DNA from: Cryomorphaceae bacterium
Lineage (GTDB): Bacteria > Bacteroidota > Bacteroidia > Flavobacteriales_D > Parvicellaceae
Length of the DNA stretch: 64,000 nucleotides
Reading direction: 5' to 3'
Assembly (NCBI GenBank): GCA_905182525.1
Contig: CAJJBV010000002.1
Location: 372,001 to 436,000, forward strand
Made by a program: the position numbers and the translations under genes. Positions 1-64,000 of this stretch are shown here, piece by piece. Below the pieces are notes generated by a model that searched no databases, was not told where the DNA came from, and saw only the letters and a list, made by a program, of their open reading frames with translations. Each line of letters starts with the position of its first letter. Position 1 is the stretch's first letter.

Positions 1-651
1 ATTAAAGGTTGGGATTCCAACTGGTATGGAGGAAGAGACTATTCTGATAAGTTGGTAGAAGATGAAAAAATAAGAAAATACTTAAATGTTAGATTACAAA
101 AGGCAAGTATTTCAAAAATTATTATCGAACGAACTCTTAAGTTAATAACTATAACAATTAATACGGCAAGACCTGGTGTAATTATTGGAAAAGCTGGATC
201 TGAGGTTGATAAACTTAAAGAAGAATTAAAAAAATTAACATCTAAAGAAGTTCAGATTAATATTTTTGAAATTAAAAGACCAGAGTTGGATGCAAAATTA
301 GTTGCTGACAGTATTGCAAGACAAATTGAAGCTAGAATTTCTTTTAGAAGAGCTATAAAGATGTCTATTGCATCAACCATGAGAATGGGAGCTGAAGGAA
401 TTAAAGTTAAGATATCTGGCAGATTAAATGGTGCAGAAATGGCTAGAAGTGAAATGTATAAAGATGGTAGGATTCCATTACACACCTTAAGAGCAGATAT
501 TGACTATGCACTTTCTGAAGCATTAACTACTTATGGATTGATTGGAATAAAAGTATGGATTTGTAATGGTGAGGTTTATGGTAAAAGAGATTTGTCTCCA
601 AATTTTGGAATGAGTAGTAGAAAATCAAATAACGATAAAAGAAAAAGATAA
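1..651 (+). CDS. rpsC: 30S ribosomal protein S3 (5'-truncated by window edge)
   Basis: S3 binds 16S rRNA in the 30S head near the mRNA entry tunnel. The frame is open from base 1, and its first visible residues ([11 protein letters not shown]) normally sit about 15 residues into S3, so only the extreme N-terminus is missing. A type-2 KH domain follows, with its [14 protein letters not shown] loop near visible residues 59-72, then the C-terminal S3 domain containing [11 protein letters not shown]. An internal TTG at base 52 is not the real start. The tail is lysine/arginine rich. It stops 8 bases before rplP, as in the conserved S10/spc gene order. Identification is secure. Confidence 0.97.
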
Positions 652-659
652 TTATAATT

Positions 660-1079
660 ATGTTACAACCTAAGAAGACGAAACATAGGAAACAGCAAAA
701 AGGAAAAATCAAGGGGAATGCTCAGAGAGGTCACCAAATTGCTTTTGGTTCATTTGGAATTAAGTCTCTAGACGAAGGATTTCTTACATCTAGACAAATT
801 GAAGCTGCTCGTATTGCTGTAACTAGATATATGAAAAGAGAAGGTAAAGTTTGGATAAGAATTTTTCCCGATAAGCCAATAACTAATAAACCAGCTGAAG
901 TTAGAATGGGCAAAGGAAAAGGTGCCATTGACCATTGGGTTGCAGTTATAAGACCTGGAAGAGTTCTATTTGAAACTGATGGAGTTTCTTATGACGTAGC
1001 TAAAGAAGCATTAAGATTAGCGTCTCAAAAACTACCATTCAAAACAAAATTTGTAGTTAGACACGATTTCGTTATTTAA
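660..1079 (+). CDS. rplP: 50S ribosomal protein L16
   Basis: L16 (139 aa) helps shape the A-site tRNA and peptidyl-transferase region of the large subunit. The N-terminus [16 protein letters not shown] is the family signature and fixes the ATG start. The central [12 protein letters not shown] segment (about residues 77-88), followed by a [11 protein letters not shown] stretch, is the conserved L16 core. Length is normal. It lies between rpsC and rpmC with gaps of 8 and 12 bases, so it is surely co-transcribed with them. Nothing is unusual. Confidence 0.97.
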
Positions 1080-1091
1080 AAGATTTATAAA

Positions 1092-1307
1092 GTGAAAAGC
1101 AAAGAATTCAATATAAAATTAAATGGTTTATCAGCTGAAGAGCTGAACGAAATACTTTTAAATACTCAGGTTGAGTTGAGAAAGTTAAAGATGAATCATA
1201 AAACAGCAGAATTAGAAAATCCTCTTGAAATAAGATCTGTTAGAAGAAATTTATCTAGAATAAATACAGAAATTAAGAAAAGAGAATTACAACAAAGTAC
1301 CAACTGA
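1092..1307 (+). CDS. rpmC: 50S ribosomal protein L29
   Basis: L29 is a small helical protein (71 aa) near the peptide exit tunnel, part of the docking site for the signal recognition particle and trigger factor. Residues 13-50 carry the expected helical hairpin ([20 protein letters not shown]), then an [15 protein letters not shown] helix. The start is GTG; no in-frame ATG lies between the upstream stop and the conserved region. It sits 12 bases after rplP and 5 before rpsQ, the invariant position for rpmC. Confidence 0.94.
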
Positions 1308-1312
1308 TTGAT

Positions 1313-1564
1313 ATGAGAAATTTAAGAAAAGAAAGAGTAGGGTTAGTTACAAGTTCGAAAATGGATAAATCTATTGTCGTTATGGTTGAGCGTACTGAAA
1401 AACATCCTAAGTATGGGAAGTTTGTTAAGAAAAGTTCCAAATTTGTTGCCCATGATGAAAAAAATGAGTGTAATGAAGGGGACACTGTTAAGATAATGGA
1501 AACCAGACCGTTAAGTAAGAGAAAGAATTGGAGATTAATAGAAATACTTGAAAAAGCTAAATAA
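1313..1564 (+). CDS. rpsQ: 30S ribosomal protein S17
   Basis: S17 (83 aa) is an OB-fold primary binder of 16S rRNA. Family signatures visible are the N-terminal [19 protein letters not shown], the central [15 protein letters not shown] loop (about residues 31-45) and the C-terminal [20 protein letters not shown]. The start ATG is 5 bases after the rpmC stop. Length and gene order are normal. Confidence 0.96.
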
Positions 1565-1570
1565 TTAAAA

Positions 1571-1939
1571 ATGGTACAACAAGAAAGTAGATTATTAGTT
1601 GCTGATAATAGTGGGGCTAAAGAAGTTTTAGTTATTAGAGTATTGGGAGGAACCAAAAGAAGATATGCTTCAATTGGGGATCAAGTCGTAATTACCGTTA
1701 AAGATGCAACACCCTCAGGTACTGTTAAAAAAGGTCAAGTTTCAAGAGCAGTAGTTGTTAGAACCAAAAAAGAAGTAAGAAGAAATGATGGTTCTTACAT
1801 AAGATTTGACAATAATGCTGTTGTATTACTCAACGATACAGGTGAAATGAGAGGAACAAGAATTTTTGGTCCAGTAGCAAGAGAGTTAAGAGAAAAAAAA
1901 TTTATGAAAATTGTGTCTTTGGCACCAGAAGTATTATAA
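1571..1939 (+). CDS. rplN: 50S ribosomal protein L14
   Basis: L14 (122 aa) is a beta-barrel protein at the subunit interface (bridge B8). The opening [18 protein letters not shown] is the canonical L14 start, the basic loop [20 protein letters not shown] is at about residues 70-89, and [14 protein letters not shown] lies near the C-terminus. Length is exactly typical. It is 6 bases after rpsQ and first in the spc gene order proper. No anomaly. Confidence 0.97.
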
Positions 1940-1949
1940 TTTAATAGGA

Positions 1950-2279
1950 ATGCAAAAGAAGTTTAAAATAAAAAAAGGGGATACGGTAAAAGTAATTGCT
2001 GGAGCTGCCTTAGGACAACAAGGAGTTATCCTTGATGTTGATAATGTAAAACAAAGAGTTTTTATAGAAGGTCTTTCAGTGGTTAACAAAAAACATGTAA
2101 AGCCTCAAACCGATAAGGCAAATCCTGATGGAGGCATTTTAGAGAAAGATAGAAGTATTCATATTTCAAATGTGATGTTTGTTCATAATGGAGAGCCAAC
2201 AAAAATTGGTAGAAAGATTGGTGAAAATAATAAATTAGTAAGGTTTGCTAAAAAAACTGGAGAGGAAATAGAATCATGA
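1950..2279 (+). CDS. rplX: 50S ribosomal protein L24
   Basis: L24 (109 aa) is an assembly-initiator protein with a KOW motif. The start is placed at ATG 1950 ([18 protein letters not shown]) because an in-frame extension upstream runs into the 3' end of rplN and has no L24 similarity. The KOW-type segment [20 protein letters not shown] follows at once, and the central [14 protein letters not shown] stretch is the family signature. Its TGA stop overlaps the ATG of rplE (ATGA), implying translational coupling. Confidence 0.96.
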
Positions 2280-2824
2280 GTTATACACCTAGATTAAAAG
2301 ATAAGTACACTAATGAAATAGTACCTCTACTTAAAGAAAAGTTTAAATATAAATCTTTAATGGAAGTTCCTAGAGTTGAAAAGATAGTTATCAGTCAAGG
2401 AGTTGGTGAAGCTGTTTCTGATAGAAAATTAATTGAAAACGCAGTCAATGACCTTTCAGAAATTGCAGGACAAAAAGCATTAATGGTGAATTCTAAAAAG
2501 GATGTTTCAAATTTTAAGTTAAGAAAAGGTATGCCTATTGGTACTAAAGTTACTTTAAGAAGAGAAAAAATGTATGACTTTCTAGATAGATTAATTTCTG
2601 TTGCTTTGCCTCGAACTAGAGACTTTAGAGGAGTCAAATCTAATGGGGATGGAAGAGGAAATTTCACTATTGGTGTTAAGGAAAGTATAATTTTCCCAGA
2701 AATTGATATTGATAAAGTAAAAAAGATTTTAGGAATGGATATAACCATTGTTACAAGTGCTAATACAACTGAAGAAGGAAGAGCACTTTTAGTAGAATTT
2801 GGATTTCCATTTGAAAAAAAATAA
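2276..2824 (+). CDS. rplE: 50S ribosomal protein L5
   Basis: L5 (182 aa) binds 5S rRNA and contacts the P-site tRNA in the central protuberance. Recognisable segments are the N-terminal [19 protein letters not shown], the basic [18 protein letters not shown] at about residues 79-96, the loop [20 protein letters not shown], and a C-terminal [18 protein letters not shown]. The length is normal. The start overlaps the rplX stop by four bases. No irregularity. Confidence 0.97.
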
Positions 2825-2838
2825 AACAGTAAAAAGTT

Positions 2839-3126
2839 ATGGCTAAAGAATCAATGAAAGCTAAAGAGCGTAAGAGAGAAAAACTTGCAGCTCAATACAG
2901 TGAAAGAAGAGATGTTTTGAGAAAAGCTCAAAAAGAAGGTGACTGGGATGCAATGTTTAAGCTTCAAAAGTTACCTAAAAACTCTATGGCTGTTAGAAAG
3001 CATAATAGATGTCAATTAACTGGTAGACCTAGAGGTTATATGAGACAATTTGGTATCTCCAGAGTTACATTTAGAGAAATGGCAGTAGCTGGTAAAATAC
3101 CAGGAATAACTAAAGCTAGTTGGTAA
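2839..3126 (+). CDS. rpsN: 30S ribosomal protein S14, zinc-free type
   Basis: S14 (95 aa) is a late-binding protein of the 30S head. The C-terminal half carries the family signature [17 protein letters not shown], ending in PGITKASW. The longer N-terminal helical part and the absence of two CxxC pairs show the 'C-minus' zinc-independent form; only one cysteine remains in the region. This fits the equally reduced zinc site in rpmJ of the same operon. It lies 14 bases after rplE and 20 before rpsH. Confidence 0.95.
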
Positions 3127-3146
3127 ATTATAATTAAAAAAAGAAA

Positions 3147-3545
3147 ATGGTAACAGATCCAATATCAGATTATTTAACAAGACTTAGAAATGCCATAAGT
3201 GCAAAACATAAAGTCGTAGAAGTACCGGGCTCAAATATTAAGAAAGCAATGACTAAAATCTTAATGGAACAAGGTTATATCTTAAATTTCAAAGAAATAA
3301 AGGATGATAAACAAGGAATAATTAAAATTGCCTTGAAGTATAATAATAAAACTAAAGACTCAGCTATCAGAACTTTGACTAGGAATAAGTAAGCCTGGAT
3401 TAAGAAAGTATTCTGGTGTTGATACTTGCCAAGAGTTTTAAATGGACTTGGTATAGCAATTGTGTCAACGTCAAAAGGATTAATTACTGATAAAGAAGCA
3501 AGAAAAAATAACGTAGGTGGAGAGATTCTCTGCTATGTTGACTAA
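3147..3545 (+). CDS. rpsH: 30S ribosomal protein S8, with two compensating frameshifts
   Basis: S8 binds the central domain of 16S rRNA and in many bacteria represses the spc operon. The first 79 residues ([16 protein letters not shown]...SAIRTLTR) are clearly S8, but the frame then hits a stop at 3390. Removing one A near 3384-3385 restores [13 protein letters not shown], and adding one T near 3426-3427 restores [18 protein letters not shown] through GGEILCYVD and a stop at 3543-3545, giving normal length. The two indels (+1, then -1 about 43 bases later) compensate. S8 is essential and single copy, so sequence error is the likeliest cause. As written, the product would be truncated. Confidence 0.93.
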
Positions 3546-3558
3546 ATTATAGATAGAT

Positions 3559-4113
3559 ATGTCAAGAATTGGAAATGCACCCATTACAGTACCCGAAGGA
3601 GTTGAAGTGATTATATCACCTGAAAATTCAGTGTTAGTTAAAGGGAAATTAGGGGAATTGAGTGAAAAAATTAATACTTCAATTAAAGTATTGCTGAAAG
3701 ATAATATCATTACACTTTCAAGACCCAATGACGAAAAAGAGATGCGTTCTCTTCATGGATTATATAGGGCTCTAATTAATAATATGGTTCTAGGTGTTTC
3801 AGAGGGTTATGTTATTGAACAAGAACTTGTAGGTGTTGGTTACAGAGCAAAAGCACAGGGACAAAGATTAGAACTATCTCTTGGTTATTCTCATCCAATT
3901 ATTTTTGAACTTCCAAATGAAGTGAAACTAACTACCATTACTGAAAAGGGTAAAAACCCACAAATAAAGTTGGAGTCTTTTGATAAACAATTAATTGGTC
4001 AAGTTGCGGCAAAAATAAGATCTTTTAGAAAACCCGAACCTTACAAAGGAAAAGGCGTTAAATTCAAAGATGAGGTTATAAGAAGAAAAGCAGGTAAAAC
4101 TGCAGCTAAATAA
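3559..4113 (+). CDS. rplF: 50S ribosomal protein L6
   Basis: L6 (184 aa) sits near the sarcin-ricin loop and the translation-factor site. Two repeated L6 domains are evident: N-terminal MSRIGNAPITVPEGVEV and C-terminal EQELVGVGYRAKAQGQRL, followed by RSFRKPEPYKGKGVKF, the conserved L6 C-terminal signature. Length is typical. It begins 13 bases after the corrected rpsH stop and precedes rplR by 12 bases, all in conserved spc order. Confidence 0.97.
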   Translation: MSRIGNAPITVPEGVEVIISPENSVLVKGKLGELSEKINTSIKVLLKDNIITLSRPNDEKEMRSLHGLYRALINNMVLGVSEGYVIEQELVGVGYRAKAQGQRLELSLGYSHPIIFELPNEVKLTTITEKGKNPQIKLESFDKQLIGQVAAKIRSFRKPEPYKGKGVKFKDEVIRRKAGKTAAK

Positions 4114-4125
4114 TTTTTAAAGAAA

Positions 4126-4479
4126 ATGAGTAATTTAAAAGCAAATAGAAGAGCAAGGATTAAAAAAAGAATCCGAAAAAATATTTCTGGTACTACATCT
4201 AGACCTAGGTTAAGTGTTTTTAGAAGTAATAAGCAGATTTATGCTCAAGTAATTGATGATATTAAAGGAATTACAATTACCTCAGCTTCCTCTCATATTA
4301 AAGACGACACCAAAAAAGTTAATAAAATTGATCAAGCAAAATTAATTGGAAAAGAGATTGCTGAAAATGCTACAAAGGCTGGTATTAAAGAGGTTGTTTT
4401 TGATAGAAATGGATATTTATATCATGGTAGGGTAAAAGCTTTAGCCGAATCTGCTAGAGAAAACGGATTAAAATTTTAA
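4126..4479 (+). CDS. rplR: 50S ribosomal protein L18
   Basis: L18 (117 aa) binds 5S rRNA with L5 and L25. The basic N-terminus [16 protein letters not shown] is followed by [20 protein letters not shown], the family hallmark, and the C-terminus [20 protein letters not shown] is equally diagnostic. Length is normal for the family. It is spaced 12 bases from both rplF and rpsE. No anomalies. Confidence 0.97.
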
Positions 4480-4491
4480 ATATAATGTATA

Positions 4492-5004
4492 ATGGAATCA
4501 GAGAAATCAATAAGACCTACAGACGTTGAACTAAAAGATAGACTTGTTGCTATTAATAGAGTAACTAAAGTTACTAAAGGTGGTAGACATTTTAGTTTTT
4601 CAGCGATAGTTGTAGTTGGTGATGAGCAAAGTATTGTAGGCCATGGTTTAGGAAAGGCTAATGAAGTTACCGAAGCTATTTCAAAAGCTGTTGAAGAAGC
4701 TAAAAAGAATTTAAAAAGAATAGCCATCATTAACGAAACATTACCTCATGCTATTAAATCTAAATATTCTGGAGCACAAGTATTCCTAAAACCTGCATCT
4801 GCTGGTACTGGAGTTATTGCTGGTGGTGCAATGCGTGCTGTTTTAGAGAGTGCGGGTGTAAAAAATGTTTTGGCTAAGTCTCAAGGTTCTTCAAATCCAC
4901 ATAACGTGGTAAAAGCTACTATTAAGGCACTTCAGTCATTAAGAGATGCAAATAGTGTTGCACACCAAAGAGGTGTTAGTTTAGAAAAAGTTTTTAACGG
5001 ATAA
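4492..5004 (+). CDS. rpsE: 30S ribosomal protein S5
   Basis: S5 (170 aa) contributes to decoding fidelity and the mRNA entry helicase site. The N-terminal double-stranded RNA-binding-like domain carries [20 protein letters not shown] and [14 protein letters not shown]; the C-terminal domain has [19 protein letters not shown] and [15 protein letters not shown]. Start and length are normal. rpmD follows after 11 bases. Confidence 0.97.
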
Positions 5005-5015
5005 TTAAGGTCAAA

Positions 5016-5192
5016 ATGGCAAAAATTAAAGTAACTCAAATAAAAAGCGCAATTAATAGACCTCAAAGACAGAAGTTAACTCTTCAAGCCTTAGGTTTAG
5101 GTAAGCTTAATAGAACTGTCGAACACGAAGCTACTCCTCAGATTCTAGGAATGGTTAAGAAAGTTGAACATATGATTAAAATTGTTAAATAA
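5016..5192 (+). CDS. rpmD: 50S ribosomal protein L30
   Basis: L30 is a 58-residue beta-alpha-beta protein of the large subunit. The frame reads MAKIKVTQIKSAINRPQRQK, then LQALGLGKLNRTVEH and a C-terminal GMVKKVEHMIKIVK, matching L30 over its full length. It fills the gap between rpsE (11 bases upstream) and rplO (21 bases downstream), its invariant position in the spc order. It is short and easily missed by length filters. Confidence 0.95.
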   Translation: MAKIKVTQIKSAINRPQRQKLTLQALGLGKLNRTVEHEATPQILGMVKKVEHMIKIVK

Positions 5193-5213
5193 TTTATAAA
5201 GAATTAAGTAGTT

Positions 5214-5684
5214 ATGAAATTACATACTTTAAAACCTGCAGAAGGATCAACAAAAGCTAAGAAAAGAGTTGGAAGAGGACAAGGTTCTGGCCATGGTGGA
5301 ACATCTACTAGAGGACATAAAGGTGCAAAATCTAGATCTGGTTACAAATCAAAAATTGGGTTTGAGGGTGGTCAAATGCCGCTACAGAGAAGAGTTCCTA
5401 AATTTGGTTTTAAAAACATTAACAGAGTTGAATATAAAGGTATTAATTTAGATACAATTCAAATATTAATTGATAAAAGCAAACCTAAAACTATTACAAC
5501 TCAATTATTAGTTGAAAATGGGTTAGCTAATAAAAAAGACTTAATAAAAATTCTAGGTAGAGGTGAATTAAAGAGTAAAATAAATATTTCTGCTCATGGA
5601 TTTTCTTCAAAAGCAAAATCTATTATTGAAGATTTGGGTGGAAAAATCGAGATTATTGAAAAAAAGAAAGAAAAAGTTGAATGA
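5214..5684 (+). CDS. rplO: 50S ribosomal protein L15
   Basis: L15 (156 aa) is a late-assembly protein with an extended glycine-rich N-terminal arm inside the 50S subunit. The N-terminus KLHTLKPAEGSTKAKKRVGR followed by GQGSGHGGTSTRGHKGAKSR is the L15 signature, then EGGQMPLQRRVPKFGF. The C-terminal globular part (ISAHGFSSKAKSIIE) is normal, ending in a lysine/glutamate tail. The stop overlaps the secY start as ATGA. Confidence 0.97.
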   Translation: MKLHTLKPAEGSTKAKKRVGRGQGSGHGGTSTRGHKGAKSRSGYKSKIGFEGGQMPLQRRVPKFGFKNINRVEYKGINLDTIQILIDKSKPKTITTQLLVENGLANKKDLIKILGRGELKSKINISAHGFSSKAKSIIEDLGGKIEIIEKKKEKVE

Positions 5685-7012
5685 AAAATTTAATTAAAAC
5701 TTTAAAAGAGATCTGGGCTGTTGACGAGTTAAGAAAGCGTATTTTATATACTCTTGCACTTATTCTAGTATACAGAATAGGATCTTTTATTGTTCTCCCT
5801 GGAATTAATACAGAAAGACTGGCTTCTGCTGCTTCTGGTGATAATAGTATTCTTAACTTAATTAATATGTTTGCTGGTGGAGCATTTTCTAGAGCTTCAA
5901 TTATGGCTTTGGGAATTATGCCTTATATATCTGCATCAATTGTAATGCAATTGTTAGGTATGGCTGTACCAACTTTTCAGAGATTACAAAGAGAAGGAGA
6001 AAGTGGTAGAAAGAAAATTAATCAATATACAAGACTTCTTACCATAGCTATATGTTTATTTCAAGCACCAAGCTATATGGGCGCATATGTCCCTGCAGAA
6101 GCAAGATTAGATGATTCTTTTTTGTGGTGGGTTCAAATTACTGCAATTTTAACTGCTGGAACAATGTTTGTAACATGGTTAGGTGAAAGAATAACAGATA
6201 GAGGAATAGGAAATGGAATTTCATTAATTATTACAATCGGTATTATAGCAGGACTCCCAGGCGCTTTTTTCCAAGAGCTTGGTGCTAAAATATATGACGG
6301 TGGTTTAGTCATATTGCTAGTTGAGTTAGTTATACTTCTTTTAGTTATACTTATAACAATACTATTAGTTCAGGGAACTCGAAGAATTCCTGTTCACACA
6401 GCAAAAAGAGTGATTGGTAGGGGTTCCAAGCAAGCTCTAGCTGGAGGTCAAAGAAGTTATATTCCTCTTAAAATTAATCAAGCAGGTGTTATGCCAATTA
6501 TTTTTGCTCAAGCTTTGATGTTCCTACCTTCTTTGATATTTCAAAATAGCTCATTTGGCGCTACGTTTTCTAACATTCAAGGGTTTTGGTATAATGCTGT
6601 TTTCTTCTTGATGATTGTAATATTCACTTATTTTTATACTGCTATTATGATGAATCCGAATCAAATGGCTGACGAACTAAAAAGAAATGGTTCTTTTATC
6701 CCAGGCATAAAACCAGGTAAAAAAACTGCTGACTTTATTGAAGGATTAATCTCTAGATTAGTTTTTCCAGGTTCTATTTTTCTTGGTATTATTGCGATTT
6801 TACCAGCGTTTGCTATGAATTTTGGAATTCAGCAAGGTTTTTCATATTTTTTTGGAGGAACATCATTACTAATTATGGTTGGTGTTGTGTTAGATACTCT
6901 TCAACAAATTGAAAGCCACTTATTGAATAGACATTATGATGGTCTTATTAAAGGTGGTAGAATTAAGGGTAGGTCTACATCGTCAGCAGTGACAATGAGT
7001 CAAACTCTTTAA
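5681..7012 (+). CDS. secY: Preprotein translocase channel subunit SecY
   Basis: SecY (443 aa) is the inner-membrane protein-conducting channel. About ten hydrophobic segments are visible. Signatures include YRIGSFIVLPGIN near residues 31-43, ALGIMPYISASIVMQLL near 79-95, the cytoplasmic loop QRLQREGESGRKKINQYTR, and the later loop RRIPVHTAKRVIGRG. The start ATG overlaps the rplO stop, a classic spc-operon arrangement coupling secretion capacity to ribosome synthesis. Length is normal, with no anomaly. Confidence 0.97.
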   Translation: MKNLIKTLKEIWAVDELRKRILYTLALILVYRIGSFIVLPGINTERLASAASGDNSILNLINMFAGGAFSRASIMALGIMPYISASIVMQLLGMAVPTFQRLQREGESGRKKINQYTRLLTIAICLFQAPSYMGAYVPAEARLDDSFLWWVQITAILTAGTMFVTWLGERITDRGIGNGISLIITIGIIAGLPGAFFQELGAKIYDGGLVILLVELVILLLVILITILLVQGTRRIPVHTAKRVIGRGSKQALAGGQRSYIPLKINQAGVMPIIFAQALMFLPSLIFQNSSFGATFSNIQGFWYNAVFFLMIVIFTYFYTAIMMNPNQMADELKRNGSFIPGIKPGKKTADFIEGLISRLVFPGSIFLGIIAILPAFAMNFGIQQGFSYFFGGTSLLIMVGVVLDTLQQIESHLLNRHYDGLIKGGRIKGRSTSSAVTMSQTL

Positions 7013-7024
7013 ATAATCTTTTCC

Positions 7025-7813
7025 ATGATTTTTTATAAAACTGGAGAAGAAATTGAACGAATTAAAAAAAGTTCTTTACTTGTTGGTAAAACTTTAGCAG
7101 AAGTCGCTAAAATAATTAAACCAGGTGTTACTACACTTGATTTGGACAAAGTTGCGGAAGAATTTATTAGAGATAATAATGCTATCCCAGGGTTTTTAGG
7201 TTATGGAGGTTTCCCAAACTCACTTTGTACTTCGGTAAATAGTGCAGTTGTTCATGGGATTCCAAATAAAAAGCCATTAATTGAAGGAGATATTGTTTCC
7301 GTTGATTGTGGTGTGCTTATGGATGATTTTTATGGAGATTCTGCTTATACATTTGAAATAGGTGAAGTCTCAAAAGAGGTTAGAAATCTTTTAAAAGTAA
7401 CTAAAGAGTCATTAATACTAGCTATTGAACAAACTAAAGCAGGAAATAGAATTGGTGATATTGGTTTTGCAGTTCAAAATCATGCTGAATCTAATGGCTA
7501 TGGTGTGGTAAGAGAATTAGTAGGTCATGGTCTTGGGAGATCTTTACACGAAAAACCGGAAGTTCCAAATTATGGAAAAAAAGGAAGAGGTCATAAAATG
7601 AAACCAGGTCTAGTTTTAGCTATTGAGCCTATGATTAATCTTGGTAAAAAAGAAGTAACCCAGCTTGATGATGGTTGGACTATAGTTACAAAAGACAACT
7701 TGCCGTCTGCACACTTTGAACACGATGTAGCAATATCTATAGATGGTTCACCAGAAGTTTTATCTTCATTTGAAGAAATAGAAAAAGTATTAAATAATAA
7801 AGTCAATAAATAG
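7025..7813 (+). CDS. map: Methionine aminopeptidase, type I
   Basis: Removes the initiator methionine from nascent proteins (262 aa, cytoplasmic, di-metal). The pita-bread fold is visible from [15 protein letters not shown] (substrate histidine) through the metal ligands in [38 protein letters not shown] and ending [10 protein letters not shown] plus FEHDVAIS. All five expected D, D, H, E, E ligands can be placed. It lacks an N-terminal zinc-finger extension, so it is subtype Ia. It lies 12 bases after secY and one base before infA, the usual secY-map-infA order. Confidence 0.96.
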
Positions 7814-7814
7814 T

Positions 7815-8033
7815 ATGGCCAAACAGACGTCAATAGAGCAGGATGGTACCATTACAGAAGCATTGTCAAATGCTATGTTTAGGGTTGAGCTAGAGAACGG
7901 GCATATAATAACTGCTCATATCTCAGGTAAAATGAGAATGCACTATATCAGAATTTTGCCTGGAGACAAAGTGAAAGTCGAGATGTCTCCATATGATTTG
8001 ACAAAAGGAAGAATTACGTTTAGATACAAATAA
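7815..8033 (+). CDS. infA: Translation initiation factor IF-1
   Basis: IF-1 (72 aa) is an S1/OB-fold factor that occupies the 30S A site during initiation. The full family sequence is recognisable: [20 protein letters not shown], then [39 protein letters not shown] and a final FRYK. The start is one base after the map stop, indicating tight coupling. Length is exactly typical. Confidence 0.97.
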
Positions 8034-8040
8034 TTAAAAA

Positions 8041-8157
8041 ATGAAAGTAAGAGCATCTATAAAAAAAAGATCTGCGGATTGCAAAATTGTAAGACGTAAA
8101 GGAAGATTGTATGTAATAAATAAAAAGAACCCTAAGTTCAAACAAAGACAAGGATAA
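8041..8157 (+). CDS. rpmJ: 50S ribosomal protein L36, zinc-free type
   Basis: L36 (38 aa) is the smallest large-subunit protein. The frame reads [20 protein letters not shown] and ends NPKFKQRQG, the L36 pattern at full length. Of the four zinc ligands in the standard form, only one cysteine (residue 14) remains; the others are replaced (S/R, N and F), so this is the zinc-independent form. It lies 7 bases after infA and 4 before rpsM. Too short for most gene-finders. Confidence 0.95.
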
Positions 8158-8161
8158 TATT

Positions 8162-8539
8162 ATGGCAAGAATAGCAGGAATAGATTTACCAAAAAATAAA
8201 AGAGGTGTCATAGGTCTGACCTATATATATGGCATTGGAAGAAGTACATCAGAAAAAATTTTAGCAGAAGCTGGAATTGATGAAAGTATTAAAGTTCAGG
8301 ATTGGAATGATGATCAGTTAGGTATAATAAGAAAACTTATTTCAGAAACTTACAAGGTTGAAGGTGCTCTAAGATCTGAAGTTCAGTTAAATATTAAGAG
8401 ACTAATGGATATTGGATCTCAAAGAGGAATTAGACATAGAAATGGATTACCACTTAGAGGACAAAGAACTAAGAATAATTCTAGAACTAGAAAAGGAAAA
8501 AGAAAAACTGTTGCTAATAAAAAGAAAGCAACTAAATAA
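8162..8539 (+). CDS. rpsM: 30S ribosomal protein S13
   Basis: S13 (125 aa) lies at the top of the 30S head and contacts the 50S subunit and P-site tRNA. Signatures are [19 protein letters not shown], the helix-two-turn-helix [20 protein letters not shown], and [19 protein letters not shown] with a basic C-terminal tail that reaches the tRNA. Length normal. First gene of the alpha-operon part of the run; rpsK follows 18 bases later. Confidence 0.97.
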
Positions 8540-8557
8540 TATTTAAGACATAAGGTT

Positions 8558-8941
8558 ATGGCTAAGCAATCAAAAAAGAAAAAAAACGTACAAATTAATC
8601 CTGTAGGGGAAGCTCATATTCAAGCTTCTTTCAATAACATAATTATTTCATTATGTAATGAAAAAGGGCAAGTAATATCTTGGTCCTCTGCTGGTAAAAT
8701 GGGTTTTAGAGGATCTAAAAAAAATACTCCTTATGCTGCACAAGTCGCAGCTGAGGAATGTAGTAAAGAAGCTTTTGAGTTTGGATTGAGAAAAGTCAAA
8801 GTTTATGTTAAGGGTCCTGGAGGCGGAAGAGAATCTGCTATAAGAAGTATTCATAATAATGGAATTGAAGTTACTGAAATTGTTGACGTTACTCCAATTC
8901 CGCACAATGGATGTAGACCCCCTAAAAGAAGAAGAGTATAA
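8558..8941 (+). CDS. rpsK: 30S ribosomal protein S11
   Basis: S11 (127 aa) lies on the 30S platform by the mRNA exit. After a lysine-rich start the family core appears: [54 protein letters not shown] and the C-terminal [16 protein letters not shown]. Length is typical. An 81-base spacer holding a hairpin leader separates it from rpsD, wider than other gaps in this operon. Confidence 0.97.
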
Positions 8942-8955
8942 TTAATAAAAACCAT

Positions 8956-9005
8956 AAAAGTTGATTACATCGAAGGATACTGACCTTAATTCATGATTAA
9001 CTTTT
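8956..9005 (+). ncRNA. Candidate S4-binding leader hairpin upstream of rpsD
   Basis: A two-part stem-loop fills the rpsK-rpsD spacer. The outer stem pairs 8956-8967 with 8994-9005 (AAAAGTTGATTA with TGATTAACTTTT, two G-U pairs). The inner stem pairs AAGG at 8973-8976 with CCTT at 8984-8987, leaving a 7-base loop, with asymmetric internal loops between the stems. Structured leaders bound by S4 are known to autoregulate rpsD/alpha-operon genes in several phyla, and a Bacteroidia-type S4 leader motif has been described. The assignment rests on position and the visible pairing; covariation was not tested. Confidence 0.5.
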
Positions 9006-9022
9006 AATAAATTAAATAAAAA

Positions 9023-9628
9023 ATGGCAAGATACAATGGTCCCAAATCAAAAATTGCTAGAAAGTTTAAAGAGCCTATTTTTGGCCCTGATAAAGCTCTA
9101 GAAAAGAAAAATTACCCTCCTGGGATGCATGGTCCCAATAAAAGAAGGAAAAAAACATCTGAATATGCTAACCAACTTGCGGAAAAGCAAAAGGCTAAGT
9201 ATACTTATGGTATTTTAGAAAAGCAATTTTCAAATATGTTTAAAAAAGCATCTGCTAAATCTGGAATATCAGGTGAAATTCTACTTCAATTATGTGAGCG
9301 GAGATTAGATAATGTTGTCTTCAGATTCGGCATTTCTCCAACACGAAGAGGTGCTAGACAGTTAGTTTCGCATAGGCACATTACTGTAAATGGTAAGATA
9401 GTAAATATTCCATCTTATTCATTGAAAGTAGGAGATGTAATTGGTGTTAGAGAAAAATCAAAATCATTGATTATAATAACATCTTCACTTGGTACTGATA
9501 ACCCAATACATGAGTGGTTATTATGGGATAATAATTCATTAACCGGAGAGGTGAAATCAATTCCAACAAGAGAGCAAATTTCAGAAAATATTAAAGAACA
9601 ATTAATTGTAGAACTTTACTCTAAATAA
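9023..9628 (+). CDS. rpsD: 30S ribosomal protein S4
   Basis: S4 (201 aa) nucleates 30S assembly and affects decoding accuracy. The N-terminal [20 protein letters not shown] segment, the central [20 protein letters not shown] and the S4 RNA-binding domain ([20 protein letters not shown]) are all present, with the usual C-terminal domain. The zinc cysteines of some S4 forms are absent. The preceding leader hairpin suggests autoregulation. rpoA follows 24 bases downstream. Confidence 0.97.
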
Positions 9629-9652
9629 TTAGAGTACTAAAAAATAAATATT

Positions 9653-10645
9653 ATGGCAATATTAGATTTCCAAAAACCAGAAAAAGTAATAATGTTAGAA
9701 TCTTCTGACTTTCGTGGCCAGTTTGAGTTTAGACCACTTGAACCAGGTTATGGTATAACTGTTGGTAATGCACTTAGAAGAATTCTGCTGAATTCTATCG
9801 AAGGATTTGCTATATCATCAATTAAGATTGAAGGTGTAGAACATGAATTTTCTACAATTAAAGGTATTGTTGAAGATGTAACTGAAATTGTTTTAAATTT
9901 AAAGCAAGTTAGATTTAAGAGACAGATTGAAGACTCTGATTTTGAAGAGGTTAATATTTCTCTTTCAGGACAAGATACTTTTACAGCTGGAGATATCGGT
10001 AAATTCACTTCATCTTTTCAAGTTCTAAACACAGATCATGTTATTTGTCACATGGAAAAATCTGTTAAGTTGAATATTCAACTGACTATTGTAAAGGGTA
10101 GAGGTTATGTTCCGGCAGAAGAGAATAAAACTGAAAATGCACCTATAGGAACTATTTTTACTGATTCTATATTTACACCAATTAGAAATGTAAAGTATAC
10201 AATTGAAAATTTTCGTGTAGAGCAAAAAACAGATTATGAAAAATTAATTTTTGATATTGATTCAGATGGTTCTATTCATCCAAAAGAAGCTTTAAAAGAA
10301 GCTGCTAGAATTTTAATTCATCATTTCATGTTATTCTCTGACGAAAAGATAACTTTAGACGAGGATGAGAAATCAGAAACTGAAGAGTTTGATGAAACAT
10401 CTCTACACATGAGACAATTACTTAAAACAAGATTAGTTGATATGGATTTGTCAGTAAGAGCTTTAAATTGTCTGAAAGCAGCCGATGTAGAAACTTTAGG
10501 TGAACTCGTAGCATATAATAAAAATGATTTGTTAAAGTTTAGAAATTTTGGTAAAAAATCTTTAACAGAGCTTGATGATTTAATTGAATCTAAAGGATTA
10601 TCATTTGGTATGGAAGTTTCAAGATACAAACTAGATAGAGATTAA
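9653..10645 (+). CDS. rpoA: RNA polymerase alpha subunit
   Basis: The alpha subunit (330 aa) dimerises to scaffold RNA polymerase and contacts promoter UP elements and activators. The N-terminal domain contains [20 protein letters not shown] and [20 protein letters not shown]. After an acidic linker near residues 235-250, the C-terminal domain reads [20 protein letters not shown] and [20 protein letters not shown], the helix-hairpin-helix DNA-contacting part. Length is normal. It sits between rpsD and rplQ as in most bacteria. Confidence 0.97.
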
Positions 10646-10673
10646 TACATTTCTACGTTCTAAATAAGAAGAC

Positions 10674-11333
10674 ATGAGACATGGAAAAAAAATAAATCAT
10701 TTGAGCAGGAAAACTGCGCATAGAAGTGCGTTGTTGTCTAATATGGCTTGTTCACTGATAGAACATAAAAGAATCAATACCACCTTAGCTAAAGCAAAGG
10801 CTTTGAGAAAATATGTAGAACCGTTAATCACTAAATCAAAAGATGATACGACTCATAACAGAAGAGTTGTATTTAGGTATTTAAGAGATAAGGAAGCCTC
10901 TTCAGTACTTTTTAGAGATATCTCACCTAAAATTATCGATCGTCCAGGTGGTTATACAAGAATAATCAAGCTAAATAATCGTTTAGGTGATAATGCTGAA
11001 ATGGCGATGATTGAACTTGTTGATTTTAACGATTTATTGATTAAAGATCAATCAACTAAGAAAAAATCAAGAAGAAGAGGTGGTAAAAAATCTACCAGTT
11101 CACCAACTAAAGTCATTGATAATATCGAAGACGCTGTTATAGTTGAAGAAACAATTTCTGATTCTAAAGATGTTAAAGCCGATAAGGAAATTATTGATTC
11201 AAATGAATCTAATGTGATAAATGCTGAAACCGAATCGACAGAAACTAACCAAAAAGATGAAATTAAATTAGCAGAAAATCCTTCTAATGAAAAAAAGGAT
11301 GAAAAAACTAACGATTCACCTGAAAAAGAATAA
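10674..11333 (+). CDS. rplQ: 50S ribosomal protein L17 with long acidic tail
   Basis: L17 lines the peptide-exit side of the 50S subunit. Residues 1-120 are standard ([40 protein letters not shown]). After a basic linker ([12 protein letters not shown], about 130-141) comes an 80-residue tail rich in E, D, K, S, N and T with no hydrophobic core, making the protein 219 aa rather than about 120. C-terminal extensions on L17 occur in Bacteroidota; their role is not known to me. Last gene of the ribosomal operon, followed by a strong terminator. Confidence 0.95.
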
Positions 11334-11361
11334 AAAAAACAAACTTTTAATCTCTTTTTTT

Positions 11362-11391
11362 AAAAGGTAGTTAATAACTACCTTTTTTTTT
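11362..11391 (+). terminator. Intrinsic terminator of the ribosomal operon
   Basis: A perfect 11-bp inverted repeat (AAAAGGTAGTT / AACTACCTTTT) with a 3-base AAT loop is followed by an uninterrupted run of T. It starts 28 bases after the rplQ stop and is the only strong Rho-independent terminator in the window. It marks the end of the S10/spc/alpha transcript ahead of carA. Confidence 0.9.
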
Positions 11392-11425
11392 GCCATAAAA
11401 AGTTTTAAATTCTTAATGTAAAATA

Positions 11426-11433
11426 TATTTTTG
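11426..11433 (+). promoter_or_regulatory. Candidate Bacteroidota -7 promoter element for carA
   Basis: The octamer TATTTTTG fits the Bacteroidota primary-sigma -7 consensus TAnnTTTG and lies between the rplQ terminator and carA, where a promoter is needed. Only 7 bases separate it from the carA ATG, so the leader would be very short or absent. No convincing -33 TTTG/TTG was seen at the expected distance. AT-rich sequence makes chance matches likely, so confidence is limited. Confidence 0.45.
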
Positions 11434-11440
11434 TACTAGT

Positions 11441-14611
<3,171 letters not shown>

Positions 14612-14654
14612 ATCATTTGTTGTTTCTTTGTTCTTGTCTATTTGAACAATGTAA

Positions 14655-19049
<4,395 letters not shown>

Positions 19050-19051
19050 AA

Positions 19052-19864
19052 TTATTTAAATTGATAAACTATTGAAAAGTCTGGACTCCAACCTAAAATT
19101 TGATGGACTTGTGATGCTATACTTAATGTGAAATTATCTAGATCAAAGCTCATTCCAAAAGCTGCAAGATTTGGTTTTGTTCCTATCCCACCATTTATTG
19201 ATATTTTTTGATTAGGCTGATAATGAATTGCAGTTAGAAATGAAGTAGGATAATTTATATCTTTTTTAATGCCTGTGTGTAGCGTAAGATCATTTGAAAA
19301 TTTATAACCTGCGGCAAATTGAATACTAGTAGAAAGTCTTTCATCATTAAAACTTGATAATTTTGATAATGTAGGATTTTTGAGAATCATTCCTATATTG
19401 AGTTCCTTAGAAAGCTTTGCAGAAAGCCCTATGTCCGCAGAAATCAGTGACTTTTTATTATAAAAATCCCCTGCATTTATTAAAAAGTAGTTCAGCTTTA
19501 TCCCACTTTGAAGATTCAGACCTAAGTTTTTAGAATAACCCAGACCAATGTTATGCATTCTAAGATATTTATTCCCATTTGAAGAGTAATTAAATCCAAA
19601 TGCTCCATCTTTAGTAGGTAAGCCAAGAACCAAGCTTGACGTTATAAAGTCTTTTACTAGAAAAGGCTGAAAGCTACTTATACTTATTGTGGGATTTTCT
19701 ATTTTCGAAAGATGAGCTATATTGTTATTAATACTCCATACATTTTCGTTATTAACATCTAAACCTGCCATTGAGGTGCTAATTGCACCACTATTTTGAA
19801 ATAGCTGTGCATTTAATTGACAGTGCAATAGAATCAATATCCAAAAAAAATAGCTATAATTCAT
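19052..19864 (-). CDS. Predicted outer-membrane beta-barrel protein of unknown function
   Basis: A 270-aa protein with a signal peptide (YFFWILILLHCQLNAQ) followed by amphipathic strands typical of a FadL/PorV-type barrel: SGAISTSMAGLDVNNENVWS, GYSKNLGLNLQSGIKLNYF, FAAGYKFSNDLTLHTGIK and a terminal FSIVYQFK. The opening motif (gapless SMAGLxV..ENVWS..NNIAHL) resembles PorV/PorQ-like barrels of the T9SS, but the identity is not certain. It directly precedes the HhH-barrel gene on the same strand (2-base gap) and lies 36 bases downstream of trmB. Confidence 0.62.
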   Translation of the reverse strand: MNYSYFFWILILLHCQLNAQLFQNSGAISTSMAGLDVNNENVWSINNNIAHLSKIENPTISISSFQPFLVKDFITSSLVLGLPTKDGAFGFNYSSNGNKYLRMHNIGLGYSKNLGLNLQSGIKLNYFLINAGDFYNKKSLISADIGLSAKLSKELNIGMILKNPTLSKLSSFNDERLSTSIQFAAGYKFSNDLTLHTGIKKDINYPTSFLTAIHYQPNQKISINGGIGTKPNLAAFGMSFDLDNFTLSIASQVHQILGWSPDFSIVYQFK

Positions 19865-19900
19865 TTATTTAAAATGTGTAATATTTTGTTAAAGTTCTCA

Positions 19901-20569
19901 TTATATTTTGAATGAAATATATTTTATTGTTTTACCTAATTCAATCCACATAGTTTCATAAAATGTTTTTATATAAAGTATTTTTTCAAGTTCGCTATTT
20001 TTTGAGTAAGATTCTTTATATACATTTTTAATATTCTTAAGTAAGCTATAATTACTGTTATTTATTTCTTCCATAGTGAAATCATAAAGTAAATCACTGT
20101 CTGTTTTAAGATGAATAGTGCCATTTTTTTTTAAAAAAGTTTTATATCTGTCAATAAACAACTTTGAGGTCAATCTTTTTCTAGGTTTTTTTGGCTGAGG
20201 ATCAGAAAAAGTCAACCAAATTTCATTGACTTCATTTTTACCAAAAAACTTCTCTATGAAATCAACTTTTGTTCTTAAAAATCTAACGTTATTTAAATTT
20301 TCATCAATTGCATTTTTAGCTCCTTTCCACAGCCTAGCACCTTTAATATCTATCCCAATAAAATTTATTTCTGGGTAATGCTTAGCTAGACCTATTGTAT
20401 ATTCTCCGCCGCCGCACCCAAGTTCTAATATTATAGGGTTGTCATTTTTAAAAACATCTGACCATTTTCCTTTTAGTAGAAAATCAACTGAACTGTAATC
20501 TAGTTTTGGTTGTATTACATTTTCAAATGTTTTTATTTCAGAAAATCTCTTGAGCTTATCCTTTCCCAT
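19901..20569 (-). CDS. trmB: tRNA (guanine-N7-)-methyltransferase
   Basis: TrmB (222 aa) methylates G46 of tRNA using S-adenosylmethionine. The SAM-binding motif is PIILELGCGGGEYTIGLA, followed by FIGIDIKGARLWKGAKNA, and the catalytic/substrate segment is IWLTFSDPQPKKPRKRLTS. The start is placed at ATG 20569 (MGKDKLKRFSEIKTFENV) since the family begins there; the frame is open further upstream inside gldC. The start overlaps the gldC stop by 14 bases. Its placement after gldC is probably an operon of convenience. Confidence 0.93.
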   Translation of the reverse strand: MGKDKLKRFSEIKTFENVIQPKLDYSSVDFLLKGKWSDVFKNDNPIILELGCGGGEYTIGLAKHYPEINFIGIDIKGARLWKGAKNAIDENLNNVRFLRTKVDFIEKFFGKNEVNEIWLTFSDPQPKKPRKRLTSKLFIDRYKTFLKKNGTIHLKTDSDLLYDFTMEEINNSNYSLLKNIKNVYKESYSKNSELEKILYIKTFYETMWIELGKTIKYISFKI

Positions 20570-20933
20570 TATCATCAAATTTTCCACTTTTGGGCAATAT
20601 CTCAGTTTTTTCACCAAAAAATTCTGCAAAATCTCTCATAGCATTTGCCATTTGATCTTCACTAGTTGCTTTTTCATAAGAATTAGCGAGTGTCATAATT
20701 GTTTGAAACATCATTTTATTCATTTCTTCAACAGACATTTTTTTTGTCCATAGATCAAGGCTAAATGTTTCATTTTTTTTTGCATCCCATAGATAAATTA
20801 AAGCAGCAGAAGCTTTTTCCTCTTGCCCTCCTCCTTGTGAAGAATGCCATTCTAGTTCTTCAGGTATTAAATTTTCATCCATCAAAACATCAATTGTGAA
20901 TTTTTCTTTTTTAGTAGTTTTATTTTGGCTCAT
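20556..20933 (-). CDS. gldC: Gliding motility protein GldC
   Basis: A 125-aa cytoplasmic-looking protein matching GldC: FTIDVLMDENLIPEELEWHS, then ASAALIYLWDAKKNETFSLD and LWTKKMSVEEMNKMMFQTIM, ending in a helix MANAMRDFAEFFGEKTEI. GldC was found as a gliding motility gene in Flavobacterium, next to gldB, as here; its biochemical role is unresolved. The ATG at 20933 (MSQNKTTKKEK) is chosen over a GTG six bases upstream. It overlaps the gldB stop by 14 bases and trmB by 14. Confidence 0.88.
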   Translation of the reverse strand: MSQNKTTKKEKFTIDVLMDENLIPEELEWHSSQGGGQEEKASAALIYLWDAKKNETFSLDLWTKKMSVEEMNKMMFQTIMTLANSYEKATSEDQMANAMRDFAEFFGEKTEILPKSGKFDDNGKG

Positions 20934-21948
20934 ATGCACTAAGTAATTTTTGAATATTTTTTTCTAAAAGTATTTCTTTAATACTAAGATTATTTTTTTC
21001 TGTATAATCTTGAATCATTCTGTATCCCAACCATATTCCAATATGAGATGGAGAGTCTTTACCAAAATTTTTGGTGTATGGCCCAGGGCTAAAGAAAGAG
21101 TTGATTTTTTTCAAATCTTTTTCATATAAAAGTTCTTCATCAATTATATGCTGCCAAATATATTTTTCATTTTGTCCGCACCATTTTAATTCATTAGCAT
21201 TATACCTAAATTTATTTTCAGGATCTTCGTCTGGTAAAATCAAATCCATCAAATAAGCTATTTTTCCGTAGGAGAGAATTTTGCTTAATAAGTCATCTCC
21301 CATATATTGATAATTATGAGTCATTAAGTATCCGAATAACACGTCAGACACTATATATTTTTTATCCATTTTATCCTTAATATATTGAGGCAGTGATTCA
21401 GATCTAATTAGTTTAGTAATTCTGTTTTCTGGGCCTATGTACATGTCAAGACCTATCCATATTATTGAATCAAACTCTACAACATCAGCATTAAATAGAG
21501 AGAAAAATGTTCCTATTTTTTGACTTTTATATCTAAAATTAAAAATGGTTTCATATCTACTTAGTCCTTTAGCAATTTCTAATTTATAATATTCAAAATC
21601 ATCAAACTCTTTTTGGATTTCTTTTAGAATATTATTTATTACTGTGTCACTTTTAAATTGATCAAGTTTTTCTTTTACTTGTTTTGATAGCTTTTTCACT
21701 TGAACATCTTTCATGTCACCAGCTCTTAACATCCTAGAATAAAAGTTTTGATAAAGCTGAGGATACTTTATGAAAGCCTGATGAATTTCAGTTGTATTTT
21801 TTGCACTTAATAATTTTTTATCTAATCTTATAGATTCATAATTCTTCCAATTATCATTTTTTAGATTGATTCTTGAAGAAGAGGAATCACATGACAGACA
21901 AGCAATAAGGATTGTGATAATTACAATATATTTTATAAAATTCTTCAA
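20920..21948 (-). CDS. gldB: Gliding motility lipoprotein GldB
   Basis: A 342-aa lipoprotein: N-terminal hydrophobic segment ending in a lipobox (ILIACLSCDSS). Family features are FRYKSQKIGTFFSLFNADVV, DSIIWIGLDMYIGPENR, LMTHNYQYMGDDLLSKILSY, GKIAYLMDLILPDEDPENKF and a C-terminal FSPGPYTKNFGKDSPSHIGI followed by WLGYRMIQDY. GldB is essential for gliding and T9SS-linked functions in Flavobacterium. It heads the minus-strand run gldB-gldC-trmB, with a divergent PorT-like gene 62 bases upstream. Confidence 0.9.
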   Translation of the reverse strand: MKNFIKYIVIITILIACLSCDSSSSRINLKNDNWKNYESIRLDKKLLSAKNTTEIHQAFIKYPQLYQNFYSRMLRAGDMKDVQVKKLSKQVKEKLDQFKSDTVINNILKEIQKEFDDFEYYKLEIAKGLSRYETIFNFRYKSQKIGTFFSLFNADVVEFDSIIWIGLDMYIGPENRITKLIRSESLPQYIKDKMDKKYIVSDVLFGYLMTHNYQYMGDDLLSKILSYGKIAYLMDLILPDEDPENKFRYNANELKWCGQNEKYIWQHIIDEELLYEKDLKKINSFFSPGPYTKNFGKDSPSHIGIWLGYRMIQDYTEKNNLSIKEILLEKNIQKLLSAYEPK

Positions 21949-22010
21949 TGCTTATGTAAAAGTAAAATTTGTTGGTTAATTTTTTTTTAAGTTTGTATAA
22001 ATATACTTTA

Positions 22011-22871
22011 ATGAATAAATTTTTACTATTTCTATCATTTTATTTGCTCTTATCGACAAATATAGTTCCTCAAAACAATGATCCAATTGTTAAGCCAGAG
22101 TTTAGAGAATATAGATTTGGAATAACAGCTTTAAGTTCTTTAGGGTGGTTAACGCCTCTACAACAAAAAATTTATTCAAGAGGTAAAATAGGTTTAGGAT
22201 TTGGCTGGGGATTTAATGTTGAAAAAAATTTCAATCCAAATACTTCTTTTCGTACAGGTTTTAGTATTTCTACTTTTAAAGCGGGATTAAATTATTTTGA
22301 TGACAATTTAAGCCTTAATCACAGAACATATTATGTTTTAGATGCACAAGAAGAATTTGTCAATTGGTCATCTGATACTCCACCGCCAGATGGAGACTTA
22401 TACCAACTTATAAATAGAAAGTATAATATTAAATATTTTAATATTCCTTTTATTTTGAAGCTAAAAACGAATGAGATTGGATATTTCACCTATTATGGTG
22501 AATTTGGAGCATCAATTGGTTTTAAGACTAAAGCTTTAGTTGAAGATGATATTATTGCTTTAGATTCTAACTTATTATCACTTGACAATTTTGGTAACTC
22601 CTCCACAAAAAAAGATATTGATATAAAAGAGGGTACAAAAACTATTCGGTTAGGACTTTCTTTAGGAGCTGGAGCAGAATATAATCTTTCAGGAAACACA
22701 TCACTTTTTTTCCAACTTAACTGGAATTATTTTTTGTTAGATCAACTAAAAAGTGCTGATAATGAAAATTTTTTGAGAAAAGAAACGTCTGAAGGTAGCG
22801 GTGTTTTTGAATCTGTAGGTGCTAAATCAATTCCTGGTACTATTGTTTTATCATTTGGCGTATTATTTTAA
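22011..22871 (+). CDS. Outer-membrane beta-barrel protein, PorT-like
   Basis: A 286-aa exported protein. The start is placed at ATG 22011, giving a clean signal peptide (NKFLLFLSFYLLLSTNIV); upstream codons in frame add a second, unlikely hydrophobic run. Features of the PorT/outer-membrane-barrel family are EYRFGITALSSLGWLTP, GLGFGWGFNVEKNFN, NIKYFNIPFILKLKTNEIGY and FTYYGEFGASIGFKTKA, with a terminal FGVLF. PorT is a T9SS component; the fit with gldB divergent next door is suggestive. The barrel class is confident, the exact PorT identity less so. Confidence 0.6.
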   Translation: MNKFLLFLSFYLLLSTNIVPQNNDPIVKPEFREYRFGITALSSLGWLTPLQQKIYSRGKIGLGFGWGFNVEKNFNPNTSFRTGFSISTFKAGLNYFDDNLSLNHRTYYVLDAQEEFVNWSSDTPPPDGDLYQLINRKYNIKYFNIPFILKLKTNEIGYFTYYGEFGASIGFKTKALVEDDIIALDSNLLSLDNFGNSSTKKDIDIKEGTKTIRLGLSLGAGAEYNLSGNTSLFFQLNWNYFLLDQLKSADNENFLRKETSEGSGVFESVGAKSIPGTIVLSFGVLF

Positions 22872-22921
22872 TACCTATTCAACATATTTTTTTTTAATCA
22901 AACCTTTCTTAGTTTTATAAT

Positions 22922-23695
22922 GTGAAATTATTAGAAATTGAAAATCATATAGTAAGTTGGTTATCTGATTATTTAAAAAAATCCCATTTAAATGGATTTA
23001 TTGTTGGTGTTTCTGGTGGAATTGATTCCGCAGTTACCTCTACTTTATGTGCCAAAACAGGTTTGAATACACTTGTTATAAATATGCCTATCCACCAAAA
23101 GTCAAATCAATTTGACAGAAGCAATGAGCATATAGCTTGGCTTAAAAAGAACTTTGACAATGTATCAAGTCATGAAATTAATCTAACAAATGTTTATGAT
23201 TCCTTTTCGAATACTTTACCAAAGGCCAATCAAGATCAGTTATCAATGGCAAATTTAAGATCTAGAATTAGAATGTCTAACTTATATGTTTTTGCAAGTA
23301 ATAAAAAATACTTAGTTGCAGGTACTGGTAACAAAGTTGAGGATTTTGGAGTTGGCTTTTATACCAAATATGGTGATGGTGGTGTAGATATTTCACCAAT
23401 AGCAGATCTATTAAAGTCAGAAGTTTTTAAGCTTGCCAAACATTTAGGAATAATTTCTAGCATACAAAATGCAAAACCTACTGATGGTTTGTGGAATGAT
23501 GACAGAACCGACGAAGATCAACTAGGGGCAACATACGATGAGTTGGAATGGGCAATGACTTATAATGAAGTAAAGAGTAGTAAAAATTTATCTAAAAGAC
23601 AGTTGGAAGTTTTAGATATTTATAATAAACATCATTTGGTTAATCAACATAAAATGCTTCCCATTCCAGTCTGTAAAATACCCAAAGATTTATAG
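22922..23695 (+). CDS. nadE: NH3-dependent NAD+ synthetase
   Basis: Catalyses the last step of NAD synthesis, amidation of deamido-NAD with ATP. The 257-aa protein has the PP-loop GVSGGIDSAVTSTLCAKTG near residue 28, then LRSRIRMSNLYVFASNKKYL, VAGTGNKVEDFGVGFYTKYG and GVDISPIADLLKSEVFKLA, all NadE marks. No glutaminase domain is present, so ammonia must be the donor or supplied in trans. The start is GTG; a nearby ATG at 22919 is out of frame and stops at once. Confidence 0.93.
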   Translation: MKLLEIENHIVSWLSDYLKKSHLNGFIVGVSGGIDSAVTSTLCAKTGLNTLVINMPIHQKSNQFDRSNEHIAWLKKNFDNVSSHEINLTNVYDSFSNTLPKANQDQLSMANLRSRIRMSNLYVFASNKKYLVAGTGNKVEDFGVGFYTKYGDGGVDISPIADLLKSEVFKLAKHLGIISSIQNAKPTDGLWNDDRTDEDQLGATYDELEWAMTYNEVKSSKNLSKRQLEVLDIYNKHHLVNQHKMLPIPVCKIPKDL

Positions 23696-23737
23696 TTGCT
23701 TTATTTGAATAGCTAATGGTTATCTAGAGTTAGTTCT

Positions 23738-24055
23738 TTAAATTTCTGGAGCTATTTCTATAGTTAATAAATCTATACTTTCATTTATAGGAATTTGACA
23801 ACTAAGTCTACTGTTAGCTTTACTGTCCCAGTTATCATCTAACATTGCTTGTTCAGAGTCTGAAATTTTAGGCAAATTATTTTTTGAATTTATATAAATA
23901 TGACATGAAGCACACAATGCCATTCCTCCACAGGTTCCTTCAACTTCATATTCGTGAACCTTAAGTAGTTCCATAAGATTAAGACTCATGTCTGTTGGAC
24001 CAGAAATAGTTTGTTTATTTCCTTCTCTATCTGTCACATGAATTTTAACATCCAT
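23738..24055 (-). CDS. [2Fe-2S] ferredoxin, adrenodoxin-like
   Basis: A 105-aa electron carrier. The cluster ligands are visible as EGTCGGMALCASCHIYI (C-x5-C-x2-C, around residues 41-49) plus a fourth cysteine in SRLSCQIPI near residue 88. The beta-grasp fold layout and length match adrenodoxin/Fdx-type ferredoxins. It starts 2 bases after the ferredoxin-NADP reductase gene on the same strand, and the pair is probably functional partners. Confidence 0.9.
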   Translation of the reverse strand: MDVKIHVTDREGNKQTISGPTDMSLNLMELLKVHEYEVEGTCGGMALCASCHIYINSKNNLPKISDSEQAMLDDNWDSKANSRLSCQIPINESIDLLTIEIAPEI

Positions 24056-24057
24056 TA

Positions 24058-25068
24058 TTAAAAGCCTTTAATTCCAGTAACAGTTGTATACTTTAGTACA
24101 TTGTTTTTATTAGGATATATTTTCTTAAATGCGGATTGAACCATAATGGCCGCTTCATGAAAACCACATAAAATTAATTTTAATTTCCCTTGATAAGTAT
24201 TTACATCACCAATTGCATAAATCCCATCAATATTTGTTGAATAATCAGTGGAATTGTCAACTTTAATAGCATTTTTTTGTATTTCAAGTCCCCAGTCACC
24301 CATTGGGCCAAGCTTAGGGGTGAGCCCAAATAATGGGAGCCAATGATCACATGTTATATTGAATTTCTCATTATTTTTTGAGTCTACACCTAAAACTATC
24401 TGATCATTATTTTTCGATATTCCTGAAACCTGACTATTTAAAATCATTTCAATTTTACCATCGTTTGCATATTCTAAAGCTTTTTGGACAGAATCATTGT
24501 GGGCACGAAAGTTTTCAGATCTATGAATAAGTTTTACACTTGCTGCAAAATTTTCTGCAAAGTAAAGAGCCCAGTCTAAAGCACTATCTCCACCACCGGA
24601 AATCACAATATTTTTATCATTAAATATTGCTGGTTCTTTCACTATATAATGTACATTATCTTTTTCGAAAATTGAAAGATTTTCAATTGGAGGTTTCCTA
24701 GGCGTAAATACTCCAAGTCCACCTGCAATTGCAACAACTGGTGCTTTGTGAGCAGTGCCTTGTGAGGTGTGAATTATAAAATCACCATCTGATCCTTTTT
24801 CAATTGTTTGGGCAGTTTCACCAAGAGTGAATCCAGGATTAAAAGGTTCAATTTGCTTCATTAGTTTTTCGACAAGTTCTGAAGCAATAATACTTGGATA
24901 ACCCGGAATATCATAAATTGGTTTTTTTGGATAAATTTCAGCACATTGTCCCCCAGGTTGTGGTAATGCATCTATTAAATGACATTTTAATTTTAACAAT
25001 CCAGCTTCAAAAACTGTAAACAGCCCAACTGGCCCAGCACCAATTATAATAATATCAGTTTTTATCAT
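24058..25068 (-). CDS. Ferredoxin-NADP+ reductase, thioredoxin-reductase-like
   Basis: A 336-aa flavoprotein moving electrons between NADPH and ferredoxin. N-terminal FAD-binding motif IIIGAGPVGLFTVFEAGLL, then PQPGGQCAEIYPKKPIYDIP, the NADP-binding VISGGGDSALDWALYFAE and the C-terminal FAD motif YAIGDVNTYQGKLKLI. The redox CxxC of thioredoxin reductases is absent, which separates this YumC-type reductase from TrxB. The ferredoxin encoded 2 bases downstream is the likely partner; purE lies 3 bases upstream in the same run. Confidence 0.9.
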   Translation of the reverse strand: MIKTDIIIIGAGPVGLFTVFEAGLLKLKCHLIDALPQPGGQCAEIYPKKPIYDIPGYPSIIASELVEKLMKQIEPFNPGFTLGETAQTIEKGSDGDFIIHTSQGTAHKAPVVAIAGGLGVFTPRKPPIENLSIFEKDNVHYIVKEPAIFNDKNIVISGGGDSALDWALYFAENFAASVKLIHRSENFRAHNDSVQKALEYANDGKIEMILNSQVSGISKNNDQIVLGVDSKNNEKFNITCDHWLPLFGLTPKLGPMGDWGLEIQKNAIKVDNSTDYSTNIDGIYAIGDVNTYQGKLKLILCGFHEAAIMVQSAFKKIYPNKNNVLKYTTVTGIKGF

Positions 25069-25071
25069 AAT

Positions 25072-25578
25072 CTAGTTTACACGAAACTTAAATTTCTTTT
25101 CAGCTAGCTCTTGGTTTGCTTTCACAATTTTATTTTTCAATTCTTTTTTGTAAGCTACAGTTTTATTATAAATCTCTTCATTGTTAGTACCCATCATTTG
25201 AGTAGCTAAAATAGCTGCATTTAAAGATCCGTTTATAGCAACAGTTGCTACAGGAATTCCCGGAGGCATTTGGGCAATTGCAAGTAGAGCGTCCATTCCA
25301 TCTAATGAAGCTTTAATAGGAACTCCAATTACAGGAATTGGGGTCATTGCTGCAATTACACCAGGCAAATGAGCTGCCATACCTGCTGCTGCTATAATTA
25401 CTTTTATTCCATTTTCTTTAGCATTGCTTGCAAACTTTTCTACTGCGTCTGGTGTTCTGTGGGCAGATAGTGCATTAATTTCAAATGGGATTTCCATTTC
25501 TTCGAAAAATTTGGCTGCTTTTTCCATTACGGGATAATCTGAAGTACTTCCCATAATAATACTTACTAGTGGTCTCAT
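25072..25578 (-). CDS. purE: N5-carboxyaminoimidazole ribonucleotide mutase
   Basis: PurE (168 aa) rearranges N5-CAIR to CAIR in purine synthesis. Motifs: VSIIMGSTSDYPVMEKAAKF, INALSAHRTPDAVEKFA with the catalytic histidine, and AAAGMAAHLPGVIAAMTPIP then VIGVP. Length is that of class I PurE. purK is not seen nearby. It leads a minus-strand run with ferredoxin reductase and ferredoxin, and is divergent from hpt, another purine gene, across an 85-base spacer. Confidence 0.95.
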   Translation of the reverse strand: MRPLVSIIMGSTSDYPVMEKAAKFFEEMEIPFEINALSAHRTPDAVEKFASNAKENGIKVIIAAAGMAAHLPGVIAAMTPIPVIGVPIKASLDGMDALLAIAQMPPGIPVATVAINGSLNAAILATQMMGTNNEEIYNKTVAYKKELKNKIVKANQELAEKKFKFRVN

Positions 25579-25651
25579 ATATTATATATTTTATTGCAAA
25601 GTTAATTGAGGATTTTAAAGAAACAATTATTTTTCACTGAAATGAAATGAT

Positions 25652-25659
25652 TACATTTG
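25652..25659 (+). promoter_or_regulatory. Candidate -7 promoter element for hpt-adk-obg
   Basis: TACATTTG matches the Bacteroidota -7 consensus TAnnTTTG and lies in the purE-hpt divergent spacer. It ends 4 bases before the hpt GTG, so transcription would begin at or within a few bases of the start codon. No clear -33 element was identified. Position supports it, but single-motif evidence is weak. Confidence 0.4.
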
Positions 25660-25663
25660 ATGA

Positions 25664-26215
25664 GTGAACAAAATTAAAAATATAACTCTAGGTGATAAGC
25701 AATTTAAACCATTTATAGAATCAGATAAAATTATATCTAAGATTATAAATATGTCAATAACGCTCAATAAAGAATATGCTAACAAAAAACCTTTATTTAT
25801 CTGTGTTTTAAATGGTGCTTTTCTTTTTGCTTCAGAATTAATTAAAAGATTTAAACATGAGTGTGAAGTATCATTTGTAAAATTAGCTTCTTACGAAGGT
25901 GTTGAGTCTTCTGGAGTTGTATCCAAGCTTATTGGTTTAAACGAAGATTTAAAGGACAGAAACATAATAATTGTTGAGGATATAGTTGATACTGGAAATA
26001 CTATTTCTTCAGTTTTTGAAAAAATCCAAGCGCATCAACCAAAGTCAATTGAAGTAACAACTTTACTTTTTAAACCTAAAGTTTATAATAAAAACATTCC
26101 AATTAAATATCCTGTTATTAATGTAGGTAATGAATTCCTTGTGGGGTTTGGTTTAGATTATAATGGAATTGGTAGAAATTTAGAAGACATTTACATAATA
26201 GAAGAAAAAAATTAA
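25664..26215 (+). CDS. hpt: Hypoxanthine phosphoribosyltransferase
   Basis: Salvages hypoxanthine (and possibly guanine) to nucleotides using PRPP (183 aa). The PRPP-binding motif is IIIVEDIVDTGNTISSVFE near residues 100-118; other family marks are PLFICVLNGAFLFASELIKR and NVGNEFLVGFGLDYNGIGRN. The start is GTG at 25664; an ATG at 25660 is out of frame and short. adk starts one base after its stop, forming a purine-linked operon hpt-adk-obg. Confidence 0.93.
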   Translation: MNKIKNITLGDKQFKPFIESDKIISKIINMSITLNKEYANKKPLFICVLNGAFLFASELIKRFKHECEVSFVKLASYEGVESSGVVSKLIGLNEDLKDRNIIIVEDIVDTGNTISSVFEKIQAHQPKSIEVTTLLFKPKVYNKNIPIKYPVINVGNEFLVGFGLDYNGIGRNLEDIYIIEEKN

Positions 26216-26216
26216 T

Positions 26217-26783
26217 ATGTTAAATATTGTACTATTCGGTCCTCCTGGTGCAGGCAAAGGAACTCAAGCAGAAAGAATAAAAAATCAATATTCTCTTATT
26301 CATTTGTCTACTGGCGATATATTTAGAGCAAATATTAAAGGTGAAACTGATTTGGGTATAATGGCTAAAAATTTTATGGACAAAGGTGAATTAGTTCCAG
26401 ACGAAGTCACAATTAAAATGTTGGAATCGGAAGTCAACAAATATCCTGATTCATCTGGTTTTATTTTTGATGGGTTTCCAAGAACCACCTATCAAGCACA
26501 AAAATTAGATGAGTTTCTTACTTCAAAAAGTACTTCGATCACTAAAATGATTGCATTAGATGTTCCTGAACAAGAACTAATTTCAAGGTTATTGTCAAGA
26601 GGAAAAGCAAGCGGCAGGGCAGATGATCAAAATAAAGATATTATTGTAAATAGAATAAAAGTTTATGAAAATCAAACTGCAGTTTTAGCGGATTATTATA
26701 GGGCTCAAAATAAACTTTCAAAAGTAAATGGTATAGGAACTGTAGATGAAGTTACAGATCGACTTTATCATGTTATAGATTAA
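26217..26783 (+). CDS. adk: Adenylate kinase, short-lid type
   Basis: Adk (188 aa) equilibrates ATP + AMP with 2 ADP. P-loop [17 protein letters not shown] at the N-terminus, the AMP-binding [37 protein letters not shown], and the lid segment [18 protein letters not shown]. The long zinc-binding lid insertion is absent, consistent with 188 rather than about 215 residues. Spacing to hpt is one base and to obg seven. Confidence 0.96.
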
Positions 26784-26790
26784 TAATTTT

Positions 26791-27783
26791 ATGTCTTCTA
26801 GTAATTTTGTAGATTATGTTAAGGTTTGTTGCAGATCGGGAAAAGGTGGCCAAGGGTCTAGACATTTTCATAGGGATAGGACTACAGCAAAAGGCGGTCC
26901 AGATGGTGGAGATGGCGGAAGAGGCGGTCATATAATTTTAAAAGGAAATAAACAAATTTGGACTCTACTAAGTTTAAAATATAGAAAACATATTATTGCT
27001 CCTGCTGGAGATCCTGGTAGAGCTACTTTGTGTACTGGAAAATTTGGTAAAGATGAAATTCTTGATGTTCCACTAGGAACTGTAGCTAGAGATTTTGAAA
27101 CTGGTGAATTTCTTTTTGAAATAACCGAAGATGGCGAAGAAAAAATTTTGTTAAAAGGTGGAAAAGGTGGATTAGGAAATAATCATTTTAAGTCGTCTAC
27201 AAATCAGACTCCAATGTATGCACAGCCTGGAGAACCTGGCAAAGAAGAATGGAAAGTTTTAGAACTTAAAACTTTGGCAGATGTTGGTTTAGTAGGGTTT
27301 CCAAATGCTGGGAAATCAACTTTGCTTTCTGTTGTTAGCGCAGCAAAACCAGAAATTGCAAATTATCCTTTTACAACTTTAGTTCCTAATTTAGGTATTG
27401 TTGCTTACAGAAATCATCAGTCGTTTGTAATGGCTGATATACCTGGTATTATTGAAGGTGCTGCTGAAGGGAAAGGATTGGGATTAAGATTTCTAAGGCA
27501 TATTGAAAGAAACTCAACCTTGCTTTTTATGGTTCCCGCAGACTCAGATGACATCTTAAAAGAGTACAAAATTCTTTTAAAAGAACTTAAAAAATACAAT
27601 CCAGAATTATTAGATAAAGACAGAATTTTAGCAATTAGTAAATCTGATATGTTAGACCAGGAGCTTAAAAATGAGATATCTAAAGAAATCCCTAAGAATT
27701 TACCATTTATTTTTATTTCGTCAGTTGCTCAACAGGGCCTTACAGAATTAAAAGATTTAATCTGGAAAAAACTTAATCAGTAA
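26791..27783 (+). CDS. obg: GTPase Obg/CgtA
   Basis: A 330-aa ribosome-associated GTPase involved in 50S assembly and stress control. The glycine-rich N-terminal Obg fold is clear ([39 protein letters not shown]). The G domain has G1 [20 protein letters not shown]2 region [15 protein letters not shown]3 [19 protein letters not shown] and a G4-like SKSD. The C-terminal OCT domain found in some Obg proteins is absent, as is usual in this length class. Its stop overlaps the PAP2 gene start (TAATG). Confidence 0.95.
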
Positions 27784-28460
27784 TGGAGCAGTTGCAGAAA
27801 ATTGATGAGTATTTTTTTAGACTAATCAATTTGTCAGGTGGAGTACAGATGGACGAAATAATGATATTGATTTCATCTAAATGGCTGTGGATTCCACTTT
27901 ACGTTTTTATACTTTTTAAACTTTACAAAACATTCTCAAATGAATTTTTGAAAATCACATTCTCTTTAGGATTATTGATTTTTCTTTCAGATTTCGGTTC
28001 AGTTGAATTATTTAAAGAAGTATTTCAAAGAGCAAGACCTTGCTATTTTTTAAAAGGAGTTAGAGTTGTTGACGGCTGTGGAGGTCCTTTTGGATTTATT
28101 TCTTCACATGCTGCAAACGCTTTTGCTGTTGCCTTTTTTGTTTCTTTCCTATTTAAAAAATATTGGTGGTTTGTATCACTATTTTCTTGGGCAGTTCTTA
28201 TTGGTTTAAGTAGGGTTTATTTAGGAGTTCATTACCCTTTTGATATTTTAGGTGGAATGTTTTGGGGATTGTTTGTTAGTTCTTTTGTTTATTATATTTA
28301 TAAAATGAAGCTTAAAAACTTTGATTTATTTTGGTTTGTGTGGTTAGCCTTAGTATGTATATGGAACTTTGTTTGGCCTTCAGTCCCGCCTATTTTGGAT
28401 GTTTTGGTCGCAGTTGTTTTATCAATTGGAGTTATGCTAGTTAAAAAAAACAAAAAATAA
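27783..28460 (+). CDS. PAP2-family membrane phosphatase
   Basis: A 225-aa integral membrane protein with about six hydrophobic segments and the three acid-phosphatase signature motifs: KEVFQRARP near residue 79 (KxxxxxxRP), FISSHAANAFA near 105 (PSGH-type histidine) and SRVYLGVHYPFDILGG near 146 (SRxxxxxHxxxD). Likely removes a phosphate from a lipid such as undecaprenyl pyrophosphate or lipid A; the substrate cannot be told from sequence. ATG overlaps the obg stop by one base. Convergent with the methyltransferase gene. Confidence 0.85.
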   Translation: MEQLQKIDEYFFRLINLSGGVQMDEIMILISSKWLWIPLYVFILFKLYKTFSNEFLKITFSLGLLIFLSDFGSVELFKEVFQRARPCYFLKGVRVVDGCGGPFGFISSHAANAFAVAFFVSFLFKKYWWFVSLFSWAVLIGLSRVYLGVHYPFDILGGMFWGLFVSSFVYYIYKMKLKNFDLFWFVWLALVCIWNFVWPSVPPILDVLVAVVLSIGVMLVKKNKK

Positions 28461-28479
28461 TAAGATCATTTCTCTAATT

Positions 28480-29073
28480 CTATTTTATAAGTTTTTCCAT
28501 CGAAACCCAAAGCTCATTATTAGCTCTTGGAGAAACAGAATTATAACAAGTTTCTATTTTTAAAATGTTAAATTTTGCTTTGAATAATAATTCATAACTC
28601 TCTTTTGTTCCTCCAAATGGAGGTGATTTTTCGTTTAGATTAATATTAAAAAGTAAGCCAATAATTTTTCCATTTTTTTTAAGAAGTTCAAAAGTCTTAT
28701 TTATATATTGAACTCTTTTATTAGGCGATATTGCACAAAAAAATGTTTGTTCAATAATGGTATCAAAGTAATTATTGTAGTTAGATAGATTAAAGAAGTT
28801 ATCAGTTATTATTTGAGATTTTGGAAAATTCGGGAATTGTTTTTTGAATTTTTGAGATGCAGAATTTGAAAAATCTAAATAATAAACATTTTTAAATCCA
28901 ATTTCATAAGCATATCCTACTTCAAAACCTCTGCCAGCACCAGGAATTAATATTTTTTTTGATATGTCACTTTCATGATCGAACCATTTTTTTATTGGAT
29001 GTGAAACTTTTCCAATATCCCAGCCGATATCATTGTTATTATATCTATCGTTCCAATATTTTTTTGAAGGCAT
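28480..29073 (-). CDS. TPMT-family SAM-dependent methyltransferase
   Basis: A 197-aa predicted methyltransferase. The opening KKYWNDRYNNNDIGWDIGKV is typical of the thiopurine S-methyltransferase-like family, followed by the SAM motif ILIPGAGRGFEVGYAYEIG, VYYLDFSNSAS, and FDTIIEQTFFCAISPNKR. Members act on thiols, halides or other small nucleophiles; the substrate here is unknown. It is convergent with the PAP2 gene and followed upstream by small lipoprotein genes on the same strand. Confidence 0.83.
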   Translation of the reverse strand: MPSKKYWNDRYNNNDIGWDIGKVSHPIKKWFDHESDISKKILIPGAGRGFEVGYAYEIGFKNVYYLDFSNSASQKFKKQFPNFPKSQIITDNFFNLSNYNNYFDTIIEQTFFCAISPNKRVQYINKTFELLKKNGKIIGLLFNINLNEKSPPFGGTKESYELLFKAKFNILKIETCYNSVSPRANNELWVSMEKLIK

Positions 29074-29136
29074 TTATGGTCTTGTTTATTCCCATCTACA
29101 TAAGTTTCCCTATATTTTTTAGAGAATTTTATTTGA

Positions 29137-29373
29137 TTATTCTTTGCAAGAAGTGAAAATTTCAGGAAAATCACTTTCATTTCTCATTGCCTGCTCAAAA
29201 CTAGCATATTTCAAAGTGATTTTATTTAGGCTACAATCGCAAAAAGTCGAGTCTAATTTTGCTCTTTCACATTCTGTTAAGTATCTTTCTTTATCTTTTT
29301 CTGTCCACCCACTACATGAATTAGTTAATATAAAAAGTATTACAACTGCCAAGTTCTTTGAAATAATATTCAT
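29137..29373 (-). CDS. Small cysteine-containing lipoprotein, unknown function
   Basis: A 78-aa protein not assigned to a family. It has a signal sequence ending in a lipobox (ILTNSCSG, cysteine near residue 20), then a short acidic mature part with a C-x9-C-x-C pattern (ECERAKLDSTFCDCSLNKI) and a near-terminal cysteine (FTSCKE). Four mature cysteines in under 60 residues suggest two disulphides in the periplasm. It lies 4 bases after the DUF4296-like lipoprotein gene on the same strand, so is probably co-transcribed. The signal peptide and cysteine spacing argue against a chance frame. Confidence 0.6.
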   Translation of the reverse strand: MNIISKNLAVVILFILTNSCSGWTEKDKERYLTECERAKLDSTFCDCSLNKITLKYASFEQAMRNESDFPEIFTSCKE

Positions 29374-29377
29374 TTTT

Positions 29378-29812
29378 TTATTTTTTATTAATATTAATAG
29401 TCCTTGTTTTAAATTTGGATTTTTCTTTTAAAGTTTCGGATGTGTTTATGAATTCTTTCTCAATCAATCCACTATCTAAAATCTCATTATAAGTTTTTTC
29501 TAGACTATCTTTTAAGTCTTTTATAATACTATCAAGTAATATTGGGTTTTGAGAATAAAATTGTATTGATTTTTCAAACTCATATTTTTCTATTCCATTG
29601 TCTTTTAATAACTTATTAGTGGCTCCTGCTAAACTATCTTTGTGTATTAACGTATTATTATAAAGATGTGCATTCATTAACCATATCTTTTTAATTATTT
29701 TTTGAAATTTGTCATCTTCCAAAGGTGATACTTCTATTTTATTATCTGGATTCTCTTCTACACAGCTTGATAAAATAAATATTGATAGAATAATTATAAA
29801 GTAATTTTTCAA
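29378..29812 (-). CDS. DUF4296-like lipoprotein
   Basis: A 144-aa lipoprotein with lipobox ILSSCVEEN near residue 17. The mature part is helical, with FQKIIKKIWLMNAHLYNN, then DNGIEKYEFEKSIQFYSQNP and LLDSIIKDLKDSLEKTYNEI, the pattern of the DUF4296 family of Bacteroidota. Function unknown. It overlaps the dihydroorotase stop by 4 bases, and this neighbourhood (glycosyltransferase, dihydroorotase, DUF4296) is one I recall as common in the phylum. Confidence 0.75.
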   Translation of the reverse strand: MKNYFIIILSIFILSSCVEENPDNKIEVSPLEDDKFQKIIKKIWLMNAHLYNNTLIHKDSLAGATNKLLKDNGIEKYEFEKSIQFYSQNPILLDSIIKDLKDSLEKTYNEILDSGLIEKEFINTSETLKEKSKFKTRTININKK

Positions 29813-31149
29813 CTTTTGAATTTTAATCTCATCCCCGACTTGGACTCTTTAATTAAGCCTTTATGAAATATTCTTTCTCCATTTACAAATGTACTTATAA
29901 TGGAACTATTAAATTCTGTTCCTTCAAAAGGAGACCATCCACATTTATATAAAATATTTTCTTTTCCTACTATATTTTTTTTATTTCTGTTTATTAAAAC
30001 GATATCTGCAAAATATCCAGCTCTTAAATATCCCCTTTTATCAATTTTGAAGCAATCAGCGACATCATGACTTATTTTTTTTACAATTTGTTTTAGTGAA
30101 ATCTGTTGTTTTTTCTCAAGATCTAATAATGCAAGTAAAGCATGCTGAACTAATGGCCCACCAGATGGTGCAGATAAGTAAGAATTATTTTTTTCTTTTA
30201 ATGTGTGAGGAGCATGATCACTAGCTATTACATCAATGGTGTCCTCATTAATTGCTTTAATAAGTTCTTTTCTGTCATTTTCGGTTTTTACTGCGGGATT
30301 CCATTTTATAAAACTTCCTTTTTCCTTATAATTAGAGTCATTGAACCATAAGTGATGAATACAACATTCAGAAGTTATTTTTTTATCTTTTATTGGATTT
30401 TTTTTATTAAAAAGTCCTAACTCTTTAGCAGTAGAAATATGTAAAACATGTAATCTAGTATCAAATTTTTTTGCAAGTTCTACAGCTACAGAAGATGATA
30501 AATAACAAGCTTCTTCAGATCTAATTTGGGGATGCATTTCAAAAGGAATATTATCACCGTATCTTTCTTTAAATATTGAAAGGTTTTCTCGAATTGTTTT
30601 TTCATCTTCACAATGTGTAGCAACTAGTAAAGAACTGTTTTTGAAAATTTGTGATAATGTGTCTTTGTTATCTACCAACATATTTCCCGTAGAAGAGCCC
30701 ATAAAAACTTTAATTCCACAAACATCACTTTTATTAGTTTTCAAAACCTCTTTTAAATTGTCATTATTAGCCCCCATATAAAAGGAATAATTAGCAATTG
30801 ATTGTTTACTAGCTATTATATATTTTTCTTCTAATAATTCTTGTGTTACTGTATTAGGGATAGTATTAGGCATCTCCATAAAACTTGTAACTCCACCTGC
30901 TACAGCTGCTCTAGATTCTGAATAAATATTTGCTTTATGGGTAAGGCCAGGTTCTCGAAAATGAACTTGATCATCAATCATTCCAGGAATAGCTGTTAAA
31001 CCCGAAGCATCATACTCTTGATCAAATAATCCGCTAATAGATCCTTCTTTAATTTCTGATATTAGCGAATTTTCAATGGCTATATCCCCTTTAAAATATT
31101 GGTTTTCATTAACGATATCAGCATTTCTGATGACTATTCTATTTTTCAA
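29809..31149 (-). CDS. pyrC: Dihydroorotase, Bacteroidota type
   Basis: A 446-aa cyclic amidohydrolase predicted to close carbamoyl-aspartate to dihydroorotate. Motifs: PGMIDDQVHFREPGLTHKA (metal site, though Q replaces the first His of the usual HxH), CGIKVFMGSSTGNMLVDN with the bridging lysine, ATHCEDE, LHVLHISTAKELGLF and DVIASDHAPHTLKEKN. Length and layout match class I DHOases/hydantoinase relatives. It overlaps the glycosyltransferase stop by 11 bases and the downstream lipoprotein by 4. An allantoinase or inactive paralogue is less likely but possible given the Q. Confidence 0.84.
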   Translation of the reverse strand: MKNRIVIRNADIVNENQYFKGDIAIENSLISEIKEGSISGLFDQEYDASGLTAIPGMIDDQVHFREPGLTHKANIYSESRAAVAGGVTSFMEMPNTIPNTVTQELLEEKYIIASKQSIANYSFYMGANNDNLKEVLKTNKSDVCGIKVFMGSSTGNMLVDNKDTLSQIFKNSSLLVATHCEDEKTIRENLSIFKERYGDNIPFEMHPQIRSEEACYLSSSVAVELAKKFDTRLHVLHISTAKELGLFNKKNPIKDKKITSECCIHHLWFNDSNYKEKGSFIKWNPAVKTENDRKELIKAINEDTIDVIASDHAPHTLKEKNNSYLSAPSGGPLVQHALLALLDLEKKQQISLKQIVKKISHDVADCFKIDKRGYLRAGYFADIVLINRNKKNIVGKENILYKCGWSPFEGTEFNSSIISTFVNGERIFHKGLIKESKSGMRLKFKS

Positions 31150-31852
31150 ATTTTTTAGTTCTTAATTTTAAAACACCAATAAATGCCTCTTTAAAAATTC
31201 CAATATTCATTTTTGATTGTCCTAGTTCTCGGTCTTTAAAATGTATAGGAATTTCTTTTACATTAAAGCCTAATTTTATGGCGCTATATTTCATTTCAAT
31301 TTGAAAAGCGTATCCAACGAACCAAATATTGTCTAAGTCTATTTTCTCTAAAACCTTTCTAGAATAACATTTAAAACCAGCTGTGGTATCTTTAATTTTT
31401 ATTCCCAATACAAATCTAACGTACAAAGAAGCGTAATAGGACAACCAATATCTTGACTTGGGCCAGTCAATAATTTTTCCGCCAGGTACATACCTTGAAC
31501 CTACGCAAAGATCGACTTCACTTTGGATGCAGTTGTGTAGTAATCTTGGCAAGTCATCTGGGCTGTGAGAGAAGTCAGCATCCATTTCAAAAATATAGTC
31601 ATAGTTTTTTTTAATAGCCCATTTGAAACCATGGATATAAGCAGTTCCAAGACCAGACTTTTCTTTTCTTTCTTCAATAAAAACTCTATCGTTTGTCTTC
31701 ATTAATTCTTTGACAACTTTAGCAGTTCCATCTGGAGATTGATCGTCCACAACTAAAATATGAAAATTGTCCTTCTTGGCTAATACAGCTAGTATTATTT
31801 TAGAAATATTTTCTATCTCATTATAGGTCGGTATAACTACAATACTTTTCAT
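31139..31852 (-). CDS. Polyprenol-phosphate mannosyl/glycosyltransferase (DPM1-like, GT2)
   Basis: A 237-aa GT-A-fold enzyme predicted to transfer a sugar from a nucleotide donor to polyprenol phosphate. It shows VVIPTYNEIENISKIILAVL at the N-terminus, VVDDQSPDGTA, GLGTAYIHGFKWAI, the metal-binding EMDADFSHSPDDLPRLL, and VGSRYVPGGKIIDWPKSR. There is no C-terminal membrane region. Sugar donor uncertain. First gene of the run that continues into dihydroorotase. Confidence 0.88.
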   Translation of the reverse strand: MKSIVVIPTYNEIENISKIILAVLAKKDNFHILVVDDQSPDGTAKVVKELMKTNDRVFIEERKEKSGLGTAYIHGFKWAIKKNYDYIFEMDADFSHSPDDLPRLLHNCIQSEVDLCVGSRYVPGGKIIDWPKSRYWLSYYASLYVRFVLGIKIKDTTAGFKCYSRKVLEKIDLDNIWFVGYAFQIEMKYSAIKLGFNVKEIPIHFKDRELGQSKMNIGIFKEAFIGVLKLRTKKFEK

Positions 31853-31970
31853 GTTGCTTAAAAAAACTAATTATTTTTTTATTAGTTTATAATAATATTA
31901 CAATTTAAAACAAATAAATGAATTAATTTTTAAATAACTATACCTAAACTATTGTTATATTTACGGACTT

Positions 31971-33312
31971 TTGAAATTTGTTTTTATAATATTCTCATTA
32001 TTTTCTCAGCCTTTCTTTTCTCAAATAAATAATATTAGGTTTATTGGATCATTGGTATAAAGATGGACTGCCTTTTACTAGTGATGGTGAATCTATTTTT
32101 AATGATGTTTGGGGATTAGAAATCCAAAGTGATAAATATGCAATTATAGGCTCAACAATGGGTACTCATATTCTGAAAATTGAAGATAATAAATTCATAG
32201 AAATAGATTTTGTAGAAGGCAAATATGCTGGTGTTCAGGCTGTTCACAGAGATTATCATGATTACAATGGATACTTATATTCTGTATGTGATGAAAATGC
32301 TAGTTCACTTCAAATTATGGATTTAAGTTATTTGCCTGATAGTGTTCATTTAGTCTATGATAGTGACTCTTTGATTGTTCGGGCACATAATATTTTTATA
32401 GATACTGCAAATGCAAAGCTTTATGCTTGTGCAGTTGCAACTCCTTCTGGTTTTCATGCTTTAAATGTATACGACTTATTTAACCCAGTTTCTCCAACAT
32501 TAATTTACAGCTATGATCAGGTGAGTCATGTACATGATGCCTATGTTTATAATGATACTGCATATTTAAATTGTGGAAATGATGGGTTAAGAGTTATAAA
32601 ATCTCTTTCACAAGGAATTGCTTATGAGTTAGCAGAACTCACATCTTATCCAGATAAAGGGTATAATCATTCGGGATGGATCTCTGGTGATAAAAAAACA
32701 TATATAATGTGTGACGAAACACCATCTATGGATATTAAGGTTTTAGATGTCTCAAATTTAAATAACATCACTGTTACTTCTACTTTTTCATCTAATTCTT
32801 ATGAGCAGACTTTACCTCACAATGTTATTTTAGTAAATAATGTTGCTTATGTTAGTTATTATAACGATGGACTCCAAATTTTTGATGTTACTAATTCTTA
32901 CAACCCTAAAAAAATAGGATATTATGATACTTATCCAGGTAGTGATAATTTAATCTTTAGAGGGATGTGGGGAGTTTACCCCTTTAATTCAAACAATATG
33001 GTCTTGGGGTCTGATAGAACTACAGGATTATATCTATTTGATTTTGAAGTTCCACCGATAACTGTAAATAACCCATTTAATATTTTCCCCAACCCTGCAT
33101 CGAATTATGTTTATTTTTATAGAAATCACGTAGATGAGGCTGATTATTCTATTAATATTTATGATGTTTTGGGGTCAAAAGTTGATGAACTTTATTCAAC
33201 AACTGATCATTTAAAGATTGATTTAACTAATTACAAGTCTGGGATATATATTGTAGAGTATGTGTCAAATATTGAAGATTTTACCCTAACTACTAAATTT
33301 TTTGTTAAATAA
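31971..33312 (+). CDS. Secreted LVIVD-repeat protein with T9SS sorting domain (one frameshift)
   Basis: About 445 aa once one indel is corrected. A signal peptide starts at TTG 31971 (KFVFIIFSLFSQPFFSQ) but is one frame away from the body; dropping one T from 32040-32042 joins it as NNIRLLDHWYKDGL. The body has LVIVD-type beta-propeller repeats (YAIIGSTMGTHILKI, YSVCDENASSLQIMDLSY, VSHVHDAYVYNDTAYL, AYVSYYNDGLQIFDV). The last 80 residues are a type A T9SS sorting domain (FNIFPNPASNYVYF ... YKSGIYIVEYV). Predicted to cross the outer membrane by T9SS; function unknown. As written only the body from TTG 32044 is open. Confidence 0.78.
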
Positions 33313-33394
33313 TTTAATACATAAATTTAGATGATATTTTAGTTTTAAATAATGCCTAGATAATAAATTAAAATTTCAGGTTCTTAATTTTTAA

Positions 33395-33425
33395 TGATGA
33401 TATGAATTATAGATTATAATCATCA
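33395..33425 (+). terminator. Weak hairpin after LVIVD gene
   Basis: TGATGAT at 33395-33401 pairs with ATCATCA at 33419-33425 (7 bp, 17-base AT-rich loop), about 80 bases after the stop. No T-run follows directly, so termination is doubtful. The rest of the 178-base spacer (33313-33490) is AT-rich with no other structure that I can support apart from the candidate promoter at its end. Confidence 0.25.
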
Positions 33426-33478
33426 CCTTTGTTGCTTTAAAAATATTTAACATTTAATTATTAAACTAAATATCTATA

Positions 33479-33486
33479 TATTTTTG
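33479..33486 (+). promoter_or_regulatory. Candidate -7 promoter element for mrp
   Basis: TATTTTTG fits TAnnTTTG and ends 4 bases before the mrp ATG, the same arrangement as at hpt and similar to carA. It would give a leaderless or nearly leaderless transcript. No TTTG -33 element at standard spacing is visible, and AT-rich background limits certainty. Confidence 0.4.
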
Positions 33487-33490
33487 TAAT

Positions 33491-34606
33491 ATGAAAATTA
33501 GTGCAGATGTTGTCTTAGAAGCTTTGAAAAAAGTAAATGAACCTGACTTAGGGAAAGATATTGTCACTTTAGGTTTAGTTTCAGACATTAATATTCTTGA
33601 AACTAAAATTAGTTTTTCCGTACAAATGAAAAATGCAGCAATGCATGCAAGAAAAAGAATGGAAGAAGCTTGTGCTTTTGCCATTGAAAGAAGTGTAGGA
33701 AAGCAATATTCTATTGAAGTTAATATTCAGGCAATGAAAAAATCTGAAGCAAATCAAAATGTCTTACCTAATATTAAAAACACAATTGCTGTTGTTTCAG
33801 GAAAGGGAGGTGTCGGTAAATCTACAATCTCTGCAAATTTAGCTGTAGGATTAGCTAAAAAAGGATACAAGGTTGGAATTGTAGATGCTGATATTTATGG
33901 CCCATCCATGCCCATTATGTTTGATGTCCTTCATTACAGACCTATTTCAAGGCAGATTAATAAAAAACAAGTTATAGTACCTGCAGAAAACTATGGTGTA
34001 AAAATTCTTTCAATAGGTTTTTTTGCAGAACTGGATGAGGCAGTTGTTTGGAGAGGACCAATGGCCGTTAAAGCTTTAAAACAATTAATTTTTGATGCAG
34101 ATTGGGGAGAATTAGATTACTTAATTATAGATACTCCACCAGGAACTGGAGATGTTCATTTATCAATAGTTCAGTCTTTACCACTAACAGGTGCTATTGT
34201 TGTTACAACCCCACAGCCAGTAGCCTTGGCAGATGCAAAAAAAGCAATTGCGATGTTTAAAATGGACAACATAAAAGTTCCAGTTATTGGTCTTATTGAA
34301 AATATGTCTTGGTTTACTCCAAAAAATCATCCAGAAGAAAAATATTTTATTTTTGGCGAAGATGGGGGAGAGAATTTAGCAAAATCACTTGATTTACAAC
34401 TTTTAGGCAAAATACCTTTAGTAGAAAGTATTAGACAAAGTGGAGATGTTGGAAGACCAGCAGTTTTACAACAAGAAACCATAGTTGAAAAATATTATAA
34501 TGATCTTTGCGATAAATTAATTTTACATATTGATGAAAGAAATGCTAAATTAGATCCAACAAAAGTTGTAGGTGTTGAATATGGTGAACCAAAATGCTCA
34601 AACTAG
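33491..34606 (+). CDS. mrp: Mrp/ApbC-type iron-sulfur cluster carrier ATPase
   Basis: A 371-aa P-loop ATPase that delivers Fe-S clusters. Residues 1-90 form a MIP18/DUF59 domain (LKKVNEPDLGKDIVTLGLVS). The ATPase follows with the deviant Walker A VVSGKGGVGKSTISANLAVG near residue 101, GIVDADIYGPSMPIMF, DYLIIDTPPGTGDVHLSIVQ and IGLIENMSWF. The usual C-terminal CxxC cluster ligands after ENMSWF are not evident (the segment reads FTPKNHPEEKYFIFG), a pattern I believe is frequent in Bacteroidota. Its 3' end overlaps the NifU-like gene by 26 bases. Confidence 0.93.
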   Translation: MKISADVVLEALKKVNEPDLGKDIVTLGLVSDINILETKISFSVQMKNAAMHARKRMEEACAFAIERSVGKQYSIEVNIQAMKKSEANQNVLPNIKNTIAVVSGKGGVGKSTISANLAVGLAKKGYKVGIVDADIYGPSMPIMFDVLHYRPISRQINKKQVIVPAENYGVKILSIGFFAELDEAVVWRGPMAVKALKQLIFDADWGELDYLIIDTPPGTGDVHLSIVQSLPLTGAIVVTTPQPVALADAKKAIAMFKMDNIKVPVIGLIENMSWFTPKNHPEEKYFIFGEDGGENLAKSLDLQLLGKIPLVESIRQSGDVGRPAVLQQETIVEKYYNDLCDKLILHIDERNAKLDPTKVVGVEYGEPKCSN

Positions 34607-34844
34607 ATTGAATAAAGTAGAAGAAATAGTATTAAAAGCAATTGACGAACTTCGTCCGTACTTACACAATGATGGTGGAGATATGGAGCTTGTAGAAATT
34701 ACGGATGATAACAGAGTAATTGTCAAACTCCTTGGTGCATGTCAGAGCTGCTCAGTAAGTTCGGTAACTATGAAAGCTGGATTAGAGGAAAACCTTAAGA
34801 TATTAGTCCCAGAAATTGTTTCTGTTGAAGCTTTGCAAGAGTAA
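34581..34844 (+). CDS. NifU C-terminal-domain-like Fe-S scaffold protein
   Basis: An 87-aa Nfu-type protein. The signature is LRPYLHNDGGDMELVEI followed by LLGACQSCSVSSVTMKAGLE, with the cluster-binding CxxC. The start is ATG 34581 (MVNQNAQTRLNKVEEIV); an upstream TTG in frame is less likely. It overlaps the mrp 3' end by 26 bases, so Mrp and Nfu, both Fe-S carriers, are translationally coupled. It is convergent with the TonB receptor, 2 bases apart. Confidence 0.92.
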   Translation: MVNQNAQTRLNKVEEIVLKAIDELRPYLHNDGGDMELVEITDDNRVIVKLLGACQSCSVSSVTMKAGLEENLKILVPEIVSVEALQE

Positions 34845-34846
34845 AA

Positions 34847-37249
34847 TTAAAATTCAAATTGTAAACCTATTGAAGGAAGTGCTGTTCCTGAAGTGTTGTT
34901 TATATATTTCAGTTGATATCTTGAAGGGTCGTTTGAATTCAAAACCTTGTTTCCATTTTCATCTATTAAAGCAATTAAACTTGCCGGAGTTTCAGATTGA
35001 AAATTATATAGGTTTTGAATATCTAGATAAAGATTAAGAGTAACCTTTTTCCAGTACCATTTTTTATCAATTCTTATATCTAAGCCATGGTTTGATTTTA
35101 ATCTTCTTCCATTTAAATTGTCGTAATCAAAAACCCCAAAAGAATTTACATCCCAAACACTTGAATAGGATGAGTTAAGTGTGTCATAAGGTGTATATGG
35201 AGCTCCTCCTGAAAAACGAAATCTCATTCCAATTTCCCAGTCTTTTTTTAGCTTCACTCCTCCTGTTATACTAATTATATGCTGATTGTCCCATGCAGAT
35301 GGTTTGTATTCATCATTCTTGTCTTTAAATTCACTTCTTACCCAAGTATAGGCAAGTATTCCATAAAAAGATTTATTAAGTTTTTTTTGTGCTAAAAATT
35401 CAACACCGTAGGATCTTCCTTCTGAGCTACTTGTTACTTCTTCATTACCAATTACACCAAAATCTCCTCCTAAATTTGCCAAAGAAATACTATCACCTAT
35501 TAAAAATGGGTAGTTGTCATATTTTTTGTAAAAACCTTCTAAAGTTACCTTGCTAAAATTACCGGGATTAGTTTCTATTCCAAAAACTAAGTGCTTATTA
35601 TTTATGTAAGTTATACTATTGTTCTTATTTATAAGTTCATTGCTACTATTTCGATAGCCCATTACAGTGTAAGCTGGGAGCTGAAAATATTGCCCCATAT
35701 TAAAATTCAAGCTATTTTTTTCATTAAGGGCGTATGCTAAGCTAAATCTTGGAGAAAGCTGTTTGAGTGGATTAGCCATTTGTTTTGAATAAGAGTTCTG
35801 ATCTGTTCTTATACCTAAAGAAGCTACAATTTTATTATTTATCAATTTTTTACTTATTTGCCCAAAGAAGCTAGATTTAATAAAATTAAGTTCAGAATTA
35901 AAATTTAAAGTATCCTCTATATTCTGGAAAATTATTTTTTGATAAGTTTTATTTTTGTAGGTAACGGCCTCTATTCCAGTTCCAAAATTAATTTTCCATC
36001 CATTATTTCTTACAGTATTTTCAAATCTAAACTTAGTCTCTATTTCTTCAGATTTATAATTTTGAAGTAAGTTTTGTTCTTCTTCTATGTTGTCTTTATA
36101 CTTGATGGACTCATTGTTAAGGTGGTTCCTAGACAAAACAAAATTTTGAAAGCTTTTATCTTTAAAATGAGTCCAATTTACACCAACTGCATAGTTCCAC
36201 TGGGTGGTGACAGGTAAATATCCTAATATATAATTGTTTCTTTCAATAACATCAGGATCATCTTCATTATCGTTAATTCCGGTATTTAATTCAAAGTCAT
36301 CTACTGCTCCAATTCCAATTACAGTAATTTGATTTTTATCATTTAACTTGGTTTTAGTTTTAAATTGAAAATCGTTATAAGTAGGAAGGAATGGTAATCC
36401 TATTGCGCTAAATAATAGCTGTAAATAAGATCTTCTTGCAGAAAGTACAAATGTAGTTTTATCGTTGATTGGTCCATCAAGTGTAGCTCCAATATCACTG
36501 GATCCAATTGTTAAAGTTTTTGCTATCCGGTCTGGGTTTCCATCGATTTGTTTAAACTCCATTACTGAACTAAGAGAATTCCCTCTATTTGCTGGAAATG
36601 CTCCCGAGTACAAATCAACTTCACGAATAAAATTTACATTAATCATACCTACTGGGCCACCAGATGAACCTTGAGTTGCAAAATGATTAATATTTGGAAT
36701 TTCTATTCCATCTAAATAAAATCTGTTTTCGTTGGGTGCTCCTCCTCTAATTATGATGTCGTTTCTAAATGAAACTGTAGATGCCACTCCGGGAAGAGAC
36801 TGAATAACTCTAGAAATATCTCTGTTTCCACCAGGATTCCTGTAAATTTCCGTAGCACTAATAGTTCTTTTACTAACTGGACTTTCTTCACTTTTTTGAA
36901 AAGGAGATGACTTTATTTCAACAACATCTAAAGATGTTGATGACTTAATTAATTTGACGTCTAAAACTGTTGGTTTATTGGGGTTTACAATAATTTCTGC
37001 ATAAGTTTTAGATTCATAACCTACAAAGGAAAATTTAATATTATATAGTCCTGAATTAATATTGTTAAACTCAAATTTACCTTCAATATCAGTTGCAATT
37101 CCGGAATTTATTTGCTCAATAAAGACATTTGCGAATGGAATTGCTTCATTATTTGTGGCATCTTTTACAAATCCCTTAATGGTACCATTTTGACAGTATA
37201 TGTTAGAGTTAATGATTGTAAAAATCAAAATGTAAAATGCTTTTTTCAT
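34847..37249 (-). CDS. TonB-dependent outer-membrane receptor with CarboxypepD_reg-like domain
   Basis: An 800-aa receptor for an unknown ligand. After a signal peptide (KAFYILIFTIINSNIYC) comes a carboxypeptidase-regulatory-like domain (TIKGFVKDATNNEAIPFAN; ...DIEGKFEFNNINSGLYNIK) to about residue 110, a plug domain (IQSLPGVASTVSFRNDIIIR; GGAPNENRFYLDGIEIPNIN) to about 230, and a 22-strand-type barrel ending LPSIGLQFEF with terminal Phe. No SusD gene is adjacent, so it is not a polysaccharide-locus SusC pair. It is divergent from the MerR regulator of the carotenoid operon across 126 bases, and might share its operators. Confidence 0.88.
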   Translation of the reverse strand: MKKAFYILIFTIINSNIYCQNGTIKGFVKDATNNEAIPFANVFIEQINSGIATDIEGKFEFNNINSGLYNIKFSFVGYESKTYAEIIVNPNKPTVLDVKLIKSSTSLDVVEIKSSPFQKSEESPVSKRTISATEIYRNPGGNRDISRVIQSLPGVASTVSFRNDIIIRGGAPNENRFYLDGIEIPNINHFATQGSSGGPVGMINVNFIREVDLYSGAFPANRGNSLSSVMEFKQIDGNPDRIAKTLTIGSSDIGATLDGPINDKTTFVLSARRSYLQLLFSAIGLPFLPTYNDFQFKTKTKLNDKNQITVIGIGAVDDFELNTGINDNEDDPDVIERNNYILGYLPVTTQWNYAVGVNWTHFKDKSFQNFVLSRNHLNNESIKYKDNIEEEQNLLQNYKSEEIETKFRFENTVRNNGWKINFGTGIEAVTYKNKTYQKIIFQNIEDTLNFNSELNFIKSSFFGQISKKLINNKIVASLGIRTDQNSYSKQMANPLKQLSPRFSLAYALNEKNSLNFNMGQYFQLPAYTVMGYRNSSNELINKNNSITYINNKHLVFGIETNPGNFSKVTLEGFYKKYDNYPFLIGDSISLANLGGDFGVIGNEEVTSSSEGRSYGVEFLAQKKLNKSFYGILAYTWVRSEFKDKNDEYKPSAWDNQHIISITGGVKLKKDWEIGMRFRFSGGAPYTPYDTLNSSYSSVWDVNSFGVFDYDNLNGRRLKSNHGLDIRIDKKWYWKKVTLNLYLDIQNLYNFQSETPASLIALIDENGNKVLNSNDPSRYQLKYINNTSGTALPSIGLQFEF

Positions 37250-37304
37250 TTTTAAATCTTAAATTAAAGAGTGTTATATATTTTGTTTATGTTTCGAGCC
37301 ACAA

Positions 37305-37374
37305 TATTAAACAAAAAAGCTCAAAATCCTTGTTTAATAAATAATGTTTAACTAATTTAGCTAAAAATTAAACA
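37305..37374. promoter_or_regulatory. Four TGTTTAAT-type half-sites: candidate operator of the carotenoid regulator
   Basis: The divergent spacer holds ATTAAACAA (37305-37313), TTGTTTAAT (37329-37337), TGTTTAAC (37344-37351) and ATTAAACAA (37366-37374). The first two form a perfect 9-bp inverted repeat with 15 bases between; the last two form a second, near-perfect inverted pair ending one base before the regulator's ATG. A -7-like TAATTTAG lies between them at about 37352. MerR-family regulators bind inverted repeats at their own promoters, so autoregulation, and perhaps control of the divergent TonB gene, is inferred. Confidence 0.5.
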
Positions 37375-37375
37375 A

Positions 37376-40552
<3,177 letters not shown>

Positions 40553-40562
<10 letters not shown>

Positions 40563-41008
40563 TAAATATAACTGTTTTAATAGCTACTTTTTTTCTTATG
40601 GAGATAGTAGCATGGTTAACCCACCGTTACATAATGCACGGGTTACTTTGGTACTTTCATAGAGATCATCATGCTAGAGATAATAAAGGGTTTTTTGAAA
40701 AAAACGACTTCTTCTTTTTAATATTTGCAGTCCCTGGTTCAGTTCTTATAATGTACGGTATAGAATTAGGTATAAATTATATTCCATTTTGGATTGGTAT
40801 GGGAATTACTGTTTATGGAATGGCTTATTTTTTCGTACATGACTTATTTATTCATCAAAGAATTAAAGTTTTAAAGAAAACTAAAAATCGATATTTATTG
40901 GCTATTAGAAGAGGACACAAAGCACATCATAAAAAGCTTTCAAAGCAAGATGGAGAATGTTTTGGAATGCTTTTAGTTCCCTTGAAATACTTTAGACAGT
41001 TCAAGTAG
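40553..41008 (+). CDS. crtZ: Beta-carotene hydroxylase
   Basis: CrtZ (151 aa) adds 3-hydroxyl groups to beta-carotene, giving zeaxanthin. It is a non-haem di-iron membrane enzyme, and all histidine boxes are present: HRYIMH near residue 24, HRDHH near 36, HDLFIHQR near 96 and HKAHH near 121. Several hydrophobic segments span the inner membrane. No ATG precedes the first His box; TTG 40553, overlapping crtB, is the best start. crtY follows after 5 bases. Confidence 0.92.
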
Positions 41009-41013
41009 TATTA

Positions 41014-41697
41014 ATGCAACAATATCTCTACTCATTCATTCTTTTTTTTTCAGTCATTGTTCCTTTTATTTTTTCATTTCATAAAAGACTACAGTTTCAT
41101 TTACACTTTAAATCTTTTTTATTGGGATTGACAGGAATGCTCTTAATTTTCATTCCATGGGATATTTGGTTTACAAGTTTAGGAATTTGGGGTTTTAACC
41201 CTAAATATTTAACTGGACTTTACTTTTTTAATTTGCCAATCGAAGAATGTTTATTTTTCATCTGCATTCCCTTTTGCTGCATTTTTACTTATCATGTAGT
41301 TTGGACACTCTCTAAAAATAAATCTATTAAACCAATGAAGAGAGCCTGCTGGATTATCAGTTTTGCATTATTATTGGCAGGAGTTTTATTAAATGACTTG
41401 ATGTATACTGCGTATACATTTATAGGCTTATCAATAGCGATGTTAATCGCTCCATATTATGTAAATATGAAAGCTTTTTTTAAAACCTATTTAATTTTAT
41501 TATTTCCTTTTTTAGTGGTCAATGGACTTCTTACTGGTTCTTTTATTGAAGATCAAATTGTTTGGTACGATGATAATAACAATATTTCCCTAAGAATATT
41601 AACAATCCCTGTAGAAGATTTTTTCTACAGTTTTTTTATGTTGTTGGTTGTCATGATAGGTTACCAAAGAAGTATCGATTTAAAAGTAAATATTTAA
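41014..41697 (+). CDS. crtY: Lycopene cyclase, CrtYcd type
   Basis: A 227-aa integral membrane protein with about seven hydrophobic segments, equal to the fused CrtYc-CrtYd lycopene beta-cyclase of Bacteroidota. Each half carries its PxE(E/D) motif: NLPIEECLFFICIPF near residue 74 and TIPVEDFFYSFFMLL near 200. It converts lycopene to beta-carotene, the CrtZ substrate. It ends the carotenoid operon; its stop overlaps the stop of the convergent arsenate-reductase-like gene by four bases. Confidence 0.9.
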   Translation: MQQYLYSFILFFSVIVPFIFSFHKRLQFHLHFKSFLLGLTGMLLIFIPWDIWFTSLGIWGFNPKYLTGLYFFNLPIEECLFFICIPFCCIFTYHVVWTLSKNKSIKPMKRACWIISFALLLAGVLLNDLMYTAYTFIGLSIAMLIAPYYVNMKAFFKTYLILLFPFLVVNGLLTGSFIEDQIVWYDDNNNISLRILTIPVEDFFYSFFMLLVVMIGYQRSIDLKVNI

Positions 41698-42131
41698 TTA
41701 CGTGCTAGTATTTTATTCAAATAATTAAGACAAAATACTTTAATCTCATCCCTACATTTTTCAAATGCTATTTTTCTTTCTTTCTCATTGCCAAGAACTT
41801 TAGATGGATCAAAAAAGTTTTGATGTGTTAGATTACTTTTTTTCAAATAAACAGGGCAATTTTCGTTAGCATGATCACATACTGTAATAACATGCGATAT
41901 TTCTTGATTAAGATACTCTTCAATAGTATTTGAAGTTTGAAAACTAATGTCAATATTATCTTCAGACATTACTTCAATAGCATCCTTATTTATACCTTCA
42001 GCTCTAACACCTGCACTAAATACGTTAGCATCAAGATTTAATTTTTTAGTGAAATATTTAAGATAACCTTCAGCTATTTGGCTTCTGCAACTATTTCCTG
42101 TGCAAATCACAAGTATATTTAGATTTCCCAT
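41694..42131 (-). CDS. Low-molecular-weight phosphatase / arsenate reductase-like protein
   Basis: A 145-aa protein with the LMW-phosphatase P-loop VICTGNSCRSQIAEG at residues 8-22 (C-x5-R), FSAGVRAEGINKDAIEVM, and a VITVCDHANENCPVY segment holding two further cysteines, as in thioredoxin-coupled arsenate reductases. A NFFDPSKVLG segment carries the general-acid aspartate. No ars transporter or ArsR is adjacent. It could be a protein-tyrosine phosphatase, but the extra cysteines favour arsenate reductase. Confidence 0.8.
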   Translation of the reverse strand: MGNLNILVICTGNSCRSQIAEGYLKYFTKKLNLDANVFSAGVRAEGINKDAIEVMSEDNIDISFQTSNTIEEYLNQEISHVITVCDHANENCPVYLKKSNLTHQNFFDPSKVLGNEKERKIAFEKCRDEIKVFCLNYLNKILARN

Positions 42132-42158
42132 TTATAAATGATTAATTAACTAAGTTAT

Positions 42159-42166
42159 TATCTTTG
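42159..42166 (+). promoter_or_regulatory. Candidate -7 promoter element for the sensor kinase
   Basis: TATCTTTG matches TAnnTTTG, 21 bases upstream of the kinase ATG, a spacing that leaves a normal short leader. It lies in the 56-base divergent spacer with the arsenate-reductase-like gene. No clear -33 element is seen. Confidence 0.4.
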
Positions 42167-42187
42167 ATTTATAATTTTCTAAAATAA

Positions 42188-43231
42188 ATGAAAATAAATA
42201 CTCCGCTTAGGCTTACTATTTTTTGCTCTCTAGCTATTTCTTTTGTAGCTGTAATATTACTTTTAGTTTACAATATTTATTTTGTTGAAATAGCTCTCAG
42301 CATATTAATTTATTCTATTTTCTTTTTATTACTTTTTTTATTGTCGGGAGCCATAATATTTATTTTTTTAGAAGTATTTATTAATAGGAAAATTCGTCTT
42401 TTATTTAGAATGGTTCAGAACTATAAAACGACTAGTTCAAACTTTCGATTTAACATGAGTGAAGATATTCTATCAGCAAGTGAAGCAGAGATTTTAAAAT
42501 TGGCAAAAAAGAATTCTTCAGAACTGGTTAAACTAAAATTTGAAGAAAAATTTAGAAGAGAATTTATGGGCAATCTTGCCCACGAATTAAAGACTCCCAT
42601 ATTTAGTATTCAAGGATATATATTAACTCTTTTAGAAGGCGGTTTAGAGGATCCTTCTATTAATAAGCGTTTTTTAAACAGGGCACTAAAAGGTGTGGAA
42701 AGAATGAATAAAATAATTCTTGATTTAGATATGATTACAAGATTCGAGTCAGAGAGAATAAATATGCAGTTCAATGAGAATAATATTGTTGAAATATGTC
42801 AAGAAATTATAGATGGTTTAGAGCTAAAAGCAAAAGAAAAAAATATTAGTTTGAAATTTTCAAAGAGTTATTCATCTCCAATAATGGTGAATTGTGATCG
42901 TTTAAGAATAGGTCAAGTAATACAGAATTTAATAATTAATGCGGTAAATTATTCAGACCCAGATTCTGAAGTCATTTTGAGATTTATTGATGTAGATTCA
43001 AATATACTTATTGAAGTTGAGGATAATGGCCCAGGAATTAATGAAAAAGATACAGCCCGTCTTTTTGAGCGCTTTTATAGGGTAGACAAGAGTAGAGCTA
43101 GAAATGAGGGTGGAACTGGTCTTGGTCTTTCTATTGTAAAACATATTATTGAAGGGCATGGTCACAATATAGGTCTAAGAAGTAAAGAGGGAGAGGGTTC
43201 AACTTTCTATTTTACTTTAACAAAAGTGTAG
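42188..43231 (+). CDS. PhoR-like sensor histidine kinase
   Basis: A 347-aa membrane kinase. Two transmembrane segments occupy about residues 8-32 and 36-65, with almost no periplasmic loop, so it probably senses within the membrane or through partners. The H-box is MGNLAHELKTPIFSIQGYI near residue 123; then the N-box NLIINAVNYSDPDSEV, G1 VEDNGPGINEKD, F-box LFERFYRVDKS and G2 GGTGLGLSIVKHI. No response regulator gene lies nearby, so its partner is elsewhere. Resembles the PhoR/VicK class, but the signal is unknown. Confidence 0.88.
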   Translation: MKINTPLRLTIFCSLAISFVAVILLLVYNIYFVEIALSILIYSIFFLLLFLLSGAIIFIFLEVFINRKIRLLFRMVQNYKTTSSNFRFNMSEDILSASEAEILKLAKKNSSELVKLKFEEKFRREFMGNLAHELKTPIFSIQGYILTLLEGGLEDPSINKRFLNRALKGVERMNKIILDLDMITRFESERINMQFNENNIVEICQEIIDGLELKAKEKNISLKFSKSYSSPIMVNCDRLRIGQVIQNLIINAVNYSDPDSEVILRFIDVDSNILIEVEDNGPGINEKDTARLFERFYRVDKSRARNEGGTGLGLSIVKHIIEGHGHNIGLRSKEGEGSTFYFTLTKV

Positions 43232-43296
43232 TATTTTTACTTTAAGGTTCAACATTTTTATTTATATTACAACTTTAAAAATCTAAAAATATTAAA

Positions 43297-44295
43297 ATGA
43301 AAAAATTACTTCCTTTATTACTAATTCCTTTCCTTGTTTTTTCTAGCTGTAAAAAAGATAAAGTAGGTTGTACTGAACCTACTGCCTGTAATTATGATGA
43401 AAATGCTAACAAAAATGACGGCACATGCATTTCTGCCACTACATGGTATCAAGATTTGGATGGAGACACTTTAGGTAATCCTTACGAAACATTAATAGCT
43501 TGTACTCAACCTAGTGGTTACGTATCTAATAATGCAGACACTTCTGGAACTTTTGATCTATTAGTTGTTAAAAAACAACGAGCAACTGTAACCTATGTTG
43601 GTGCTACCTGGTGTCCACCTTGTGGTGCTTATGGAGATCCTACAAAAGAACATATGGAATCTACTTTTGGTAGTGATGTAGTTATTTTAAATGTCCAATC
43701 TGGAGATGCAATTAGTAGTGCTGGAGAATTTGGCCCTAATTTTGGAGAGCTTTTCAGAGTTTTGTGGGTTCTAATGGAATTCCCCATGCATACTGGTCTA
43801 GCGCAAATGTTGCTATGGATCATAGAGGTTTTTATGGAGATAATAATGCAAACGCAAGCTGCTGCAGATGCTAATATAAATGCAATTTTATCTGATGTTG
43901 ATGTTTCTGTTGGTAGTAGCTGCATCTGCTACCAACTCAGGTGATTCAGCAGTAACTATTAATACAAAAACTAAGTTTTATTCTGCTTTGGGGCGAACAT
44001 TATATAGGTGTTTACTTATTAGAAGATGGTGTTATGGCTAATCAAAGTATTTCAGGATCACCTGATGCAATTACTGCTCATAATAATGTAATAAGATATT
44101 CTGCTTTTGAAGGTAATTCACTTGGTGCTCAATCAATTGGGACATCTTTTACTGCGAATCAAGAAGTTTCAGGTTCATATACAATTCCACTTTGGTCGTG
44201 GTTGGAATAGTTCAAATTTACAAGTTGCTGTTGTAATTTGGAATAGTACTCAAGCAGATGGTATTTCAAACTCTATTATTGTTGATGTTAACTAG
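43297..44295 (+). pseudogene. Omp28-type thioredoxin-fold lipoprotein, five frameshifts
   Basis: The N-terminal 150 codons are intact: lipobox LVFSSCKKDK, a GCTEPTACNYDENANKNDGTC-like cysteine motif (residues 24-44), a DLDGDTLGNP segment, and a thioredoxin-like VGATWCPPCGAYGDPT. After that, the frame must shift near 43755 (-1), 43855 (+1), 43917 (+1), 43990-43993 (+1, GGGG) and 44190 (+1) to keep Omp28-like sequence to GWNSSNLQVAVVIWNS and the stop at 44293-44295. Coordinates cover the whole remnant. Either a decayed gene or a stretch of poor sequence; a tandem paralogue follows. Cargo and function unknown. Confidence 0.7.
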
Positions 44296-44347
44296 AATAG
44301 AGATTTAATCTCTGTATAAGATACTCAGCTTGAGAATTAAAATAGTT

Positions 44348-44367
44348 AATTAAACTTCGGCTTAATT
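44348..44367 (+). terminator. UUCG-loop hairpin between the two Omp28-type genes
   Basis: AATTAA (44348-44353) pairs with TTAATT (44362-44367), then an A-C mismatch, a C-G closing pair and a TTCG tetraloop (44356-44359); T residues continue to 44369. This could end the first Omp28 transcript. It overlaps TAATTTTG (44363-44370), a perfect TAnnTTTG match 25 bases before the second gene. The rest of the 100-base spacer holds a 7-bp inverted repeat, AGAGATT/AATCTCT, at 44299-44313. Confidence 0.4.
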
Positions 44368-44395
44368 TTGTATTTTTATAGAGAAATATATAAAT

Positions 44396-45257
44396 ATGAT
44401 ACTTTCTAGAAACATTTGTATTGGTCTAATAGTCTTTGGTATCTTCTTTTGTTCTTGCAGAAAGAAAGGATGTAAAGATCCTTCAAGTTTAGCTTACAAT
44501 AGTGAAGCTAAAAAAGACGATGGAAGTTGTACTTATCCAGAAAATATAAAAAGATCATTGGTTTTTAAGGCTTCTGCAACCTGGTGTGAGGATTGTGGTC
44601 TTTCAGGTAAATCTTTTTCGGATGATATAACAAGTACTTATCCTAATGCCCAAATTATTGAGATTCATCGAAATGATGACCTTTCCTCTAACGTTGGGTT
44701 CTTGCTTAGGGCTCATTTAGATAGTGTAAACTAAATAGTGGAGTTCCAAGTTTTTATGTTGGAACACAAAGAATAGATAATGACTACAGTTTATTAAGTT
44801 CTGAAATAAACAGTGAGATTTCTAAACCATCAGAAGTTAATTTAGCTATTAATTATAATTTTAATGATGGTAAATTTAATGTTAACGTTCATTCTCAACT
44901 AGCAAATGGCTTTAGTGGGAAAATTGTTATTTAGCCGTTTATATTATTGAGGACGGTTTAACAAAACCTCAGGAAATAGACGGATATATTGATTCTGCTA
45001 CTGGGACTAATTTTGACCAAAATTTCGTTCATAATAATATTTTAAGGGCTGAGGCTAATTCTAGTGGAACTGCATTTGGAGAGCCAATTGTATTTAGATC
45101 AGACGGTAATAATATTATCTCTTTTAATTCTCTGGAATTACAACCATCTTCAGTTTGGAATTATAATAATTTATACGTGGTTGCAGTAATTTGGCAAAAA
45201 AACGGTGATGATTTTAAATTTCTTAATTTTGTGAGATCTACAAACCTATCCTCTTAA
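44396..45257 (+). pseudogene. Second Omp28-type lipoprotein, two frameshifts
   Basis: Paralogue of the preceding gene. The lipobox is IFFCSCRKK, then GCKDPSSLAYNSEAKKDDGS (same cysteine motif) and a thioredoxin-like KASATWCEDCGLSGKSF. The first frame stops at 44732-44734. A missing T near 44731-44732 would continue it as LNSGVPSFYVGTQRID, and a missing T near 44929-44931 would continue it as LAVYIIEDGLTKPQEIDGY to LNFVRSTNLSS and a stop at 45255-45257. Both are single-base losses at short T runs. Total about 286 codons, similar to the neighbour. Real decay or sequence error cannot be told apart here. Confidence 0.7.
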
Positions 45258-45289
45258 AAGCATCTTTTCTAAGATTCCCCCACTTATTA

Positions 45290-46282
45290 TTATCCATGAT
45301 TAAAATTCATAAATTTGGTTGATTCAATATTTATTTCACCTTGTTTTTGGAAATAAATATTTGATTTTTTCTTGTGAAGTTTAGCTAGATATTCTTGTTC
45401 TGTTTGCCCTGGTGTTGGAATAAACATTACTTTTTTTCGAAGAAAATAAAGATCCATAATAGAACTATAACCGGATCTGCAAATCATTAACTCAGATTGA
45501 ACTACTATTTCTTTAAATTTTTTTATTTCTAAATGTGGGTAAATATCAATATTTTTAATCTTGTCTTTAGATTTTTTAATTTCCCCTGTAATAATAACAC
45601 ATGGGTCTTTAATTTTTTTGAAAGCATGAGTTATTTCTTTTTCAAATAAACTTCTTTGAGGTTCAGGACCAGAAATAATTGCAAGATATTTATATTTAAA
45701 TTTTGTTTTTTTAGTGTAACCGTCTTCAAACCTTGACAAAGGACCTATTTTTGTTGTTTTAAATTTACAGGTTGAAAGGTCTCCGGAAAGTAAAGAGTTT
45801 TCAAAATCTGGAACCCAACACACATCAAATTTTTTAATAAATCGTTGATTTATTTTATTCGCCAATTTCATTAAATTTTCGGGTCCTTTAATTTTTAGTT
45901 GGTGTGTTAAAAAAATATTTATTGTTTTTTTTGATCTGAAACCAAACCTATTGTCTGAAATAATGATATCTATATTTTGTTCTTCAGATATTCTTTCAGC
46001 ATCTTTTTGTTCTTTATAAATTCTATTTATGAATTTTGGTATTTGTTTAACAATTGACCATTCTTGTTTATTGTACTTACTATATGTTGGTTTATATCCA
46101 TCAATTATAATATGTAGAATATTTGGAAATTCTTTCTCATAAATTATTTTTGATTTTTGGTCTCCACATGTTATAATTATGTGTCCTCTCAATATAAGTG
46201 ACTTTATCAATGGAATAGTCCTAGATATATGGCCTAGTCCCCAGTCTAAGGGAGCAACTAATATTTTTTTAGGTTTGTTCAG
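45290..46282 (-). CDS. Predicted UDP-GlcNAc:undecaprenol/lipid-type glycosyltransferase (MurG-like fold)
   Basis: A 330-aa GT-B-fold transferase if started at CTG 46282, which overlaps the engB stop as CTGA. That start includes the conserved N-terminal KKILVAPLDWGLGHISRTIP; the first ATG/GTG/TTG in frame (TTG 46210) would delete it. Later segments are KYLAIISGPEPQRSLFEKEI, LMICRSGYSSIMDLYFLRKK and FIPTPGQTEQEYLAKLH, a C-terminal nucleotide-sugar site as in MurG-like enzymes. No membrane segments. Acceptor unknown. Last in the minus-strand run glsA-glsB-engB-GT, which hints at a lipid acceptor, but this is inference. Confidence 0.78.
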   Translation of the reverse strand: MNKPKKILVAPLDWGLGHISRTIPLIKSLILRGHIIITCGDQKSKIIYEKEFPNILHIIIDGYKPTYSKYNKQEWSIVKQIPKFINRIYKEQKDAERISEEQNIDIIISDNRFGFRSKKTINIFLTHQLKIKGPENLMKLANKINQRFIKKFDVCWVPDFENSLLSGDLSTCKFKTTKIGPLSRFEDGYTKKTKFKYKYLAIISGPEPQRSLFEKEITHAFKKIKDPCVIITGEIKKSKDKIKNIDIYPHLEIKKFKEIVVQSELMICRSGYSSIMDLYFLRKKVMFIPTPGQTEQEYLAKLHKKKSNIYFQKQGEINIESTKFMNFNHG

Positions 46283-46881
46283 TATTTAAATTGAATATTA
46301 TTTTCATCAATAAAACTCACAATTTCTTTTAATCCAGTTTTTTTAACAGAAGATGTAGTGAAATTAATTGGAAAAGACTCCCACTGTTTTAATAAATAAT
46401 CTTTGTATTGGTTTGTATTTTCTACAATTTCAGCTTTTTTAAGCTTATCTGATTTTGTAAAACAAATAACAAATGGTATTTTTTTTAATGCACAAAATTC
46501 CATAAATTCTAAATCAATTTTTTGAGGTGAAACTCTCAAGTCAATTAGTAGAAATAGGCACACTAAATTCTCTCTATTTTTTAAATATTTTAATGTAAAA
46601 TTTTGAAACTCTTCTTTTATTTTTTTTGAAATCTTTGCATATCCATATCCAGGTAAGTCTGTAAAATAGAATTTCTCATTTATTAAAAAATGGTTAATTA
46701 ATTGAGTTTTTCCTGGTTTTCCAGAAATTTTGGCAAGTTTCTTGCTGTTAGTTAATGCATTAATTAAAGAAGACTTTCCAACATTAGATCTTCCAATGAA
46801 AGCATACTCAGGCATATTTTCTTTTGGACATTTTCTCCAATCAGTATTGCTGCAGACGAAATTAGCAGTATTAATCTTCAT
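46279..46881 (-). CDS. engB: Ribosome-biogenesis GTP-binding protein EngB/YihA
   Basis: EngB (200 aa) is an essential GTPase for 50S assembly. G1 is YAFIGRSNVGKSSLINALTN near residue 27, then KPGKTQLINHFLI (G2), FTDLPGYGYAKISKKIKEE (G3) and CFTKSDKLKK (G4). Length normal. The start overlaps the glsB stop by one base (TAATG) and the stop overlaps the downstream glycosyltransferase start, so the gene is coupled on both sides. Confidence 0.95.
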   Translation of the reverse strand: MKINTANFVCSNTDWRKCPKENMPEYAFIGRSNVGKSSLINALTNSKKLAKISGKPGKTQLINHFLINEKFYFTDLPGYGYAKISKKIKEEFQNFTLKYLKNRENLVCLFLLIDLRVSPQKIDLEFMEFCALKKIPFVICFTKSDKLKKAEIVENTNQYKDYLLKQWESFPINFTTSSVKKTGLKEIVSFIDENNIQFKY

Positions 46882-47810
46882 TATTTCTTTTTATATGAAT
46901 TCACATGCCTATCTTTTTTTTCGGGATAAATATCTTTCAGTGATATTAGTATTCCTGTTTCTTCAACTGCTCCAAATTTTAAATTCATTGTTGTTCCAAA
47001 AGTTTTCATGCTTGGAGATAGGTTCATATATGCTGCTATTAGTGGTGGCACCGATGAATTTAAGTCTTTGAGATATTTGACTAATATCTTATATGCTTCA
47101 TTATAATTTAAGTTTATAATATCTTTTTTAAAATAGTTTATATCATGATGATATTTTAGTGGTTCTTTAGGGGTTATCCATTTTTTCTCATCATTGAAAA
47201 AGTGGTTCATAAAACCTAGTATTAAATCCCTTCCCTTTTTATCAAAATCTAAATACATGGTTACCTTCCCAAACAAGTATCGTATTTCTGGATAGTCTAC
47301 AACTAATGCTCCTAAACCATCCCATAAATTATCTAACGAAAAAATTGCTTTTCGATTCCCTGATGATGGTTGATATGCTGGCTGAACAAAGGAGCGTCCA
47401 AGTTCTATTGTATATGGAAATATATTTTTATAAAAATCATCATTATAGTTAAATAAAGTATTTGTAGCAGAATTATTGAATTTTTTAGAGTTTATAATAT
47501 CAGATCCTTGCATGAATCTGTAGCCTCCAATTATTTGTTTTTCATCCGGATCCCATACTATAAGTTGTTTGTAAAAGGCTTCCTCTCTGGTGTCAAATTC
47601 ATCTAAATCAAATGATTTTCCAGTTCCTCCCCCAGCATTTCTAAATGTTAATTCTCTAAGTCTTCCAATTTCCATTGATGTATTTCTTTGGTTCTTGAAG
47701 TCGACAATATAAATATCGTGATTGCAGAAGTTCGTTTTTCTAATAAACGTTTCTTCATTTAGTTCTTTTTCAAGATCAAATCTAGAGATAGGACTAATAA
47801 TCTTTTTCAT
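46881..47810 (-). CDS. glsB: GNAT-type N-acyltransferase, predicted glycine-lipid GlsB
   Basis: A 309-aa protein of the OlsB-like 'putative hemolysin' GNAT family: GRLRELTFRNAGGGTGKSFD, IIGGYRFMQGSD, YTIELGRSFVQPAYQPSSGN, then NLWDGLGALVVDYPEIRYLF. In Bacteroides the paired genes glsB and glsA make N-acyl and then diacylated glycine lipids; the same pair appears here, overlapping by 17 bases. Ornithine or serine-glycine lipids are alternative products. The symbol is given by analogy with that pair. Confidence 0.75.
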   Translation of the reverse strand: MKKIISPISRFDLEKELNEETFIRKTNFCNHDIYIVDFKNQRNTSMEIGRLRELTFRNAGGGTGKSFDLDEFDTREEAFYKQLIVWDPDEKQIIGGYRFMQGSDIINSKKFNNSATNTLFNYNDDFYKNIFPYTIELGRSFVQPAYQPSSGNRKAIFSLDNLWDGLGALVVDYPEIRYLFGKVTMYLDFDKKGRDLILGFMNHFFNDEKKWITPKEPLKYHHDINYFKKDIINLNYNEAYKILVKYLKDLNSSVPPLIAAYMNLSPSMKTFGTTMNLKFGAVEETGILISLKDIYPEKKDRHVNSYKKK

Positions 47811-48657
47811 TTTTAATTAATTCCTTAAATACAAAATTAACATTGTTTTTAAGCTCATAGGTATATTTTTTAATTAATTGAGCCCATTCAAAATCACTTT
47901 TGTCACTGGTTAGAGATGATGAGTCAATAGAATTCCCCATAGCAATTTCGATAGTACCACCTTTTTGCTTAAACATTTCATCAACAAGAAAGAACATTTC
48001 GATATTTATTTTTAAACGAAATATCTTCCTCCACTTTGCAATTTGGTAGAATTTTCTAGAGTTCTCACCTGAAATGTATACTGGATAAATAGGTTTATTA
48101 TATTTTTTAGCTTTTGTCACAAATGTTTTTCTCCATTCCAAATCTTCAACTATTCTTTTATTTTTTCTGGATACCAAACCCGAAGGGAATATAACGATAC
48201 ACTGATTAGATTGAAATAGTTTTTCAAGTCTTATTATATTTTCTCTAGAGTTTAATCCATGCTTGTTAATTGGGATAAAGTAAGGCTTGAATGGCTTTAT
48301 TTGTGATAAAACATCATTGACTAGAAACTTAATATCTGTTCTGTGTTTTCCTATTTCATTAATTAGTGCTAGACCATCTAATCCACCTAACGGGTGGTTT
48401 GCCACAATAATAACTCCTGATTTTTTTGGGAGTTTATTAAATCCCAAATTTTTTGAGCTTACACCAAGTTCATCTAGCCCTCCTTTAATAAATTCAAGTT
48501 TTTCTTTATTTTCTAGTTTGTCTAGTATTAAATTAATCTCTTTTTGATGTATAAAAGATTTAAATTTTTCCATCAAAAAGCCAGGTATTATTTTAAATAG
48601 TTTGGGGCTTTTTTCTGCAATTACATCTGAAATATTAATTTTTTTTTGGTGACTCAT
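47794..48657 (-). CDS. glsA: PlsC-type O-acyltransferase, predicted glycine-lipid GlsA
   Basis: A 287-aa lysophospholipid-acyltransferase-like protein. The catalytic motif is ANHPLGGLDGLALINE near residue 87 (HxxxxD type), with FIPINKHGLNSRENIIRLEK, IVIFPSGLVSRK (the FPxG-type motif) and PIYPVYISGENSRKFY. Paired with the GNAT gene as in GlsB/GlsA, it is predicted to add a second, ester-linked acyl chain to an N-acyl amino acid, forming a membrane lipid. It heads the minus-strand run and is divergent from mraZ across about 226 bases. Confidence 0.76.
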   Translation of the reverse strand: MSHQKKINISDVIAEKSPKLFKIIPGFLMEKFKSFIHQKEINLILDKLENKEKLEFIKGGLDELGVSSKNLGFNKLPKKSGVIIVANHPLGGLDGLALINEIGKHRTDIKFLVNDVLSQIKPFKPYFIPINKHGLNSRENIIRLEKLFQSNQCIVIFPSGLVSRKNKRIVEDLEWRKTFVTKAKKYNKPIYPVYISGENSRKFYQIAKWRKIFRLKINIEMFFLVDEMFKQKGGTIEIAMGNSIDSSSLTSDKSDFEWAQLIKKYTYELKNNVNFVFKELIKNEKDY

Positions 48658-48725
48658 TCCAGGATAACGTATTATTTAATAAATATAGCAATTTGTTGTT
48701 AATTAACTCCTTTAAATTTTTATCT

Positions 48726-48845
48726 CCACTTTTTACCACTTATTTTTATTATTAAATAACAGAGTAGTTAAATAAATTATTGAAACATTTTCATTTGTAA
48801 CTCGTAAAAAGTTATCCACAATTTATATTTTGTGGGAAAAAGTGG
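48726..48845. promoter_or_regulatory. dcw cluster control region with GTGG/CCAC repeats (candidate MraZ operator)
   Basis: Within the glsA-mraZ spacer are CCAC at 48726-48729 and 48736-48739 (10-bp spacing) and GTGG at 48832-48835 and 48842-48845 (again 10 bp), the two pairs facing each other. A fifth CCAC at 48816 forms a perfect inverted repeat CCACAA/TTGTGG (48816-48821, 48830-48835) around TTTATATT, a -7-like element. MraZ is known to bind direct GTGG/TGGG-type repeats with roughly this spacing before its own operon, so autoregulation is likely. Between the pairs, 48745-48810 is plain AT-rich sequence. Confidence 0.6.
48812..48820 (+). promoter_or_regulatory. Consensus DnaA box upstream of mraZ
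   Basis: TTATCCACA is an exact match to the bacterial DnaA-box consensus, lying next to the -7-like element before mraZ. Its CCACA also forms half of the local inverted repeat, so it may be only part of the MraZ operator. No further boxes or a DNA-unwinding element were seen nearby, which argues against a replication origin. Confidence 0.4.
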
Positions 48846-48883
48846 GTAAATATTTATTAGATTTACATTTAAAATTTGAGCAA

Positions 48884-49342
48884 TTGTCAGGATTTATAGG
48901 TGAATATTATTGTAAGCTAGATGTCAAAGGAAGAATGTTGATTCCTTCAGATGTACGTAAGCAATTATCACCTGTTGATCAAGAGCAATTTGTTATTTCC
49001 AGGGGGGTAGACGATTGTCTCTCTATGTACACTTCGTCCGAATGGATGATGGTTATGAGTAAACTCAGAAAGCTCAATAGATTTAAGTCTAAGGATAGAA
49101 AATTTGCCCGTATGTTTCAAAAAGGTGCTACCAAAATTGCTGTTGATGGTAATGGTAGATTGTTACTTCCTAAGGGTTTACTGAGTTGGGCCGGGATTAA
49201 AAAAGAACTAGTCATAGTTGCTAATGTTGATTTGTGGGAGATATGGGACAGAAAGACGTATGAAAGCATGATGAAAGATGACTGGGATGAATTTGATCAA
49301 TTGGCTCATGAAGTTATGGGGGAGTCATCTGATGAAGGCTGA
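48884..49342 (+). CDS. mraZ: Transcriptional regulator MraZ
   Basis: MraZ (152 aa from TTG 48884) is a ring-forming AbrB-fold DNA-binding regulator of the dcw cluster. Two SpoVT/AbrB-like repeats: GEYYCKLDVKGRMLIPSDVR near residue 5 and GATKIAVDGNGRLLLPKGLL near 80. The start is uncertain since no ATG precedes the first domain; TTG 48884 (SGFIGEYYCKLD) gives the usual family length, while GTG 48842 and TTG 48830 would add 14-18 residues lying over the repeats. Its end overlaps rsmH by 11 bases. Confidence 0.88.
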   Translation: MSGFIGEYYCKLDVKGRMLIPSDVRKQLSPVDQEQFVISRGVDDCLSMYTSSEWMMVMSKLRKLNRFKSKDRKFARMFQKGATKIAVDGNGRLLLPKGLLSWAGIKKELVIVANVDLWEIWDRKTYESMMKDDWDEFDQLAHEVMGESSDEG

Positions 49343-50243
49343 TCCATATCATACCCCAGTTCTACTACATGCTGCTATAAATGGTCTAATTACCGATCCC
49401 TCAGGGTTTTACGTAGATGTTACATTTGGCGGTGGCGGACATTCACAAGCAATACTTAAAAAACTTAATAATGGGATGTTAATGGCGCTAGATCAAGACT
49501 CCGATGCTATTGACAACTCAATTGATGACAAAAGGTTTTTATTAATTAGACAGAATTTTAGAAATATTGAAAATATTTTAGAAGCAAATAGCTATGGTCT
49601 TCCAATTGGAGTATTAGCGGATTTAGGGGTTTCCTCATTTCAATTTGATAATGCTAAAAGAGGCTTTTCTTTTCGTTTTGACAATGATTTAGATATGCGA
49701 ATGAACAAAGACTCTTCTCTAAGCGCTTATGATTTATTGAATAATTATCAAGAGAAGGAATTAGAAAACCTTTTCACAACATTTGGAGATTTCAAGACTG
49801 TTGAGTCAAAAAGGCTTGCTAAGAGTATAGTAGCTGCTAGATCTAACGGATTGTTAAAGACTACATTTCAGTTGGTCTCATCTATTGAGTCTTTAGTTCC
49901 TCAAAAAATAAGAAATCAATTTTTAGCAAGAGTTTTTCAGGCTATTAGAATTGAGGTAAATCAAGAATTAACTGCCTTAGTTGATTTTTTAAACCAATTG
50001 CCAAGAATTTTAAAAAAAGAAGGGGTTGTTTCAATAATCACCTATCACTCATTAGAGGATAGGTTGGTTAAAAACTTTTTTAGGACAGGAAATTGTAATG
50101 GAGTTTTAGAAAAAGATTTTTATGGAAATACATCAAAGCCTTTTTTGGCTATTAATAAAAAACCAATAATACCAGAAAGTGAAGAAATTAAAATGAACCC
50201 CAGGTCACGAAGTGCCAAGCTAAGGATTGCAAAAAGAATTTAA
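49332..50243 (+). CDS. rsmH: 16S rRNA (cytosine-1402-N4)-methyltransferase
   Basis: RsmH/MraW (303 aa) methylates C1402 in the ribosomal P site. Motifs: YHTPVLLHAAINGL at the start, the SAM loop YVDVTFGGGGHSQAILKKL, GVLADLGVSSFQFDNAKRGF, and FQAIRIEVNQELTALVDFL with SIITYHSLEDRLVKNFF. The ATG at 49332 (MKADPYHTPVLL) is chosen over an upstream in-frame ATG inside mraZ because the family begins just before HTPVLL. ftsL starts one base after its stop. Confidence 0.96.
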   Translation: MKADPYHTPVLLHAAINGLITDPSGFYVDVTFGGGGHSQAILKKLNNGMLMALDQDSDAIDNSIDDKRFLLIRQNFRNIENILEANSYGLPIGVLADLGVSSFQFDNAKRGFSFRFDNDLDMRMNKDSSLSAYDLLNNYQEKELENLFTTFGDFKTVESKRLAKSIVAARSNGLLKTTFQLVSSIESLVPQKIRNQFLARVFQAIRIEVNQELTALVDFLNQLPRILKKEGVVSIITYHSLEDRLVKNFFRTGNCNGVLEKDFYGNTSKPFLAINKKPIIPESEEIKMNPRSRSAKLRIAKRI

Positions 50244-50244
50244 T

Positions 50245-50568
50245 ATGACACTTTTAAAAGAAATATTTTCAGGTGATCTTTTTCGAAAAGGAATTGTTAT
50301 TAAAAGTACTCCGTTTCTAGTTTATGTGACTTTTTTGATGGTTATATATGTAGCATATGGCTACCATGTAGATAGTATTGTCTTAGAAATTTCTAAGGAA
50401 AGTAAAAGGAGTGAAAAATTATATTCTCAATTGCAGTCTGCTCTGGAGTTATATGATAAAGAGAGTTTGCAAAGTAAAGTGGTAAAGCAAACAGAAAAAT
50501 GGGGCTTGTATGAGTCTGTAGATCCTCCTTTAATTATTCACAATAAAAAGTCTGATAATGAAAAGTAA
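50245..50568 (+). CDS. ftsL: FtsL-like divisome protein
   Basis: A 107-aa bitopic protein: short cytoplasmic start, one transmembrane helix at about residues 25-42 (LVYVTFLMVIYVAYGYHV), then a coiled-coil-like periplasmic stretch (VLEISKESKRSEKLYSQLQS). This size, topology and position between rsmH and ftsI mark FtsL, a scaffold linking FtsQ/B to FtsWI; sequence itself is poorly conserved. Start ATG 50245 replaces an in-frame TTG overlapping rsmH. It overlaps ftsI by 11 bases. Confidence 0.82.
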   Translation: MTLLKEIFSGDLFRKGIVIKSTPFLVYVTFLMVIYVAYGYHVDSIVLEISKESKRSEKLYSQLQSALELYDKESLQSKVVKQTEKWGLYESVDPPLIIHNKKSDNEK

Positions 50569-52651
50569 AGAATCTTTAATCAGACTATATATAGTTTATT
50601 TCCTGGTTTTATTTGTAGGTCTAGCTATAGTTGCGCAAATATTCTATTTGCAAATTTTTAAAGGTGAACAGCTAAAATCAGATGTAAATAAACAAATTTT
50701 TATTTCTAAAAAAGTTCTAGCTCCAAGAGGAAATATTTATGCATCAAATCAATTAAAAACATCTTTAGCACTCTCTGTTCCGCGTTATAAAGTGTTTGTT
50801 GATTTAGTAACTATTAAAGAAAAAACTTTTAATGATAATATTACAGAGTTGTCAGATTCTCTTTCTGTTCTTATCAAGGGGAAAAACTCTTTCCAATGGA
50901 AGTCAGACTTAGAAACTCAAAAGTTTGAAGGTAATAGGTATTATCATATTGCTAGAGGCCTTAGAAATGATGAAGTTGAAAGATTAAAAAAGTTCCCAAT
51001 TTTTAACCTTGGTAAATATAAAGGGGGTTGTATAGTTCTAAAATCCAATAAGAGAGTAAAGCCATATGGAATGCTTGCCAATAGAACAGTTGGTTATGCA
51101 GTTGAGAATGAAGGGAAAAAATCAATTTTAGTTGGTATAGAAGGCGCTTTCAATACTTATTTGAAAGGTCAGAATGGGCAAATGCTCATGGAGAAAATAA
51201 GAGGAAATGAATGGAAGCCAGTTGAAAATGAACTTTCTGTTGAGCCAGTTCCGGGGAGTGATGTTTATACTTCAATTGACGTTAATCTTCAAGATGTTGC
51301 AGAATCCGCTTTACTAAAACAATTAAAGGATCAAAAAGCTCAAAAGGGTTGTGCAGTTTTAATGGAAGTTAAAACTGGATTTGTAAAAGCTATTGCCAAT
51401 CTTTCATTTGACACAGAAACAGAAACTTATTTTGAGGCTCAAAATCATGCAGTTGGATTAGCCTCAGAACCAGGATCTACTTTTAAGCTAGCTTCTTTAC
51501 TAGTTGCCTTAGAACAAGGTAAAGTGAAAATAACAGACTCTGTAGATATGACAGGCAGATATGATTTTTACGACAATTACTTAACAGACGGAGGAAAAGT
51601 TTATGGCAGAAATACTATTAAAGTTGCTTTTGAAAAATCTTCAAATGTTATAAGTCAAATAATTTATGATAATTATAAAAAAGATCCACAGGAATTCATT
51701 GATGGATTAAAAGAAATTGGAATTCATCAGAAATTAGGTCTTTCTATACTTGGAGAAGGCACTCCTTTTATAAAGGAGTCTACAGATCCAACTTTCACGG
51801 GTATTACTTTGCCATGGATGTCTATAGGTTATGAACTAAAAATGACTCCTCTTCAAACATTGGCACTTTATAACGCTGTTGCAAATGAGGGAATGTTGCT
51901 CAAACCCCAGTTTGTTAGATATATCAAAAAAGGTAGCGAGGTTCAGAAATATTTCAAGCCTGAAATATTAAATACTTCAATATGTTCTAAATCTACTCTT
52001 AATGATCTAAAAGCAATGTTGGAGGGTGTTGTTGAAAGAGGAACTGCAAATAATATAAAAGCTAGAGGTTTTAAAATTGCAGGGAAAACTGGAACATCAA
52101 AAATTGCTCAAGGATCAAAAGGCTATGGAAATAAATATCAAGCATCTTTCTGTGGTTACTTTCCTGCAAAAAACCCTATGTACAGCTGTATAGTTGTTGT
52201 TCAAGGACCTACAAAGAATATTTTTGGATCGGTAGTTTCAGGATCTGTTTTTAAAGAAATAGCTGATAAGGTTTATGCTCAGGAATTTAAAAAAGAAAAT
52301 ATTGCAGTTGAAGATTCCATTAATCAATATCCATATTCAAGAAATGGAGATAAAGAATCTTTCTTAATCGCTTCAAGAAAGATTGGGATTCCTGTAAATG
52401 ACTTGTCTAGTAATACTACTCAATGGATATCTACTAGGACGGGAAATAATGGCATAAAAATAATTACAAAAGAAAATAAAAAAGGGCTAGTTCCTAATGT
52501 TATAGGGATGGGTCTTATTGATGCTACTTATATTTTAGAGAAGTATGGGTTGCTAGTTCAGCCAGTAGGCTCAGGAATTGTAAGAGAACAATCAATAAGA
52601 GCAGGTTTCAAATTATATAAAGGTCAAAAAATTGTTTTACAGCTAGGATGA
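50558..52651 (+). CDS. ftsI: Penicillin-binding protein FtsI (PBP3-like transpeptidase) with PASTA domain
   Basis: A 697-aa septal peptidoglycan transpeptidase. N-terminal transmembrane helix (residues 8-30), dimerisation domain with KKVLAPRGNIYASNQ, and a transpeptidase domain with the active-site SxxK in ASEPGSTFKLASLL near residue 310, SxN in FEKSSNVISQ and KTG in IAGKTGTSKIAQG. The last 65 residues form one PASTA domain (GLVPNVIGMGLIDATYILEK). All catalytic motifs are intact. Its stop overlaps the murE start (ATGA). Confidence 0.95.
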   Translation: MKSKESLIRLYIVYFLVLFVGLAIVAQIFYLQIFKGEQLKSDVNKQIFISKKVLAPRGNIYASNQLKTSLALSVPRYKVFVDLVTIKEKTFNDNITELSDSLSVLIKGKNSFQWKSDLETQKFEGNRYYHIARGLRNDEVERLKKFPIFNLGKYKGGCIVLKSNKRVKPYGMLANRTVGYAVENEGKKSILVGIEGAFNTYLKGQNGQMLMEKIRGNEWKPVENELSVEPVPGSDVYTSIDVNLQDVAESALLKQLKDQKAQKGCAVLMEVKTGFVKAIANLSFDTETETYFEAQNHAVGLASEPGSTFKLASLLVALEQGKVKITDSVDMTGRYDFYDNYLTDGGKVYGRNTIKVAFEKSSNVISQIIYDNYKKDPQEFIDGLKEIGIHQKLGLSILGEGTPFIKESTDPTFTGITLPWMSIGYELKMTPLQTLALYNAVANEGMLLKPQFVRYIKKGSEVQKYFKPEILNTSICSKSTLNDLKAMLEGVVERGTANNIKARGFKIAGKTGTSKIAQGSKGYGNKYQASFCGYFPAKNPMYSCIVVVQGPTKNIFGSVVSGSVFKEIADKVYAQEFKKENIAVEDSINQYPYSRNGDKESFLIASRKIGIPVNDLSSNTTQWISTRTGNNGIKIITKENKKGLVPNVIGMGLIDATYILEKYGLLVQPVGSGIVREQSIRAGFKLYKGQKIVLQLG

Positions 52652-54111
52652 AACTACTTAAAGATATAATATATGGAATTAGAATTGTTGAAATTAAAGG
52701 CAATACAAATATTGCAGTTGAAAGTATTGCATTTGACTCAAGAAAAATAAATAATTTATCACTTTTTATAGCAGTAAATGGGGTAAGCCAAAACGGACAT
52801 CATTTTATAAGTGATGCTGAATCTAATGGTGCTTGTGCAATAATATGTGATGAAATCCCAGAAAATTTAAAAGAAAATATCACATATATAAAAGTTCCTA
52901 ACAGCTCAGAATCAATAGGAGTTATTGCATCTAATTTTTATGATAATCCCTCTGAAAAACTAAAATTAATTGGAATAACAGGCACTAACGGTAAAACAAC
53001 TTGTGCGACTTTACTATATGACTTATATAGATTAATGGGTTATAAAACAGGGCTAATATCTACAGTCAATATTAAAATACTTCATAAAACTATTCAATCA
53101 ACTCATACCACACCAGATGCAATAAGAATTAATGAGCTCCTAAGTCAGATGGTAAGTAAAGGATGTACTCACGTATTTATGGAAGTAAGTTCACATGCAT
53201 TAGATCAGAATAGAGTTTCTGGATTGTCTTTTGATATTGGAGTATATACCAATATCTCCAGAGATCATATGGATTATCACCCTACAATTGATCATTATAT
53301 AGGTTCAAAGAAAAAATTATTTGATAATCTTAAAAATAACGCTATTGCAATTATAAATCAAGACGATTCTTTTGGATTAGAAATGGCAAGAGATATAACT
53401 GCCAGAACATTTTTTTATGGTTTAGCAGGAGATTATGATTTTAAGGGTAAGGTAATTGAAAATAATATAACAGGGTTATCTATTGAAATTGATGGATTTG
53501 AAATGACCTCAAGATTAATTGGGGAATTTAATGCATATAATCTTTTAGTAGTTTATTCTGTTGCTAAATCTCTTGGCGAAGAATCACTTACAATCTTGAC
53601 AATTCTTAGTAACCTAAAGGCTCCTGAAGGCAGGTTTGAATATATTATTTCTCCATCAAATGTTACTGCTGTAATTGACTATGCCCATACCCCGGATGCT
53701 CTGGAAAACGTTCTTAAAACCTTAAAGGATTTAAAAAGTGATAAAGAGAAGATATTTACTGTTTTTGGTTGTGGAGGAGATAGAGACAAAGGAAAGCGAA
53801 GTATGATGGGTGAAATTTCTTCTTTGTACAGTGATCAAGTAATAATAACTTCTGATAATCCAAGAAGTGAAAAGCCTATTGATATAATTAATGATATTAT
53901 TTCAGGAATTCCAAAGACTCAAGCATCAAAGGTATTATCAATTCAAGAAAGAAAAGAAGCAATTAAAGTTGCTTGTGAAATGGCAGACAGTGGAGATATT
54001 ATTTTGATAGCTGGTAAAGGGCATGAAAAATTTCAAATTATCGGGAAACAAAAGTTTCATTTTGATGATCTAGAAACTACCATAGAAATATTTAAACAAA
54101 TACAAGAATAA
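52648..54111 (+). CDS. murE: UDP-MurNAc-tripeptide synthetase, meso-DAP type
   Basis: MurE (487 aa) adds the third amino acid to UDP-MurNAc-L-Ala-D-Glu. ATP-binding [20 protein letters not shown] near residue 112; [18 protein letters not shown]; the C-terminal [20 protein letters not shown]; and [13 protein letters not shown] near 410. The DNPR motif is the hallmark of enzymes using meso-diaminopimelate rather than lysine, so the wall is predicted to be A1-gamma type. Ends with [11 protein letters not shown]. Overlaps both ftsI and mraY by a few bases. Confidence 0.96.
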
Positions 54112-55349
54112 TGCTTTATCATTTTTTCAATTATATAAATCAAAATTTTGACCTGCCTGGTTCGGGATTATTTCAGTTCATTTCATTTAGAGCTGGCATG
54201 GCTATAATTACTTCTTTAATTATCACCTTAATTTTCGGTGGGAAACTAATTAATTATTTACACAAAAAACAAGTTGGAGAGTCTATAAGAGACCTTGGCT
54301 TAGACGGGCAAATGGAAAAAACAGGAACCCCAACAATGGGAGGTGTAATAATCCTAGCAGGAATTATAATTCCAACAATTCTGTTCGCAAAATTAAACAA
54401 TATATATATTCAATTAATGCTTGTTTCTACAGTTTGGCTGGGTTTAATAGGGTTTTTGGATGATTATATTAAAGTTTTTAAAAAAAATAAAAAAGGATTA
54501 GCTGGTAAGTTCAAAGTAATTGGGCAGATTGGAGTTGGAATAATTGTTGGAGCATCAATGTATTGGAGTGAATCCGTAACTATTAAGTCTAAAACTTTTT
54601 ACAACACTGAGATTACAGATAACCATAATGAAGATAAAGGCCAAAAAAATTATTATTGGGAAGAGACAAAATCTCTAAAAACTACTATTCCTTTTATTAA
54701 AAATAATGAGTTTGATTATTCCTGGCTTATTACATGGGCTAATCCAGAGTTAAAGAATTTAGCTTGGTTAGCATTTATTCCCATCATAGTGATTATTGTT
54801 ATCTCCGTTTCCAATGGAGCAAATTTAACTGATGGATTAGACGGTCTTGCAACAGGAACAAGTGCAATTATTGGAATTACCCTGGCAATTTTTGCTTACT
54901 TATCTGGGAACTTAGTTTTTTCAGATTATTTAAACATTATTTACATTCCTAATTCTTCAGAACTTGTAATATTTATTAGCTCTTTTGTTGGAGCTTGTAT
55001 TGGCTTTCTCTGGTATAACTCTTATCCAGCCAAAGTATTTATGGGCGACACTGGTAGTTTAGCTCTAGGTGGAATAATTGCTGTGTTTGCTATTGCAATT
55101 AGAAAAGAATTACTAATACCTATTTTTTGTGGTGTATTTCTAATAGAAAATTTAAGTGTAGTTCTTCAAGTATCATATTTCAAATTCACAAAAAGAAAAT
55201 ATGGTGAAGGCAAAAGAATTTTTCTTATGTCTCCTATCCATCATCACTACCAGAAAAAAGGAATTCACGAAGCAAAAATTGTATCAAGATTTTGGATTCT
55301 TGGTATCCTACTTGCCGTACTCTCAATTGTAACCCTAAAACTAAGATGA
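54111..55349 (+). CDS. mraY: Phospho-MurNAc-pentapeptide transferase
   Basis: MraY (412 aa) makes lipid I on the inner membrane. Around ten transmembrane segments. Motifs: [18 protein letters not shown] near residue 66, [20 protein letters not shown] near 118, [18 protein letters not shown] near 237 and [16 protein letters not shown] near 370. A roughly 45-residue hydrophilic insertion (about 150-200) between two membrane helices makes it longer than the E. coli enzyme, a feature common in Bacteroidota. Start overlaps murE stop (TAATG); stop overlaps murD start. Confidence 0.96.
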
Positions 55350-56698
55350 TTAAAAACATCCAAAATATGATGGTTTTAGGAGCTGGCAAAAGTGGTATAG
55401 GCGCTGCTATTCTAGCAAAAAAGAACAATATAGATGTAGTAGTTTGCGATGATTCTAATATTTCAAATAAAAACATAGAGATTTTAAATAATCACAATAT
55501 TAAGTGGTATGAAAATGAATATATGTCATCAGTTTCATCTGAAAATGATCTATTAGTAGTAAGTCCTGGTATTGAAGATAATCATCCTCTAATCAAATAT
55601 TTTGATAATAAATTAAAACCCATTATTAGCGAAGTAGAGTTCGCCAGTTATTTCTGTAATGCAAAAAAAATATGTGTTACAGGAACAAATGGTAAAACCA
55701 CTACCTCTTTAATGGTAACATACATATTAAAACAAGCAGGGTTTAAAGTTAAGGCAGTTGGAAATATTGGTGAAAGTTATGCATTATCTGTTGCCTTAGA
55801 AGACAATGACTATTACGTTATTGAGTTGAGTAGCTTTCAATTAGATAGAATGTATGACTTCAAAGCAGATATTTCAATAATTCTAAATATTACTCCAGAT
55901 CATTTAGATAGATATAATCAAAATTTTACAAAATACTCTGAAAGTAAATTTAGAATCATTCAAAACATGACCAAAGATGATCATCTGATTTACAACCATG
56001 ATGACAAGGTGATTTGCTCATGGATTTCTGAGCACAAAGAGTCAAAATATTTATTAAACCCAGTTTCAATACAAAAGAGTTTACAGAACGGTTCCTGGAT
56101 AGAAAAGGAACAAATAAAAATCAGTATAAACAATAAAAAACAAACAATCATGTCCATTCATCAATTGGCCCAACAGGGCAAACACAATTTATTTAATTCG
56201 ATGGCAGCAGGTGTTGCTGCAAGAGTATTAGACATTCGAAAGGAAATTATCCGAGATAGTTTATCGGATTTTAAAAATGTAGAGCATCGATTGGAGGAGG
56301 TTGCTAAAATCCATGGAATTAACTTTATAAATGATTCTAAAGCCACAAATGTAAATTCTACATGGTATGCTTTAGAAAGTATGCAGCAACCAACGATTTG
56401 GATAGTTGGAGGAGTTGACAAAGGAAATGACTACTCAGTTTTAGAAGGATTGGTAAAACAAAAAGTTTTAGGAATTGTTTGTTTAGGTAAAGATAATACT
56501 AAAATTAAAGAAACTTTTGGAGAAATAGTTGAATCATTTTATGAATCAAAATCTGCAGAGCATGCTGTTCAGATTAGTTATAGAATTGCTAAGAAAGGAT
56601 ACAATGTATTGCTTTCACCCGCATGCGCAAGTTTTGATTTATTTAAAAACTACGAAGACAGAGGGCACCAATTTAAAAATGCGGTTAGAGCCTTGTAA
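55346..56698 (+). CDS. murD: UDP-MurNAc-L-alanine:D-glutamate ligase
   Basis: MurD (450 aa) adds D-glutamate to UDP-MurNAc-L-Ala. The start is ATG 55346, overlapping the mraY stop (ATGA); an in-frame extension inside mraY is not used. Domain 1 has [18 protein letters not shown], domain 2 the ATP loop [18 protein letters not shown] and [11 protein letters not shown], and domain 3 [37 protein letters not shown] and [18 protein letters not shown]. All expected catalytic and D-Glu-contacting residues are present. A second copy of domain 3 alone follows 10 bases downstream. Confidence 0.96.
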
Positions 56699-56708
56699 AT
56701 TACAGTTT

Positions 56709-57206
56709 ATGAATACAATAAAATCAATTTCCCTAAAAAAAATGCTTTCCAAAAAAAGAAAGCAGTCTCTAAGCACATTCTCATCTATTGAACACAGACT
56801 GGAATTTTTTTCTGAAGCTTTCGATAAAGTTTGGATTAATGACTCCAAATCAACAGGAACTGGAGACACAGCCTTTTCTTTAGAAAATATAGATGGACCC
56901 ATTATTTGGATAGTTGGTCAAGATCAATCTATCAGAGATTTTGACATTATAGAAGAACTTGTGTTATCTAAAGTTTCAGAAATTATTTATTATGGAAAAC
57001 ACGAAACGAGGTTAAAATACTTGTTTGGTTCAAAAATTAAATACTCACAATTATCAACTATTGATAGAGCAGTTAGCATGGCACAGAGTAATAAAACTAA
57101 AAATATTAAAGTATTGTTTTCTCCATCGTGCGCAAGTTTTTTAACACATGAAACTTATCAAGAAAGAGGAAATCATTTTAAAAATTTAATTGAGAATTTA
57201 ATTTAA
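56709..57206 (+). CDS. Stand-alone MurD C-terminal-domain-like protein
   Basis: A 165-aa gene I cannot match to a named family member. From about residue 15 it aligns with domain 3 of the murD product just upstream: SIEHRLEFF (27-35), INDSKST (43-49), IIWIVGQDQ (65-73), LFSPSCASF (136-144), ERGNHFKN (152-159). Domains 1 and 2, including the ATP loop, are missing, so it cannot be a ligase. Changes hit MurD residues: the Lys of VGGVDK is absent (VGQDQS), NDSKATN is NDSKSTG, and [10 protein letters not shown] is LTHETYQERG. It lies 10 bases after murD and overlaps ftsW by one base (TAATG), with an intact frame. Probably translated; possibly regulatory or structural. Confidence 0.85.
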   Translation: MNTIKSISLKKMLSKKRKQSLSTFSSIEHRLEFFSEAFDKVWINDSKSTGTGDTAFSLENIDGPIIWIVGQDQSIRDFDIIEELVLSKVSEIIYYGKHETRLKYLFGSKIKYSQLSTIDRAVSMAQSNKTKNIKVLFSPSCASFLTHETYQERGNHFKNLIENLI

Positions 57207-58333
57207 TGCAAGGATTTATTGAGAAATATATAAAGGGTGATAAGGTAATTTGGACAATTATAATATTGCTTTCTTTATACTCAATAATAATGGCCTACAG
57301 CTCAAGTTCTAACCTAGCATTTAGAATATCAGCCGGTAATGTTGCACCCTTTGTAATTAAGCATACATTAATAATTTTAATAGGAATTATTTTAATTATT
57401 TATTTACAATTTTTTCCCCATAAATATTTCTCAAGATTATCTCAAATAGGCATATTCGTTTCAATTATTTTATTGATTGTAACACTTTTATTCGGAGTTA
57501 GTAAAGGAAATGCTTCTAGGTGGATAATGGGTTTTCAGCCTTCTGACTTTGCCAAATTAGTTTTAATTATTTATGTCTCAAGAATGCTAACTAACAAGCA
57601 AGATGAAATTAAAGACTTCAAGAAAGGGTTAATGCCTATTTTATGGCCAGTAATTTTGATATGCGGCTTAATTTTACCCGCTGATTTTTCAACGGCAGCT
57701 ATGTTATTTGTTGTTTGTTTTACAATGATATTTATTGGTGGAGCTAAGATTAAGCATTTGTGTTCAATACTTGGAACTGCTTTTTTAGGTCTTACATTTT
57801 TGATTTTAATTAACATAGCCTTACCAGGTTTTCTTCCAAGAATTGATACCTGGGAAAAAAGAATGTTAAGTTTTGAGAGCGGAGATAAACAAGAAAATTA
57901 TCAAGCTGAAATGGCTAAACGTGCTGTTGTAAATGGATTTTTATTTGGAAAGGGTCCAGGCAAAGGACACGTAAAAAATGATTTATATTCTGCTCAGTCT
58001 GATTTTATTTATGCTTCATCAATTGAAGAATTTGGTTCTATCATTGGAGGAATTGGTTTGCTTATATTATACATGATTCTATTTTTTAGAGCAATAAGGA
58101 TAATGAATAAAGTAGACAGTAAATTTGCTGCTTTCATTGTTTTTGGATTAAGCTTTATGTTGATTTTCCAATCATTTGTAAATATGGGTGTTGGAGTGAA
58201 CTTATTTCCGGTTACTGGACAACCTTTACCTTTAATTAGTATGGGTGGGACGTCAATATTATTTACTTGTATTTCATTGGGTATCATATTAAATGTAAGT
58301 ACTTCTGTATATAAAGATTCTGAAAATGTCTAA
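57206..58333 (+). CDS. ftsW: Septal peptidoglycan polymerase FtsW (SEDS family)
   Basis: FtsW (375 aa) polymerises lipid II at the septum together with FtsI. About ten transmembrane segments. SEDS marks: IMAYSSSSNLAFRIS near residue 28, ASRWIMGFQPSDFAKLVLII near 102, NYQAEMAKRAVVNGFLFGKG and, near the C-terminus, NLFPVTGQPLPLISMGGTSI. Its ATG overlaps the stop of the MurD-tail gene, and its 3' end overlaps murG by 8 bases. Confidence 0.95.
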   Translation: MQGFIEKYIKGDKVIWTIIILLSLYSIIMAYSSSSNLAFRISAGNVAPFVIKHTLIILIGIILIIYLQFFPHKYFSRLSQIGIFVSIILLIVTLLFGVSKGNASRWIMGFQPSDFAKLVLIIYVSRMLTNKQDEIKDFKKGLMPILWPVILICGLILPADFSTAAMLFVVCFTMIFIGGAKIKHLCSILGTAFLGLTFLILINIALPGFLPRIDTWEKRMLSFESGDKQENYQAEMAKRAVVNGFLFGKGPGKGHVKNDLYSAQSDFIYASSIEEFGSIIGGIGLLILYMILFFRAIRIMNKVDSKFAAFIVFGLSFMLIFQSFVNMGVGVNLFPVTGQPLPLISMGGTSILFTCISLGIILNVSTSVYKDSENV

Positions 58334-59453
58334 TTTAAAAATAGTGATAAGTGGTGGTGGTACAGGGGGACATATTTATCCAGCAATTGCTATTGCAAAA
58401 AAAATACTTGAAAAGAATAAAGATTCAAAAATATTATTTGTTGGTGCTAAAGGAAGAATGGAAATGGAAAAAATCCCTGAAGAAGGATTTAGCATTATTG
58501 GGTTAGATGTTGTAGGAATTCAACGTTCATTATCATTAAAATCAATTTTTAAAAATTTAAAGTTTCCATTTTTATTACTAAAAAGTTTAAAAAATGCTAA
58601 AAAAATTCTTGAAGATTTTAAACCAGATGTAGTAGTTGGGGTTGGGGGATATGCTAGCGGACCAACTTTAAGAATGGCCCATTCATTAAACATTCCAACT
58701 TTAATACAAGAACAAAATTCTTATGCAGGTTTAACAAATAAATGGTTGAGTAAAAAAGCTAATAAAATTTGTGTAGCTTATGAAAACATGAATCAGTTTT
58801 TTGATGAAAGCAAGTTGATTTTAACAGGAAATCCAGTACGAAAAGATATAGAGAATTTAAATTCTAAAGTTGATGAAGCTAAAAAATATTTTAATGTTTT
58901 AAAATCAGAGAAAGTAATTCTAGTTCTGGGTGGTAGCTTAGGAGCAATGTCTATAAATGAAGGGATAATTAAATCTATAAGTATTCTTAATGATCAACCA
59001 GTAAAATTAATATGGCAAGTTGGGAAAAGATATTTTAATAAAATTAATGATCAATTGACACAAATTAATATGAAAAACATTCATCCATTACCTTTTATTA
59101 AAAGAATGGATTTAGCATATGCAGTTTCTCACATTGTCATTTCTAGAGCTGGAGCTTTATCAATTAGTGAACTAACTTTAGCTGGAATTCCAAGTATATT
59201 AGTTCCATCACCAAATGTCTCAGAAGATCATCAAACTAAAAACGCAATGTCGTTGGTGAGTAAATCTGCTGCTATTCTAGTAAAAGACGATCAAACAGAA
59301 AAGCTTTTATCAGTAGCCATAGAATTATTAAAAAATAAAGAACAATTAACTAAAATTTCTAAAAATGCTAAAAATTTAGGTAAGCCGAATGCTACAAATG
59401 ATATAGTAAGTGAAATTTTTAAACTAAATTTTAATGGAACTAAAAAAGTTTAA
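58326..59453 (+). CDS. murG: UDP-GlcNAc:undecaprenyl-PP-MurNAc-pentapeptide transferase
   Basis: MurG (375 aa) converts lipid I to lipid II on the inner face of the membrane. N-terminal ISGGGTGGHIYPAIAIAKKI, then VVGVGGYASGPTLRMAHSLN, LIQEQNSYAGLTNKWLSKKA and the donor-site LVLGGSLGAMSINEGI and ISRAGALSISELTLAGIPSI. Length is normal. It overlaps ftsW by 8 bases and murC by 20 bases, the largest overlap in this cluster. Confidence 0.96.
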   Translation: MSNLKIVISGGGTGGHIYPAIAIAKKILEKNKDSKILFVGAKGRMEMEKIPEEGFSIIGLDVVGIQRSLSLKSIFKNLKFPFLLLKSLKNAKKILEDFKPDVVVGVGGYASGPTLRMAHSLNIPTLIQEQNSYAGLTNKWLSKKANKICVAYENMNQFFDESKLILTGNPVRKDIENLNSKVDEAKKYFNVLKSEKVILVLGGSLGAMSINEGIIKSISILNDQPVKLIWQVGKRYFNKINDQLTQINMKNIHPLPFIKRMDLAYAVSHIVISRAGALSISELTLAGIPSILVPSPNVSEDHQTKNAMSLVSKSAAILVKDDQTEKLLSVAIELLKNKEQLTKISKNAKNLGKPNATNDIVSEIFKLNFNGTKKV

Positions 59454-60789
59454 AAAAATACATTTTATAGGTATAGGCGGTATTGGAATGAGTGCTATAG
59501 CGCATTATTTTTTATCGAATAATTATAATATTAGTGGTTATGATAAAGTAAAATCTGAAATAACTCTAAAGTTAGAAAGTAAAGGAGCAGAAATTTTTCA
59601 CCTAGATGACCCAAATCTTATAGTAGATAATGACAAAGTTGACTTAGTCATATATACACCCGCCATAGCAAATAGCAACTTACAATATCAGTATTTTCAT
59701 AAAAAAAGAATTCCATTATTAAAAAGAGCAGAAATTTTAGGTGAGATTACAAGTCTATACAATACTATTGCTGTTGCTGGCACCCATGGTAAAACAACTA
59801 CTAGTTCTATCATTTCACACATTTTACGAGAGAACAAAAAAGATGGGGTTTCATTTATTGGCGGAATAACTTCAAACTATAACTCCAACTACTTAAAGGG
59901 AAATGGAGATTTTTCAGTTGTGGAAGCAGACGAATATGACCATTCATTTATGAAGCTAAAACCCGATACAATTGTTTTAACTTCTGTAGACGCTGACCAT
60001 TTAGACATATATAAAAGTAAAGAATCACTAATAGATAGTTTTAAAGAATTTACTTCTTTGATTGCTCAACAAGACAAGCTTATAGTTGAAGAAAGTATTA
60101 ATAAATTATTTATCAACAACCTATCTTATGGCTTTGGGGATAACAACGACTTACAGATTTTAAACTTACAAGTCAAAAATGAAAAGTTTCAGTTTGATTT
60201 TAAATATAAAAGTGAAATACATTCTAATTTTCAATTTAGAATGCCCGGTAAGTATAATTTGTTGAATGCTGGTGGAGCAATTTTAGCATGTCTTATAAAT
60301 GGAATTAATATTGAAAATATTAAAAAAAGCCTTCACTCGTATATTGGGGTGAAAAGACGCTTTGATATTCATATAAATCTTCCAAAATTTAAATATATTG
60401 ATGATTATGCTCATCATCCTACAGAAATTAAAGCACTTCTAGAGGCAGCTCAATCATTTTACCCTGAAAAGCAAATTATTGCAGTATTTCAACCTCACTT
60501 ATTTAGTAGAACTAAAGATTTCATGGATGATTTTGCAGCAGTTTTATCAAAATTTAATAAAATATTTTTACTTCCTATTTACCCAGCTAGGGAAACTCCA
60601 ATTGAGGGAATAAGTTCATCAACTTTGATAAAAAAAATAGCAAATAGAAATAAAAAACTAATAAATTCTCCTCAAGATCTATTTTCTAATATTGACTTAA
60701 AATCAGACTCGGTTTTAATTACAATTGGAGCAGGAGATATTGATAAGTGGGTTGTAGAAATAAATAACTATATAAGTTTAAATGTTTAA
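59434..60789 (+). CDS. murC: UDP-MurNAc:L-alanine ligase
   Basis: MurC (451 aa) attaches L-alanine to UDP-MurNAc. HFIGIGGIGMSAIAHYFLS at the N-terminus, ATP loop IAVAGTHGKTTTSSIISHIL near residue 115, VVEADEYDHSFMKLKPDTIV, and the C-terminal YIDDYAHHPTEIKALLEAAQ. All three Mur domains are complete. The ATG 59434 lies inside murG; a 20-base overlap is accepted because the glycine motif needs it. Downstream ftsQ overlaps by 8 bases. Confidence 0.96.
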   Translation: MELKKFKKIHFIGIGGIGMSAIAHYFLSNNYNISGYDKVKSEITLKLESKGAEIFHLDDPNLIVDNDKVDLVIYTPAIANSNLQYQYFHKKRIPLLKRAEILGEITSLYNTIAVAGTHGKTTTSSIISHILRENKKDGVSFIGGITSNYNSNYLKGNGDFSVVEADEYDHSFMKLKPDTIVLTSVDADHLDIYKSKESLIDSFKEFTSLIAQQDKLIVEESINKLFINNLSYGFGDNNDLQILNLQVKNEKFQFDFKYKSEIHSNFQFRMPGKYNLLNAGGAILACLINGINIENIKKSLHSYIGVKRRFDIHINLPKFKYIDDYAHHPTEIKALLEAAQSFYPEKQIIAVFQPHLFSRTKDFMDDFAAVLSKFNKIFLLPIYPARETPIEGISSSTLIKKIANRNKKLINSPQDLFSNIDLKSDSVLITIGAGDIDKWVVEINNYISLNV

Positions 60790-61564
60790 AAGAGCAGCTA
60801 AAATATCATTTTGGATACTTATTATTTCTGGCTGGATAATTCTTTCTGGGTTTGTTACAAATTATTATGATGAACTAACTCTTGAAAATATTGAAATAAA
60901 CTTCATTAATGATAATTCCCAAAAATTTATAACTAAATCTGAGGTTAACTCTATGTTATTATTAATGGGTATAGTAAATAACGTTTCATTAAAAAAAGAA
61001 ATTCAGCTTGCAAGTATTGAAAAGAAGTTATTAAACCACTCTGCTATTAGAAATGCACAAGTATATTTTAATAATAATGGAGGCCTAAAAGTGGACATCA
61101 CTAAAAGAACTCCGATAGCTAGGTTTGTAAGTAGTGTTTTTGAAAAGAATTTTTATATGGATTTGAGAGGTTTTTTAATGCCTATAAGTAAAACTTATGT
61201 CTCTAGGGTTCCTATTTTTTCTGGAGAAATTAACTTCCCAGAACGCCTAGATTTAAATATTTTAGATAGCCTTCACAGGACACCTATTTTTCAAGAAATC
61301 TATAAAATGAGTAAATTAATTAACAATGACACGTTCTTAAAATCTCAAATTGTACAAATCCACATCAATAATAATAGCTACTTTGAATTAATTCCTAGAA
61401 TTGGTAACCAAAGAATTTTATTTGGATCATCAGAAAATATGGAAAATAAATTTAAAAAAATAAAACTTTTTTATACAAATGGTCCAAACCCCAAGGATTT
61501 AAATAAATACGACACATTAAATATATTATACGAAAATCAAATAATTTGTTCAAAAAGAAACTAA
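60782..61564 (+). CDS. ftsQ: Cell-division protein FtsQ-like
   Basis: A 260-aa bitopic protein: cytoplasmic start, a transmembrane helix at about residues 10-28 (WILIISGWIILSGFVTNYY), then a POTRA-like and FtsQ domain (NVSLKKEIQLASIEKKLLN; AIRNAQVYFNNNGGLKVDIT; KRTPIARF). Position between murC and ftsA and overall topology define FtsQ; sequence conservation is modest in the phylum. The ftsA start follows one base after the stop. Confidence 0.88.
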   Translation: MFKRAAKISFWILIISGWIILSGFVTNYYDELTLENIEINFINDNSQKFITKSEVNSMLLLMGIVNNVSLKKEIQLASIEKKLLNHSAIRNAQVYFNNNGGLKVDITKRTPIARFVSSVFEKNFYMDLRGFLMPISKTYVSRVPIFSGEINFPERLDLNILDSLHRTPIFQEIYKMSKLINNDTFLKSQIVQIHINNNSYFELIPRIGNQRILFGSSENMENKFKKIKLFYTNGPNPKDLNKYDTLNILYENQIICSKRN

Positions 61565-61565
61565 G

Positions 61566-62828
61566 ATGGATGCACCAGAAATAATTGTAGGACTAGATAT
61601 TGGAACAACAAAAATTGCTTGCCTGGTTGGTAGAAAAACTGACCATGGAAAAATTGAAATATTAGGAATAGGAAAAGCTCCAAGTTTAGGAGTTACTAGA
61701 GGAGTAGTTTCAAATATTGAAAAGACTGTCCAATCAATTAGGGCAGCAGTTGAAGAAGCTGAATCAAAATCGGGTATTGAGATTAAAGTTGTAAATGTTG
61801 GTATTGCAGGACAACATATTAAAAGTTTACAACACAGAGGTATGATTACTCGAGACTCTATTGATGAGGAAATTTCGCAAAAAGATGTTGATGAGCTTAT
61901 AGAAGACATGTATAAATTGGTGATGATGCCTGGTGAAGAAATTATTCATGTTTTACCACAAGAATATATTGTTGACAGACAACCCGGAATTAAAGATCCT
62001 ATTGGAATGTCAGGAGTTCAACTAGAAGCTAATTTTCATATCATCACTGGTCAAATGGCCGCAGCTAAAAATATATTTAAATGTGTTAATAAAGCTGGGT
62101 TACAAGTTGCAGAATTAATTTTAGAACCCCTTGCTTCTTCATCCGCTGTTATTAGCAACGAAGAAAAGGAAGCTGGTATTGCTCTTGTAGATATAGGTGG
62201 TGGAACAACTGATATTGCAATTTTTCACGATGGAATTATTAGACATACAGCCGTTATTCCATTTGGCGGAAATGTAATTACAGAAGATATTAAAGAAGGG
62301 TGTACTATCATGCATCGACAAGCTGAACTTTTGAAAACAAAATTTGGAGCTGCTGTTACTCAGTCAAGTCAAGACAACGAAGTAGTATGTATTCCTGGGC
62401 TAAGAGGTCGCGACCCAAAAGAAATATCAGTTATGAATTTAGCTAACATAATAAATGCTAGAATGTCTGAAATATTAGAACATATTTATTATGAAATTAA
62501 AAACTCCGGATTTGAAAAAAAATTAATTGGTGGTATTGTAGTAACTGGTGGAGGTTCTCAACTTAAACATATGAACCAACTTATAGAGTTTACCACAGGG
62601 ATGGACTCAAGAGTAGGTTATCCAAATGAACACCTAAGTTCAAATACTAATATTAATGTCACTTCACCTTTATTTGCAACTGGTGTTGGTCTGGTAGCTA
62701 AAGGTTTTGAGCAATATGAGTTATTAAAATCAAGAAACGAAAAGATTAGTACAAGAATGCATTCTCAAAAAAATAAAGGAAGCTTTTTTGAAAAGATTAA
62801 AACATTTTTTGACGAAAAAGTAGATTAA
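61566..62828 (+). CDS. ftsA: Cell-division protein FtsA
   Basis: FtsA (420 aa) is an actin-like ATPase that tethers FtsZ to the membrane. ATPase motifs: IIVGLDIGTTKIACLVGRK near residue 7, the SHS2-like 1C region RAAVEEAESKSGIEIKVVNV, GIALVDIGGGTTDIAIFHDG near 202 and GIVVTGGGSQLKHMNQL near 333. The C-terminal KGSFFEKIKTFFDEKV is an amphipathic membrane-binding helix. Length normal. ftsZ starts 17 bases downstream. Confidence 0.96.
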   Translation: MDAPEIIVGLDIGTTKIACLVGRKTDHGKIEILGIGKAPSLGVTRGVVSNIEKTVQSIRAAVEEAESKSGIEIKVVNVGIAGQHIKSLQHRGMITRDSIDEEISQKDVDELIEDMYKLVMMPGEEIIHVLPQEYIVDRQPGIKDPIGMSGVQLEANFHIITGQMAAAKNIFKCVNKAGLQVAELILEPLASSSAVISNEEKEAGIALVDIGGGTTDIAIFHDGIIRHTAVIPFGGNVITEDIKEGCTIMHRQAELLKTKFGAAVTQSSQDNEVVCIPGLRGRDPKEISVMNLANIINARMSEILEHIYYEIKNSGFEKKLIGGIVVTGGGSQLKHMNQLIEFTTGMDSRVGYPNEHLSSNTNINVTSPLFATGVGLVAKGFEQYELLKSRNEKISTRMHSQKNKGSFFEKIKTFFDEKVD

Positions 62829-62845
62829 CAATTAAAAATAAAATC

Positions 62846-64000
62846 ATGATGAAATTTGATTTACCAAAAGAACAATCCTCTATTATTAAAGTAATAGGTG
62901 TTGGAGGTGGTGGAAGTAATGCAGTAAACCACATGTATCGACTAGGAATAAAAGGGTGTGGATTTTGTAGTTTGTAATACAGATCACCAAGCATTAGACA
63001 CTAGTCCAGTACCAACAAAAATTCCTCTAGGTCAAAGTTTAACTGAAGGAAGAGGAGCTGGATCTATTCCAGATGTTGGCAAGAATGCAGCCATTGAAAA
63101 TTTAGATGACGTTATTGAAATACTAGCTAAGAACACAAAAATGATATTTGTTACCGCTGGAATGGGTGGAGGAACTGGAACCGGTGCTGCCCCAGTTATA
63201 GCACAAGCAGCTAGAGACATGGGTATTTTAACTGTAGGAATCATTACTGTTCCTTTTACTTTTGAGGGAAGAAAAAGAAGAACTCAGGCAGAAGAGGGTA
63301 TTGAGAAAATGAGAGAGGCCGTAGACACATTATTAGTGATTAATAATGATAAATTAAGAGAAATGTTTGGGAACCTTACTTTAGTTAATGCTTTTGAAAA
63401 TGCGGATGATGTTTTAGCTATAGCTGCAAAAGGTATTGCCGAAGTTATTTCAGTTACTGGACAAATCAACGTTGATTTTAATGATGTTAATACTGTAATG
63501 AAAGATAGTGGAGTAGCTATAATGGGCTCTGCTGAAGGTGAAGGTGAAAATAGAGCAGTAAATTGCGTAGAAAAAGCATTAAATTCTCCTTTATTAAATG
63601 ATAATAATATTGATGGTGCTAAATATGTTCTTCTAAATATAACATATGGAACACAAGCTGTTTTAATGGATGAGATTTCAGAAATTACAGATTACATTCA
63701 AGAAGAGGCTGGAAGTACAGCCGATGTTATTTGGGGTCATGGATATGACGAATCTTTAGGAGACAAGTTATGTGTAACTATTATTGCAACTGGCTTTAAC
63801 ACCACCCCTCATACTGGACTTTCTATGAAAGCTCCTAAGAAAAACATTATGAATTTAGAAGATGAATCTGTTGTTGAGGATTCCTCTATTTTAGAAAATG
63901 AGAATTCAACATTAATTGAAGAAACTAAAGAAGAGCAGATAGAGTATGATAATATTTCTGAAACTGCTACAAAAAGGTTTGTTCTTAATGAAGAAGACTC
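62846..64000 (+). CDS. ftsZ: Cell-division protein FtsZ (one frameshift; 3' end cut by window)
   Basis: FtsZ is the tubulin-like GTPase of the division ring. The frame from ATG 62846 begins with about 36 correct residues (VIGVGGGGSNAVNHMYRLGI) but then stops early. An extra G in GGG at 62954-62956 is the cause; removing it restores VDFVVCNTDHQALDTSPVP, the tubulin signature MGGGTGTGAAPVIAQAARDM, TVPFTFEGRKRRTQAEEG and an acidic C-terminal linker open to the end of the window. FtsZ is essential and single copy, so a homopolymer sequence error is the best explanation. The C-terminal FtsA-binding peptide lies beyond base 64000. Confidence 0.94.

Follow-up and report, generated by a model that had tools for sequence, protein, structure and literature searches.

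The stretch from murD to ftsW is among the best known bacterial gene clusters. What, then, is the additional gene that separates the two in the window (the full 64,000-nt stretch of DNA analysed here), and what might it do there? We refer to this gene, a stand-alone paralogue of MurD domain 3, as SA. The cluster reads mraW-ftsL-ftsI-murE-mraY-murD-SA-ftsW-murG-murC-ftsQ-ftsA, in which all names other than murD and ftsW are ones we presume from the sequences (Table 1). The original prediction claimed an intact frame tightly coupled to both neighbours, and this is what we find: an uninterrupted frame starts 10 bases after the murD stop (56698), and the last base of its TAA stop (57204-57206) is also the first of the ftsW ATG (57206), giving TAATG.

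Table 1. Genes at the murD–ftsW junction of the window and residues of SA placed by alignment with MurD (E. coli numbering).
Feature	Position	Strand	Remarks
SA, MurD domain-3 paralogue	56709..57206	+	165 aa plus stop, intact ORF
murD	55346..56698	+	450 aa; tested catalytic residues present in its own domain 3
ftsW	57206..58333	+	375 aa; start overlaps SA stop by 1 base
murG (presumed from its sequence), next cluster gene	58326..59453	+	reference in the locus comparison of relatives
SA Arg30 = MurD Arg302 (hinge 'molecular handle')	56796..56798	+	residue alignment
SA N44-D45-S46-K47-S48-T49-G50 = MurD NDSKATN (316-322)	56838..56858	+	residue alignment
SA Ser57, class-diagnostic Ala-to-Ser change	56877..56879	+	residue alignment
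SA G70-Q71-D72-Q73-S74, replacing MurD GGVDK; Lys348 to Ser	56916..56930	+	residue alignment
SA F137-S138-P139-S140-C141-A142-S143 loop; Ser415 equivalent kept	57117..57137	+	residue alignment

The likeness to MurD is confined to its C-terminal domain, as had been proposed. Against the MurD equivalog profile TIGR01087, SA scores 109 bits (E 3e-31) over positions 290-440 of 441, about half of the 211.95-bit cut-off; four other SA proteins also stay below that cut-off, with 69.7, 163.2, 166.4 and 157 bits. SA and MurD are the only two matches in the window's own genome, and SA is 37% identical to the C domain of the adjoining MurD. All four motifs singled out beforehand (EHRLE, INDSKST, SPSCASF and ERGNHFKN) are present. 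The ATP domain was predicted to be missing and indeed neither the central (Mur_ligase_M) nor the N-terminal domain gives a Pfam match in SA, whereas both do in the adjoining MurD. With Mur_ligase_C (PF02875), the window SA scores 14.2 bits, below the gathering cut-off of 28.4, as does the SA of locus L092 (20.0), while those of L087 (43.1) and L110 (46.2) pass it. The predicted fold of SA is that of MurD domain 3: its AlphaFold2 model (pLDDT 89.2, pTM 0.79) returned MurD in the first 33 rows of a Foldseek search and was aligned by VIA-align to Pseudomonas aeruginosa MurD with Z 22.2 and rmsd 1.7 over 139 residues.

To count SA as present, we required a frame distinct from MurD. The relatives search gave at least one match in 96 of 100 genomes, which in SA-negative genomes is MurD itself. 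SA occurs in all 11 genomes of the window's genus and in 35 of the 39 genomes of its family (f1); of the other four, G027, G032 and G038 have no MurD match either, and G034 has MurD alone. Elsewhere in the same order, SA is found in families f2, f3, f4, f7, f10 and f11, and the relatives search found none in f5, f6, f8, f9, f12 and f13. In the genomes read from f5, f6, f8, f9 and f13, ftsW follows murD with nothing SA-like between them; in f12, no ftsW lies behind murD in the stretch read. Outside the order, 284 genomes of the class gave at least two matches in 73 cases, one in 208 and none in 3. Inspection of 47 of the 73 two-match genomes identified 39 with a true SA and 8 without, the latter reflecting weak matches to other long proteins or a broken MurD (G314); among the remaining 26, G198, G244 and G277 show SA at the locus. 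The inspected genomes add 19 family groups, so that SA is known from 26 family groups of the class and is broader and older than originally supposed.

Beyond the class, none of 89 genomes of the same phylum has a second MurD-C match of the SA kind; in this set, G395 has its MurD divided between contigs, and two further genomes gave no match at all. When the SA protein of the window alone was compared with one genome from each of 84,980 species, a scan that detects close relatives only, the result was one full MurD and four close relatives, all of them metagenome-assembled genomes (MAGs), two with the name MED-G20. None of the viral contigs scanned matched the gene's first 24 bases. Within genus g82 of family f51, some species carry SA and others have murD directly followed by ftsW, so SA is at times gained or lost cleanly. 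Its clean absence from many families shows that it is dispensable over evolution. At one locus (L146, genome G321 of f44), the space between murD and ftsW holds an ORF of about 100 aa that bears no visible resemblance to SA; this ORF may be unrelated or may be what is left of a highly degraded SA.

Such a pattern of presence and absence raises the possibility that SA is a decaying remnant of a tandem duplication with little function. Besides the families from which it is cleanly missing, this reading can draw on the speed at which SA evolves (mean distance 1.37, compared with 0.43 for MurD-C, over 35 loci) and on broken-looking copies in three genomes: G010 has lost the N-terminal frame, G029 has an in-frame stop, and the first copy in G081 is reduced to an 80-aa frame. 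These copies, being in MAGs, may be errors. We calculated dN/dS within family f1 by the Nei-Gojobori method with our own script, skipping pairs with N or below 100 aa. The SA median is 0.094 and the maximum 0.192 (21 pairs, 18 with finite dS), compared with medians of 0.031 for the MurD C domain (25 pairs, 20 finite), 0.108 for the MurD N/M domains (25 pairs, 23 finite) and 0.045 for FtsW (25 pairs, 21 finite); single values are rough because silent sites are widely diverged in many of the pairs. SA is thus under purifying selection in family f1, with a constraint about equal to that on the MurD N/M domains and weaker than that on MurD-C. The signs of debris named with the original prediction were occurrence in one genome only, stops and dN/dS near 1; we see none of them as a pattern, the broken copies in G010, G029 and G081 being single ones. 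Simple debris, including a pseudogene, is rejected for f1 by dN/dS and is unlikely for the class by distribution. With 26 family groups and moderate support for an age beyond the split of the sampled Bacteroidia MurDs (see below), we regard a decaying remnant as highly improbable.

The age of SA was assessed in a tree rooted with MurD from nine families outside the class, which contained 32 Bacteroidia MurD-C rows and 39 SA rows. An earlier unrooted tree had dropped 52 of 133 rows (long branches and near copies), and for the rooted tree a further 10 MurD rows were removed and 10 outgroup rows introduced. All 32 MurD-C rows of Bacteroidia group in a single clade (support 90/88; in 91% of 200 bootstrap trees), and all 39 SA rows fall outside it. 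Because the outgroup-rooted tree places SA in this way, SA probably predates, with moderate support, the divergence of the Bacteroidia MurDs that were sampled; a quick tree lacking one very long Eubacteriales MurD row gave the MurD clade a support of only 84.7. A recent local duplication is not favoured by the rooted tree. Among the SA rows, 31 group together with support 98/89 and draw in the long Eubacteriales row, while the SA of f38, of f24 and of f16/f22/f52/f56 stand apart with their branching not resolved; in trees without an outgroup, the f24 SA fell among MurD. SA may nonetheless have a single origin, since a constraint uniting all 39 SA is not rejected (p-AU 0.704) and the free quick search falls 11.2 log units short of the constrained tree. 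As a separate observation, the SA end branches in f24 (L099, L112) are fairly short and those of the MurD C domains of the same genomes are long, as if constraint were shared differently between the two.

Single residues were compared in a tally of 94 SA and 103 MurD-C sequences with E. coli MurD numbering counted on the alignment. The tally omits the SA rows of L063 (one of which is a truncated MurD), L027, L008 and L035, the MurD of L036 and rows below 120 aa, and enters identical sequences once. Lys348 is retained in 7 of 94 SA and in 101 of 103 MurD. Other tested residues persist more often in SA: Arg302 in 69/94 (103/103 in MurD), Asp317 in 89/94 (103/103), Lys319 in 61/94 (102/103), Thr321 in 72/94 (103/103), Ser415 in 66/94 (103/103) and Phe/Tyr422 in 78/94 (103/103); Pro411 is found in all 94 SA and Gly426 in 88 of 94. 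In family f1 (n=31), Arg302, Asp317, Lys319 and Thr321 are retained in every SA, and the one lysine at position 348, in L010, is probably an alignment shift. Two changes are specific to SA, namely Ala to Ser after NDSKAT (Ser in 77/94 SA; Ala in 103/103 MurD) and Leu to Phe before Ser-Pro (Phe in 74/94 SA; Leu in 102/103 MurD). Position 322, Asn in the MurD motif, is Asp in 28 of the 31 f1 SA and Gly in the window SA. Judged from these alignments, the pocket looks remodelled in a shared fashion, not randomly lost. The original prediction of altered ligand residues stands with one correction: Lys348 is replaced by Ser74 and Asn322 by Gly50, but within the 'FKNYEDRG' stretch the counterpart of Phe422 is still aromatic (Tyr150).

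In E. coli MurD, the carboxylates of D-Glu-mimicking inhibitors bond with Lys348 and Thr321, and with Ser415 and Phe422 (PMC3527612); Arg302 is termed a molecular handle for MurD domain rotation (PMC4816537). One could imagine that SA is still catalytic in trans, replacing domain 3 on MurD molecules or forming hybrid active sites. The whole tested residue set is present in four SA, namely that of L010 with its probable alignment shift, L069 (f38), and L099 and L112 (f24), and the long branch of the f24 MurD C domain would suit such an exchange. For this reason, the term 'non-catalytic' need not apply to every SA. Catalysis in trans is very unlikely, however, with Lys348 missing from 87 of 94 SA, that of the window included, and with the MurD of SA-positive genomes retaining its own tested residues, the sole exception being a fusion protein in f82 with Arg at 348 and Ile at 319.

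The same residues could suggest a small-molecule sensor, in which the remodelled pocket would bind a precursor, be it UDP-MurNAc-peptide, some nucleotide or an amino acid different from D-Glu, and relay a signal. Two motifs that line the active site in MurD, NDS and SP, are among the most conserved parts of SA, and the loss of Lys348 together with the prevalence of Asp at 322 in f1 is consistent with a shift away from the D-Glu carboxylate site. We nevertheless consider a sensor improbable: only a part of the site lies in MurD domain 3, the motifs may be conserved for the fold alone, several pocket ligands are missing from divergent SA (f3 first copies, f4 and f16 second copies), and the window SA itself departs from the Asp pattern at 322.

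Gene order bears on possible partners. Among the 35 f1 loci with SA, 33 were read, and SA lies behind murD in all 33 and is followed by ftsW in 32, the contig ending in the remaining one (G030). Across the class, SA sits between murD and ftsW in at least one genome of 24 of the 26 family groups, the exceptions being f52 and f82. The gap between murD and SA has a median of 14 bp in 81 loci (65 of at most 30 bp, 77 of at most 100 bp) and that between SA and ftsW a median of 14 bp in 77 loci (44 and 70, respectively), figures that use guessed ATG starts and in which four loci repeat genomes already counted. Fusion or a frame error was considered and dismissed: no SA is fused to murD, ftsW or any other gene in the match tables and gene lists, and the long MurD frames examined (601 and 793 aa) are upstream read-through.

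Departures from this arrangement are few. The murD–SA gap is 206 bp in G033 and 1.7-2.1 kb in three genomes of the f1 genus g8 (L046, L047 and L048); in L046 (2415-4015) and L047 (2436-4490) it holds two extra genes. These have a lipoprotein-like start and a common 'GFLQKRKYxKGY' motif followed by hydrophobic segments, and the two from L046 gave no Pfam match over the cut-off. In G288 (L109), the wide gap is on the other side, with 780 bp between SA and ftsW. In the one f52 genome, G138 (L087), SA precedes ftsW and murD is elsewhere, behind mraY. In the one f82 genome, G355 (L092), SA occupies the place of murD between mraY and ftsW and the canonical murD is missing there; the only other match in this genome lies in the second half of a protein of 885 aa (L093:5767-8421), the first half of which matches MurL (NF041275) with 257.8 bits, under the cut-off of 700. 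This protein appears as a MurL-like epimerase half joined to a MurD half in which the GGxDK lysine is Arg. Finally, second, unlinked SA copies exist in f16, f52 and f56. Unlinked copies were seen at L089:7262-7819, L090:7620-8168 and L091:7198-7848, with two genomes for f16 and one for f56; a gene beside the f16 and f56 copies is presumably an aldehyde dehydrogenase, and inspection of the neighbours of the unlinked copies revealed no telling gene.

We also compared evolutionary rates. In partial rank correlations of distances over 35 loci, SA correlates with MurD N/M at 0.317, FtsW at 0.227, MurG at 0.191, MraY at 0.015 and MurD-C at -0.203. With murC added (33 loci), murC is highest at 0.417, followed by FtsW at 0.287, and MurD N/M falls to 0.115, so that covariation of SA with MurD is not robust.

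These data allow SA to be read as a divisome or lipid-II-side adaptor that binds FtsW, MurG or another membrane-step protein, its tie to MurD being one of descent only. SA stays with ftsW in f52 and f82, where murD is elsewhere, and in L046 and L047, where two genes part it from murD (L048 has the same gap); the FtsW correlation is positive in both runs. On the other hand, such breaks in synteny are few and the one in L109 is on the ftsW side, the second copies in f16, f52 and f56 are unlinked, and the FtsW signal is not specific because murC correlates more strongly. We therefore judge an adaptor of this kind unlikely.

Since SA is kept by selection and yet mostly lacks the key catalytic residue, it probably assists or regulates the building of the wall. 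A non-catalytic partner is the most economical reading, namely a retired catalytic domain that would serve as an accessory of the cytoplasmic peptidoglycan-precursor module by docking on a Mur ligase; we hold it tentatively, as plausible if short of probable. An old paralogue of MurD domain 3, existing without the N-terminal and ATP domains, would be made in register with MurD and FtsW, and its conserved face (the NDS and SP motifs) would dock on a Mur ligase. The first candidate would be MurD, at the face of the central domain on which domain 3 normally closes; SA docked there might slow or stage domain closure, or might hold the ligase near the membrane-bound steps. The more specific proposal, in which SA would be a dedicated MurD pseudo-domain subunit of Bacteroidia and, docked on MurD, would control the D-glutamate step or position it for the part of the pathway around FtsW and MurG, is possible and rather doubtful. 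Descent, the place directly behind murD and the conserved motifs lining the closing face all point to MurD as the partner; f82, which keeps SA without a canonical murD, and f52, with SA beside ftsW and murD beside mraY, count against it and point to FtsW or MurG. An artificial single MurD-SA chain was modelled with pTM 0.54 and a mean pLDDT of 76.6 and gave no sign of a placed interface, but the model is uninformative because MurD's own C domain was poorly predicted as well.

Three other links were tried and set aside. The glutamate racemase MurI, through which SA might relate to D-Glu supply, is found in 31 of the 32 SA-positive genomes compared and in 30 of the 32 SA-negative ones; MreB exceeds the cut-off in 30 and in all 32 genomes of these two sets, respectively. 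Neither protein tracks SA. A split-ligase partner supplying the N/M domains was sought in the window's own genome, where the shortest of seven Mur_ligase_M frames (C4:9314) is one we take to be FolC-like and the other six are of 434-793 aa.

Among known systems, SA is homologous to MurD domain 3 over the whole domain and has the NDS, SP and RG motifs in common with it, but it is a separate gene without N-terminal or ATP domain and with Lys348 and Asn322 changed. MurT/GatD is a distant Foldseek match of the SA model (6h5e_D). MurT is an enzyme subunit that retains the Mur central domain, whereas SA has the C domain only. MurT is reported to derive from a Mur ligase and to have a co-transcribed partner gene (PMC3267633). 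A precedent for the proposed mode of action, and for that only, is MigC, a COG0523 GTPase of Acinetobacter and thus of another family, a non-substrate protein that lowers the Vmax of MurD by binding to its domain 2 (PMC12208494); control of MurD by a protein is therefore feasible. As scaffolds of Mur ligases, MurG and MreB have been proposed (PMC6420597, PMC4816537). As the original prediction suspected, we found no paper on a stand-alone MurD domain 3 among the matches listed in the open-licence literature; subscription papers and preprints lie outside this scope, so absence is unproved. SA is apparently an undescribed family derived from a well-known domain.

The presence of SA at this junction in 24 family groups (26 with other places), together with the clear selection measured in f1 and the retirement of its catalytic site, points to a step of precursor control or assembly that is absent from peptidoglycan models based on E. 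coli. A MurD pseudo-domain subunit, if that is what SA proves to be, would add a lineage-specific layer of control to a pathway that is universal in other respects, and in several families a tandem second copy would double this layer. SA is suited to direct testing, since the protein is small, its candidate partners are obvious and a MurD assay is established, and the families in which murD is directly followed by ftsW provide natural controls. Tandem SA pairs occur in four family groups (f2, f3, f4 and f7). Not seen in the first copies of the same alignment, a basic N-terminal motif, T-I-H-K-[SG]-K-K-S, is present in the second tandem copies L031, L037, L038 and L039 (f2, f3 and f7).
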